From positions 1-38,248 of the forward strand of contig JANXYM010000091.1 of assembly GCA_025350045.1 (NCBI GenBank): 38,248 nucleotides of DNA, given 5' to 3'. Position 1 is the first letter of the stretch. Every line of letters starts with the position of its first letter. The notes under the pieces are model-generated. The model made no database searches, was not told where the DNA came from, and saw nothing but the letters and a program-made list of their open reading frames with translations. This DNA comes from Methanomicrobiales archaeon (lineage in GTDB: Archaea > Halobacteriota > Methanomicrobia > Methanomicrobiales > Methanospirillaceae). Below are positions 1 to 38,248 of the stretch, one piece after another. Position numbers and translations under genes: made by a program.

Positions 1-44
1 CCTTAATCCCCCCATCACCCAATCACTATCAGGATTCTTTCACC

Positions 45-1556
45 ATGCGCCTCGCCCCCGAACTTAAATCCAAGATCGACTCCCTCTGGGATAAATTCTG
101 GAGTGGCGGTCTCTCCAACCCGCTCCAGTCCATCGAGCAGATGTCCTATCTCATCTTCATGAACCGGCTCGAAGCAATGGACACGTTCGAGCAGAAGAAG
201 GCGCAGGCAAACAAACAGACCTACAAATCCATCTTTGAAGGCGAAGAAAATGAGAAATGCCGGTGGTCGCACTGGAAACATTTCCCGGCAGACAAGATGC
301 TCATCCATGTGCGGGACAAGGTCTTCCCGTTCATCAAGGACATCCATGACGGGGAAAAGACGCTCTTTGCCCAGCACATGAAAGATGCGGTCTTCCTGAT
401 CCCCAAGCCCTCGCTCCTCCAGGAAGCCGTCACGATCATTGACGAACTCAAGATATCTGCGCAGAACCGGGACACCCAGGGCGACATCTACGAATACCTG
501 CTCTCGCAGCTCGCAACCTCCGGGAAGAACGGACAGTTCCGCACGCCCCGGCACATCATCCGGATGATGGTCGAACTCGCGGACCCGGATATCAATGACC
601 GGATCTGCGATCCTGCCTGCGGTACGGCAGGGTTCCTGGTCAATTCATACGAGTATATCCTCAAAAAATACACGAGCAAAGACAAGATCGAAGTAGATTC
701 CGAAGGGGGGTACCATAACCTGCTCGGAGACAAGATCACCGAACCGAAACACTGGGACAAACTCTGGAAGGATACCTTCTACGGGTACGATTTTGATAAC
801 ACGATGATCCGGATCTCGCTCATGAACATGATCCTCCACGGGATCAAGGCGCCCCAGGTTGCCCTGCGGGATACCCTCTCCAAAGGGTTCACGGAAAACG
901 ACCGGTATACCATCGTTCTCGCAAACCCGCCATTCAAGGGGAGCATTGACAAGAGCGACATCAACGATGCACTCACCATCCAGACTACCAAGACAGAACT
1001 GCTCTTTGTCGAGCGGATGGTGCACCTCCTCCAGATTGGCGGTAAGTGCGGGGTCATTGTACCGGACGGGGTACTCTTCGGCAGCTCCAATGCCCATAAG
1101 AAACTCCGGCAGATCCTGCTGGAACAGTGCCAGCTCGAAGGCATCGTTTCCATGCCGTCCGGCGTCTTCAAGCCGTACGCCGGGGTTTCCACAGCTGTTC
1201 TCATCTTCACCAAAGGCGGATCTACCGACAAGGTCTGGTTCTATGATATGGATGCGGACGGGTACTCACTCGATGACAAACGGACATTCATCGATGGCAA
1301 GGGAGATATCCCGGAGATTATCCAGCATTACCGCAACCGGAAGAAAGAAAATCCCGCAGACCGGAAAGGCAAATGTTTCTTTGTGCCCATCAGCGAGATC
1401 AAGGAGAACAGCTACGATCTCTCCATCTCGCGCTATAAGGAGATCGAGTATGCTGAAGTCCAGTACGAAAAACCGGAAGTAATTATTGAGAAGATCGAGA
1501 AGCTGGAAAACGAGATCCAGAAGAGTCTCAGGGAATTGAAAACTCTGTTGAAATAA
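45..1556 (+). CDS. hsdM: Type I restriction-modification DNA methyltransferase subunit (HsdM-like)
   Basis: This is an N6-adenine DNA methyltransferase of the type I HsdM family, 503 aa, the usual full length. The N-terminal helical domain (about 1-140) is followed by the SAM-dependent catalytic domain. Motif I reads DPACGTAGF from D189, and the catalytic motif NPPF is at 294-297. The C-terminus (about 465-503) is a charged coiled-coil of the kind that contacts the specificity subunit. The ATG follows AGGA by about 10 nt. HsdM works with HsdS to methylate a bipartite site and with HsdR to cut unmodified DNA. Neither partner follows: about 800 bases of non-coding DNA do. Partners could only be upstream, outside the window. 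The family call is firm; whether the enzyme is active or solitary is unknown. Confidence 0.93.
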   Translation: MRLAPELKSKIDSLWDKFWSGGLSNPLQSIEQMSYLIFMNRLEAMDTFEQKKAQANKQTYKSIFEGEENEKCRWSHWKHFPADKMLIHVRDKVFPFIKDIHDGEKTLFAQHMKDAVFLIPKPSLLQEAVTIIDELKISAQNRDTQGDIYEYLLSQLATSGKNGQFRTPRHIIRMMVELADPDINDRICDPACGTAGFLVNSYEYILKKYTSKDKIEVDSEGGYHNLLGDKITEPKHWDKLWKDTFYGYDFDNTMIRISLMNMILHGIKAPQVALRDTLSKGFTENDRYTIVLANPPFKGSIDKSDINDALTIQTTKTELLFVERMVHLLQIGGKCGVIVPDGVLFGSSNAHKKLRQILLEQCQLEGIVSMPSGVFKPYAGVSTAVLIFTKGGSTDKVWFYDMDADGYSLDDKRTFIDGKGDIPEIIQHYRNRKKENPADRKGKCFFVPISEIKENSYDLSISRYKEIEYAEVQYEKPEVIIEKIEKLENEIQKSLRELKTLLK

Positions 1557-2373
1557 TTCGGGTTTTTCTCATCGTATCGGCGTCCTTTCCTCTATTCTCT
1601 CCCATCGCCCCCTCAACTAAACTAGTTGCCCGCACCCCCAACTCCCGGAGGGGGCCCCCCTCAAACCCAGGGAATCCGATTTCCTTTTTTCAACGATTCC
1701 GCTCAAAATTTTTCCATCGTGATTTCATAAGCCGGTTAAAAGTTTTTGTTCGAAAAAAAATCCCACCCAACCCGTGCTCCCAAAATTTTTCATGCACGAC
1801 CGGGCCGGCACCGCTCAGCGAAATGGGTGTCCTGGAATCAGACCATACCGGGGCATCCCCTCCCCGAGGGGTATTGTCCCTCCGTCGGAGACCTCCTGAA
1901 AAAGACCCCCATCCGGTCCCCGCCCCCTTCCGGAGCACGATCGCTAACCCCAACGGCCCTTGTAACATCGCTAAATATGACCTCCCCCATTCCCGCCGGA
2001 GAACGTTACATTGTTCCGGCCCGGTTCCGCATTTTTCACGAATTATGACCTCTGGATTTCGGGGTGTGAGGGAAAAGAGGTACAACCGGGCCCGCAAAAC
2101 GCTCCGTTGTACCAGAATTCCCCACGAGGTTCCTGGCAATCACCGGCCCGGGTCCCCCCCCATCCAGCAGCGAGTTGCCCGCAGCAACGATTATGAGAGG
2201 TGGAGCGGAGCGAAAAGGGGAAATTTCGATCGCAGGTGATCCCGCTGCCACACTACAGGGGGAAATAGTCAGCAGCACCCGATTCCAGTTCTGGTCAAAA
2301 GCCGGGTAAAACTGTTCCCCGGTCCCCGGTCGGGAACCAGCGATCAAAAATGGCAGGAAAAATGATGAACCGG
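1557..2373. other. Long GC-rich stretch with no convincing gene
   Basis: About 800 bases between hsdM and a convergent lipoprotein gene. Open frames exist on both strands, but they overlap one another, have low-complexity composition and resemble no family I know. The DNA is rich in C and G runs, for example a near-palindrome of G and C tracts at about 1649-1662, and it contains the hairpin listed at 2066-2125. A T/A-rich patch lies at 1683-1770. It could be decayed coding DNA, a non-coding RNA locus or a dispersed intergenic repeat; the sequence alone does not decide. Confidence 0.6.
2066..2125. repeat. Imperfect 60-base hairpin
   Basis: Arms pair as GTG/CAC, GGGAA/TTCCC, then GGTACAAC (2079-2086) with GTTGTACC (2106-2113), continuing GG/CC after a one-base bulge. 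A symmetrical four-by-four purine internal loop (AAGA opposite AGAA) separates the stems, and the apical loop is about 14 nt. This is longer than expected by chance in a gap with no gene. It may be part of a structured RNA or of a palindromic repeat. No promoter or RNA family was recognised. Confidence 0.45.
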
Positions 2374-3162
2374 TTATGCCTTTTTCAAAAACACCAGCTC
2401 AACGCTGTCAAAAGCATCCATCTCTTCTGTTTTGAGCGGGACATACCGTGCGATAAAGACCGGCTGGTCCAGTATCAGGGTCCGGTTCAGGGTGAATTGT
2501 TCAACCACTGATCCATGGGACATCATGTTTATGCCTATAAGGTAATCAGTAGGATTACCATTTCTTGGGATAAGGGTTGCATTAATCCTCACCACATTCC
2601 ATGTCGGGTATGCGGGTACACCGGCACACCATCTGCCCGCCAGCAGGAAGGATTCAACCGAGCGGTTGAACGAGGGATCTTCTGTAGTGGTTCCCCCAAA
2701 TCCCCCGGTGAAGATAGTGATCTGGTCCTCCGTGAGGGCGATAAGTTTGGGAACCCGCTGCTGTATCCCGTATGTCGTATCGTTTGCGGCCTCCGGGAAT
2801 ATTGTTCTCATGGCACAATCGGGAACAGAGAAACCAAAATAATTTTTATCGATAGAAAGAAGGACGATTTGCGGGTCATCTGCTGAAGCGTAGCCATAGG
2901 ATTTTTCAATCCAGGTTGTCGTCACGGGAGCCGGAATGGCAGCAGGTACGGTTGTGGTTACCGTTGTAATCTTTTCAGCAGTCGGTACCGGAGTGGCCAG
3001 AGAGGGTGGAACGGGAACGCTGGCTGCCAGTGTCCCGGTCGGGGTTATTGACGGGGTGCTCACACGCGCATTCTCCGGGGGTTTGGCGGACATGCACCCT
3101 GCACAAATGACCAGGCCCGCCACCAGCAATGTGCACAATACAAGGGAACTCTTTACGTTCAT
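2374..3162 (-). CDS. Secreted lipoprotein of unknown function
   Basis: The 262-aa product begins with a lysine-bearing signal peptide and hydrophobic core ending in ICAGC, so C23 is the likely lipidated residue and the protein should sit on the outer face of the cytoplasmic membrane. Residues about 27-85 are rich in Pro, Thr, Ser and Val, a typical flexible and possibly glycosylated linker. The rest (about 88-262) is a beta-rich globular domain with several N-x-S/T sequons and two cysteines that could form a disulphide. I do not recognise the domain. It converges with hsdM across a long gap and is divergent from the membrane protein at 3488, apparently as a single-gene unit. Confidence 0.8.
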   Translation of the reverse strand: MNVKSSLVLCTLLVAGLVICAGCMSAKPPENARVSTPSITPTGTLAASVPVPPSLATPVPTAEKITTVTTTVPAAIPAPVTTTWIEKSYGYASADDPQIVLLSIDKNYFGFSVPDCAMRTIFPEAANDTTYGIQQRVPKLIALTEDQITIFTGGFGGTTTEDPSFNRSVESFLLAGRWCAGVPAYPTWNVVRINATLIPRNGNPTDYLIGINMMSHGSVVEQFTLNRTLILDQPVFIARYVPLKTEEMDAFDSVELVFLKKA

Positions 3163-3487
3163 TGGTTCTACGGTACTCTGAAGGATATGTTAAAGTAATC
3201 TCTGTTTCCCTCCTGCGATGAAGACCGTGAATTAATTCCTGCTCCCGGATCTTCCCGTTCAGGGCCCTTTCCCGAAGGGTTTCACCCTCACTCTCCGTAT
3301 GATACTCTCATGGTCATTCAGGTACCTCCCTTGTGTATCCCGCAGCGTGGAATCCGAACAAGGGAGGAGGCTGCCAAGGGGAAATTTTTAATTCCGGGCA
3401 ATCCCCGCATGCCCTGGCCGGTAGCTGCATCAGGGCGGCCTGCCGACATAACAAGCTTAATTCGAACAAACATACAAGCGCTTTACC
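3163..3487. other. Intergenic region between divergent genes
   Basis: This 325-base region lies between the start of the lipoprotein gene and the start of the small membrane protein gene, so it should hold both promoters. I see only small self-complementary spots: the palindrome AGGGCCCT at 3261-3268, and overlapping short stems such as AGGGT/ACCCT at 3276-3288. No gene, RNA family or clear operator is visible. Confidence 0.5.
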
Positions 3488-3808
3488 ATGGTAACGTATG
3501 TTTCGACTCTGCTGAGCTTCGTAGTAGCGCTGATCATTTCAACGGTAATAATTTACTATATTGCAAAGTTCTTTGGCGCAAAGGATAGTTTATCCACGGC
3601 CGTTCTCGCAGCCCTTATTGGCACAGCCGTGTACACGATCTTTTATTACGTGCTGGGCCAGGGTCTGCTCCCGGCATTCATTGCAGGAATCGTCTGGCTG
3701 CTGGCATTGCAGAAACTCTATACGATCGGCTGGTTCAGGGCCCTGGCAATCGCGGTTGTCATCTGGATCGTGACTTCGGTTGTCGGGCTGTTCCTGCCGG
3801 TGTTGTGA
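3488..3808 (+). CDS. Small four-helix membrane protein
   Basis: A 106-aa very hydrophobic protein with about four predicted membrane helices (roughly 5-27, 35-57, 59-76 and 82-104) joined by short loops. It has almost no soluble part and no conserved motif that I can name. The composition and continuous hydrophobic pattern make it a convincing gene. It starts with ATG and stands alone: its left neighbour is divergent and the right side is non-coding. The function is unknown; it could be a small transporter-like or holin-like protein, but nothing in the sequence favours either. Confidence 0.75.
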   Translation: MVTYVSTLLSFVVALIISTVIIYYIAKFFGAKDSLSTAVLAALIGTAVYTIFYYVLGQGLLPAFIAGIVWLLALQKLYTIGWFRALAIAVVIWIVTSVVGLFLPVL

Positions 3809-4348
3809 AGAGGCTAGAGCAGTATCCGTAGTCAGGAAGGGGAATTTCGATTACCGGTATGCACTGACTATTGTGTGATCTCGCCCCCAACCCCCGCCTC
3901 CTGCTAAGGGAGTAGCCCGCTGCCCCAAACCCTGAAGGGGGGGGTCGGACCACTTTTCTCCAAGCTCATGGCGAGCCCGGGTGAGTCCCGTTTTTCCAGA
4001 TAATCAGCCTGCCATATCCACAATTCCACGAAGACCATTTTCCCGGGATTGGCCGCCAGGGCCACCCGGATTATCGGATCACCGGGCTCGTGACATTTCC
4101 AAAAAAAGTGGTCCGACCCCCCCCCTACCCCACGGTGTTTCCGGCCCGGTATCAGTGTGCGGAATGGAGCGGTTTTACGGCAACACAATAGTGCGATAGG
4201 GTGGCGTGGATGGGGTGGGCAGGGTCAGGGGGGTCGGGCATGGCATCCGGCTTAAGTTCCCCCTCAACACTTCCAAAGCTCCCCACCTTCCCCAACCCGT
4301 TGCGTACTTAATGGGATTCTGCGGGGAGCCCTGCGATGAAAAAAAGAA
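3809..4348. other. Non-coding gap carrying an inverted-repeat element
   Basis: This 540-base gap lies between the small membrane protein gene and the 3' end of the TPR-like gene. It is G/C-tract rich, and its main content is the nested inverted repeat at 3937-4124. A further run of G followed by TCGG, like the arm of that repeat, occurs at about 4230-4240. No complete gene is convincing here. Confidence 0.6.
3937..4124. repeat. Nested inverted-repeat element (MITE-like), possible gene remnant inside
   Basis: Two perfect 21-base arms in inverted orientation lie at 3937-3957 and 4104-4124; each is eight G (or C) followed by TCGGACCACTTTT or its complement. Inside them a second pair, CGAGCCCGG at 3972-3980 and its complement at 4082-4090, sits 13-14 bases from each outer arm, so the symmetry is nested. 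The minus strand of the core stays open and reads like real protein (…FVELWIWQADYLEKRD…), but there is no sensible start or stop around it. A small non-autonomous element or a decayed insertion would fit. No target-site duplication was confirmed. Confidence 0.6.
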
Positions 4349-5587
4349 TTATTGCAGGGACTGACGGAATTTTGTATACTCTGCATCCAGCAGACGGAAA
4401 TATTCCGGGTACTTTTCCCGGGAATAGATTTTGAAGGCTTCAGAAAAAGCCTGTTCCGCGGATTGCCGGTGGAGTTCATTATTTTTTATATCTCCCAGTG
4501 AGGCATACATCACCCCGATATTCATCTGGGTCTGGGCATAATCCAAAGGAAAATCCTGGATCGTTCTGACCTTTAGCGCATCTGCATAGGCTTTCTTTGC
4601 CTCTGCCAGGTTGGCCTCCCGGTCCCTGATGCCCCCTAATCGTGTGTAGGCCATACCCCGCAGATTCTGGACCTTCGCGTAATCCGCAGGAGATTTTTCA
4701 TACGTTAAATACTCTGAAGACAGTTCCAATGATGAAATGGCTTTCTTAATCGTTGTTTCGTTGGAAGGATCGGATAATAAATATAAATGTGCCAGATTCC
4801 CCTGGATCATGGCGAATTCATCGGGATATTCTTCAAGGGAAAAAACTCTTGAGGCCTCAATATTTGCCGTTATACTGTCATTCACGGAACTTACCGTTGC
4901 CAGGTTCAGCTGAATTCCTGCATACCAGTAGGGATTTTTTTCTAGGGTAATCATTTTTAAGGCTTTTTTATACGATTCCCGGGCCTTCTGTGAGTTGAAA
5001 CTCTTATTTTCCAGTGCGCTGATCTTGGTATAATCATTGCCCAGATTCGATTGGGTTTTTACGTATTCCAGGGGAAACGTATCTTCAGTATAGACCTGTA
5101 ATGCTGAATTGAATGCAGTAATTGATCGATCGAGGTTTGTCCTCCTGTCCCGGATATCTGCCATCTGGTGATAGGCAACAGCGATCTCTGATTGAGTACC
5201 CGCATATTCATACGGATATTTTTCGAACGTAAAAATGGTCAGGGCTTCATTGAAGGAGGTGATCGACAGTTCTAAATTTTTTTCTTTATCAGCCGATTCG
5301 CTCAGTTTTCCGTAATCCATTCCCAGCCGGGTCCGGGTCGTTGCATACTCATAAGGAAATCTGTCTTTGGGGATTTTTTCAAGTAATTGTGTATACATCC
5401 CAATGGCGTTGGTGTATTCCGTCAGGTTTTCAGATTTTTGTGCCTGTGCCCATTGGAGATGCACAAACTCTTTTGTCTGCTGTTCCGCAAAATAGGGGTT
5501 GATAAAAAAAATCCAGCCCATCACCATGAATATGGCCAGAGCCCCGAGAATTATCCCCGCTTTTTTTCCCTGAGAAATTTCTGCCAT
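4349..5587 (-). CDS. Membrane-anchored TPR-like repeat protein
   Basis: A 412-aa protein with one N-terminal membrane helix (about 10-30) and then eight helical repeats of roughly 45-50 residues, most marked by the pattern FPxEYAxTQxNLGxxY. These are tetratricopeptide-like repeats of the subtype where each unit ends in a proline-tyrosine turn; such arrays form superhelical scaffolds that bind other proteins. The short N-terminus before the helix is lysine-bearing, so the array should face outside if the positive-inside rule holds. The gene is monocistronic and flanked by non-coding DNA. The upstream region is A/T-rich. The partner and function are unknown. Confidence 0.85.
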   Translation of the reverse strand: MAEISQGKKAGIILGALAIFMVMGWIFFINPYFAEQQTKEFVHLQWAQAQKSENLTEYTNAIGMYTQLLEKIPKDRFPYEYATTRTRLGMDYGKLSESADKEKNLELSITSFNEALTIFTFEKYPYEYAGTQSEIAVAYHQMADIRDRRTNLDRSITAFNSALQVYTEDTFPLEYVKTQSNLGNDYTKISALENKSFNSQKARESYKKALKMITLEKNPYWYAGIQLNLATVSSVNDSITANIEASRVFSLEEYPDEFAMIQGNLAHLYLLSDPSNETTIKKAISSLELSSEYLTYEKSPADYAKVQNLRGMAYTRLGGIRDREANLAEAKKAYADALKVRTIQDFPLDYAQTQMNIGVMYASLGDIKNNELHRQSAEQAFSEAFKIYSREKYPEYFRLLDAEYTKFRQSLQ

Positions 5588-5821
5588 TCGTGTAATGATA
5601 ATAAAAATCTGACCTGATTAATAATTCCTTTTAAAAATACGGATAAAAAATGTATGCACGCCCGGTTCTTTTTTAGTTTGATTTATCCAAGCCCGGGGGT
5701 ACTCCGTCTGTCCCGGACACCATTGTCCGGATCGTACGGGTCCCCAAACATTCCTGCATAACGGTAACCTAAGTAAGGGCAAGTCCCCCGGGCTGCACCC
5801 TCAGGAGAAGCCGCGTTTTTT

Positions 5822-6244
5822 TTAGCGTTTCCAGACTTCCATTCCTGACATGTTCTTTCCGTGATACGTGATCGTGGTTGCTGTAAAGACGAGCACGACA
5901 AAATCAGGATTCTCCGGCGTTTTGAAGTACTGCTCGAACATCGGGTTCCAGTACTTCTTTTTGGTAGCAACATCCTCGTGGATCTTCCCTTTTGCCAGGA
6001 TCTCAACGTACGGGTCGGAGAACTCCTTTCCTGACCAGACCGAGAGGGCCGCATCAGGGTTTTTCTTCAGCTGCTCAACTTTATGAGAGGACTTCATGGT
6101 TGCACCCACCAGGGTCATATCAGGAAAACCGGCAAGCACCATGAACCGGACAGCCGGCATCTTTCCATTCAGGGTGGCAACAGCGGCGGGGTGAGGTCCC
6201 CCGATCACTTCCATAATCTGGTTTTTGAGTACCATACGGGACAT
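5822..6244 (-). CDS. Pyridoxamine 5'-phosphate oxidase-like flavin-binding protein
   Basis: The 140-aa protein has the split-barrel fold signature of the PNPOx-like/general stress protein 26 group: an early PHPAAVATLNGKMPAVRFM strand pair, a central STxKxxQLKKNPxAAL segment and a YVEILAKGKI strand. Such proteins bind FMN or F420 and reduce small substrates; the substrate here cannot be read. It is a normal length for the family. A TATA-like box (TTTATATAAT on the minus strand, about 6255-6264) lies only about 16 nt from this ATG. The in-frame ATG at 6235, three codons in, would fit a leaderless transcript better. The gene is monocistronic. Confidence 0.87.
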   Translation of the reverse strand: MSRMVLKNQIMEVIGGPHPAAVATLNGKMPAVRFMVLAGFPDMTLVGATMKSSHKVEQLKKNPDAALSVWSGKEFSDPYVEILAKGKIHEDVATKKKYWNPMFEQYFKTPENPDFVVLVFTATTITYHGKNMSGMEVWKR

Positions 6245-6254
6245 TATATTCAGT

Positions 6255-6264
6255 TATTATATAA
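6255..6264 (-). promoter_or_regulatory. TATA-like box of the flavin-binding protein gene
   Basis: The minus strand reads TTTATATAAT here. With usual archaeal spacing the transcript would begin near 6233-6236, at the second in-frame ATG of the downstream gene, suggesting a leaderless mRNA. Confidence 0.5.
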
Positions 6265-6329
6265 AGATAATTGAGGACCGGTCCCCCCACCCCTTCGCGT
6301 TTCCGTCCCGGGAATGGTTCTGTGCAGGA

Positions 6330-6845
6330 CTACTTTTTTGCGGTATCGAACAGCTGTGCAGCCGGACAACCCCTCTCCTTCTGCTTGCAATACCTGCAGG
6401 CCAGCTGACCCCGCACAAGGGCAGTGCCGAAAAAGCCGAGGAGGAGGAGGGCAACGATGAGCAGGAGCACCGTCCAGGTAAACTCCTGTATCAGGAGGAG
6501 GATACCGGCAAGAACGGGGATAATGAACACCAGGAAATCCGGGACAATATCTTTCCCGGTGATCGTCATACTGCTGAACTTCTCCGGGCTGCCCCTTGCA
6601 AAAAACAGGGCGCTGAGCCGGCCTTTGCCAAAAGCACAGGTTTTGCCGTAATAGTAACAGTCCACGCAATGCCCGCTCAGGAGACGGAATTCAAGGAGGA
6701 GAATGAAGAGAATATAGCCGGCGACCCACAGGATGCCGAACCTGAGGAGGATTATTGCGCCCATTCCCCAGATCAGGAGCGACACCATACTCGATACGAT
6801 CACAATCCGGGCTGGATACTTCTCATAACATTCCGGCTCCTGCAT
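6330..6845 (-). CDS. Membrane protein with two CxxC-x6-C motifs
   Basis: A 171-aa protein with four predicted membrane helices in two pairs (about 13-55 and 102-143). After each pair comes a cysteine motif with identical spacing: C60-x2-C63-x6-C70 and C150-x2-C153-x6-C160. The two soluble segments probably lie on the same side of the membrane and could share a metal ion or an iron-sulphur cluster. The halves look like an internal duplication. I do not know the function. An A/T-rich TATA-like element (ATTATAAT on the minus strand) lies about 20-30 nt before the ATG, suggesting a short leader. Confidence 0.8.
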   Translation of the reverse strand: MQEPECYEKYPARIVIVSSMVSLLIWGMGAIILLRFGILWVAGYILFILLLEFRLLSGHCVDCYYYGKTCAFGKGRLSALFFARGSPEKFSSMTITGKDIVPDFLVFIIPVLAGILLLIQEFTWTVLLLIVALLLLGFFGTALVRGQLACRYCKQKERGCPAAQLFDTAKK

Positions 6846-6992
6846 ACCGGAACTGAGGAATTGCCATTATAATAATTTTCTCCATCTCCCCCGGAATGCA
6901 ATCCCCGGGTATGGGACAAGCGGAGATCCCGGAAATGAAAACACATATATGTTCTAAAATATTACAGAATTATTAATGGATGTGTTAAAATA

Positions 6993-7400
6993 ATGGAAAA
7001 AATACTCATTGTTGAGGATGATCCCATTATTCAGAAACTGATCGAATACCGCCTCAATGCGCTGGGATATCGTGTGTGCGGGAAAGCAGATACCGGGGAA
7101 TCGGCCATTTTTTCTGCTATGGACCTGAAACCGGATGTTATCCTCATGGATATACAGCTGAAAGGCACCGTTGATGGTGTTGATGCGGCAAAAATTATCA
7201 GGAAATCGTTATCCACCCGGATAATTTTTCTGACCGCTTTTACGGATAATGCGGTTCTCCAGCGGATTAAAGAAGTGCACCCGAACGGGTTTATTGAAAA
7301 ACCCTTCAATGACACGGATCTCAGAGTAGCCCTGACTCTTGCTCACACCAATCCTGACTCCTCTCCTTACGGATCATCGCTCATACCCGCCGCACAGTGA
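6993..7400 (+). CDS. Single-domain response regulator (CheY-like)
   Basis: The 135-aa protein is one receiver domain. The acidic pocket is E8, D9 and D10, the phosphoacceptor is D53 in VILMDIQLKG, the switch threonine is T81 and the conserved lysine is K103 in the EKPF motif. About 20 extra residues follow without a recognisable output domain, so it acts through protein contacts or passes phosphate on. No histidine kinase is adjacent, which is common for methanogens with many unlinked kinases. Its receiver resembles that of the regulator at 14993 (both have MDI-LxGxxDGVxAA). It lies on the plus strand alone. Confidence 0.93.
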   Translation: MEKILIVEDDPIIQKLIEYRLNALGYRVCGKADTGESAIFSAMDLKPDVILMDIQLKGTVDGVDAAKIIRKSLSTRIIFLTAFTDNAVLQRIKEVHPNGFIEKPFNDTDLRVALTLAHTNPDSSPYGSSLIPAAQ

Positions 7401-7548
7401 TCAACAGAAAAACCCTTCTCCGGCTTGGGGGTCTGGTTCCCCCTGTTCTTCAAGGCGGTCCCGGCAGCGATGGATCAACTGCGCACTTTCACCCCCCGCC
7501 AACCATCCTCTCATCTACCCGTACCGGCCATGGGGATTGGGTGAACTG

Positions 7549-7755
7549 ATGCGAAGGATGCAGCTGGATGACGTGATCCTGCGGTGGAAGAAGACCACGC
7601 GGGCGTTAAAGATTTACGAACAGGAATATGGAAAAGCACTCACGGATTGCCTGGAGAGGCGGACGGATGCAGAACTGGTCCACTTCAGGGACCCGGTCGA
7701 AGCCGCAGCGTTCTTCTGCCTGGTTGAAGCAATGAAGACAAAAAATCTGAAATAA
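7549..7755 (+). CDS. Small hypothetical protein (68 aa)
   Basis: The frame is open further upstream, but the upstream part has non-coding composition. The ATG at 7549 is preceded by GGTGA, a good ribosome-binding site, and gives a 68-residue protein that looks genuinely coded: mostly helical, charged, with an RWKKTTRALKIYEQEYGKAL helix and a hydrophobic EAAAFFCLVEAM helix near the end. No family is recognised. It lies about 150 nt after the response regulator gene and may or may not share its transcript. Confidence 0.6.
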   Translation: MRRMQLDDVILRWKKTTRALKIYEQEYGKALTDCLERRTDAELVHFRDPVEAAAFFCLVEAMKTKNLK

Positions 7756-8070
7756 TGTTCCGGCACTTCCCCGCCGGACGGTGAGAGAAAAAGAACAATA
7801 AAACGGATCGGTACATCGTGATTATGGTTTTTTTCGCAGCACCCGGTGAACGGGAGAAGTCGTGTTTTTCCTTACGAGAGAGCCTCCCCGCAATGCGATT
7901 TTTCTGCAGACCGGGCATTGGCAGGCCGGTAGTTCCCTGAACACTTCCCCCTCAGGGTTACGGTGTCTCTCATGATCGCAGGGTAAAGCAGATTCTCAAC
8001 AATCACAAGGATTTTTTACCGGAATGTTTTACCTTACTAGCACCATTAAGTTCCCTATGAAGGTGCGAGA
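7756..8070. other. Intergenic region with a possible tiny cysteine-bearing gene
   Basis: This 315-base region lies between two plus-strand genes. The only candidate content is the minus-strand frame listed at 7822-7944. The last part (about 8020-8070) should hold the promoter of the lipoprotein gene; a good GGTGCGAGA-type site is just before its ATG. Nothing else was seen. Confidence 0.5.
7822..7944 (-). CDS. Possible tiny cysteine-bearing protein or remnant
   Basis: From a GTG at 7944 the minus strand encodes 40 residues including PACQCPVCRKIALRGG and a basic tail, reminiscent of half of a zinc ribbon. Upstream in the same frame the reading continues for about 19 codons (…CDHERHRNPEGE…) to a stop, without an ATG. 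A GAGGGG run lies only 2-3 nt before the GTG, which is too close for a normal ribosome-binding site. It may be a real micro-protein with an unusual start, or a fragment of an older gene. Confidence 0.25.
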   Translation of the reverse strand: MFRELPACQCPVCRKIALRGGSLVRKNTTSPVHRVLRKKP

Positions 8071-8637
8071 ATGAAAAACAGTGCAATCTTTGCTATCATG
8101 GTTTGTGTACTGCTTGTTGCCGGTTGTACAACGCCCCCGGCAACAACGCCAGCAGGGCAGGTATCTCCTGTAGCTACGTTTCCCGGCAAGACCCTGCCTT
8201 CTGACATGCTACCCATGGATGGAACGATGACCCTGGGAACGGGCAACGATACGATCGATGTATCTCTCGATAGTATTGAAATGGATTCCTTCACCGATCC
8301 CGATAACCGGACCATCACCATCTACGTTCTTGCAAAAAATACCGGGACAACCCCCCGCCAGTTTGTCTGGTTCAGTAAACTGACCAACCCGAATGGGAAT
8401 TCCTTTGGGGGAATAGGCATATCCCACAATGGCAACGGAGCCCGGACCCGTGAGATCCTTCCCACAAATGGCGAAGCAGCACGGGATTATATCGTTATTC
8501 GTTCGGCCGGGTCTTTTGCCACGTTATCAAAGGGTGCTGTGCTTGACGTGTACTTCATGGATAAGACCGGAGGTAAGGACAGTATGGTGCCTGATTACCA
8601 TGTTGCCTGGACGGTCAATCCGGGAGTGATCCAATAA
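8071..8637 (+). CDS. Secreted lipoprotein with Ig-like domain
   Basis: This 188-aa protein has a signal peptide ending in LVAGC, making C19 the lipid anchor, then a Thr/Pro-rich linker (about 20-50) and a beta-rich domain (about 55-186). The pattern DTIDVSLDSIEMDSF…ITIYVLAKNTG looks like the DUF4352/telokin-type immunoglobulin-like proteins common in archaeal and Gram-positive lipoproteins. It probably sits on the cell surface; no ligand can be inferred. A ribosome-binding site (GGTGCGAGA) precedes the ATG, and an oligo-T tract follows the stop. It is not similar in sequence to the lipoprotein at 2374. Confidence 0.82.
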   Translation: MKNSAIFAIMVCVLLVAGCTTPPATTPAGQVSPVATFPGKTLPSDMLPMDGTMTLGTGNDTIDVSLDSIEMDSFTDPDNRTITIYVLAKNTGTTPRQFVWFSKLTNPNGNSFGGIGISHNGNGARTREILPTNGEAARDYIVIRSAGSFATLSKGAVLDVYFMDKTGGKDSMVPDYHVAWTVNPGVIQ

Positions 8638-8656
8638 TTTTTTTTAAAAAAAAGCC
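8636..8656 (+). terminator. Oligo-T/oligo-A terminator-like tract
   Basis: A run of T followed directly by a run of A comes right after the lipoprotein stop codon. It forms a small self-complementary structure, and T-runs act as terminators in archaea. It could end transcription of the lipoprotein gene. Confidence 0.45.
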
Positions 8657-8771
8657 CCTTTATCTAAGGATCAGGGTACCTGGTCTCCCCTGCACCACCT
8701 TCCCATACAAGTGCCCTCCCGGTCTGAACAAGAAAGGAAAAACAAACCAAAAAAAAACCTGAGCCCCTGTC

Positions 8772-8966
8772 ATGCGACTTGCCTATGTTGGTCTTTCCCT
8801 TGCCCTTGCCCTTTTTATCATAGCACAGGCAGTCAACAGGCCGGTTTTTTTCTATGCCCTGATCCTTCCGGTGATCGTGTTCCTGTACGGAATCATGGCA
8901 GAAGAGATGCCCTTCGTTGCAAAGGTCGACGATGATGAGGAAACCTCAGATATAAAAGATGACTAA
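8772..8966 (+). CDS. Small two-helix membrane protein
   Basis: A 64-aa protein with two predicted membrane helices (about 3-21 and 25-43) and an acidic tail (VDDDEETSDIKDD). The amphipathic pattern and charged tail look real, but the ribosome-binding site is poor and the family is unknown. With the positive-inside rule applied weakly, the acidic tail may be cytoplasmic. It stands between a terminator-like tract and a convergent gene. Confidence 0.6.
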   Translation: MRLAYVGLSLALALFIIAQAVNRPVFFYALILPVIVFLYGIMAEEMPFVAKVDDDEETSDIKDD

Positions 8967-9036
8967 TACACGAAATCCTGCCCGGTGTTCCGGGTAACAA
9001 GAGCGCTGTGAAAAAAAAACCTGTATACTCTTATTT

Positions 9037-9384
9037 TTAAGTTTTCTTCTGTATATCCTCAGGCTCCTCATCCCACGGATGCAGCAGTTTTCCTGTGCGA
9101 ATCACGATATCGGGCGCTGTTGAGCCCATGCCCCACGAGGGTTCATCAAGTGACAAGTCAGCCTCGGCATGAAGCGTGAAAACTGCCGAATCCGGCAGTT
9201 CGTCCGGGCGCAGCGGGGGCAGGTCAACAGACTGTTCCAGAAATCCGATCTCATCTTCGGTCATCATTTCATGAGGGAGTGCAAATGTATCGGGTTCCGG
9301 TTCACAATCCAGTACGGTTGCCGGAAAATCCGGCATCTCGTACGGCCGCAGCGGCGGCATCCTGATCACCCAGATCTCATCCAT
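9037..9384 (-). CDS. Acidic hypothetical protein with two PPLRPxExPD repeats
   Basis: The frame is open to an ATG at 9465, but AGGAGG lies 10 nt before the ATG at 9384, so I choose the shorter 115-aa form. The protein is acidic and proline-rich, with two copies of the motif PPLRPYEMPD/PPLRPDELPD about 48 residues apart, each preceded by a hydrophobic residue and followed by a short strand. It appears to be an internal duplication. There is no signal peptide or membrane helix. I do not recognise the family or infer a function. It converges with the small membrane protein gene to its left. Confidence 0.65.
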   Translation of the reverse strand: MDEIWVIRMPPLRPYEMPDFPATVLDCEPEPDTFALPHEMMTEDEIGFLEQSVDLPPLRPDELPDSAVFTLHAEADLSLDEPSWGMGSTAPDIVIRTGKLLHPWDEEPEDIQKKT

Positions 9385-9742
9385 GACGAACGTTCCTCCT
9401 GCTAAAAGGTAGCCTGTGGGATGATTAAAGTGTTCTGCCTTTCCATACCGATCCAACACAGTCACGTTCCGGTTCTATGTCGGCAATAGGCGCGTTTTTT
9501 ATCGCGTTCAAATCAGGTACCGGGAAATGATCCGGTGATCTGCTGTCGCCCGGTATACCTTTCATTCGTCCGGTAAATTTTCATGGATGCACCCCGGCTC
9601 CTGACCGTGATGTCCCGGATATAAAAGCCGGGGTTTAGGTATGGCTTTAAACAAAAACGAGAGGGTTACCTATTGTTTTTAATAAATGTACCACTAATCG
9701 AATGTCTGAACACTAGTAATCTCTTTGACTGTGGTGATTGGA

Positions 9743-10399
9743 ATGGATTTTGGAAACATGCTTGGTGACTCTTTTGAGTATGCAAAAGAGGCAATTGTCG
9801 GAAAGTGGATGCAGTGGTTATTACTCGTTATCGCAACGATTCTTCTCTGTCTCCCGCTGCTCGGATATTCGTTAAAAGTCTTGCGCGGTGAGAAACCCGC
9901 ACCGGAAGTCACTGACTGGGGCACGCTCTTCATTGATGGGATCAAGTACGCGATTGTTTCGCTTATCTGGGCAATTCCCCTGCTTATCGTCTTCTTCGTC
10001 ACGATTGGTGCAAGTATTGTGGCATTATCCAGCAACCCGGCATCTGCGATGGGTGCACTTGGCGGCATGCTCTTTGGGCTCATCGTCTGTGCGATTATCG
10101 GCATCCTTACCATGATCTTTGCTACTATCGGTATCATACGGTTTGCCCGTACCGGCAGCATGGGAGAAGCGTTCAATTTCAAGGAAATTACCGTAACCAT
10201 TGAAAAGATCGGCTGGGTCCCGTATATTATCGCCCTCGTTGTCCTGATTGTTGTCCAGATCATCATCTCGATTATCATCTCGATCATCGCAATGATCCCC
10301 GTGCTTGGGATGATCATCCAGCTCGTCCTCATGGCACCCATCATGCTCTTTGAGACCCGCTACCTCTGCCAGGTCTACGATGCTGCCGGTGCAGCATAA
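9743..10399 (+). CDS. DUF4013 family membrane protein
   Basis: The product has about 218 aa counted from the ATG at 9743, which has a GGTGAT site 7 nt upstream; an in-frame TTG at 9725 is less likely. It has about five to six hydrophobic segments, including a very Ile-rich run near 170-200. Conserved features of the DUF4013 family are the LCLPLLGYSLKVLRGE segment after the first helix, a DWGTLFIDGIKYAIV helix and the final APIMLFETRYLCQVYDAA. Such proteins are common in archaea and their function is unknown. It is followed by a T-rich tract that may end transcription. Monocistronic. Confidence 0.85.
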   Translation: MDFGNMLGDSFEYAKEAIVGKWMQWLLLVIATILLCLPLLGYSLKVLRGEKPAPEVTDWGTLFIDGIKYAIVSLIWAIPLLIVFFVTIGASIVALSSNPASAMGALGGMLFGLIVCAIIGILTMIFATIGIIRFARTGSMGEAFNFKEITVTIEKIGWVPYIIALVVLIVVQIIISIIISIIAMIPVLGMIIQLVLMAPIMLFETRYLCQVYDAAGAA

Positions 10400-10406
10400 C
10401 GTATCT

Positions 10407-10427
10407 TCTTTTTTTTAATTTTTTTCT
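10407..10427 (+). terminator. T-rich terminator-like tract
   Basis: Two runs of seven T separated by AA lie just after the DUF4013 stop codon. In archaea such oligo-T tracts are sufficient to terminate transcription. There is no strong hairpin. Confidence 0.45.
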
Positions 10428-10478
10428 GCCGCTTTGCCGGGGCAGTTTTTCTCATCTTCCGAAGTACACGGCCGGTAT

Positions 10479-10667
10479 TCAGTGCTTGATAAGATAGGAG
10501 ATGATGAGGAAGGCAAGTCCCATCACGCAGATTAAAAAGAATTTGAAGTACGGCCAGTACTGGAATGTCTCGAATATTGCGATCAGGAGCATGTAGGGTC
10601 CTGCTAAAAGAATGATAATGGAGACGATCCGCCAGAGGGTGAACTGCAGCTTTTTAGCTCCGGGCAC
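10479..10667 (-). CDS. Small membrane protein downstream of hisI
   Basis: The coding-like part is the last 62 residues of a longer open frame whose upstream section overlaps hisI and looks non-coding. A GTG at 10667 gives a protein with a basic start (PGAKKLQFTLWR) and two predicted membrane helices (about 12-33 and 40-60). No good ribosome-binding site is visible, so the start is uncertain. It lies about 60 nt after the hisI stop on the same strand and may be the last gene of the transcript. Function unknown. Confidence 0.5.
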   Translation of the reverse strand: MPGAKKLQFTLWRIVSIIILLAGPYMLLIAIFETFQYWPYFKFFLICVMGLAFLIISYLIKH

Positions 10668-10728
10668 AGGAATTGTTCGGTTATGAGGGATTATGAAATT
10701 TATGGTTGGGACCGGGCAAAAAAAGTGA

Positions 10729-11091
10729 TTATTTCTTCCCGTACACTGCATCGGGGTCAAAGACTTTTGTACCGATAACCGTTCCGTCCAGGGTCCGGTA
10801 AAAACAGGATTCATAGCCCGTGTGACAGGCAGCGCCGGTCTGCACCACTTCGTAGATCAGGCAATCCTCATCGCAGTCCGTTACGATCCGTGCAACCTGC
10901 TGGAAGTGCCCGCTCTCTTCGCCCTTTTTCCAGAGTTTTTTCCTGCTCCTGCTGTAATAATGCGCAAACCCGGTCTCCTGCGTGAGCCGTACCGCTTCCT
11001 CGCTGGCGTAGGCCATCATCAGCACTTTAAGGCTTTTTACATCCTGTACAATGACCGGGATCAATCCATCCGTAAATTTCAGGTTCAGCAT
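10729..11091 (-). CDS. hisI: Phosphoribosyl-AMP cyclohydrolase
   Basis: HisI opens the adenine ring of phosphoribosyl-AMP, the third step of histidine synthesis. The 120-aa length is usual for the single-function archaeal enzyme, without the HisE domain fused to it in many bacteria. Visible family residues are the substrate loop [18 protein letters not shown] (46-62), the Mg-binding D72-x-D74-x-D76 with zinc ligand C73 inside it, and zinc ligands C89 and C96 in [11 protein letters not shown]. It starts 5 nt after the stop of the prepilin peptidase gene, so the two form an operon although their functions are unrelated. No other his gene is in the window. Confidence 0.96.
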
Positions 11092-11096
11092 GGTTT

Positions 11097-12287
11097 TTAA
11101 GCTCCTTGGAAAAAAAATCTCGTGATGGCAAGAAGGAAATCCCCAAAGATGATTGCCGTTACGAATCCGGCAGTGATCGGGATGATGAAGGGAACAGCAT
11201 AGGATATCCAGACCGTGCCGGCTTTTTTGTAGATCGCCAGCTCTGAGGTGAACTCTTCAGGATGCTCCCTGAGATCCTTGGTGTATACCCGGCCTTCACC
11301 GGCATACATTCTCTTAATGGCATCCCAGAATCCGATAAACTTCCTGCTGACAACTCCTTTTTTCTCCTCAAAGTCCTCCATCACAAATCCCCATTCCTGC
11401 TGGATGGTCTCGCCTTTTACCGGGAACCCGAAGAACATGTACATGAGCGGGGCGCGGTTCCCCCGCACGATGTTGATTACAAAGATGCCCAGGGGTGCCA
11501 CAAGGTTGAGCAGCAGGGCATTGATCAGGACCGAGAACGCGAGGAACCCAAGGGGAGTATTTCCCAGCAGCGGGGTGAATGGGAAGGTTGGGATGCAGAA
11601 CGAGATGAAGATGAGCGCCCAGGCATCTGCTCCCCCGAAGAGGTGCATCCTGCCAAAGACATAGAAGACGAGAGCGAATACCGCCGGAAGGACAATGAAC
11701 AGGCTGTCGTTGAGTTTCCAGCTGCCGTTCGTGATCATGTAAAATGAAGCGATTGCAAGACTTATCACAACGAGTACGAAATACCACCTGCTGATAGCTT
11801 CGGCCATGTTCGTCTCCTGTTTTTTCCGTTGCTTTTTCGGGTTGTCCTCGAACTTTCCCATGTATTCCATGTAGGAGACATACCCGAGTATGCCGGCAAA
11901 CATCCCGTACCAGGCGACCAGCTGCAGGTTGAGCGATGGTGCAAGAACAAACCATGACAGGGCCGGGAGAATGAGGACGAGGGCAAGGTAATACCCGATC
12001 GAGGCCTTCCGGTAATACAGGGTGAGGCCGAGCGAGTCAGTCCTGCCCCGGTTATCGAGATAATCTGCATACAGGAAGCTGGCAACAAGGGAAAGGTAGC
12101 CAAAGACCAGGCTGAGATTTGCCGTCGTCTGCCAGAGAAGGTAGCTGGTGCAGCAGATGCCTACGGCAAGCATCGGGAGCCAGTGTATGAATGGCACCCG
12201 ACGATCCCGGATATCGAGATACGAGGTATAGATAAGGGTTGCAAGAACTGCAACCGCCGAGATTACCATCGGTATTAATAGTTCCAT
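11097..12287 (-). CDS. Archaeal prepilin/preflagellin peptidase (A24 family)
   Basis: This membrane aspartic protease removes the class III signal peptide of archaeal pilins or archaellins. The first catalytic aspartate is D25 in [11 protein letters not shown], and the second is D221 in the GGAD form of the GxGD motif. Eight or more membrane helices are visible. The 396-aa length is longer than FlaK-type enzymes (about 230), with a long loop at about 145-165 and a soluble segment plus extra helices at the C-terminus. I chose the ATG at 12287 because it puts the first helix at the N-terminus; the ATG at 12344 would add 19 polar residues. No ribosome-binding site is clear for either. It is upstream of hisI and about 7.5 kb from the pilus-like motor genes, whose substrates it may process. 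Confidence 0.88.
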
Positions 12288-12451
12288 AAGTCCGGTATAT
12301 GCTTTTTTTTTGGAGCACTTATGTATGGCGCTGGCAACTGTCATTCCGCAACTATCTAATATCCGGGTTGCGAATATCTGCCATACAATAATGGTACCGG
12401 ATTAAAAAAGGGATCTGTCGCCAGCAGTATATTTCACGGAATGGTTTTTTT

Positions 12452-13063
12452 ATGAAAATCCAGGATATGATTGATTCCGTACTCAAGGGATCACAACCCT
12501 TAGGAGCATTCCCGCTCCCTGAACTCTTCAGGTTCGCAGAAAAGGGCACGGTAAATGGCATTGCTGTAGCCACAGGGAACGAGAAGCAGCAGTATCTTGC
12601 GTTCCTTGCCGGTGAAGCTGAAGGAGCGATCTTCATCGACGACAAAGGGACACTGTACGGTGACAAGGCCGTGATGCTGATCACCGGTGTTGAATCGTTT
12701 ACTTTGTATGAGGTACATCCTGAACTGGTTGACGCAGTTGTGGCCGGCTGTCGTATTTTTGAAAAGTCCCACTTAAAAAAGGGCAATAACTACGAAATTC
12801 CTGCGTTCGGTAAACAAAATGCAGGGTTAGGGGTGTTCACCCTGGTGATACTGCGGAATGATGAACCCCAGAACGGGGTCCGGGTATCCCTGAGAAAAGA
12901 AGGCAAGGTTGTCGGCAGTGATGTAACCACGCAGGATGGAAGGGTGGGTTTCAAGCTGATGCACGGCAAGTACGATGTTATCGTGCAGGACCGCAGCCAG
13001 CAGCTCACAACGTTCCATGTAATTTTTGCTGATTCCAGCGCACAAAAGATCCTGCAGCTCTAA
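12452..13063 (+). CDS. Protein with N-terminal PATAN-like and C-terminal carboxypeptidase-regulatory-like domains
   Basis: A 203-aa soluble protein in two parts. Residues about 1-110 (GTVNGIAVATGNEKQQYLAFLAGEAEGAIFIDDKG region) look like the DUF4388/DUF2226 type of domain, seen also in the proteins at 17415 and 18810. Residues about 120-203 form a seven-strand-like module with NGVRVSLRKEGK and a GKYDVIV turn, resembling the carboxypeptidase regulatory or transthyretin-like fold. There is no signal peptide. It is divergent from the prepilin peptidase gene and may share its regulatory region. The domain assignments are inferred by pattern only; the function is unknown. Confidence 0.65.
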   Translation: MKIQDMIDSVLKGSQPLGAFPLPELFRFAEKGTVNGIAVATGNEKQQYLAFLAGEAEGAIFIDDKGTLYGDKAVMLITGVESFTLYEVHPELVDAVVAGCRIFEKSHLKKGNNYEIPAFGKQNAGLGVFTLVILRNDEPQNGVRVSLRKEGKVVGSDVTTQDGRVGFKLMHGKYDVIVQDRSQQLTTFHVIFADSSAQKILQL

Positions 13064-13370
13064 AACAAAACAGCGTCTTCTTCTTTGTTTTTTTCGGCTC
13101 TCTGCTGAAACCCTTAAGGGAGGTACGCAGCGGCTCTTGAGGAATTTTTGCACTTCATGCATCTCGCCCCCCGCTGCTCGGGAATCCCCCGGTAGTGCGA
13201 TAGCAGGATGCCGATGACAAACCGGGGGTCAACCTCACAGCAGCAAAAATAGAATTAGCATACAATGGAAAAAGAGGATATCAACGGAGGCATTTCTTCT
13301 TCGTTTATTGACCTGTACATAAAAATAAAAGACGAAACGCTTTAATCAGAGAATAACAGATCAATTCTTC
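13064..13370. other. Intergenic region with a hairpin and a promoter
   Basis: This 307-base gap lies before the V4R sensor gene. CCCCCGGT at 13186-13193 pairs with ACCGGGGG at 13221-13228 (8-bp stem, 27-nt loop). An A-rich TATA-like element (CATAAAAATAAAAG) at about 13318-13331 fits a promoter for the sensor gene. No gene is seen here. Confidence 0.5.
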
Positions 13371-14936
13371 ATGAAGATAGGACGTGAGGACTTCGAAGCT
13401 CTTATCAAAGGGGACAAAACAATTGCCCCGTACATAGAGCTGGATCCCCTGGCCGGTTTGTACTCGGTTTTTGGGGTAAAGACTGCCAGCAATCCCAATT
13501 ATCTCATAAAAGCCATCTACGAGATGTACGAGACAAATCTCAATAAGAAACTTGCAGTCAAAGCAGTGCGCAAGCTCTTCCGTTCGGTGGGTCAGGGTTC
13601 GGTTGGTCTCAACAACCTGCTAAAAAAACTCGGCATGGAATTAAAGCCGGCAGAATTCCTCATGCTGGTCTTCAAGATGCAGCATCAGCAGGGCTGGGGT
13701 GCCCCGTTCGAGCTCGTAGAGGCAGGAGAGAAGCGGATCGTCCTCCGCACAAAACAGACCTTTGAATCCCAGGTTATGAAAGACTGGAACATGCAGGTCT
13801 GTGGTATTCACCAGGGATGGATCGAAGGTGTCCTCACGGCAGTGACCGGAAAGTCATGGTTCTGCTTAGAGAAGACCTGCCATGCCAGGGGTGACCCGTA
13901 CTGTGAATTCGTGGCCGACCAGGTATCTCCGAGCTGGAAGTTCAAGGCAGAAGCAGTGGTCAAAGGGGAATCTGCGATTACCGAATTTATCGAGCACAAA
14001 CCCCTTGTGGGTAAGATCACCCTCATGGATGAACCGGTTGTCATGATGCCCCGTTTCATCTTCACGTCCATGACCCAGTCGCTGAAAAAGACGATGGGAG
14101 AGGCGCCGGCAAGCGGTGTCAACTATCGTGCCTACATGGACATGGGCAAGGAAAATGTCGAGCACTACAAGAAGATGAGTATCACGTATGACCTCTCCAG
14201 GACCAAACTTGACAAGGATCTCATCGAGCTGCACAAGCGTTTCGCAGCGTACGGGACTCCTTTGGTTTCCGGAGGCCAGATTGCTTATGGCAGCCATATC
14301 GTCAACAATAACTTCGAGGTTGTTGATTCCATTGAAAAGGACATGGGAGTAAAGGCCACCGTCTTCCAGAAAACGGGAGACAAGGCCATCCGCATCTCCA
14401 CCAACGTTGTTGGCGCTGACGGCAAGCGGGCTGTCGGGACCGAGATTTCAAGTGTTGTCTACGACGCCGTGATCACCAAAGGGCAGACCTATCACGGCAC
14501 TGCAGATGTGGTTGGTAAAAAGATGGTAGTGGCGTATGAGCCAATCAGGAATTCCGCAGGAGAGATCATCGGTATCCTTTTTGTCGGAACACCTGAAGAT
14601 GATGTCCTGGGCCAGTTTAAGGATGAGATCAAGAAAAGGACCAATCCCAAGACCCTCTCTGACATGGCATTTGCCTTCTACTCCCAGATGGGCTGGTTTA
14701 ACTTCGTCAAGGAAGAGTGGGACGAGAAGACCAAGACAAAGACGATTACCCTCTCCCACACGGTCGAGTCCGAGTCATTCGGGAATACCGGCAAAACCGT
14801 CTGTTACTGCACGGCCGGCCTGCTTGCTGGTATCATCGAGGGATCATTTGGCATCAGGGTACAGGCTAAAGAGATCAAGTGCAAGTCCAAAGGTGACGAG
14901 CACTGCGTCTTTACCATCACCAACAAACCAGAGTAA
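13371..14936 (+). CDS. Soluble V4R-Cache-V4R sensor protein
   Basis: A 521-aa protein with no membrane helix or signal peptide. Residues about 60-183 form a V4R (4-vinyl reductase-type) small-molecule-binding domain ending in CHARGDPYCEF. Residues about 285-415 look like a single Cache domain of the sort usually found outside the cell on chemoreceptors (AYGSHIVNNNFEVVDSIEKD…GTEISSVVYDAVITKGQTY…AYEPIRNSAGEIIGILFVG). Residues about 420-519 are a second V4R ending in CKSKGDEHCVF. V4R domains bind hydrophobic or tetrapyrrole-like ligands. A receiver-PAS regulator gene follows 56 nt later, so the pair may form one signalling unit. A cytoplasmic Cache between two V4Rs is unusual. Confidence 0.85.
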   Translation: MKIGREDFEALIKGDKTIAPYIELDPLAGLYSVFGVKTASNPNYLIKAIYEMYETNLNKKLAVKAVRKLFRSVGQGSVGLNNLLKKLGMELKPAEFLMLVFKMQHQQGWGAPFELVEAGEKRIVLRTKQTFESQVMKDWNMQVCGIHQGWIEGVLTAVTGKSWFCLEKTCHARGDPYCEFVADQVSPSWKFKAEAVVKGESAITEFIEHKPLVGKITLMDEPVVMMPRFIFTSMTQSLKKTMGEAPASGVNYRAYMDMGKENVEHYKKMSITYDLSRTKLDKDLIELHKRFAAYGTPLVSGGQIAYGSHIVNNNFEVVDSIEKDMGVKATVFQKTGDKAIRISTNVVGADGKRAVGTEISSVVYDAVITKGQTYHGTADVVGKKMVVAYEPIRNSAGEIIGILFVGTPEDDVLGQFKDEIKKRTNPKTLSDMAFAFYSQMGWFNFVKEEWDEKTKTKTITLSHTVESESFGNTGKTVCYCTAGLLAGIIEGSFGIRVQAKEIKCKSKGDEHCVFTITNKPE

Positions 14937-14992
14937 ATTTTAACAATACTCTGAAATAAATTATCTGTAATCATACCATATTTTTCACGATC

Positions 14993-15829
14993 ATGGCAAA
15001 AATTCCCCGGGTTATTATCGTCGAAGATGACGAGATCATTGCCGATCTGATTTCCCTCATGCTTGAAAAGAAGGGGTACACTGTTGTCGGGAAGATTGCA
15101 TCCGGAGAAGAATCCATACGAAAAGCTGCAGAACTTGAGCCGGATCTTATCCTTATGGATATTCACCTGACCGGGCAGATGGACGGAGTAACTGCTGCCC
15201 AGTACATATTCCAGCTCTTTCACTTTCCGATCATCTTTTTAACCGGCATGTGCGATGACACTCTTTTGGAAAGGGCCAAAAATGCACAGCCTTACGGGTA
15301 TCTCTTAAAACCATTTTCAGATCGTGAGCTTACCTCAAATGTTGAACTTGCACTCTATAATCACTCCATAAAAATGAGGCATCTCGACAATTATCCGATC
15401 GGTCTCCCAAAAAAGATCATAGAAATTCTTGATGTCCTCATTCTGACAGATCCCCAGGGAAGGATCATTTTTTTCAATCCCTATGCCGGGCGTTTTTTGG
15501 ATCTTCCCGACAACCAGATCCTCATGAATCACTGGCGGGAAGTGATGATGTTCATCAACGACAAGACCGACGAACAACTCGAGGATCCCATACCGGAAGT
15601 GGTCAAGCAGCAGCTGGTGGTCCTGCATGACATTAATGCAGCTGTTGTCAACCGGTCCGGCAAACGCAGGAAAGCAAGTATCATTGCCCGGCCTGTCAAG
15701 GATGATAACAATAACCTGCTGGGTGTTCTTTTACACATCAAGGAAAAGACCCTTGACCAGATAAAAATGGCTGCAAAAAAATATGATCCCTCCGTGTATG
15801 TCCAGTCCTCCCCGATAAAACGCATGTGA
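14993..15829 (+). CDS. Response regulator with receiver and PAS domains
   Basis: A 278-aa protein. The receiver domain (about 5-122) has acidic pocket E11, D12 and D13, phosphoacceptor D56 in LILMDIHLTG, a switch T in FLTG and the KPF lysine. A linker is followed by a PAS-like domain (about 140-260: DVLILTDPQGRIIFFNPYA, a typical PAS start, then LLGVLLHIKEKT). There is no DNA-binding or enzymatic output, so it may relay signals by contact. It starts 56 nt after the V4R-Cache-V4R gene and is convergent with the MinD gene. No histidine kinase is in the window. Confidence 0.92.
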   Translation: MAKIPRVIIVEDDEIIADLISLMLEKKGYTVVGKIASGEESIRKAAELEPDLILMDIHLTGQMDGVTAAQYIFQLFHFPIIFLTGMCDDTLLERAKNAQPYGYLLKPFSDRELTSNVELALYNHSIKMRHLDNYPIGLPKKIIEILDVLILTDPQGRIIFFNPYAGRFLDLPDNQILMNHWREVMMFINDKTDEQLEDPIPEVVKQQLVVLHDINAAVVNRSGKRRKASIIARPVKDDNNNLLGVLLHIKEKTLDQIKMAAKKYDPSVYVQSSPIKRM

Positions 15830-15955
15830 CTATTCTTAATACTGACATAAAGCCCCCCCCAGAGTATCCGATTCCGCAGAGAAATATCCTGAGAAGAACC
15901 CCGGAAAAAAATAAGGAAAATACTTGGGAGCTGATTAAAAAACAGATAAAAAAAT

Positions 15956-16750
15956 TTACATCTCTGATTTCTTCTTGAACAGGGCTTTTGAGAACCGGTC
16001 TATGAAGCCTTCTCTCTTGACGGCAACGACCTCTTCTTTGTAGGCAACACCAACCAGGTCGGATGCAATGCGTTTGATTGCCTTCGAAGCCGGCGACGTG
16101 GGGAATTTGATGACAATCGGGATCTTTAACGAAGAAGCCCTGCGTACATTGGGATCTTCGGGAATAACGCCGAGCACTTTGACGCCGAGGACTTTCTCCA
16201 TCTTCTTGGTGATGATATCTGATTTGTCCTGATCCACACGGTTAATGATAGAACCCAGAACATGCCCGCCGACAACTTCAGTGAGTATTTTGGTCTTGAG
16301 TGCGTCTACAATGGAAGAGAGTTCAGGATTCACAACAAGGATCACTTCGTCGGCTATTGCAAGCGGGACCACGCCGTCCTTGCTGATGCCTGCAGGTGCA
16401 TCAATGAGCAGGAATTCGCAGCGCTTGACAATCTCACTCATCACATCCCGCATTTTGTCGGGGTCTGCCTGCTGGAATCCCTGGAGTGATATACCGCTCG
16501 GGATTACCTTGAGCCCGGCGGGGCCCTCGTATATTGCATCGTTGATATTGCATTTGCCTGCAAGAATTTCATGCAGGGTGACCGGGGCATCCTGCAGGCC
16601 AAGGATAAGACCTACGTTTGCCATCCCGATATCGGCATCCATAAGGTAGGTTTCCTTACCTAACTGGGCGAGCATAGTTCCGAGATTTACAGATACGGTT
16701 GTCTTTCCCGTACCCCCTTTACCCGAAGCGATAGTGTAAACCTTGACCAT
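15956..16750 (-). CDS. minD: MinD/ParA-type ATPase
   Basis: A 264-aa P-loop ATPase of the MinD/FlhG/ParA superfamily. The deviant Walker A KGGTGKTT is at 11-18, with the signature lysine K11; switch I has the LMDADIGMANVGL region and Walker B lies in FLLIDAPAG. The C-terminal 20 residues (GFIDRFSKALFKKKSEM) can form a basic amphipathic helix, the membrane-targeting device of MinD. Such ATPases set the position of cell-division or motility machinery. It has its own promoter (see 16786) and an AAGGTG ribosome-binding site. Next to it are roadblock and DUF4388-like genes and the pilus-like motor genes, which favours a placement role for that machine; this is an inference. Confidence 0.93.
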   Translation of the reverse strand: MVKVYTIASGKGGTGKTTVSVNLGTMLAQLGKETYLMDADIGMANVGLILGLQDAPVTLHEILAGKCNINDAIYEGPAGLKVIPSGISLQGFQQADPDKMRDVMSEIVKRCEFLLIDAPAGISKDGVVPLAIADEVILVVNPELSSIVDALKTKILTEVVGGHVLGSIINRVDQDKSDIITKKMEKVLGVKVLGVIPEDPNVRRASSLKIPIVIKFPTSPASKAIKRIASDLVGVAYKEEVVAVKREGFIDRFSKALFKKKSEM

Positions 16751-16785
16751 TGAACACCTTGTGGTGATAGGTATTTCTATTTTAT

Positions 16786-16794
16786 TTATATAAG
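16786..16794 (-). promoter_or_regulatory. TATA box of the minD-like gene
   Basis: The minus strand reads CTTATATAA, about 40 nt before the ATG. A start of transcription near 16763 would leave a leader of about 13 nt carrying the AAGGTG ribosome-binding site. It separates minD from the two genes upstream on the same strand. Confidence 0.65.
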
Positions 16795-16819
16795 ATTACC
16801 CAATTACTCTCATTGTGTT

Positions 16820-17392
16820 TTATATCCACCAGTTTAAAATAACTTTTGTATCTGTTTCTATCTGCTGTACGCTCTTTGCGGGAAGCGGAGTTTTTGCCCG
16901 GACTATGCCAATTAGTTCTGATCCCTTATGCGTAAGCCCGAACAGGACCACACCTGTTGTCCCGGTGAGCGGCTCGTTTTTGAATATCTCACTGTAGGTC
17001 GCGGCATCCACCTGGGCGGAAGTTCCCCCGGAGGATCCAAAGAGAAGACCATCGGCAGTTGCCAGGGTGAAACTGACCAGGGAATATTTTCCTACGAGCG
17101 CTTCGAGGCTTTCTGTCAGGTTGCTTCTGGTGCTGGTGAGGTCGGTATCTTTTGGCCGGGAGGATTCAGCAGTTCGCGCCAGGGGGTCTGTCGTCATCAC
17201 CGGTCTGAATACGGGTGTGGGTTTGGATGCCGGCTGGTAATCAAGGGGATGAACGGGAGGCACGGATGCATCTGCATGCCGTTTATTTCCGGTTCTTCTC
17301 CGGAAGATCGCTATGGCGATGACCACGATAATGATGATACCGATGATTCCTATCGGCAGAAGATACCCGGATCCTGTCAGTGAAATGTCCAC
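16820..17392 (-). CDS. Membrane-anchored roadblock/LC7-like protein
   Basis: A 190-aa protein with a single N-terminal membrane helix (about 10-31), a basic stop-transfer (FRRRTGNKRH), a Pro/Ser/Thr-rich linker (about 40-88) and a C-terminal domain (about 90-190) that resembles roadblock/LC7: ESLEALVGKYSLVSFTLATADGL, then DAATYSEIF and a final amphipathic helix. The domain would face the cytoplasm, so the protein can tether partners to the membrane. Roadblock proteins dimerise and often regulate Ras-like GTPases (MglB type). It starts 22 nt after the stop of the gene at 17415 and is probably co-transcribed with it. The fold call is by pattern, moderately sure. Confidence 0.72.
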   Translation of the reverse strand: MDISLTGSGYLLPIGIIGIIIIVVIAIAIFRRRTGNKRHADASVPPVHPLDYQPASKPTPVFRPVMTTDPLARTAESSRPKDTDLTSTRSNLTESLEALVGKYSLVSFTLATADGLLFGSSGGTSAQVDAATYSEIFKNEPLTGTTGVVLFGLTHKGSELIGIVRAKTPLPAKSVQQIETDTKVILNWWI

Positions 17393-17414
17393 GATACAAC
17401 AACTCCTCTCGTCC

Positions 17415-18182
17415 TTACCGCTCCATCAGGTGTTCGAGCTGCAGCTGTTTGATCATGGTCTTGCAGTCATTGCGGATCTTATCGGTTACATTATCAAGGT
17501 CCAGCGTGTCAAACGTGTCGATATCATTATCGAAACTGCTCGGATCCTGGGGTGGCTCCTCTGCCGGTGCGGGCTTTTTTTGCTCCTGCTGGTGGCGGAC
17601 CGGGATCTGGGGGGTAGTATACTCCGGTGCACCAGGTTTTCTGGCTGAAAGTGGCTGGGCTGGAGGGGGTGAAGCCGGCTTTACCGGAAGTGGTTGGGAA
17701 CCTGTCCGGGTGAGTGAGGGGGTAACAACGGGTTTTGACGGGGCCGGTGCTGCGGTGAATGAAGAAGATGGCCGCAGGGCAGGTGATGCCACGTTTGCAG
17801 GTTTATGGGGGGCCGCAGTAGTTTTTAGTGGTGCTGCAACGGGTTTTGCAGGCGTTGCCGGAGCCGGGTGTACGGCCTTGAGAATACGGCATGGTTTGTT
17901 GAATTCGAGGGATAGCTGGACCTGGGCCTCGTCCAGGCTTGAGAGAGCTGCATCTACCTCATGATCGCCTATTTTCTGCAGCTCCTCCCATGCACCATCC
18001 CCGGATTTATTTAAGATCTTTGCGAGTATGCAGTTGCCGGATTTGAAGACGAGTGTCCCGCTCGCCGTATCGGATGAAATGTTGCAGATCCCGGAAAATT
18101 TCGTATGCTCGAGTTCATCGAGGATAGAAGAGATCAGTACGAGCTTCTTGATTTCACGGAAAGTACCTCTCGGGAGTTGCAT
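17415..18182 (-). CDS. DUF4388/PATAN-like protein with long proline-rich linker
   Basis: Residues about 1-105 are a domain like DUF4388 or PATAN (ILDELEHTKFSGICNISSDTASGTLVFKSGNCILAKI), found in bacterial and archaeal signalling and motility proteins. Residues about 105-205 are Pro/Ala/Thr-rich and disordered. The tail (about 210-255) is acidic and then helical (TDKIRNDCKTMIKQLQLEHLMER). The frame runs up to an ATG at 18230, but a TATA-like box (18207-18215) lies inside that extension, so I take the ATG at 18182, giving 255 aa and an almost leaderless mRNA. It is the first gene of the unit with the roadblock gene at 16820 and is divergent from the roadblock gene at 18441. Confidence 0.75.
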   Translation of the reverse strand: MQLPRGTFREIKKLVLISSILDELEHTKFSGICNISSDTASGTLVFKSGNCILAKILNKSGDGAWEELQKIGDHEVDAALSSLDEAQVQLSLEFNKPCRILKAVHPAPATPAKPVAAPLKTTAAPHKPANVASPALRPSSSFTAAPAPSKPVVTPSLTRTGSQPLPVKPASPPPAQPLSARKPGAPEYTTPQIPVRHQQEQKKPAPAEEPPQDPSSFDNDIDTFDTLDLDNVTDKIRNDCKTMIKQLQLEHLMER

Positions 18183-18206
18183 TATGTTCTTATGTAATTG
18201 CACTAG

Positions 18207-18215
18207 TGTATATAG
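18207..18215 (-). promoter_or_regulatory. TATA box of the DUF4388-like gene
   Basis: The minus strand reads CTATATACA about 29 nt before the ATG at 18182. Its position inside the longer possible reading frame argues against the upstream ATG at 18230 and for a transcript starting within a few bases of 18182. Confidence 0.65.
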
Positions 18216-18440
18216 GTTCTTTTCGTTCAATATCCCGCCCGAAAGCCCGCTCTTTTTGCACGCGCACTTCGTGATTTTTTGTTCAGGACCGGTATACCCG
18301 CTTGTTCTCTTCAGAAAAAAAAGCAGATACGAGTTTTTTTAATCAATGTTTTTGTTTTTTTTAATCAGTGAACGAGAGATAAAAGACCAACCTTTTAATA
18401 GAAAAAGAGCAAGAGAAATTAAATATTATATGGTGGACGT

Positions 18441-18788
18441 ATGTTAAAACCATTATTAGAGGAATTTTTAAAGGTGGAAGGGGTATCAGCTGCGGTTGTT
18501 GTCGGAAGGGATGGCTTTGTTATTGAAAGTGCTGTATCGGGCAAAGTCGATATAGAGGCACTGGGTGCAATGGCCTCAACCGGCCTGGGTACTTCTGAAG
18601 CAATGGGCAGCACGCTGGGAAAAGGCGAACTTTTACAGATGCTCGTAGAACTGGAAAAAGGACCCATTATTCTTTCCCCGTTATCTGCGGATGAGCTGAT
18701 TGCCATTGTAGCAGATACGACTTCAAATGTCGGAAGGATCCGGTATGAACTGAAGAAAAATAAAGAGCGCATCGTTGCTGCGCTCTGA
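18441..18788 (+). CDS. Roadblock/LC7 (MglB-like) protein
   Basis: A 115-aa protein that is one complete roadblock/LC7 domain: an N-terminal helix (MLKPLLEEFLKVEGV), a beta hairpin (SAAVVVGRDGFVIESA), a central amphipathic helix with small residues (ALGAMASTGLGTSEAMGS) and a C-terminal helix (RIRYELKKNKERI). Such domains form dimers; MglB acts on the GTPase MglA to set polarity in gliding bacteria. No MglA-like GTPase is in the window. The ATG has GGTGG about 5 nt upstream. It begins a plus-strand group continuing at 18810, about 20 nt later, divergent from the DUF4388-like gene. Confidence 0.88.
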   Translation: MLKPLLEEFLKVEGVSAAVVVGRDGFVIESAVSGKVDIEALGAMASTGLGTSEAMGSTLGKGELLQMLVELEKGPIILSPLSADELIAIVADTTSNVGRIRYELKKNKERIVAAL

Positions 18789-18809
18789 TCACCCCCACCC
18801 ACTCCTTTT

Positions 18810-19544
18810 ATGAAATTTCCCGCAGGAACTGACGGGGGGACCATTACAAATCCCCAGGAAGAGGGTTTGATACAGTATCTGATGGCTTTCCGGGGAGCTA
18901 TCGAGATCGAGATCGAGATCGAGACCGGGACCGGGAATGGATTTATCTTAACCGAGAACGGGAAACTCATTGCCGCATATTTTAAAACCGGAGAGACGGT
19001 ATCCCGGGGAAGGGAAGCCCTGTCGTACCTGATGATGGATTCTCCCGAGAGCGGATCGCAGCAGACGTTTAATTTAAGAAAATACAGTGATGATGAGTTT
19101 ACCCTTGCATTAAAAATTGCCCAGGCAGAAAACCTGCTTCTCTCATCGATCTCACAGAAAGTGGAGGCACCTGCCCCAGAAAGTGTCACAGAAAGCCCCG
19201 CAACGCCGGTACTGCTGGATACCCGCAAACTCGAAAAAATTGCCAGTCTGCCCGGTGTGATTGCCGTTTCGGCATTTTTTGAAGGTTTCCCAGTCCAGTC
19301 TCTAGGTTATGCAGACTTTGAACATGTTGCCGCGCTGGCTGAAGATCTCATGCGGGCTGGTGCGAAAATCGCCGATGAGATGAAGGTTGGACACCTCGAT
19401 CAGATGATCCTGGAAACAGCCGAGAATAAATTTATCATTGTACCCTGTGGCGATCTCTTCCTGTGCGTTTTTACCACTGCCGATGCCCAGCTCGGGCTCA
19501 TCAGGGTTGTACTGAAAAGTATCCAGGAAGAGATTACTGCCTGA
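18810..19544 (+). CDS. DUF4388/DUF2226-like domain fused to a roadblock domain
   Basis: A 244-aa protein. Residues about 15-115 resemble the DUF2226/DUF4388 type of domain (GFILTENGKLIAAYFKTGETVSRG). A linker of about 25 residues rich in Glu, Pro and Ser follows, and residues about 136-243 are a roadblock/LC7 domain (LPGVIAVSAFFEGFPVQSLGYADFEHVAALAEDL…FIIVPCGDLFLCVFTTADAQLG). This combines in one chain the two domain types found separately in the neighbouring genes. Near the N-terminus the DNA has hexamer repeats (18900-18937) that encode alternating Glu-Ile. It follows the roadblock gene at 18441 by 21 nt and probably shares its transcript. Confidence 0.8.
   Translation: MKFPAGTDGGTITNPQEEGLIQYLMAFRGAIEIEIEIETGTGNGFILTENGKLIAAYFKTGETVSRGREALSYLMMDSPESGSQQTFNLRKYSDDEFTLALKIAQAENLLLSSISQKVEAPAPESVTESPATPVLLDTRKLEKIASLPGVIAVSAFFEGFPVQSLGYADFEHVAALAEDLMRAGAKIADEMKVGHLDQMILETAENKFIIVPCGDLFLCVFTTADAQLGLIRVVLKSIQEEITA
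18900..18937 (+). repeat. In-frame hexanucleotide repeat
   Basis: About three and a half copies of TCGAGA are followed by two copies of GACCGG, encoding IEIEIEIE then TGTG in the DUF2226-like domain of the protein at 18810. Slippage here would change length by two residues without a frameshift. Confidence 0.7.
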
Positions 19545-19698
19545 TCCCGGTTCCCCGAAAGAACAGGGGAACGTGCTTATTTACCTGTCCAGGCAGAATC
19601 TGGTTGATCTGCCATCCACAGAGTAGATATAGTCACAGGCAAAATTATTATTTAGACTATTATATGCGAGCTCATCTAAAGACCAATTAACCAAGGTG

Positions 19699-22245
19699 AT
19701 GTCTGGATTGAACACGGATAGTGATGAAACCCTCGAAGATACCAACTCATTGTTGAAGATGATCGGTGGGATCAAGAAAAAAGAGGAGGCAAAAAAACCG
19801 CAAGACCCTGTTCAGCCTCCTGTACCCCCAAAAGCAGAGGAGAATGCAGCAGAAACGGGTGACTTTTCTGCCCTCTTAAAAAAGCTGGGGATGGCAAAAA
19901 AAGAGGCGCCGCCAGCAGCGCAGGCCAAAAAAACACAGCCTGTTTCCTCCCTGTCCGATGAGATGTCATTTTCCGATATGGATGACCTGCTCGAGGCACC
20001 CGGGGAACCAAAAAAGGCAGTTCCCCCTGTATCTTCAGATGCACAGAAACCGGATTTCTATGGAAAAGAAGTACGTGCTTCCTTGGGAAAACTGCTCAAT
20101 ACTACGGATGCAGCCACCCCCTCTCCCGTTCCCGCACCGGAGCCCGCAAGGCCACGCCCCCCCTTCAAAAAGGAACCCGTTTCCCGTCCTGTGTGGGAAG
20201 AAGAATCAGTAGTCGAGATCATCGATGAGGATCCAAAGGCACCCCTCAGGAAAAATCTTGCAAAAAAAGTTACTGCTGTGCCTCCCCATGAGCGGGAAGA
20301 AGAATCAGCAGTGGAGATCATCGATGAGGATCCAAAGGCAGCCCTCAGGAAATCTCTGGGCAAGAAAGTAGCTCCTGCTGCTCCCCCGGCTGCTGCAATG
20401 GTGACAGAATCTGATGAAAAGATCATATCCGTTGACCAGATAACTGATTTCTCCGGGCTTATTCTGCCCAAAGGTGCCACATTCAAGATCGAAGAGCTAA
20501 AATTACACGGGCGAATCAATGCTTTCGAGAGTTCCGGTTCCGGTACCCTTCCCCAGGAGTTTAACGAGATCTGGAAACGTGAATTTTCTACCGCCGGTTT
20601 CAAGGATCTCGATATTGACGGGGAGATAGAATTTGGTAAGGAAAAACTTAAGGCAGAGCCCAAGAGATTCGGCCTCTCAACCCTGTTTAAGGTGATCTCT
20701 TCAGAGCAGGAGGCGTACGATCCCAAGAAACACGGGCCGCTTGTGGACCTTGTCTTCCAGGCAAAGCCTGGTGTTGAAGAGATGGAGATGTATCCGGTCA
20801 ATGAGCCTTTTGCCTACATCCGGATCACGTACGATCATTCAACCCATGAGTACACCTACAATGTGCTCGAACCGATCCTCACCGAACCGGAAAAAGAGTT
20901 GTTAATCGAGCTCAAGGAGCGTCTCTTCGATACGCTCGATATCAATACCAAAGATATCTCCAAAGAAGAAGCCCGGCGCAAACTCCGGGGTTTTGCCGAT
21001 GATATTATTGTCGATTTCGGGATCAAACTCGCACCGGAACAGCGCGAGAAGATCCACTATAATATGTACAAGGATTTCCTTGGGGATGGTCTGATTGATC
21101 CGATTATGCACGACAAATATATCGAGGATATATCGTGCGATGGGGTCAATGTCCCCCTGTTTGCGTTCCATGCCAGCTATGAATCAATGAAGACAACGCT
21201 CTCCTATTATAATGCTGACGAACTTGATTCCTTCGTCACCAAACTTGCCCAGAGGGCAGGTAAATACATCTCGATTGCAGAACCGATCCTCGATGCTACC
21301 ATGCAGGATGGTTCCCGTATCCAGATGACACTCGGGCAGGAAGTCACCGCCCATGGTTCGACATTCACCATCCGTAAGTTCAAGGATGAACCCATCACCC
21401 CCACGGATCTGATTGAATGGGGTACCTTTGCCCCTCTCTCGATTGCGTACATCTGGTTGTGTGTGGAAAATGGCAAATCTGCCATATTTGCCGGGGGAAC
21501 TGCATCCGGTAAGACCACGGCTCTCAACGCGATTTCCCTGTTTATTCCGCCCATGTCGAAGATCGTCACCCTTGAAGACACCCGTGAAGTGAAGCTGCCC
21601 CACCCGAACTGGATCCCGAGCGTAACCCGTGATTCGTTTGATACTGCGGGCAGGGGTGAGATCAACATGTACGAACTGTTGCGGGCAGCGATGCGACAAC
21701 GTCCTGAATACATCATTGTGGGTGAGGTCCGTGGCAAGGAATGCCAGACACTCTTCCAGGCAATGAGTACCGGCCACATCACGTATTCCACAACCCACGC
21801 GGATTCCGTGGCAAGTGTCGTACACCGTATCGAAAACCCTCCCATGGATGTCCCGCGAAACATGCTGTCTGCCCTTGACTTCATCTGTATCCAGGTGCAG
21901 GCGCGCGTAGGCGGGAAACGTATCCGCCGGAACAAGCAGATCGTCGAGATCCTTGATATCGATCCGAGGACCAACGAGCTGATCACCAATGAGGTGTTCA
22001 AGTGGCGCTCTGCAACTGACGAACACTCCTACTCCGGAAAATCCTATCTCCTCGAAGAGATCATGGAGGCAAAAGGCTGGAGTGAGACCCGTATGCGCGA
22101 AGAGCTCAAGCGCAGGCAGGAAGTGCTCGAATGGATGAGAATCAAGAAGATCCGGCACTACAAGGATGTGGCAAAGATCCTGATCTCCTATCACCGGGAT
22201 CCCGAAGCGGTCATTGAAAAAGTGAGGAAAGATCTCTATGAATAG
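19699..22245 (+). CDS. Type II/IV secretion or pilus assembly ATPase (GspE/TadA/ArlI family)
   Basis: The motor ATPase that drives assembly of an archaeal type IV pilus-like or secretion machine, 848 aa from the ATG at 19699 (a GTG lies one codon earlier). The C-terminal half carries the family set: Walker A GGTASGKTT (about 599-607), Asp box TLEDTRE (about 624-630), Walker B in EYIIVGEVRG (about 670-679) and His box GHITYSTTHADS. The first 240 residues are unusually long and disordered, with an LLKK-x-G-type motif twice (NSLLKMIGG, SALLKKLGM) and a 33-residue tandem duplication. ArlI is about 550 aa, so the extension is extra. A TATA-like ATTATATG is about 35 nt upstream. Two TadC-like genes follow directly, the first overlapping by 8 nt. 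Confidence 0.93.
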   Translation: MSGLNTDSDETLEDTNSLLKMIGGIKKKEEAKKPQDPVQPPVPPKAEENAAETGDFSALLKKLGMAKKEAPPAAQAKKTQPVSSLSDEMSFSDMDDLLEAPGEPKKAVPPVSSDAQKPDFYGKEVRASLGKLLNTTDAATPSPVPAPEPARPRPPFKKEPVSRPVWEEESVVEIIDEDPKAPLRKNLAKKVTAVPPHEREEESAVEIIDEDPKAALRKSLGKKVAPAAPPAAAMVTESDEKIISVDQITDFSGLILPKGATFKIEELKLHGRINAFESSGSGTLPQEFNEIWKREFSTAGFKDLDIDGEIEFGKEKLKAEPKRFGLSTLFKVISSEQEAYDPKKHGPLVDLVFQAKPGVEEMEMYPVNEPFAYIRITYDHSTHEYTYNVLEPILTEPEKELLIELKERLFDTLDINTKDISKEEARRKLRGFADDIIVDFGIKLAPEQREKIHYNMYKDFLGDGLIDPIMHDKYIEDISCDGVNVPLFAFHASYESMKTTLSYYNADELDSFVTKLAQRAGKYISIAEPILDATMQDGSRIQMTLGQEVTAHGSTFTIRKFKDEPITPTDLIEWGTFAPLSIAYIWLCVENGKSAIFAGGTASGKTTALNAISLFIPPMSKIVTLEDTREVKLPHPNWIPSVTRDSFDTAGRGEINMYELLRAAMRQRPEYIIVGEVRGKECQTLFQAMSTGHITYSTTHADSVASVVHRIENPPMDVPRNMLSALDFICIQVQARVGGKRIRRNKQIVEILDIDPRTNELITNEVFKWRSATDEHSYSGKSYLLEEIMEAKGWSETRMREELKRRQEVLEWMRIKKIRHYKDVAKILISYHRDPEAVIEKVRKDLYE
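20195..20392 (+). repeat. 99-bp tandem duplication inside the ATPase gene
   Basis: Two units with a period of 99 bases (33 codons) begin with the same GGGAAGAAGAATCAG at 20195 and 20294, both encoding the core VEIIDEDPKA and then LRK followed by a lysine-rich turn. Differences are mostly single bases. The end of the second unit is less certain. Confidence 0.75.
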
Positions 22246-23161
22246 CTATGAGCGGTTCTGCTTCAACCTGCTTGGCAAACGGATGAAAGGCAAGCGTGAG
22301 GAGTATGCCCAACTGAGAACCGATCTCATCTCCGCCCGGTTCAAAACCTCGTTTGAGGCCTACCTTTCCACTGCCTTTGTCAGCTCCATTATTGTTGGGT
22401 TCAGTGCAGCAGCAGTAATCGGTATCTTTACCTGGATTTTGAAAATACCCGCCCTGATAAAATACAAGGGTGCCGTGCCCGGCCCGCTGGTTGCCCTGTC
22501 CGCTTACAGCATGATCCTGGGAACCATCGGGATTACGATCTTCTCCCTGCTGGTATTTGGCGGGCTTACGTATGTGGCATTCATCATGTATCCCGGTCTT
22601 GAGGCAGGGAACAGGCAAAGGAATATCGATGCCAGCCTCCCCTATGCGATCAATTATGTCACCTCCATGTCCACTGCCGGGATCACTCCTGCCGAGGTTT
22701 TCCGTTTGCTGGGGGACAGTCCCATCTATGGCCAGTGTTCGGTTGAGGCGCGGTATGTTGCCCGGGAGATCGATATTTTCGGTCGTGACCTGATCGATGC
22801 GCTCCGGCTGGTATCATCCACTACCCCCAGTAAACGGATGAAGGAATTTTTGCAGGGTGCGATGGCGAGCATTTCGAGCGGTGGCAACCTGACAACCTAT
22901 TTCCGGACAAAAGCAGACCAGTACGCGCTCGAGAACCGGCAGACGCAGAAACTGTTCTTAGATACCCTCGGGCTGATTGCGGAGTCGTATGTTACGGCAA
23001 TGGTTGCCGGCACGCTGTTTTTGATCATCCTGCAGTCAATTATGTCGGTGCTCTCCGGGGACAATAAGCCGATGTTCCTGTACGCAATTATCTATATCAT
23101 GATCCCTCTGGGGAGTATCGCGTTTGTGATTATGATCAGTTCAATGACACCGGAGTCCTGA
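22238..23161 (+). CDS. TadC-like membrane protein of the pilus/secretion platform (first copy)
   Basis: A 307-aa type II secretion system F/TadC family protein. It has four predicted membrane helices (about 42-68, 91-117, 247-270 and 278-302), with the cytoplasmic F-domain between helices 2 and 3 (DASLPYAINYVTSMSTAGITPAEVFRLL and ISSGGNLTTYFRTKA). These proteins form the inner-membrane platform that the ATPase turns or pushes. Its start overlaps the ATPase stop by 8 nt, which shows translational coupling. ArlJ of archaella has the two F-domains in one chain; here they are in two tandem genes, as in Tad systems. The family call is good. Confidence 0.9.
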   Translation: MNSYERFCFNLLGKRMKGKREEYAQLRTDLISARFKTSFEAYLSTAFVSSIIVGFSAAAVIGIFTWILKIPALIKYKGAVPGPLVALSAYSMILGTIGITIFSLLVFGGLTYVAFIMYPGLEAGNRQRNIDASLPYAINYVTSMSTAGITPAEVFRLLGDSPIYGQCSVEARYVAREIDIFGRDLIDALRLVSSTTPSKRMKEFLQGAMASISSGGNLTTYFRTKADQYALENRQTQKLFLDTLGLIAESYVTAMVAGTLFLIILQSIMSVLSGDNKPMFLYAIIYIMIPLGSIAFVIMISSMTPES

Positions 23162-23162
23162 T

Positions 23163-24281
23163 ATGGGCATCAAAGATCGCATCAACAATATCATGAAACG
23201 TGACAAAACCCCTCCCGCTCCCCTTACCTCCCTTCCTGACGCGGGTGCTGATATGGGCATCAAGGATCGTTTCAAAAGTCCGTTACCCGGCACTGGTAGT
23301 TCCCCCGCAAAAGCCGCAGCTATGAGTTCTGAGGAGGCAGAATACCAGGAGATCTCGCACAAACTTGAGCATGAACGCCAGACCCGGGAAGGTATAGGGC
23401 GATTCCTCAAACACCCGATCCAGGTGCTCCTGGAAAAACCGGTCAATATTCTGCTCGTTTGCATACCGCTTGCGTTGATCGTTTTCATTGGCGGTTTTAT
23501 CTTCAGTGTACGAACCTACGGCTTGCAGGTACTCTTCAAATCCACGGTTGTGGATGATTTTGCCGTCTTTGCCGTTCTCATAGCAATTGTCCCGGTAGCC
23601 CTCCTCGATCTTAAGGAACAATGGCGGATATCGAGCTTAGAAACGGGTCTCCCGAACTTTTTTAGGGATCTCGCCGGTATGAACGATTCCGGTATGACGC
23701 TGCCCAATGCCGTGCATCTCGTGGCGGGTTCAGAATACGGGACGCTCACCCCGCATATCCGTAAACTTGACAATGAGATGTCCTGGGGGGTAGGATTTGT
23801 TGAGGCACTGTACCGGTTCGGCAAAAGCCTGGGAACTCCTCTTGCAGACCGGAGTGTTGACCTGATCGCAAAGGCGAGCAGGGCTGGCGGTGATGTGAGT
23901 GAAGTGCTGCGGGCTGCGGCAAAGGATACCTATGAAGTGGTCAACCTCCAGCAGGAACGCAGTAATAATATGCTGATCTACGTGGTTATCGTCCTCGTCT
24001 CGTTTGCCGTGTTCCTGTTCGTTATTGCAATTCTTGTCACATCGTTCCTCTCGACAATGGCAACCGCCGGGGCTACTGCCGTTGCGAGTGGGGCAAAGGG
24101 GTTCGGGGGTATTATCGATATCTTCGTGTACAAGCGACTCTTCTCACACGCTGCGATGCTCCAGGGATTCTTCTCCGGGCTTGTGGCTGGCCAGATGGGT
24201 GAAGCACGTTTTGTATCAGGCCTGAAGTACTCTGCCATCATGCTGCTGATAGCATGGTTTACCTTCCGGTTCCTGATGTAA
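23163..24281 (+). CDS. TadC-like membrane protein of the pilus/secretion platform (second copy)
   Basis: A 372-aa type II secretion system F/TadC family protein, starting 1 nt after the stop of the first copy. The cytoplasmic N-terminus has the sequence MGIKDR at residue 1 and again at about 31, both with in-frame ATG, so the start is ambiguous; I take the upstream ATG because of its tight spacing. Membrane helices are at about 98-118, 130-150 and 275-300 and near the C-terminus (about 335-371). The F-domain is recognisable in LETGLPNFFRDLAGMNDSGM and KASRAGGDVSEVLRAAAKD. It presumably pairs with the first copy in the same platform. It ends the operon; a T-run and an intergenic repeat follow. 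Confidence 0.9.
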   Translation: MGIKDRINNIMKRDKTPPAPLTSLPDAGADMGIKDRFKSPLPGTGSSPAKAAAMSSEEAEYQEISHKLEHERQTREGIGRFLKHPIQVLLEKPVNILLVCIPLALIVFIGGFIFSVRTYGLQVLFKSTVVDDFAVFAVLIAIVPVALLDLKEQWRISSLETGLPNFFRDLAGMNDSGMTLPNAVHLVAGSEYGTLTPHIRKLDNEMSWGVGFVEALYRFGKSLGTPLADRSVDLIAKASRAGGDVSEVLRAAAKDTYEVVNLQQERSNNMLIYVVIVLVSFAVFLFVIAILVTSFLSTMATAGATAVASGAKGFGGIIDIFVYKRLFSHAAMLQGFFSGLVAGQMGEARFVSGLKYSAIMLLIAWFTFRFLM

Positions 24282-24283
24282 CC

Positions 24284-24292
24284 TTTTTTTTC
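24284..24292 (+). terminator. Oligo-T terminator after the pilus operon
   Basis: A run of eight T begins 2-3 nt after the stop codon of the second TadC-like gene. Oligo-T tracts act as archaeal terminators. No strong hairpin precedes it. Confidence 0.4.
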
Positions 24293-24303
24293 CTCTCTTG
24301 GAG

Positions 24304-24519
24304 AAATCCTGTTATTGTCATGGAGTACGTCCATGCTTTCTGGGGAATTCCGGTGTGACATCATCACTCCCCCAAAGGGGGAGGCTGCCCAAGGAAAGCA
24401 CCCCTTCGACCCCCTGTCTAAGGATTTTACTCCTTGCACAACGCCTTGTGGGATACCATAACTGCGGGGCATGCGAGCGTGCCCCCATGAGTTCCAGGAA
24501 AAAACGAATGATTTCTCCA
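24304..24519 (+). repeat. Dispersed intergenic repeat, copy 1
   Basis: This segment shares two separated blocks with 28456-28619 in the same orientation: a left block (AAATCCTGTTATTGTCATGG…CCATGCTTTCTGG…GTGAC) and a right block (TTCCAGGAAAAAACGAATGA / GTCAGGAAAAACAGATGA). The middle differs and in this copy holds a perfect hairpin, CTCCCCC/GGGGGAG at 24367-24383. The minus strand of both left blocks can be read as SPESMxVxxDNxRI, so a common coding ancestor is possible. Confidence 0.6.
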
Positions 24520-24651
24520 GATTTTTTTTTATATTGCCGGCCTGTTTGTGCAGAGTCCCGGCAGTACGATACCCATTCGGATAAAACAGTACTGTGCAGT
24601 TACTTCAATCGGTGCATTATTAGTAAGGAAATGCACAAAAACGAAAAAAAA

Positions 24652-24957
24652 TCAGGAAATATTTTCTGTGCTGTACCCTTTTAACGAGAGCAGCTCTTTG
24701 ACCCGGTCACGGTGATTTCCCTGAAGCTCGATGGAGTTACCCTTGACCGTTCCACCGCAGGCCAGTTTTCCTTTCATGTATTTTGAAAGATCTTCAAGAT
24801 CGATATCAGTTGGATCAAGTCCTTCGATAACCGTCACTTCTTTTCCATAGCGCCGTTTGTTCACTTTGACATTGATCCTTTGCTGTTCCTTTGCGACCTC
24901 TTCACAGATGCAGAGTTCTTTAGGTAGCCCACACGTCGGGCAAATCCCACCAATCAT
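24652..24957 (-). CDS. Translation initiation factor aIF1 (SUI1 family)
   Basis: A 101-aa SUI1/eIF1 homologue, which acts on the small ribosomal subunit in start-codon selection. Residues about 25-101 are the SUI1 domain: [16 protein letters not shown], then [19 protein letters not shown] and a final [12 protein letters not shown] short N-terminal segment holds four cysteines (C6, C9, C16, C18) in [13 protein letters not shown], as often seen in archaeal members and likely to bind zinc. The length fits the family. A TATA-like element (minus strand CTTAAAAATAC) is about 25 nt before the ATG, suggesting a leaderless mRNA. The gene is monocistronic and divergent from cobQ. Confidence 0.94.
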
Positions 24958-25120
24958 TACATGTATTTTTAAGGTTCTGTTTATTTATTACTTGGCATTG
25001 CCAGAAGAATTGCAGCCTTTTTTCTCAAAATTGAAAGATTTTTGCCCTGTACTGACCCCGATATCCCCCGTAACAGGCTGATGTTTTTATGTCCTGCACC
25101 GGCAAAGTACAGCTAAGGAA

Positions 25121-26563
25121 ATGTCGTTGTTTGTTATGGGATCAGCGTCCCATGTGGGAAAGAGCATAACCGTTGCAGCGATCTGCAGGTGCCTGGTGAG
25201 ACGGGGTTTTTCCGTTGCCCCGTTCAAATCGCAGAACATGAGTCTCAACTCGTACGTTACTCCCGATGGTGGTGAGATTGGTATGGCACAGGCGATGCAG
25301 GCTGTTGCAGCCCGGCAACCCGCCCATACGGATATGAACCCGGTGCTCCTCAAGCCAAAAGGTGACTGCGTCTCACAGGTAGTACTCAATGGTCGCCCCT
25401 ACAAGGATGTTCATATCACGGAGTATTACAAAGAGACCCCGGAACTTCTTAAAAAGGCACTGGAATCCTATAGCCGGTTAAAATCCCGCTGCGGGGAAGT
25501 GATTGTCGAAGGTGCCGGTGGAGCTGCAGAACTCAATCTCTATGACCGGGATATAGCAAATACCCTGCTGGCAAAAAAACTCCGTATTCCTGTCATCCTT
25601 GTTGCCGATATTGAGAGGGGCGGTGTGTTCGCCCAGATCTACGGGACACTCACGCTCCTGCCCGGGGAATTAAAACCGCTGGTAAAAGGCATCATCATCA
25701 ATAAATTCCGGGGAGACCCCGTCATTTTTGAGCCCGGTATAAGAATGATCGAGGAGCTGACCGGTGTGCCGGTCCTTGGCGTTGTTCCCTATTTCAGCAT
25801 TCCCCTGCCAAGCGAGGACTCGCTCTCGATTGGGGACAAGAGGCCCGGGTCAAATGCGATCCGGATTGCGGTGATCCGGCTCCCCCGGATCTCAAATTTC
25901 ACCGATTTTGAGTTGCTTGAGCAGCATGCGGCAGTCGATTACGCAGCGCCCGGCACAGCGTTGGACGGGTACGACTGCATCATCATCCCCGGCACGAAAA
26001 ACACCATCGAGGATCTTGCAGTCCTTTTCCGGACGGGTATGGACCGTGAGATCAAAAAAGCCCGGAACCGGGGTGTACCGGTGATCGGGATCTGCGGGGG
26101 TTACCAGATGCTGGGCCGGCAGCTTGTCGATGCAGGGTTTGAGTCATCGGCTGGGACATATGCAGGTCTTGAGTTACTTGAGGGGGTCACCCGATTTGCT
26201 TCCTATGAGAAGACGACCACGCAGGTAACCCGCACTGCCTGTGCAGTGCCCCCCATCCTTTCATCTATGGGGGATGTAACAGGCTATGAGATTCACATGG
26301 GTATGACCGAGCCCGGCAGCGACAGGGAAGCATTGCACGGGGATGGCAGGGTGAGCGAGGATGGCCTTGTCTTTGGCACCTACCTCCACGGGCTCTTCCA
26401 GAACCCGTCTGCGGCAAATGCACTCCTCACGTACCTCCATGAACAGAAAGGATTGCCGTTTGAGCCGATCCCGCTCAATCCTGAGGATCCGTACGAAGTG
26501 CTGGCTGACCTGTTCGAAGAGTATGTGGATATGGATGCAGTCCAGGCAATGCTGAAGGAGTAA
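25121..26563 (+). CDS. cobQ: Cobyric acid synthase
   Basis: CobQ amidates four side chains of adenosyl-cobyrinate diamide in cobalamin synthesis, using glutamine and ATP. The 480-aa protein has the N-terminal DRTG-synthetase-like P-loop domain (ASHVGKS at about 9-15, then FKSQNMSLNSYVT) and a C-terminal class I glutamine amidotransferase domain with catalytic C325 in GICGGYQ and the histidine region TYLHGLFQNP. The length is normal for the family. Methanogens need corrinoids for methyl transfer. No cobalamin riboswitch is seen, and no other cob gene is nearby. The ATG has an AAGGA run just before it. Confidence 0.95.
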   Translation: MSLFVMGSASHVGKSITVAAICRCLVRRGFSVAPFKSQNMSLNSYVTPDGGEIGMAQAMQAVAARQPAHTDMNPVLLKPKGDCVSQVVLNGRPYKDVHITEYYKETPELLKKALESYSRLKSRCGEVIVEGAGGAAELNLYDRDIANTLLAKKLRIPVILVADIERGGVFAQIYGTLTLLPGELKPLVKGIIINKFRGDPVIFEPGIRMIEELTGVPVLGVVPYFSIPLPSEDSLSIGDKRPGSNAIRIAVIRLPRISNFTDFELLEQHAAVDYAAPGTALDGYDCIIIPGTKNTIEDLAVLFRTGMDREIKKARNRGVPVIGICGGYQMLGRQLVDAGFESSAGTYAGLELLEGVTRFASYEKTTTQVTRTACAVPPILSSMGDVTGYEIHMGMTEPGSDREALHGDGRVSEDGLVFGTYLHGLFQNPSAANALLTYLHEQKGLPFEPIPLNPEDPYEVLADLFEEYVDMDAVQAMLKE

Positions 26564-26577
26564 CCTGTAAAAAAAAA

Positions 26578-26844
26578 TCAGCTGATGATATTGGTAATGC
26601 TGTGAAATCCTCCGCCCTGCCGGTCGGCACATTTCACGGCTTCTGCTTTTGTGAAATCAACTTTTTCTGTCACCCTGCATTTTGTACAGTAGAGAAGAGC
26701 CGGGGATGTGATAAACCGGTTCTGTACTTTGAACTCCCTGCTGTGCACGCAGAACCCGCAGTTCTCCACGGGTTCTTTCTTCTCTTCAAGGCACTGCACT
26801 CTTCCTTTTATCACAGGAATAATCCGGTATTCGTCATCGGTCAT
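26578..26844 (-). CDS. Small cysteine-rich, probably metal-binding protein
   Basis: An 88-aa protein with six cysteines: C18, a CxxC pair at C29/C32, a CxxC pair at C53/C56, and C72. The two CxxC knuckles suggest a zinc ribbon. There is no membrane helix or signal. AAGGATA lies about 6-10 nt before the ATG. It converges with cobQ, 14 nt from its stop, so any link is only by neighbourhood. No family name is recognised, but the cysteine pattern and the ribosome-binding site make it a convincing gene. Confidence 0.75.
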   Translation of the reverse strand: MTDDEYRIIPVIKGRVQCLEEKKEPVENCGFCVHSREFKVQNRFITSPALLYCTKCRVTEKVDFTKAEAVKCADRQGGGFHSITNIIS

Positions 26845-27188
26845 GGTATGATATCCTTAATTACGCATTGTGTCTGCTTTCATTTATAATGCAATAACAA
26901 TGCAATAGCGTGGAAATTTTTTTAGTGTTTTTGAGAACGTAATTGTGTTTTTTTTAATGAATCCCAAGACAGGGGCTGATGCCCCTCCTCCCCTGGATGG
27001 GTTTCCCGTGCGGCGATTCAGTAACTAGCTCGCCCCGCCGTGCCTGAAGAGAGGCCCTGAGGCGGGGGATCATCGTCACACCCCATGGTACCGTTTTTCA
27101 TTGTGCAGGTGTGAACTCCCGTTAATGTGCGTTTTCAACAGAGCCGTCCAACACTATCCTTAAAACAACCAAGCGCAAAAAATGTGCT
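26845..27188. other. Gap between divergent genes with two hairpins
   Basis: These 344 bases lie between the cysteine-rich protein gene and the nucleotidylyltransferase gene. An A/T-rich part (26870-26960) is followed by a GC-rich part with two stems: AGGGGC/GCCCCT (26971-26986, loop TGAT), and CCCCGCC (27032-27038) with GGCGGGG (27061-27067), with an inner GCCT/AGGC pair. A structured RNA is possible, but I recognise no family. Confidence 0.4.
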
Positions 27189-28367
27189 ATGAAGGTGTGT
27201 ATTATGTGCGGGGGCGAAGGCACCCGGCTCCGCCCGCTCACGTTTGAACGGCCAAAACCCTGTATTCCTATTGTTAACCGCCCGTCGATTCATCATCTTG
27301 TCTCACACTTGTCAAACATGGGCTTTCGGGAGATCGTGCTCACCCTTGGTTATATGGGCAGATCTATTGAAGAAGCGCTGGGTGACGGCTCACTTTTTGG
27401 TGCGGAGATCACGTACGTCCATGAAGAGTCCAAGCTGGGCACTGCCGGCAGTGTGAAAAACGCCCAGAAGTATCTCGATGGCCAGGATTTCCTTGTGGTG
27501 GGTGGCGACCATGTCACCGACTTAAACGTGCTCGAGTTTTACCGCTCGCACCAGAAACAGAAAGCCACGACCTCCATTGGCCTTATCTCCATTGACGATC
27601 CCGGCGAGTACGGTATCGCCGAAATTGATGTGAGCTATGAGATAAAGAGGTTCAAGGAAAAACCTGCGCCCGGTGAGATCTTCTCAAACCTGGCCAGTAC
27701 CGGCATGTACGTGTGCAGCCCGGAAATATTCGATCATATTCCGTCAGGAACCCGGTATGATTTCGCCCGGGACCTCTTCCCCTCACTGATGAATGAAGGA
27801 TTGAGTATCAAGGGGTGGCTTGCACGCGGAAACTGGACGGATGTGGGAAGCCCCCATTCTCTCCGCCAGGCAGAACGCTGGAAACTGCAGGATCTCACGT
27901 TCAGCGATATTATCGGAAATCTCTCTATGCACGGTGCAGAGGTGCAGGGGCCGGTCCAGCTCGGGGATTCGATTACGCTGGGCAAAAATACTAAAGTTAT
28001 TGGCCCGGTCTCGATTGGCCCGGGTACAACTATCGGCGATAATGTGCTGATCGGCCCCTATACCAGCATCGGTGACAAGTGTATCATCCGGAATAATTCA
28101 AGGATCTTCTCATCCTCCCTTTACAACCGGGTTATCGTCGGTGCAAACAGCACTATCTCGGGTAGTATCATTGATAATGACACGCACATCGGGGAACATT
28201 GCAGCATTGAAAACGACACCGTGATCGGCCCCCGCGTGGTGCTGCGGGATCGCGTTGTGGTCCATTCCAAAACCCGCCTCTGGCCCGAGGTTGTTGTACT
28301 GGATGGGATGATCGTAAAAGAGCATGTGCTCAACGACAAGTATGATCTGCGGTATGACGGGTCATAA
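27189..28367 (+). CDS. Sugar-phosphate nucleotidylyltransferase with left-handed beta-helix
   Basis: A 392-aa enzyme that joins a sugar 1-phosphate to a nucleoside triphosphate. The N-terminal domain (about 1-235) has the nucleotide-binding signature CGGEGTRLRPLT and the sugar-site motif FKEKP; the metal-binding aspartate is in VVGGDHV. Residues about 245-375 are hexapeptide repeats (IGPGTTIGDNVLIGPYTSIG) forming a left-handed beta helix. The layout fits mannose-1-phosphate guanylyltransferase or glucose-1-phosphate thymidylyl/uridylyl-type enzymes; the substrate cannot be told from sequence. Products feed surface glycans or S-layer glycosylation. It is a single gene, with a terminator-like hairpin right after it. 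Confidence 0.92.
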   Translation: MKVCIMCGGEGTRLRPLTFERPKPCIPIVNRPSIHHLVSHLSNMGFREIVLTLGYMGRSIEEALGDGSLFGAEITYVHEESKLGTAGSVKNAQKYLDGQDFLVVGGDHVTDLNVLEFYRSHQKQKATTSIGLISIDDPGEYGIAEIDVSYEIKRFKEKPAPGEIFSNLASTGMYVCSPEIFDHIPSGTRYDFARDLFPSLMNEGLSIKGWLARGNWTDVGSPHSLRQAERWKLQDLTFSDIIGNLSMHGAEVQGPVQLGDSITLGKNTKVIGPVSIGPGTTIGDNVLIGPYTSIGDKCIIRNNSRIFSSSLYNRVIVGANSTISGSIIDNDTHIGEHCSIENDTVIGPRVVLRDRVVVHSKTRLWPEVVVLDGMIVKEHVLNDKYDLRYDGS

Positions 28368-28382
28368 GGAAAAAACCGGGCT

Positions 28383-28437
28383 AATCAGCCGGATCCTGTC
28401 AGAAGTTCCCCTCCTTTTGAGGAGGCTGATTTTTTTT
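28383..28437 (+). terminator. Terminator-like hairpin with T-run
   Basis: AATCAGCC (28383-28390) pairs with GGCTGATT (28424-28431), with an inner CTCC/GGAG stem, and is directly followed by a run of T. It lies 15 nt after the nucleotidylyltransferase stop and looks like an intrinsic terminator. Confidence 0.55.
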
Positions 28438-28455
28438 AAGGATTATATTTTGTAA

Positions 28456-28619
28456 AAATCCTGTAATTATCATAGATTACCTTCATGCTTTCTGGAGATT
28501 TCGAGGTGACCCCCTTCTCTTCCAAGGATCCCCCCTTTTCATTACTAGCGTTATGGGGCGATGTCCCGGCAGCGGGTAGGCCCAAAAAGTGTGTCAGGAA
28601 AAACAGATGATCTTTCCCG
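28456..28619 (+). repeat. Dispersed intergenic repeat, copy 2
   Basis: This is the second copy of the repeat at 24304-24519, in the same orientation and again just downstream of a plus-strand gene. The left block (AAATCCTGTAATTATCAT… to GGTGAC at 28510) and the right block (GTCAGGAAAAACAGATGA from 28594) match; the middle is shorter and different. The minus strand again reads SPESMKVIYDNYRI in the left block. The element probably recurs elsewhere in the genome, which cannot be checked here. Confidence 0.6.
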
Positions 28620-28630
28620 AGCAAAAATAA

Positions 28631-29413
28631 TTATCTCTTTACCAGGCGGTGGGTAATGGCAACCAGCGGGTGGCGGGCATAATCAAGCACCTGCACATCA
28701 TCCAGCGATTGTAAGTTCATTGCACGTGCCGTGCGTTCCATACCCAGTTCGATATCTTCTTTTATCTCAATGATATAGGCATCCAGGGCCGTAATGCCCA
28801 GCCGTTTTGCTGCAATCGCCCGGTGATGACCGTCTACCAGGATAATTTTTCCCGGGCGTCTCACTACGATAATAGGCTCGGCCAGACCTTTTTTGATCTC
28901 GTATATTCTCCCTTCCAGCTCATCCTCATAAATCTTTGACTGGGTGGGCAGGAGATCCTTTACCGGTACCGTTCCCCGGTCAAGTGATGGATCCACCCCA
29001 TAGAGTTTTTTTAACGTGGTGATGAAATTAAAGACTTTTTCGGGAGATACATGCTCGATCTGTGATCGTATTACATCGGAGTTGGAGATGATACCCAGCA
29101 GGTGGTTCTTCTCGTCAACAACGGGCAGCTTCTGGATACCGGACCTGAAGATCACCCGGGCTGCATCATTGATATCCATCTCAGGATCCGCCACGATCAG
29201 GTTATCCGACATGACCTCTTCGACCATTGCCGTGGACTGGATAAAGAGGAGATCGCGGGCAGAGATATACCCGACAACCACATCCCCGTCCATCACCGGA
29301 AAGCCGTCATGGTGGGTTTTCTGGATCTTGTCAATGACGTCAGTTGCGGTACTGTGAATGTCGACGCTGACAACATCATAGGTCATGTAATCCTTGACCT
29401 TCTTCTTGTCCAT
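28631..29413 (-). CDS. CBS-domain pair fused to a ParB-like domain
   Basis: A 260-aa protein from the ATG at 29413; the longer frame upstream is non-coding in style, and a TATA box about 25-30 nt before this ATG supports the short form. Residues about 5-115 are two CBS motifs (VKDYMTYDVVSVD…GFPVMDGDVVVGYISARDLL and VEEVMSDNLIVADPE…LPVVDEKNHLLGIIS), which bind adenine nucleotides. Residues about 145-235 are a ParB/Srx-type domain (VPVKDLLPTQ, then PIIVVRRPGKIILVDGHHRAIAAKRLG). ParB-type domains bind CTP/ATP and may contact DNA. It might be a nucleotide-sensing regulator. Monocistronic, divergent from the FKBP-like gene. Confidence 0.88.
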   Translation of the reverse strand: MDKKKVKDYMTYDVVSVDIHSTATDVIDKIQKTHHDGFPVMDGDVVVGYISARDLLFIQSTAMVEEVMSDNLIVADPEMDINDAARVIFRSGIQKLPVVDEKNHLLGIISNSDVIRSQIEHVSPEKVFNFITTLKKLYGVDPSLDRGTVPVKDLLPTQSKIYEDELEGRIYEIKKGLAEPIIVVRRPGKIILVDGHHRAIAAKRLGITALDAYIIEIKEDIELGMERTARAMNLQSLDDVQVLDYARHPLVAITHRLVKR

Positions 29414-29435
29414 CACTACAGGTTCTGGCGAGAGA

Positions 29436-29445
29436 GTATAAAAAA
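29436..29445 (-). promoter_or_regulatory. TATA box of the CBS-ParB gene
   Basis: The minus strand reads TTTTTATAC, with its centre about 27 nt before the ATG at 29413, implying a leaderless transcript and fixing the start codon. Confidence 0.65.
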
Positions 29446-29565
29446 GACACCGGAAAAAAGGAGGCCTGCTGAGTAATCCGGTTGTATATGCCATACGCCG
29501 GTCATTGGGGCTGGCGGAATAGTTTATGTCAGTTGAATTATGATTTAATAAGGAGGATTGAAACA

Positions 29566-30261
29566 ATGGGCGAAAAGAAACAGAAAGAAAAAGCGGTTGC
29601 AAAGTGGAAACAGGCACTCGTGGTCGGGGCCTGTGTCCTTTTTGTTGTGCTTATGATAGTCTCTGGCATGGGATCCGGCTGGATCAGCGCTTTTGCGGTT
29701 GCAAAACCCGGCGATGTGGCAGTGATCGATTACACCCTGTACGATGCGGGGGGAAATCCCATTGTCACGACGGACCAGAATATTTACAAACAGGCAGCCA
29801 CTGCGGGAAGATCGGTGATTATCTCCAAGCAGATCTCCGTAACCACCAACCAGTCGCTGGCACAACCCCTCTTCCCGGTACAGATATATACAACCGGCTC
29901 AGGATGGGCAGGCCCCCAGTTTGCCATTTTCCGGCCGGAATATGATGCTATCAGTTTTGGCATTGTCGGTATGAAGGTGAACCAGCAGAAACGGATTACC
30001 ATTCCGTCTTCCGCGTCCATGACCCAGCTCTGGTCCCCGGAACTGCTCAAACTCAATGGCGTGAACCTGAGTGATATGAAAGTCGGGGATGTTCTTACTA
30101 TGGGTGTCTCGGATAATCCCGAGGAAATGGCCACCAACAAGTCAACCCTGACGTTTATGCGGGTAGGTGGAGTATCCCAGATAACGGCGGAAGGTGCATC
30201 TGTTGATTTCGGGTACCCGGCTGCTGATATCCGCGTGGTATCGCTCAACGGAAAGAACTGA
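29566..30261 (+). CDS. Membrane-anchored FKBP-type peptidyl-prolyl isomerase-like protein
   Basis: The start is set by AGGAGG at 29551-29556, 9 nt before the ATG, giving 231 aa. The basic N-terminus (MGEKKQKEKAVAKWK) is followed by one membrane helix (about 17-40), so the rest should be outside. Residues from about 49 (GDVAVIDYTLYDAGGNPIVTTD) resemble the FKBP domain of archaeal SlyD-like isomerases, with the flap-like insert at about 90-130 and the VGMKVNQQKRITIPSS strand later. The conserved active-site aromatics are only partly recognisable, so activity is unproven. A thioredoxin-like gene follows 45 nt later, hinting at joint work on protein folding outside the cell. Confidence 0.8.
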   Translation: MGEKKQKEKAVAKWKQALVVGACVLFVVLMIVSGMGSGWISAFAVAKPGDVAVIDYTLYDAGGNPIVTTDQNIYKQAATAGRSVIISKQISVTTNQSLAQPLFPVQIYTTGSGWAGPQFAIFRPEYDAISFGIVGMKVNQQKRITIPSSASMTQLWSPELLKLNGVNLSDMKVGDVLTMGVSDNPEEMATNKSTLTFMRVGGVSQITAEGASVDFGYPAADIRVVSLNGKN

Positions 30262-30306
30262 TTCATAACCAAACTCTTTTTTTATCACTACAGTCCATTC
30301 CTGTTC

Positions 30307-30567
30307 ATGGCAGTGCGTGTGATCTGTTTTTACCAGCCGGGGTGCATGGGTTGCATGGAGCAGACCCCGATCAACCGGGAAGTGGAAAAAAACCTGGCCA
30401 TCACGATAGAAGAGATCGATGCGGTAAAAAATCCGCAGCTGATCCGACAATACGGGTTAAAAGTAACACCGACAATCGTGATCCTGGATAATGAGGTGGT
30501 CAGGGAGCGGCTTGAAGGTGTTGTCCAGGCAGAGCAGCTCGAAGCGACCCTGAAAAAATATCTGTAA
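30307..30567 (+). CDS. Thioredoxin-like protein
   Basis: An 86-aa thioredoxin-fold protein with the redox motif CMGC at C13/C16, an extra C7, and the cis-proline in VTPTIVILD. It is short but has the full beta-alpha-beta order (RVICFYQPGC…TIEEIDAVKNPQLIRQYGLKVTPTIVI…). Such small thiol-disulphide oxidoreductases keep cytoplasmic proteins reduced; no signal peptide is present. It lies 45 nt after the FKBP-like gene and probably shares its transcript, and it converges with the zinc protein gene at 30574. Confidence 0.9.
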   Translation: MAVRVICFYQPGCMGCMEQTPINREVEKNLAITIEEIDAVKNPQLIRQYGLKVTPTIVILDNEVVRERLEGVVQAEQLEATLKKYL

Positions 30568-30573
30568 AAAAAA

Positions 30574-31152
30574 TTATGACCGGACACCGTAAATACGCTT
30601 GATACGGTGAGCCACGGTAGTCCAGCCTTCCTTGCGCATCAAGGGGCCGTCTCTGAGTTTGAGGTGCGAGATCCGGAATTGTTTTCCGGAGACCACATAC
30701 TTCTCTCCCACCATGAATTCCTGTTCTCCTTCACATGGCATATAGACGGGAATGGTCTTCCTGCCATCATGGATGGAGATCTTGACTACAACCTGTTCGA
30801 TGGCCCGGGTCCAGAGGGTCAGGATATCCTTTGCCTTGGCCCGCTGCACCCGTTTGTCCCCGGCCAGTTCAATGGAGGCAACCTGAACGCCATAGGCTTC
30901 ATCCCCGCATTCTGCAACAAGGTGGTCTTCAACGCTGCATTCGTCATCTTCAGCAAGTTCAATGGCCCCGACTGCCGATGTTCCTTCGCGGGAGACGATC
31001 GTCTTGATGAGCAGGGACTGCGGCTCTTTTTCCTTGGCTATCCGCTGGTGGTGACCGCAGGTTGTGCAGCGGACCAGCTGATCGCGGGATTCGGCTACTA
31101 CTTCGTGTTCGGTCTCATCCCCGCATTCCGGGCAATGGGCGGTAATAAACAT
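30574..31152 (-). CDS. HVO_0476-type zinc finger protein
   Basis: A 192-aa protein from the ATG at 31152; the longer frame upstream overlaps the divergent DUF371 gene and is not coding-like. It begins with a zinc ribbon, C7xxC10 and C29xxC32 (CPECGDETEHEV…CTTCGHHQ). The rest (about 45-192) is beta-rich with conserved pieces such as DILTLWTRAIEQVVVKISIHDGRK (split here by the domain) and FRISHLKLRDGPLMRKEG. The family is archaeal, known by the Haloferax locus tag HVO_0476; its molecular function is not established to my knowledge. It converges with the thioredoxin-like gene, 6 nt apart. Confidence 0.85.
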   Translation of the reverse strand: MFITAHCPECGDETEHEVVAESRDQLVRCTTCGHHQRIAKEKEPQSLLIKTIVSREGTSAVGAIELAEDDECSVEDHLVAECGDEAYGVQVASIELAGDKRVQRAKAKDILTLWTRAIEQVVVKISIHDGRKTIPVYMPCEGEQEFMVGEKYVVSGKQFRISHLKLRDGPLMRKEGWTTVAHRIKRIYGVRS

Positions 31153-31185
31153 TGAATATGAATGGAAACCCTCACATGATAAAGC

Positions 31186-31614
31186 ATGGAGGCACAGGAA
31201 ATTATCCATTGCCGGGGCCACCCGCTGGTGTCCGGCAACCACCCGACAACCTTTGAAGTGACGGCAGAGTTACACCTGACAAGCACGGGCAACTGCATCA
31301 TCGGGATTGCTGCAGACAAAGGCTGTGCCGGGCTCTCCCCGGAATTCAAAAAAATCCTTGCGCACGATGATGCGCGCCTGCTTACCCGGCTGAAATGCGG
31401 GGGGGTCGAAGTGGAGATCCATTCCCGGGGTTCGTCGCAGTTCACCCTCACGCATCCGACCGACATGGTCTGGCGCAGGAGCACATTTTCCTGCGGGCGG
31501 ACAATAGGTATCCTGTCCGACCATGTCGCAGTCACGCTGCCGGAAGTACTGATCAAAAACCTGGTTGCGGAAAAATCAATGACCGTGACCCTGATCGCTA
31601 CGCGTCCCGGCTGA
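31186..31614 (+). CDS. DUF371 archaeal protein
   Basis: A 142-aa protein of the archaeal DUF371 family, with the typical start EIIHCRGHPLVSGNHPTTFE (H and P residues conserved in the family), then LTSTGNCIIGIAADKGCAGL and LLTRLKCGGVEVEIHSRGSS. It is an all-beta-like soluble protein of unknown function. It is divergent from the HVO_0476-type gene, 33 nt apart, and its last 17 bases overlap the 3' end of xseB on the other strand. Confidence 0.9.
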   Translation: MEAQEIIHCRGHPLVSGNHPTTFEVTAELHLTSTGNCIIGIAADKGCAGLSPEFKKILAHDDARLLTRLKCGGVEVEIHSRGSSQFTLTHPTDMVWRRSTFSCGRTIGILSDHVAVTLPEVLIKNLVAEKSMTVTLIATRPG

Positions 31615-31783
31615 GAGTTGTGATCCGCACTTCTGCTTCTGCAAGCATGGTTTCGCACTGTTTTACCAGGACCGCACCCTGTTCATAGAGCCGCATGCTC
31701 TCGTCAAGGCCGGTCTTTCCGTCTTCGATCTTCTCGATGATCTGTCTCAGTTGTTCTGTTTTTGTCTCATAGGTCTCTTTCAT
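31598..31783 (-). CDS. xseB: Exodeoxyribonuclease VII small subunit
   Basis: A 61-aa XseB protein: two helices in a coiled-coil (TEQLRQIIEKIEDGKTGLDE and LYEQGAVLVKQCETMLAEAE), the family signature ExG-xLD-x2-x-LYEQG. It binds XseA to form exonuclease VII, which degrades single-stranded DNA into short pieces. The length is typical. Its start overlaps the end of xseA by 17 bases, showing an operon, and its end overlaps DUF371 on the opposite strand. Confidence 0.93.
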   Translation of the reverse strand: MKETYETKTEQLRQIIEKIEDGKTGLDESMRLYEQGAVLVKQCETMLAEAEVRITTLSRDA

Positions 31784-33017
31784 GGTTCACCCGCTCTACG
31801 ATTATGTCAGTATTTCCATCATAAAACCGGATTTTCATCCGATCGTCCCGGGTAATCCCGCCAACACTTTTTACAATCAGGCCATCCTTCTCTGCCACGC
31901 AATAACCCCGGGCAAGGACCGCGAGCGGGCTCCGGCTTTCAAGGGCGGTTCTTAACTCCGCAAGCAGCAGGTGCTCGCGTTCAATCCGGGTTGTGCAGGC
32001 CCGCCCGAGCCGGTCGGCAAGATCCGCTGTGGTGGTCTTCCGCTCTTCGATCCTGTGTACAAACCGCTGGGGGCGCAACCGGTCACGCATGCCGGTCTGT
32101 TCTTCCCGGGCCCATGCAATCCGCCCCTGCAATGATGCAGTCAACAGGGACTTGAGCTCGTGAATCTGAAGGAGAAGGACCGCACGATCGGGTACTACCA
32201 GTTCCGCAGCAGCTGATGGTGTAGGTGCCCGCAGGTCAGCGGCGAGATCGGCTAACGTCACATCCACTTCATGGCCAATCGCACTGACCACCGGTACCGG
32301 GCAGGCAGCAATGGCCCGCACCACATCCGGGTGGTTGAATGCGAAGAGATCTTCAAAGCTGCCGCCACCCCGGGCAACGATGACGACATCCACGCATCCT
32401 CCGAGACGTCGTATTGCCTGCGCAATCTCACCATGGGCCGTTTCTCCCTGCACCGCAGTGGGGGAGATGATGATCTCCACCGGGTAACGCCGGGTTATGA
32501 CCGTAACGATATCATGGATGACTGCCCCGGTCTCTGACGTAACAACCCCCACTTTTTCCGGGAATACCGGCAGGGGGCGCTTCTTCTCGGAAGCAAAGCA
32601 GCCCTCTGCCGCCAGCTCCCGTTTCCATTGCTCCACGAGCAGGTACTTCTCGCCAAGACCCGCTTTTTTCATCTCTTTTACCTGCAGCTGGTACGACCCA
32701 TGCGGTGCATACAGCCTGACGGTGCCCGAGACTATCACCTCCATGCCCTCAGCGGGACTGAAGGCAAGGCGTTCGGCATCCGAGCGCCACATCACGCATT
32801 TGATCACCGCTGTAGTGCCGTTCCCTCCTTTTTCTGAGAGGGAAAAGTAGCGGTGGCCCCGCGAATGATGGGTGTAATTGGTCACTTCGCCTTTTACCCA
32901 GACTCCCTGCAGGCGCCCATCGTCAAGGAGCTCTTCGATGATGACCGAGAGCTCCGACACCTGCAGGGGTGTGGTTTTCCCGCCGGGAGATTCCTCGGGC
33001 TTGTTGAACCAGTCCAT
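31767..33017 (-). CDS. xseA: Exodeoxyribonuclease VII large subunit
   Basis: A 416-aa XseA from the ATG at 33017 (a TTG two codons earlier is less likely). The N-terminal OB fold (about 15-110: LQGVWVKGEVTNYTHHSRGHRYFSL region) binds single-stranded DNA. The catalytic domain shows GVVTSETGAVIHDI, then VDVVIVARGGGSFEDLFAFN and VSAIGHEVDVTLADLAADLRAPTPSAAAEL, with the family's conserved GGGS, D-LWxF-like and HExD residues. A coiled-coil-rich C-terminal part follows and overlaps the small subunit gene. Exonuclease VII is mainly bacterial; its presence in methanogens suggests old transfer. It is divergent from the TIM-barrel gene, 42 nt apart. Confidence 0.95.
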   Translation of the reverse strand: MDWFNKPEESPGGKTTPLQVSELSVIIEELLDDGRLQGVWVKGEVTNYTHHSRGHRYFSLSEKGGNGTTAVIKCVMWRSDAERLAFSPAEGMEVIVSGTVRLYAPHGSYQLQVKEMKKAGLGEKYLLVEQWKRELAAEGCFASEKKRPLPVFPEKVGVVTSETGAVIHDIVTVITRRYPVEIIISPTAVQGETAHGEIAQAIRRLGGCVDVVIVARGGGSFEDLFAFNHPDVVRAIAACPVPVVSAIGHEVDVTLADLAADLRAPTPSAAAELVVPDRAVLLLQIHELKSLLTASLQGRIAWAREEQTGMRDRLRPQRFVHRIEERKTTTADLADRLGRACTTRIEREHLLLAELRTALESRSPLAVLARGYCVAEKDGLIVKSVGGITRDDRMKIRFYDGNTDIIVERVNHERDL

Positions 33018-33059
33018 CAACAACTATTAGGCAAAAACCGCATATCAATTAGTACTACC

Positions 33060-33881
33060 ATGGTTTCGTTCTCCGTTGCAAGCATGTTCTTTCACGAGTA
33101 CACTACGCAGGAGATATTTTCATTTGTCCCCCGTACGGGTCTGAACGCCATGGAGTTCTGGTTAGAGACCCCGCATTTCTGGCTCCGGAATCTTCCCGTG
33201 GATGAGGTACTCGCATGCAGGATGGCCCATCCTGAGTTTGCAATATTCACTGTTCACTCCCCTATCCTTGACCTGAACCCCTGCTCGATCAACCCTGAAG
33301 TGGCTGACATATCCCTGGAGTATGCCGTCAGATCTTTACGGATTGCCGAACAACTTGGTGCCACAGTACTTACGGTCCATCCCGGCAGGCGCACGGCAAA
33401 ACGGCCCCCCAGTGACGCGGATTTAGTCCGCTTCGATCATTATCTTTCCGTACTGCGCAAAGCCGCAAAAGGAAGTCCTGTCAGGATAGGTATGGAGAAT
33501 ATGGAACCAATCGTCAACTCGCTGCTCTGTACCCCGGAGCGGATGCGCAGTCTTCTGGATGATGAACCCTGGCTGTTCTTTACGCTTGACGTTGCGCATG
33601 CATGCTCAAAATCAGAACACGAGGTGACCCGGTATATCGATCTCTGCCATGACCGGCTGATTAATGTGCATATCAGCCGGTTCGATCACGGGAAGGCGCA
33701 TTTCTCTCTTGATCGCCATGCCTCCATGGCACGGGTCATGGGGTGTCTGAAAGATTTCCGGTATGACGGGTGTCTCACGCTGGAGATTGAGGATCTGAAT
33801 TTTGAGCGCCCGTTATCCGCAGATGAAAAGATTGCGGTACTTGCCCGGGATTGCGCATTTATGCAGGAATGTATGGAATAA
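33060..33881 (+). CDS. TIM-barrel protein, xylose isomerase/AP endonuclease 2-like
   Basis: The start is the ATG at 33060; the upstream extension of the frame overlaps xseA and is rejected. The 273-aa product follows the strand order of the AP_endonuc_2/xylose isomerase-like barrel: FTVHSPILDL, TVLTVHPGR, RIGMENME, FTLDVAHAC, INVHISRFDHG and CLTLEIED, with metal-binding His, Glu and Asp residues at the strand ends. Members include endonuclease IV, sugar isomerases and epimerases. The residues do not match endonuclease IV closely, so I prefer a sugar-type enzyme of unknown substrate. It may share a promoter region with the divergent xseA. Confidence 0.85.
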   Translation: MVSFSVASMFFHEYTTQEIFSFVPRTGLNAMEFWLETPHFWLRNLPVDEVLACRMAHPEFAIFTVHSPILDLNPCSINPEVADISLEYAVRSLRIAEQLGATVLTVHPGRRTAKRPPSDADLVRFDHYLSVLRKAAKGSPVRIGMENMEPIVNSLLCTPERMRSLLDDEPWLFFTLDVAHACSKSEHEVTRYIDLCHDRLINVHISRFDHGKAHFSLDRHASMARVMGCLKDFRYDGCLTLEIEDLNFERPLSADEKIAVLARDCAFMQECME

Positions 33882-33975
33882 GCGCTGGCTTTATAAAATT
33901 CACCCCCGAATATAGTAGTGAAATTTCGTTTATGAATGGGCAAATGCTGCGTGCAACCGCACGATGTGAAATACA

Positions 33976-35256
33976 ATGATCCAGGACGCTTTGGAGATCC
34001 TGCTCTTTATTCTCTGCATCCTCCTGTCCGCATTTTTTTCCAGTGCGGAAGTTGCACTCGTATCGATTCACCGGGCAAAAGTCCGGACTTTGATCAATGA
34101 AGGAAAACCCGGATCAAAGGCTGTTGCTGCTCTCAAGGAGTCCCCGGAACACCTCCTGATCACGATTCTTATCGGCAATACCTTTGTTAATATTGCTGCC
34201 GGCTCAATCGCGACTGCGGTTGCCATCCAGATGTTTGGTGACCTTGGTGTCGGCATTGCCACCGGTTTTGTGGTGATCGTGCTGCTCGTCTTTGGCGAGA
34301 TTGGTCCCAAGATCTATGCAGCCCGGGCATCGGACTCCTTTGCTCTCACCGTGGCACCCATCATCCTCTTCCTCTCCCGTCTCCTTAGCCCGGTAATCTG
34401 GGTTGTCGAACGAGTCAGCCCATCCCTGGGTATCGGTAAGGAGCTTGGAGAGCCGGTTGTTACGGAAGAGGAGATCAAGGAATGGATCGATGTGGGTAAG
34501 GAAGAGGGCACCATAGAGCAGGGCGAACAGGACATGCTTTACTCGGTGCTCGAGTTCGCCGATACCACGGCCCGGGAGATCATGACGCCCCGGGTCAATG
34601 TCATTCTCATGGAAGATACGGTGAGCTTTGAAGAAGCGATACAGATCTTCAATGATACCGGGTTCTCGCGCATCCCCGTCTACCATGAACATATCGATAA
34701 TATTACGGGTATCTTAAACGTAAAGGATGTCTTTTCTGCCATGGTTTCGCGGCGTAAAGACTCCGCGATAAAAGAGGTGATGTACGACCCGATGTTCGTA
34801 CCCGAGACCCAGAAGATCGATGACCTGTTAAAGGAACTGCAGGTGCACCGGGTGCAGATGGCCGTAGTCATCGATGAGTACAGCAGTTTTGTCGGAATCG
34901 TAACGGTCGAGGATATATTAGAAGAACTTGTCGGAGATATTATGGATGAGTTCGACAAGGAAGAACCCGAAGTACAGGAGCTTGCACCCGGGGTCTATGT
35001 GGTCGATGCCCAGATGTGGGTTGAGGATATCAACGATAAGATGGGACTTACGCTCCCGACCGATGAATCCTACGAGACCATAGGGGGACTTATCATCGAC
35101 CGGCTCGGGCATCTCCCGCAGCACCCTGGTGAGAAAGCGGAGATTGCGATTGGTAATGGCGTTACTCTCGTGGTCATGCAGATGCACGGGCGCAGGATCG
35201 TGAAAGTGAAGATCGTGGTCCATCCCGAAACTGAGGTTGCACATCGGAGCGAGTAA
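33976..35256 (+). CDS. CNNM/CorC-type membrane protein with CBS domains
   Basis: A 426-aa protein of the DUF21-CBS-CorC_HlyC family, often annotated as hemolysin-related, now linked to magnesium or cobalt transport. The N-terminal DUF21 domain (about 1-180) has four membrane segments, starting LLFILCILLSAFFSSAEVAL and including LIGNTFVNIAAGS. Two CBS motifs (about 200-325) follow (REIMTPRVNVILMEDT…RIPVYHEHIDNITGILNVKDVF), then a CorC_HlyC domain (about 340-420) with YETIGGLIIDRLGHLPQ. It is full length. A PurN gene follows about 38 nt later on the same strand. Confidence 0.94.
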   Translation: MIQDALEILLFILCILLSAFFSSAEVALVSIHRAKVRTLINEGKPGSKAVAALKESPEHLLITILIGNTFVNIAAGSIATAVAIQMFGDLGVGIATGFVVIVLLVFGEIGPKIYAARASDSFALTVAPIILFLSRLLSPVIWVVERVSPSLGIGKELGEPVVTEEEIKEWIDVGKEEGTIEQGEQDMLYSVLEFADTTAREIMTPRVNVILMEDTVSFEEAIQIFNDTGFSRIPVYHEHIDNITGILNVKDVFSAMVSRRKDSAIKEVMYDPMFVPETQKIDDLLKELQVHRVQMAVVIDEYSSFVGIVTVEDILEELVGDIMDEFDKEEPEVQELAPGVYVVDAQMWVEDINDKMGLTLPTDESYETIGGLIIDRLGHLPQHPGEKAEIAIGNGVTLVVMQMHGRRIVKVKIVVHPETEVAHRSE

Positions 35257-35294
35257 TCCGGGTGCAAAGTATCCCAAAGCTGAGGAAGAACAAG

Positions 35295-35897
35295 ATGAAA
35301 CGTATTGCCGTGGTTGCATCGGGCAGGGGTTCAAATTTCCAGGCGATTATCGATGCCATCCGTGATGGGAAGGTGCCCGCTGAATGCATAGCGCTGATCA
35401 CGGACAACCCCAAAGCGTATGCGATTGATCGGGCGCGAAGAGCGAAGATACCGTGCAGTATTGTCGATTATGCCACGTTTCCCTCACGCGAAGTCTATGA
35501 GCGCGCCCTCCTCGCCTCTATGCACGAAGCAGATGCGGACCTCTTTGTCCTGGCGGGCTACATGCGCATCCTCGGCGCATCAATCGTACGGGCGTTTCCG
35601 GGAAAGATGATCAATATTCATCCTGCTCTCCTCCCCAGTTTTACCGGTCTCCATGCCCAGCGGCAGGCCGTGCAGCATGGCGTAAAGGTGGCTGGCTGTA
35701 CCGTGCATTTTGTCGACGAAAGCCTTGACGGAGGGCCCATCATTCTCCAGAAATGCGTACCGGTACTGGGTGCTGATGATGAAGATGCGCTGGCAGAACG
35801 AATCCTTGAACAGGAGCATATCGTGTTCCCGGAGGCGATCCGCTTATTCTGCGAGGACCGTCTGGTGATTGAGGGGCGAAAGGTCCGGATCCTTTGA
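35295..35897 (+). CDS. purN: Phosphoribosylglycinamide formyltransferase (PurN)
   Basis: PurN transfers a formyl group from 10-formyl-tetrahydrofolate to glycinamide ribonucleotide, the third step of purine synthesis. The 200-aa product from the ATG at 35295 (GAGGAAG upstream; a GTG at 35262 is less likely) shows the substrate loop ASGRGSNFQAI, the catalytic strand MINIHPALLPSF with the Asn and His of the active site, and HFVDESLDGGPIILQ with the catalytic Asp. The length is normal. It is probably co-transcribed with the CorC-type gene, though unrelated. Confidence 0.95.
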   Translation: MKRIAVVASGRGSNFQAIIDAIRDGKVPAECIALITDNPKAYAIDRARRAKIPCSIVDYATFPSREVYERALLASMHEADADLFVLAGYMRILGASIVRAFPGKMINIHPALLPSFTGLHAQRQAVQHGVKVAGCTVHFVDESLDGGPIILQKCVPVLGADDEDALAERILEQEHIVFPEAIRLFCEDRLVIEGRKVRIL

Positions 35898-36207
35898 AGT
35901 TTCAAAAGATGATTTCAAAAAAACAAGATTCTCCAGAATTCGGTAAAATTCGATTTTCCCGTGCTTTTATCGAATTTCCAAAACAACAGGGGGGTGACCC
36001 CCCCCTAGAGGAGCACCCCTTAAACCTCCGATTTTTTGGAGTTTCAAAGTGCCGTCACCTGCATAATGTGCAAAGAGTTCCCTGTTGAGAGGACCTATTT
36101 CTCCTGATAATTTCACCAGACTCCTTTTTCCGGCCCTGCACGCGCAGCGCGACTATTTTATCTGGTACGCTGATAGTATTGCACAACCGGGAGCCGGTGA
36201 CGAGGCA
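35898..36207. other. Gap with direct and inverted repeats
   Basis: These 310 bases lie between purN and the RNase P component gene. Near-identical copies of TTGAAGTTTCAAAA / TTGGAGTTTCAAAG lie at about 35896 and 36037. Between them are an imperfect inverted repeat (about 35938-35979, AATTCG…CGAATT) and a palindrome of six G, TGA and C-run (about 35991-36006). The second half is an open frame fused to Rnp4, but the family start is at 36208. No separate gene is seen. The GTGACCCCCC spot resembles the middle of the repeat at 28456, though weakly. Confidence 0.45.
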
Positions 36208-36537
36208 ATGAAAGAGCGATCCAAAAATCCACTGACCAAACAGATCGCACGGGAGCGTATTGAAGTTCTGTTCGAACAGGCACGGCTCGCATTTGCAGAG
36301 TCTCCGGATTTAAGTAACCGTTATGTAGAACTCGCGCGCAGAATTGCGATGCGCCAGCGGATCCGGATCCCGCAGGAATTGCGCCGCCAGTACTGCCATA
36401 ACTGCAATGCCTACCTCGTACCGGGAAGCAATATGCGGGTGCGGGTGCACCGCGGCAATGTCGTGGTCACCTGTGGCTCCTGCAATAAACATACACGATA
36501 TCTTGTGGTGAAACCCCATGTCGGAAGAAGCGAATAA
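36208..36537 (+). CDS. rnp4: Ribonuclease P protein component 4 (Rpp21/Rnp4)
   Basis: An archaeal RNase P protein that helps trim the 5' end of precursor tRNA. From the ATG at 36208 it has 109 aa, the usual size, with a helical N-terminal half (KQIARERIEVLFEQARLAFA…YVELARRIAMRQRI) and a zinc ribbon with C63xxC66 and C89xxC92 (YCHNCNAYL…VTCGSCNKH). The longer upstream frame is not part of the family. It overlaps the next gene by 20 bases, so the two are translated together. Confidence 0.94.
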   Translation: MKERSKNPLTKQIARERIEVLFEQARLAFAESPDLSNRYVELARRIAMRQRIRIPQELRRQYCHNCNAYLVPGSNMRVRVHRGNVVVTCGSCNKHTRYLVVKPHVGRSE

Positions 36538-36769
36538 ACTGATGCAGGAATTAAAGCCAACCGTCTGGATTGGCAAACAGGGCTGTACCGAGACCATGAT
36601 CGAAGAGATCGTTGCCCAGCTCAAGAACCGGAAGATGATCAAGGTCAAATGGCTCCAGTCCGTGGAAGTCGATCCCGAAGCAATCGCCCTGCAGGCGCGT
36701 GCGAAACTGGTAGAAACCCGGGGACGGACGATGGTGCTGGCAGACAAAAAGATGAACATAAAAAAATAA
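36518..36769 (+). CDS. YhbY/CRS1 (CRM) RNA-binding protein
   Basis: An 83-aa single CRM-domain protein: VWIGKQGCTETMIEEIVAQLKNRKMIKVKW includes the GxxG-type loop and the helix-strand pattern of YhbY, a ribosome-assembly-associated RNA binder. It is a normal length. It starts inside the last 20 bases of rnp4 and belongs to the same transcript. Its pairing with Rnp4 and S19e is conserved in euryarchaea as far as I recall. Confidence 0.92.
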   Translation: MSEEANKLMQELKPTVWIGKQGCTETMIEEIVAQLKNRKMIKVKWLQSVEVDPEAIALQARAKLVETRGRTMVLADKKMNIKK

Positions 36770-36815
36770 ATCCGCTTTTTCTTCGATTATTCTGGCATTT
36801 TCGCCACTTCGGAAA

Positions 36816-36824
36816 TGTATAAAA
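36816..36824 (+). promoter_or_regulatory. TATA box of the S19e operon
   Basis: TGTATAAAA lies about 60 nt before the S19e ATG. A transcript starting near 36845 would have a leader of about 35-40 nt with the GAGGT ribosome-binding site at about 36869-36873. Confidence 0.6.
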
Positions 36825-36881
36825 CCCTTCTCCGCAAATAAGTAAAGACTGTTATTAAAAAATCAACAGTGAGGTCTCTAG

Positions 36882-37472
36882 ATGACAACAGTATACGATG
36901 TCCCCGCCGACCATATTATTCGCAGGGTCGCTGAGGAGCTCAAGAAGCGGAAGGAAATAGTACCGCCTGAATGGGCTGCTTTTGCAAAGACCGGGGTACA
37001 CAAGGAAATGCCGCCCGAGGATCCCGACTGGTGGTTCACCCGGGCAGCAGCAGTGTTGAGACGCGTCTATGTCGACGGCCCCCTGGGTGTCGAGAGGATG
37101 CGAAGCTTTTACGGTGGCAAGAAGAACCGTGGATCACGCCCGAATGCATTCCGCAAGGGCAGTGGATCAATCCTGAGAAAGTCTCTCCAGCAGCTGGAAG
37201 CAGCAGGCCTGATCATCCACGACAAGACCGGCCGTAAAGTATCCCCCGCCGGGATGTCATTTCTGGACAATCTGTCGCAGGAAGTAAAGATTACCCCGCC
37301 AGCACCGGTGCCAAAGCGTGTCGTGCCGGTAGTCGAGGAGCCCAAGAAGGCAGATGCCAAGAAGGGTGACAAGAAGGCAAAGGGTACTGCAGCAGAAGGC
37401 GCAGACGGTGCAAAGCCAGAGAAAAAAGCACCCAAAGCCAAGAAAGCAGATAAAGCAGAAGCCCCCAAGTGA
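36882..37472 (+). CDS. rps19e: 30S ribosomal protein S19e with basic C-terminal extension
   Basis: Archaeal/eukaryotic-type ribosomal protein S19e of the small subunit. The family domain covers about 1-142: TVYDVPADHIIRRVAEEL, DPDWWFTRAAAVLRRVYVDG, GVERMRSFYGGKKNRGSRP and ILRKSLQQLEAAGLI. The remaining 55 residues are almost only Lys, Ala, Glu, Pro and Gly, a disordered extension beyond the usual length of about 150 aa. It is preceded by a TATA box and a GAGGT site and followed 9 nt later by the PDCD5-family gene. Confidence 0.96.
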   Translation: MTTVYDVPADHIIRRVAEELKKRKEIVPPEWAAFAKTGVHKEMPPEDPDWWFTRAAAVLRRVYVDGPLGVERMRSFYGGKKNRGSRPNAFRKGSGSILRKSLQQLEAAGLIIHDKTGRKVSPAGMSFLDNLSQEVKITPPAPVPKRVVPVVEEPKKADAKKGDKKAKGTAAEGADGAKPEKKAPKAKKADKAEAPK

Positions 37473-37481
37473 GGTTTGATC

Positions 37482-37820
37482 ATGGGAGACGACGAACTGA
37501 GTGAACTTCGCAAACGGCGAATGGCGCAAATGCAGCAGCAGGCTGGCGATCAGCAGGGTATGCAGGAAGAGCTAGAACGCCAGCAGAAACAGAAGTCTCA
37601 GATACAGATGCTCCTCATGCAGGTTCTCGAGACAGATGCCCGGGAACGATTAAACACCATCAAGCTGACCAAGCCGGAGTTTGTCGCTTCGGTTGAACAG
37701 CAGCTGGTATCTCTCGCCCAGAGCGGGAGACTCAAGAACAAGATCACGGACGCGCAGCTCAAAGAACTGCTCAGGCAGCTTGCGCCGGCGCGGCGTGATT
37801 ACTCAATCACACGAAGATGA
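37482..37820 (+). CDS. PDCD5-family DNA-binding protein
   Basis: A 112-aa member of the PDCD5/TFAR19 family, found in all archaea and eukaryotes, thought to bind DNA or chaperonin. The start is the ATG at 37482, with GAGGT 6 nt upstream. The N-terminal helix is Gln-rich (MAQMQQQAGDQQGMQEELER), followed by the conserved helical bundle (LETDARERLNTIKLTKPEF, and LVSLAQSGRLKNKITDAQLK). Its stop codon overlaps the start of the next gene (ATGA). Confidence 0.93.
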   Translation: MGDDELSELRKRRMAQMQQQAGDQQGMQEELERQQKQKSQIQMLLMQVLETDARERLNTIKLTKPEFVASVEQQLVSLAQSGRLKNKITDAQLKELLRQLAPARRDYSITRR

Positions 37821-38248
37821 AAGCCGGCGTGCTCTACAGCGGCGGAAAGGACAGTTCCCTTGCAGCAATAATGCTGGGTACGTATTATGAGGTCGAACTC
37901 AATACGTTCGTGCTCGACCCGACCCGCCAGATCCCATCGCTGGAGGCTGCAGCACAGTCACTGGGCTTTCCTTTGATAAAACGTGTGTTTCGTGAAGGAC
38001 TGAAAGACGAGATGGTGGACCAGGTTGTGTCATGCGGGTACCCGAATGACGCGATCAACCGGATTCACCATCTCGCGGTCGAAACCCTCAGCAGGGAGTA
38101 CAAAGTCGTCGGTGACGGTACACGGTTCAATGACCGTGTCCCGATGCTGACCCGTGCTGAGGTACAAAGCCTTGGAAACCGGACCGGGTGTTCGTATGTG
38201 CGACCCCTGTTAGGCTTTGTCAAGGCGGAAGTCGATCGTCTGGTGGAC
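37817..38248 (+). CDS. PP-loop ATP-pyrophosphatase-like protein (partial, cut by window end)
   Basis: The first 144 codons of a protein cut by the right edge. It begins MKAGVLYSGGKDSSLAA, with the PP-loop SGGKDSS that binds ATP in enzymes adenylating a substrate (tRNA thiolation, NAD or diphthamide synthesis). The following VVGDGTRFNDRVPMLTRAE and RPLLGFVKAEVD fit the archaeal COG1365-type PP-loop family; the substrate is unknown. Its ATG overlaps the PDCD5 stop as ATGA, which indicates translational coupling in the S19e operon. Confidence 0.88.
   Translation, partial: MKAGVLYSGGKDSSLAAIMLGTYYEVELNTFVLDPTRQIPSLEAAAQSLGFPLIKRVFREGLKDEMVDQVVSCGYPNDAINRIHHLAVETLSREYKVVGDGTRFNDRVPMLTRAEVQSLGNRTGCSYVRPLLGFVKAEVDRLVD

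Follow-up and report, generated by a model that had tools for sequence, protein, structure and literature searches.

A MinD, roadblock and PATAN-like gene module beside a PilB3-type pilus motor in Methanomicrobiales, and its association with an MvhAG-like hydrogenase in relatives

A five-gene module encoding a MinD-type ATPase, three roadblock proteins and PATAN-like domains adjoins the genes of a PilB3-type pilus motor in a Methanomicrobiales archaeon, and in related families the same module is joined to an MvhAG-like hydrogenase. We consider it about an even chance (roughly 0.5) that the module serves here as a sensory relay and placement module on the motor and was recruited from a hydrogenase- or redox-linked module, a reading in which we infer each interaction, the localisation and the signal from the observed gene content, folds and synteny. 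The window, that is the whole stretch of 38,248 nucleotides analysed, is contig C49 of the methanogen genome G000 (121 contigs, 95.9% complete), whose closest relatives as judged by the roadblock fusion protein PTN-RB are Methanoregula and other Methanomicrobiales genomes. All eight open reading frames that a first-pass annotation had proposed for positions 15956-24281 were recovered in place, and its domain calls were upheld by profile searches and, for the membrane-anchored roadblock protein mRB, by a fold model.

The motor consists of a PilB3-type secretion/pilus ATPase (19696-22245, plus strand) and two TadC-like proteins, PilC1 (22238-23161, plus strand) and PilC2 (23163-24281, plus strand), in agreement with the earlier assignment to an archaeal type IV pilus-like machine. 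PilB exceeded the cut-offs for T2SSE (111 bits) and PilB3_C (33.6 bits, cut-off 27) and reached 22.1 bits for PilB3_N (cut-off 27), while T2SSF was matched by both PilC1 (56 bits) and PilC2 (64 bits). Just beyond the range covered by the first-pass annotation lie an archaeal A24 prepilin peptidase (11097-12344, minus strand; PF06847, 92 bits), which by synteny is kept at the locus in relatives, and P203, a 203-aa PATAN-like protein (12452-13063, plus strand). The earlier statement that no pilin is seen is correct for the window, but pilin candidates occur elsewhere in the genome, with Pilin_N matches over the cut-off at C56:29258 and C46:5969. A gap of 151 bp precedes pilB, and co-transcription of pilB with the roadblock genes upstream therefore cannot be taken as given; an inverted repeat within this gap (GTTCCCC..GGGGAAC, 19550-19575) could serve as a regulatory site or mark the end of an RNA. 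At the start of the window (45-1556), an open reading frame read from the sequence resembles a type I restriction-modification methylase subunit.

The MinD-type ATPase (15956-16750, minus strand) scored 325 bits against TIGR01969 (cut-off 202) and carries the deviant Walker A motif GKGGTGKT. Its amphipathic C-terminal stretch, GFIDRFSKALFKKK, is conserved across families, the aligned C-termini sharing an F-I/V-D/E-R-F/L..xLF motif, and the tail is predicted to be of the membrane-binding type. Both the score and the conserved C-terminus bear out the assignment as MinD, and the Walker A variant and the tail are features shared with MinD proteins that cycle on membranes. MinD belongs to the same NTPase class (SIMIBI) as CooC and HypB, and in relatives it sits in hydrogenase operons, so that it might act, as these two proteins do, as a maturation factor for the hydrogenase with the roadblock proteins as scaffold. 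However, the protein scores as an archaeal MinD over the cut-off, possesses the conserved MinD-like amphipathic C-terminus and persists in genomes without this hydrogenase, and we rejected a role in maturation as very improbable. A second archaeal MinD of the same genome (317 bits; C88:1627-2997, locus L138) is encoded divergently from a roadblock gene and is adjoined by two receiver-domain genes, which indicates that the pairing of MinD with roadblock genes recurs.

The free roadblock/LC7 protein RB (18441-18788, plus strand) and the fusion protein PTN-RB (18810-19544, plus strand), in which a PATAN-like (DUF2226-like) domain precedes a roadblock domain, were recognised by Robl_LC7 (PF03259) at 58 and 38 bits, respectively. 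The N-terminus of PTN-RB matched DUF2226 weakly (19.4 bits, cut-off 22), and its conserved core is PGVIAVSAFFEGFPVQS. The single-pass membrane protein mRB (16820-17392, minus strand), aligned with 20 relatives, yielded no sequence profile matches, and profile comparison also failed to give a roadblock identity. Its AlphaFold model comprises one transmembrane helix (11-40) and an alpha-beta-beta-alpha-beta-beta-alpha domain with pLDDT mostly above 90, for which the best PDB matches in Foldseek were roadblock/LC7, MglB and Ragulator p14/MP1 chains (top E 9e-4, probability 1.00). Since mRB thus folds as a roadblock beside two roadblock proteins identified at the sequence level, the earlier count of three is right. 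A paralogous RB and PTN-RB pair is present at C56:21808-23021 (L140:9803-11043), and this PTN-RB paralog groups apart in the PTN-RB tree, with second copies from other genomes.

The first-pass annotation had found no MglA GTPase, which is true of the window; the same genome nevertheless encodes a 169-aa Ras-like GTPase on contig C109 (755-1261), with P-loop, TPGQ and NKCD motifs and a Pfam Ras score of 28.8 bits (cut-off 21.6). Both this GTPase and the module were found in 91 genomes, the module only in 14, the GTPase only in three and neither in 41, an association that is very strong by a Fisher test in which kinship is ignored and not significant when the tree is controlled for (three of six independent pairs changed the same way and none the opposite way, p 0.25). 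Among nine genomes searched, none had a GTPase gene in cis to the roadblock genes. A relative of the C109 GTPase is also present in Methanocella-like genomes.

PTN2 is encoded within 17415-18230 (minus strand), with a conserved start at 18182 (MQLPRG..), and consists of a PATAN-like (DUF4388-like) domain, a Pro-rich linker and a conserved C-terminal helix. An AT-rich intergenic region evident on direct reading of the sequence (18183-18440) separates it from the divergent RB gene and probably contains the putative promoters of both arms. PTN2 scored 15.7 bits against DUF4388 (cut-off 25), and 13 of the 31 members of its family showed a weak match. In the model, the N-terminal domain was predicted with a pLDDT of about 97, followed by a long low-confidence linker and the conserved C-terminal helix, and the confident N-terminal part found no match among PDB folds in a fold search. 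Profile comparison related PTN2 to the PTN-RB N-terminus (92.6%) and to P203 (76.2%), in which weak profile similarity indicates a PATAN-like N-terminus and a beta-rich C-terminus. Since the scores fall under the Pfam cut-offs, we refer to these domains as PATAN-like rather than PATAN. P203 is the steadiest pilB neighbour among relatives. In four of these (L045, L048, L074 and L075), all without the module, P203 forms the C-terminal part of REC-PAS-P203 fusions, which ties a response regulator to a PATAN-like neighbour of the motor. At the window locus, a REC-PAS response regulator (14993-15829, plus strand; PF00072, 78 bits; PAS_9, 32 bits) follows a V4R-single Cache-V4R protein (13371-14936, plus strand; PF02830, 82 bits; PF17202, 120 bits), whose gene by synteny occupies the slot of the V4R-like and hydrogenase genes in relatives.

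The neighbourhood comparison drew on 40 stretches of the order that contain pilB and on 44 named GTDB loci, with families designated f1, that of the window, to f6. The compared loci have a constant core of hisI and the prepilin peptidase gene together with P203, pilB, pilC1 and pilC2, into which the module is set in two ways that keep the same gene set. In f1, P203, the V4R/Cache gene and, in part, REC-PAS are followed by MinD, mRB and PTN2 on one strand and by RB and PTN-RB on the other, leading into pilB. In f3, f4 and part of f2, p187 (V4R-like), hydS, hydL, RB, PTN-RB, in some cases PTN2 and MinD, P203 and pilB lie on a single strand. The remaining f2 genomes and f5 possess a standalone module (PTN2, mRB, MinD, p187, hydS, hydL, RB, PTN-RB) separated from pilB by hundreds of kilobases or placed on a different contig; in two genomes of this layout, G004 and G010, PTN2, mRB and MinD were not beside the module in the stretch read. 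In a quick PTN-RB tree with several weak forks, the standalone layout was placed in a single clade (14 rows, SH-aLRT 95), a pattern that points to few events. Gene set and order also recurred in the GTDB loci found via PTN-RB wherever contigs were long enough, and the locus is therefore more than a chance arrangement.

PTN-RB was present in 105 of the 149 genomes of the order and lay within 3.8 kb of pilB (median gap below 1 kb) in 56 of these 105, although these counts, like those for hydL below, come from related genomes and are not independent events. By family, PTN-RB was near pilB in 29/30 (f1), 4/5 (f3), 11/12 (f4), 12/21 (f2) and 0/37 (f5) genomes, the exceptions in f1, f3 and f4 having the two genes on different contigs. 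The link between motor and accessory genes is thus conserved, PTN-RB adjoining a PilB3-type motor in four families, and motor and roadblock/MinD genes are not always apart in relatives, contrary to the refuting pattern that the earlier annotation had named. The first-pass annotation had gone further and proposed a placement or switching module dedicated to one pilus machine only. Adjacency to pilB in four families, including 29 of 30 genomes in that of the window, and the domain types would suit such a role; however, one whole family and part of another keep the module far from pilB, where its function cannot hinge on cis linkage, and beyond the window's family the module is most constantly accompanied by an MvhAG-like hydrogenase and a V4R-like protein, in four families and in Methanocella-like genomes. 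An exclusive dedication to the pilus is therefore decidedly unlikely, and the earlier model has to be broadened.

Orthologs of hydL, the gene for an MvhA-like [NiFe] hydrogenase large subunit, were identified in 73 genomes from four families other than that of the window. All 73 also contained PTN-RB, and the two genes were adjacent in 72 of 72 pairs on one contig, 348-2052 bp apart, in operons of the order V4R-like-hydS-hydL-RB-PTN-RB; in genome G033, the sole hydL ortholog lies within the module. The name V4R-like for p187 comes from a C-terminal motif only, its comparison with the V4R profile being weak (3.8%). In the PDB, the closest alignments of HydL were with 7t2r, a [NiFe] hydrogenase large subunit, and with MvhA of the methyl-viologen-reducing hydrogenase, and hydL and hydS matched VhuA and VhuG below their cut-offs and align to MvhA and MvhG. 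All 38 long hydL sequences retain the two Ni-binding CxxC motifs and carry at least 14 further residues as a C-terminal extension. Sensor hydrogenases lack such an extension, and hydL thus looks like a catalytic rather than a sensor-like hydrogenase by its sequence. Reading through the operon genes in relatives and Methanocella-like genomes, we recognised no mvhD.

These associations raise the alternative that the module mainly places, assembles or regulates the V4R/MvhAG-like hydrogenase, its adjacency to pilB being inherited synteny without a functional tie to the pilus. That hydL never occurs without the module (73/73), that Methanocella-like genomes have hydrogenase-module operons without pilB, and that f5 keeps module and hydrogenase together far from pilB all accord with this. 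On the other hand, none of the genomes sampled from f1 and f6 carried hydL, including 45 of the window's family, of which 30 keep the module although they lack this hydrogenase, 29 of them beside pilB and with altered gene order. In this family, the V4R/Cache protein and the response regulator stand in place of the hydrogenase. A search for the module-type hydrogenase in the window's own genome returned a best match of 2.6e-32, a level at which almost all genomes of the order yield a match, and we regard it as absent there. Since a pure hydrogenase helper should decay once the hydrogenase is absent, its retention in the window's family counts against this alternative, to which we assign a real though minor probability.

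As to the origin of the module, a sample of 247 genomes from across the phylum contained near-full-length PTN-RB in only four genomes outside the order, all from one family. The Methanocella-like operon, whose locus lacks pilB, comprises p187, hydS, hydL, RB, PTN-RB, a PTN2-like gene, an unassigned gene and MinD; at loci L187 and L188, a gene of about 240-300 aa lies between the PTN2-like gene and MinD. Because the hydrogenase link extends across orders and the pilB link was found only within Methanomicrobiales, the former looks older. One Methanogenium genome (L122/L195) contains a hydL fragment only, beside RB, with p187 and hydS not found, apparently a hydrogenase being lost while the module stays. 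Given that the standing partner outside the window's family is a V4R-like protein with an MvhAG-like hydrogenase, the module was probably not born with the pilus, and hydrogen or redox input is its likely ancestral signal.

Under the preferred reading of a relay and placement module, the V4R/Cache protein and the REC-PAS regulator would be the upstream sensors at the window locus, and the PATAN-like proteins P203, PTN2 and PTN-RB would pass their state to PilB/PilC. MinD would cycle on the membrane, mRB would anchor the roadblock scaffold there, and RB and PTN-RB would form this scaffold, possibly with a Ras-like GTPase encoded elsewhere; together these proteins would place or gate the motor, giving a chain from sensor through PATAN-like relay and roadblock/MinD placement to motor. 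Such a chain is suggested by the features of MinD, the P203 fusions, the precedent of PATAN regulators and the occurrence of V4R in MsvR. In Synechocystis, PilB1 is an interaction partner of PATAN regulators such as PixG and PixE, and PixG in addition interacts with PilC and at the leading pole (PMC12288463, PMC7690835). MsvR, a redox-sensitive regulator of methanogens, has a V4R domain (PMC3729527), and MglB, the Myxococcus roadblock protein, acts in the polarity of type IV pili (PMC9481161). Moreover, in Haloferax, MinD2 and MinD4 influence where archaella and chemosensory arrays are placed (PMC11588486). Weighing against this reading are the distance of the module from pilB in f5 and part of f2, the unlinked GTPase, whose co-occurrence with the module loses significance under tree control, the PATAN-like scores under the cut-offs, the missing PDB match for the fold of PTN2 and the 151-bp gap before pilB.

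The locus resembles the PilB3-PilC3 archaeal type IV pili (clade 2, Makarova et al., 2016, PMC4858521; Haloferax PilB3) in its VirB11-type ATPase with PilB3_C, its TadC-like proteins and its off-locus pilins, but adds the five-gene module and P203. The 2016 survey described PilB3 loci without pilins, found roadblock proteins (arCOG02603) often in various archaeal type IV pilus loci, and expected MinD (arCOG00589) usually as a stand-alone gene encoded apart (PMC4858521). With MglA-MglB(-MglC) of Myxococcus and Thermus it shares a Ras-like GTPase in the genome and the proximity of roadblock proteins to a type IV pilus system, whereas here the roadblock proteins number three, of which mRB is anchored in the membrane and PTN-RB carries a PATAN-like domain, the GTPase is unlinked, MinD is added and no RomR was seen. 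An archaeal MinD is likewise shared with Haloferax, in which MinD2 and MinD4 affect the placement of motility and sensory machines, but the operon partner of MinD2 is HVO_0596 and no pilus-motor genes (PMC11588486). PixG, PixE and LsiR of Synechocystis link a PATAN-type domain to REC and act on PilB/PilC, while here the domains are PATAN-like by weak profile similarity and the REC fusion is found in four relatives only. Finally, the hydL and hydS genes of relatives share alignment and both CxxC motifs with MvhAG/VhuAG, but fall under the VhuA/VhuG cut-offs, are joined to V4R-like, roadblock, PATAN-like and MinD genes and are missing from the window's genome. A limited literature search found no earlier description of the five-gene module, its membrane roadblock and PATAN-like parts or the hydrogenase operon, and no published account of roadblock-hydrogenase operons.

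According to two papers, MvhAG is missing from Methanomicrobiales or, within that order, from Methanocorpusculum, and how Methanomicrobiales without an obvious MvhAG use H2 for heterodisulfide reduction is posed as a question (PMC6019823, PMC5563889), while an MvhAG-type hydrogenase was reported in Methanoculleus marisnigri (Memar_1007-1008; Anderson et al., 2009, PMC2686161). In our analysis, MvhAG-like genes were common in four families of Methanomicrobiales, where their genomic setting was unexpected. Moreover, the placement of surface machines in archaea is poorly known, and here a single conserved module ties a MinD/roadblock placement kit and PATAN-like relays to a pilus motor and, in relatives, also to an MvhAG-like hydrogenase. 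A broader polarity system responsive to H2 or redox state, in which the V4R-like protein and the hydrogenase would sense and the MinD/roadblock/PATAN-like proteins with a Ras-like GTPase would set the site and timing of pili, for example for attachment to H2-producing partners, is a speculative and unlikely extension. The defined gene set allows placement, adhesion and hydrogen sensing to be probed together and, since the kit joins a hydrogenase in relatives, the site or timing of pilus assembly in methanogens may be guided by a hydrogen or redox signal.
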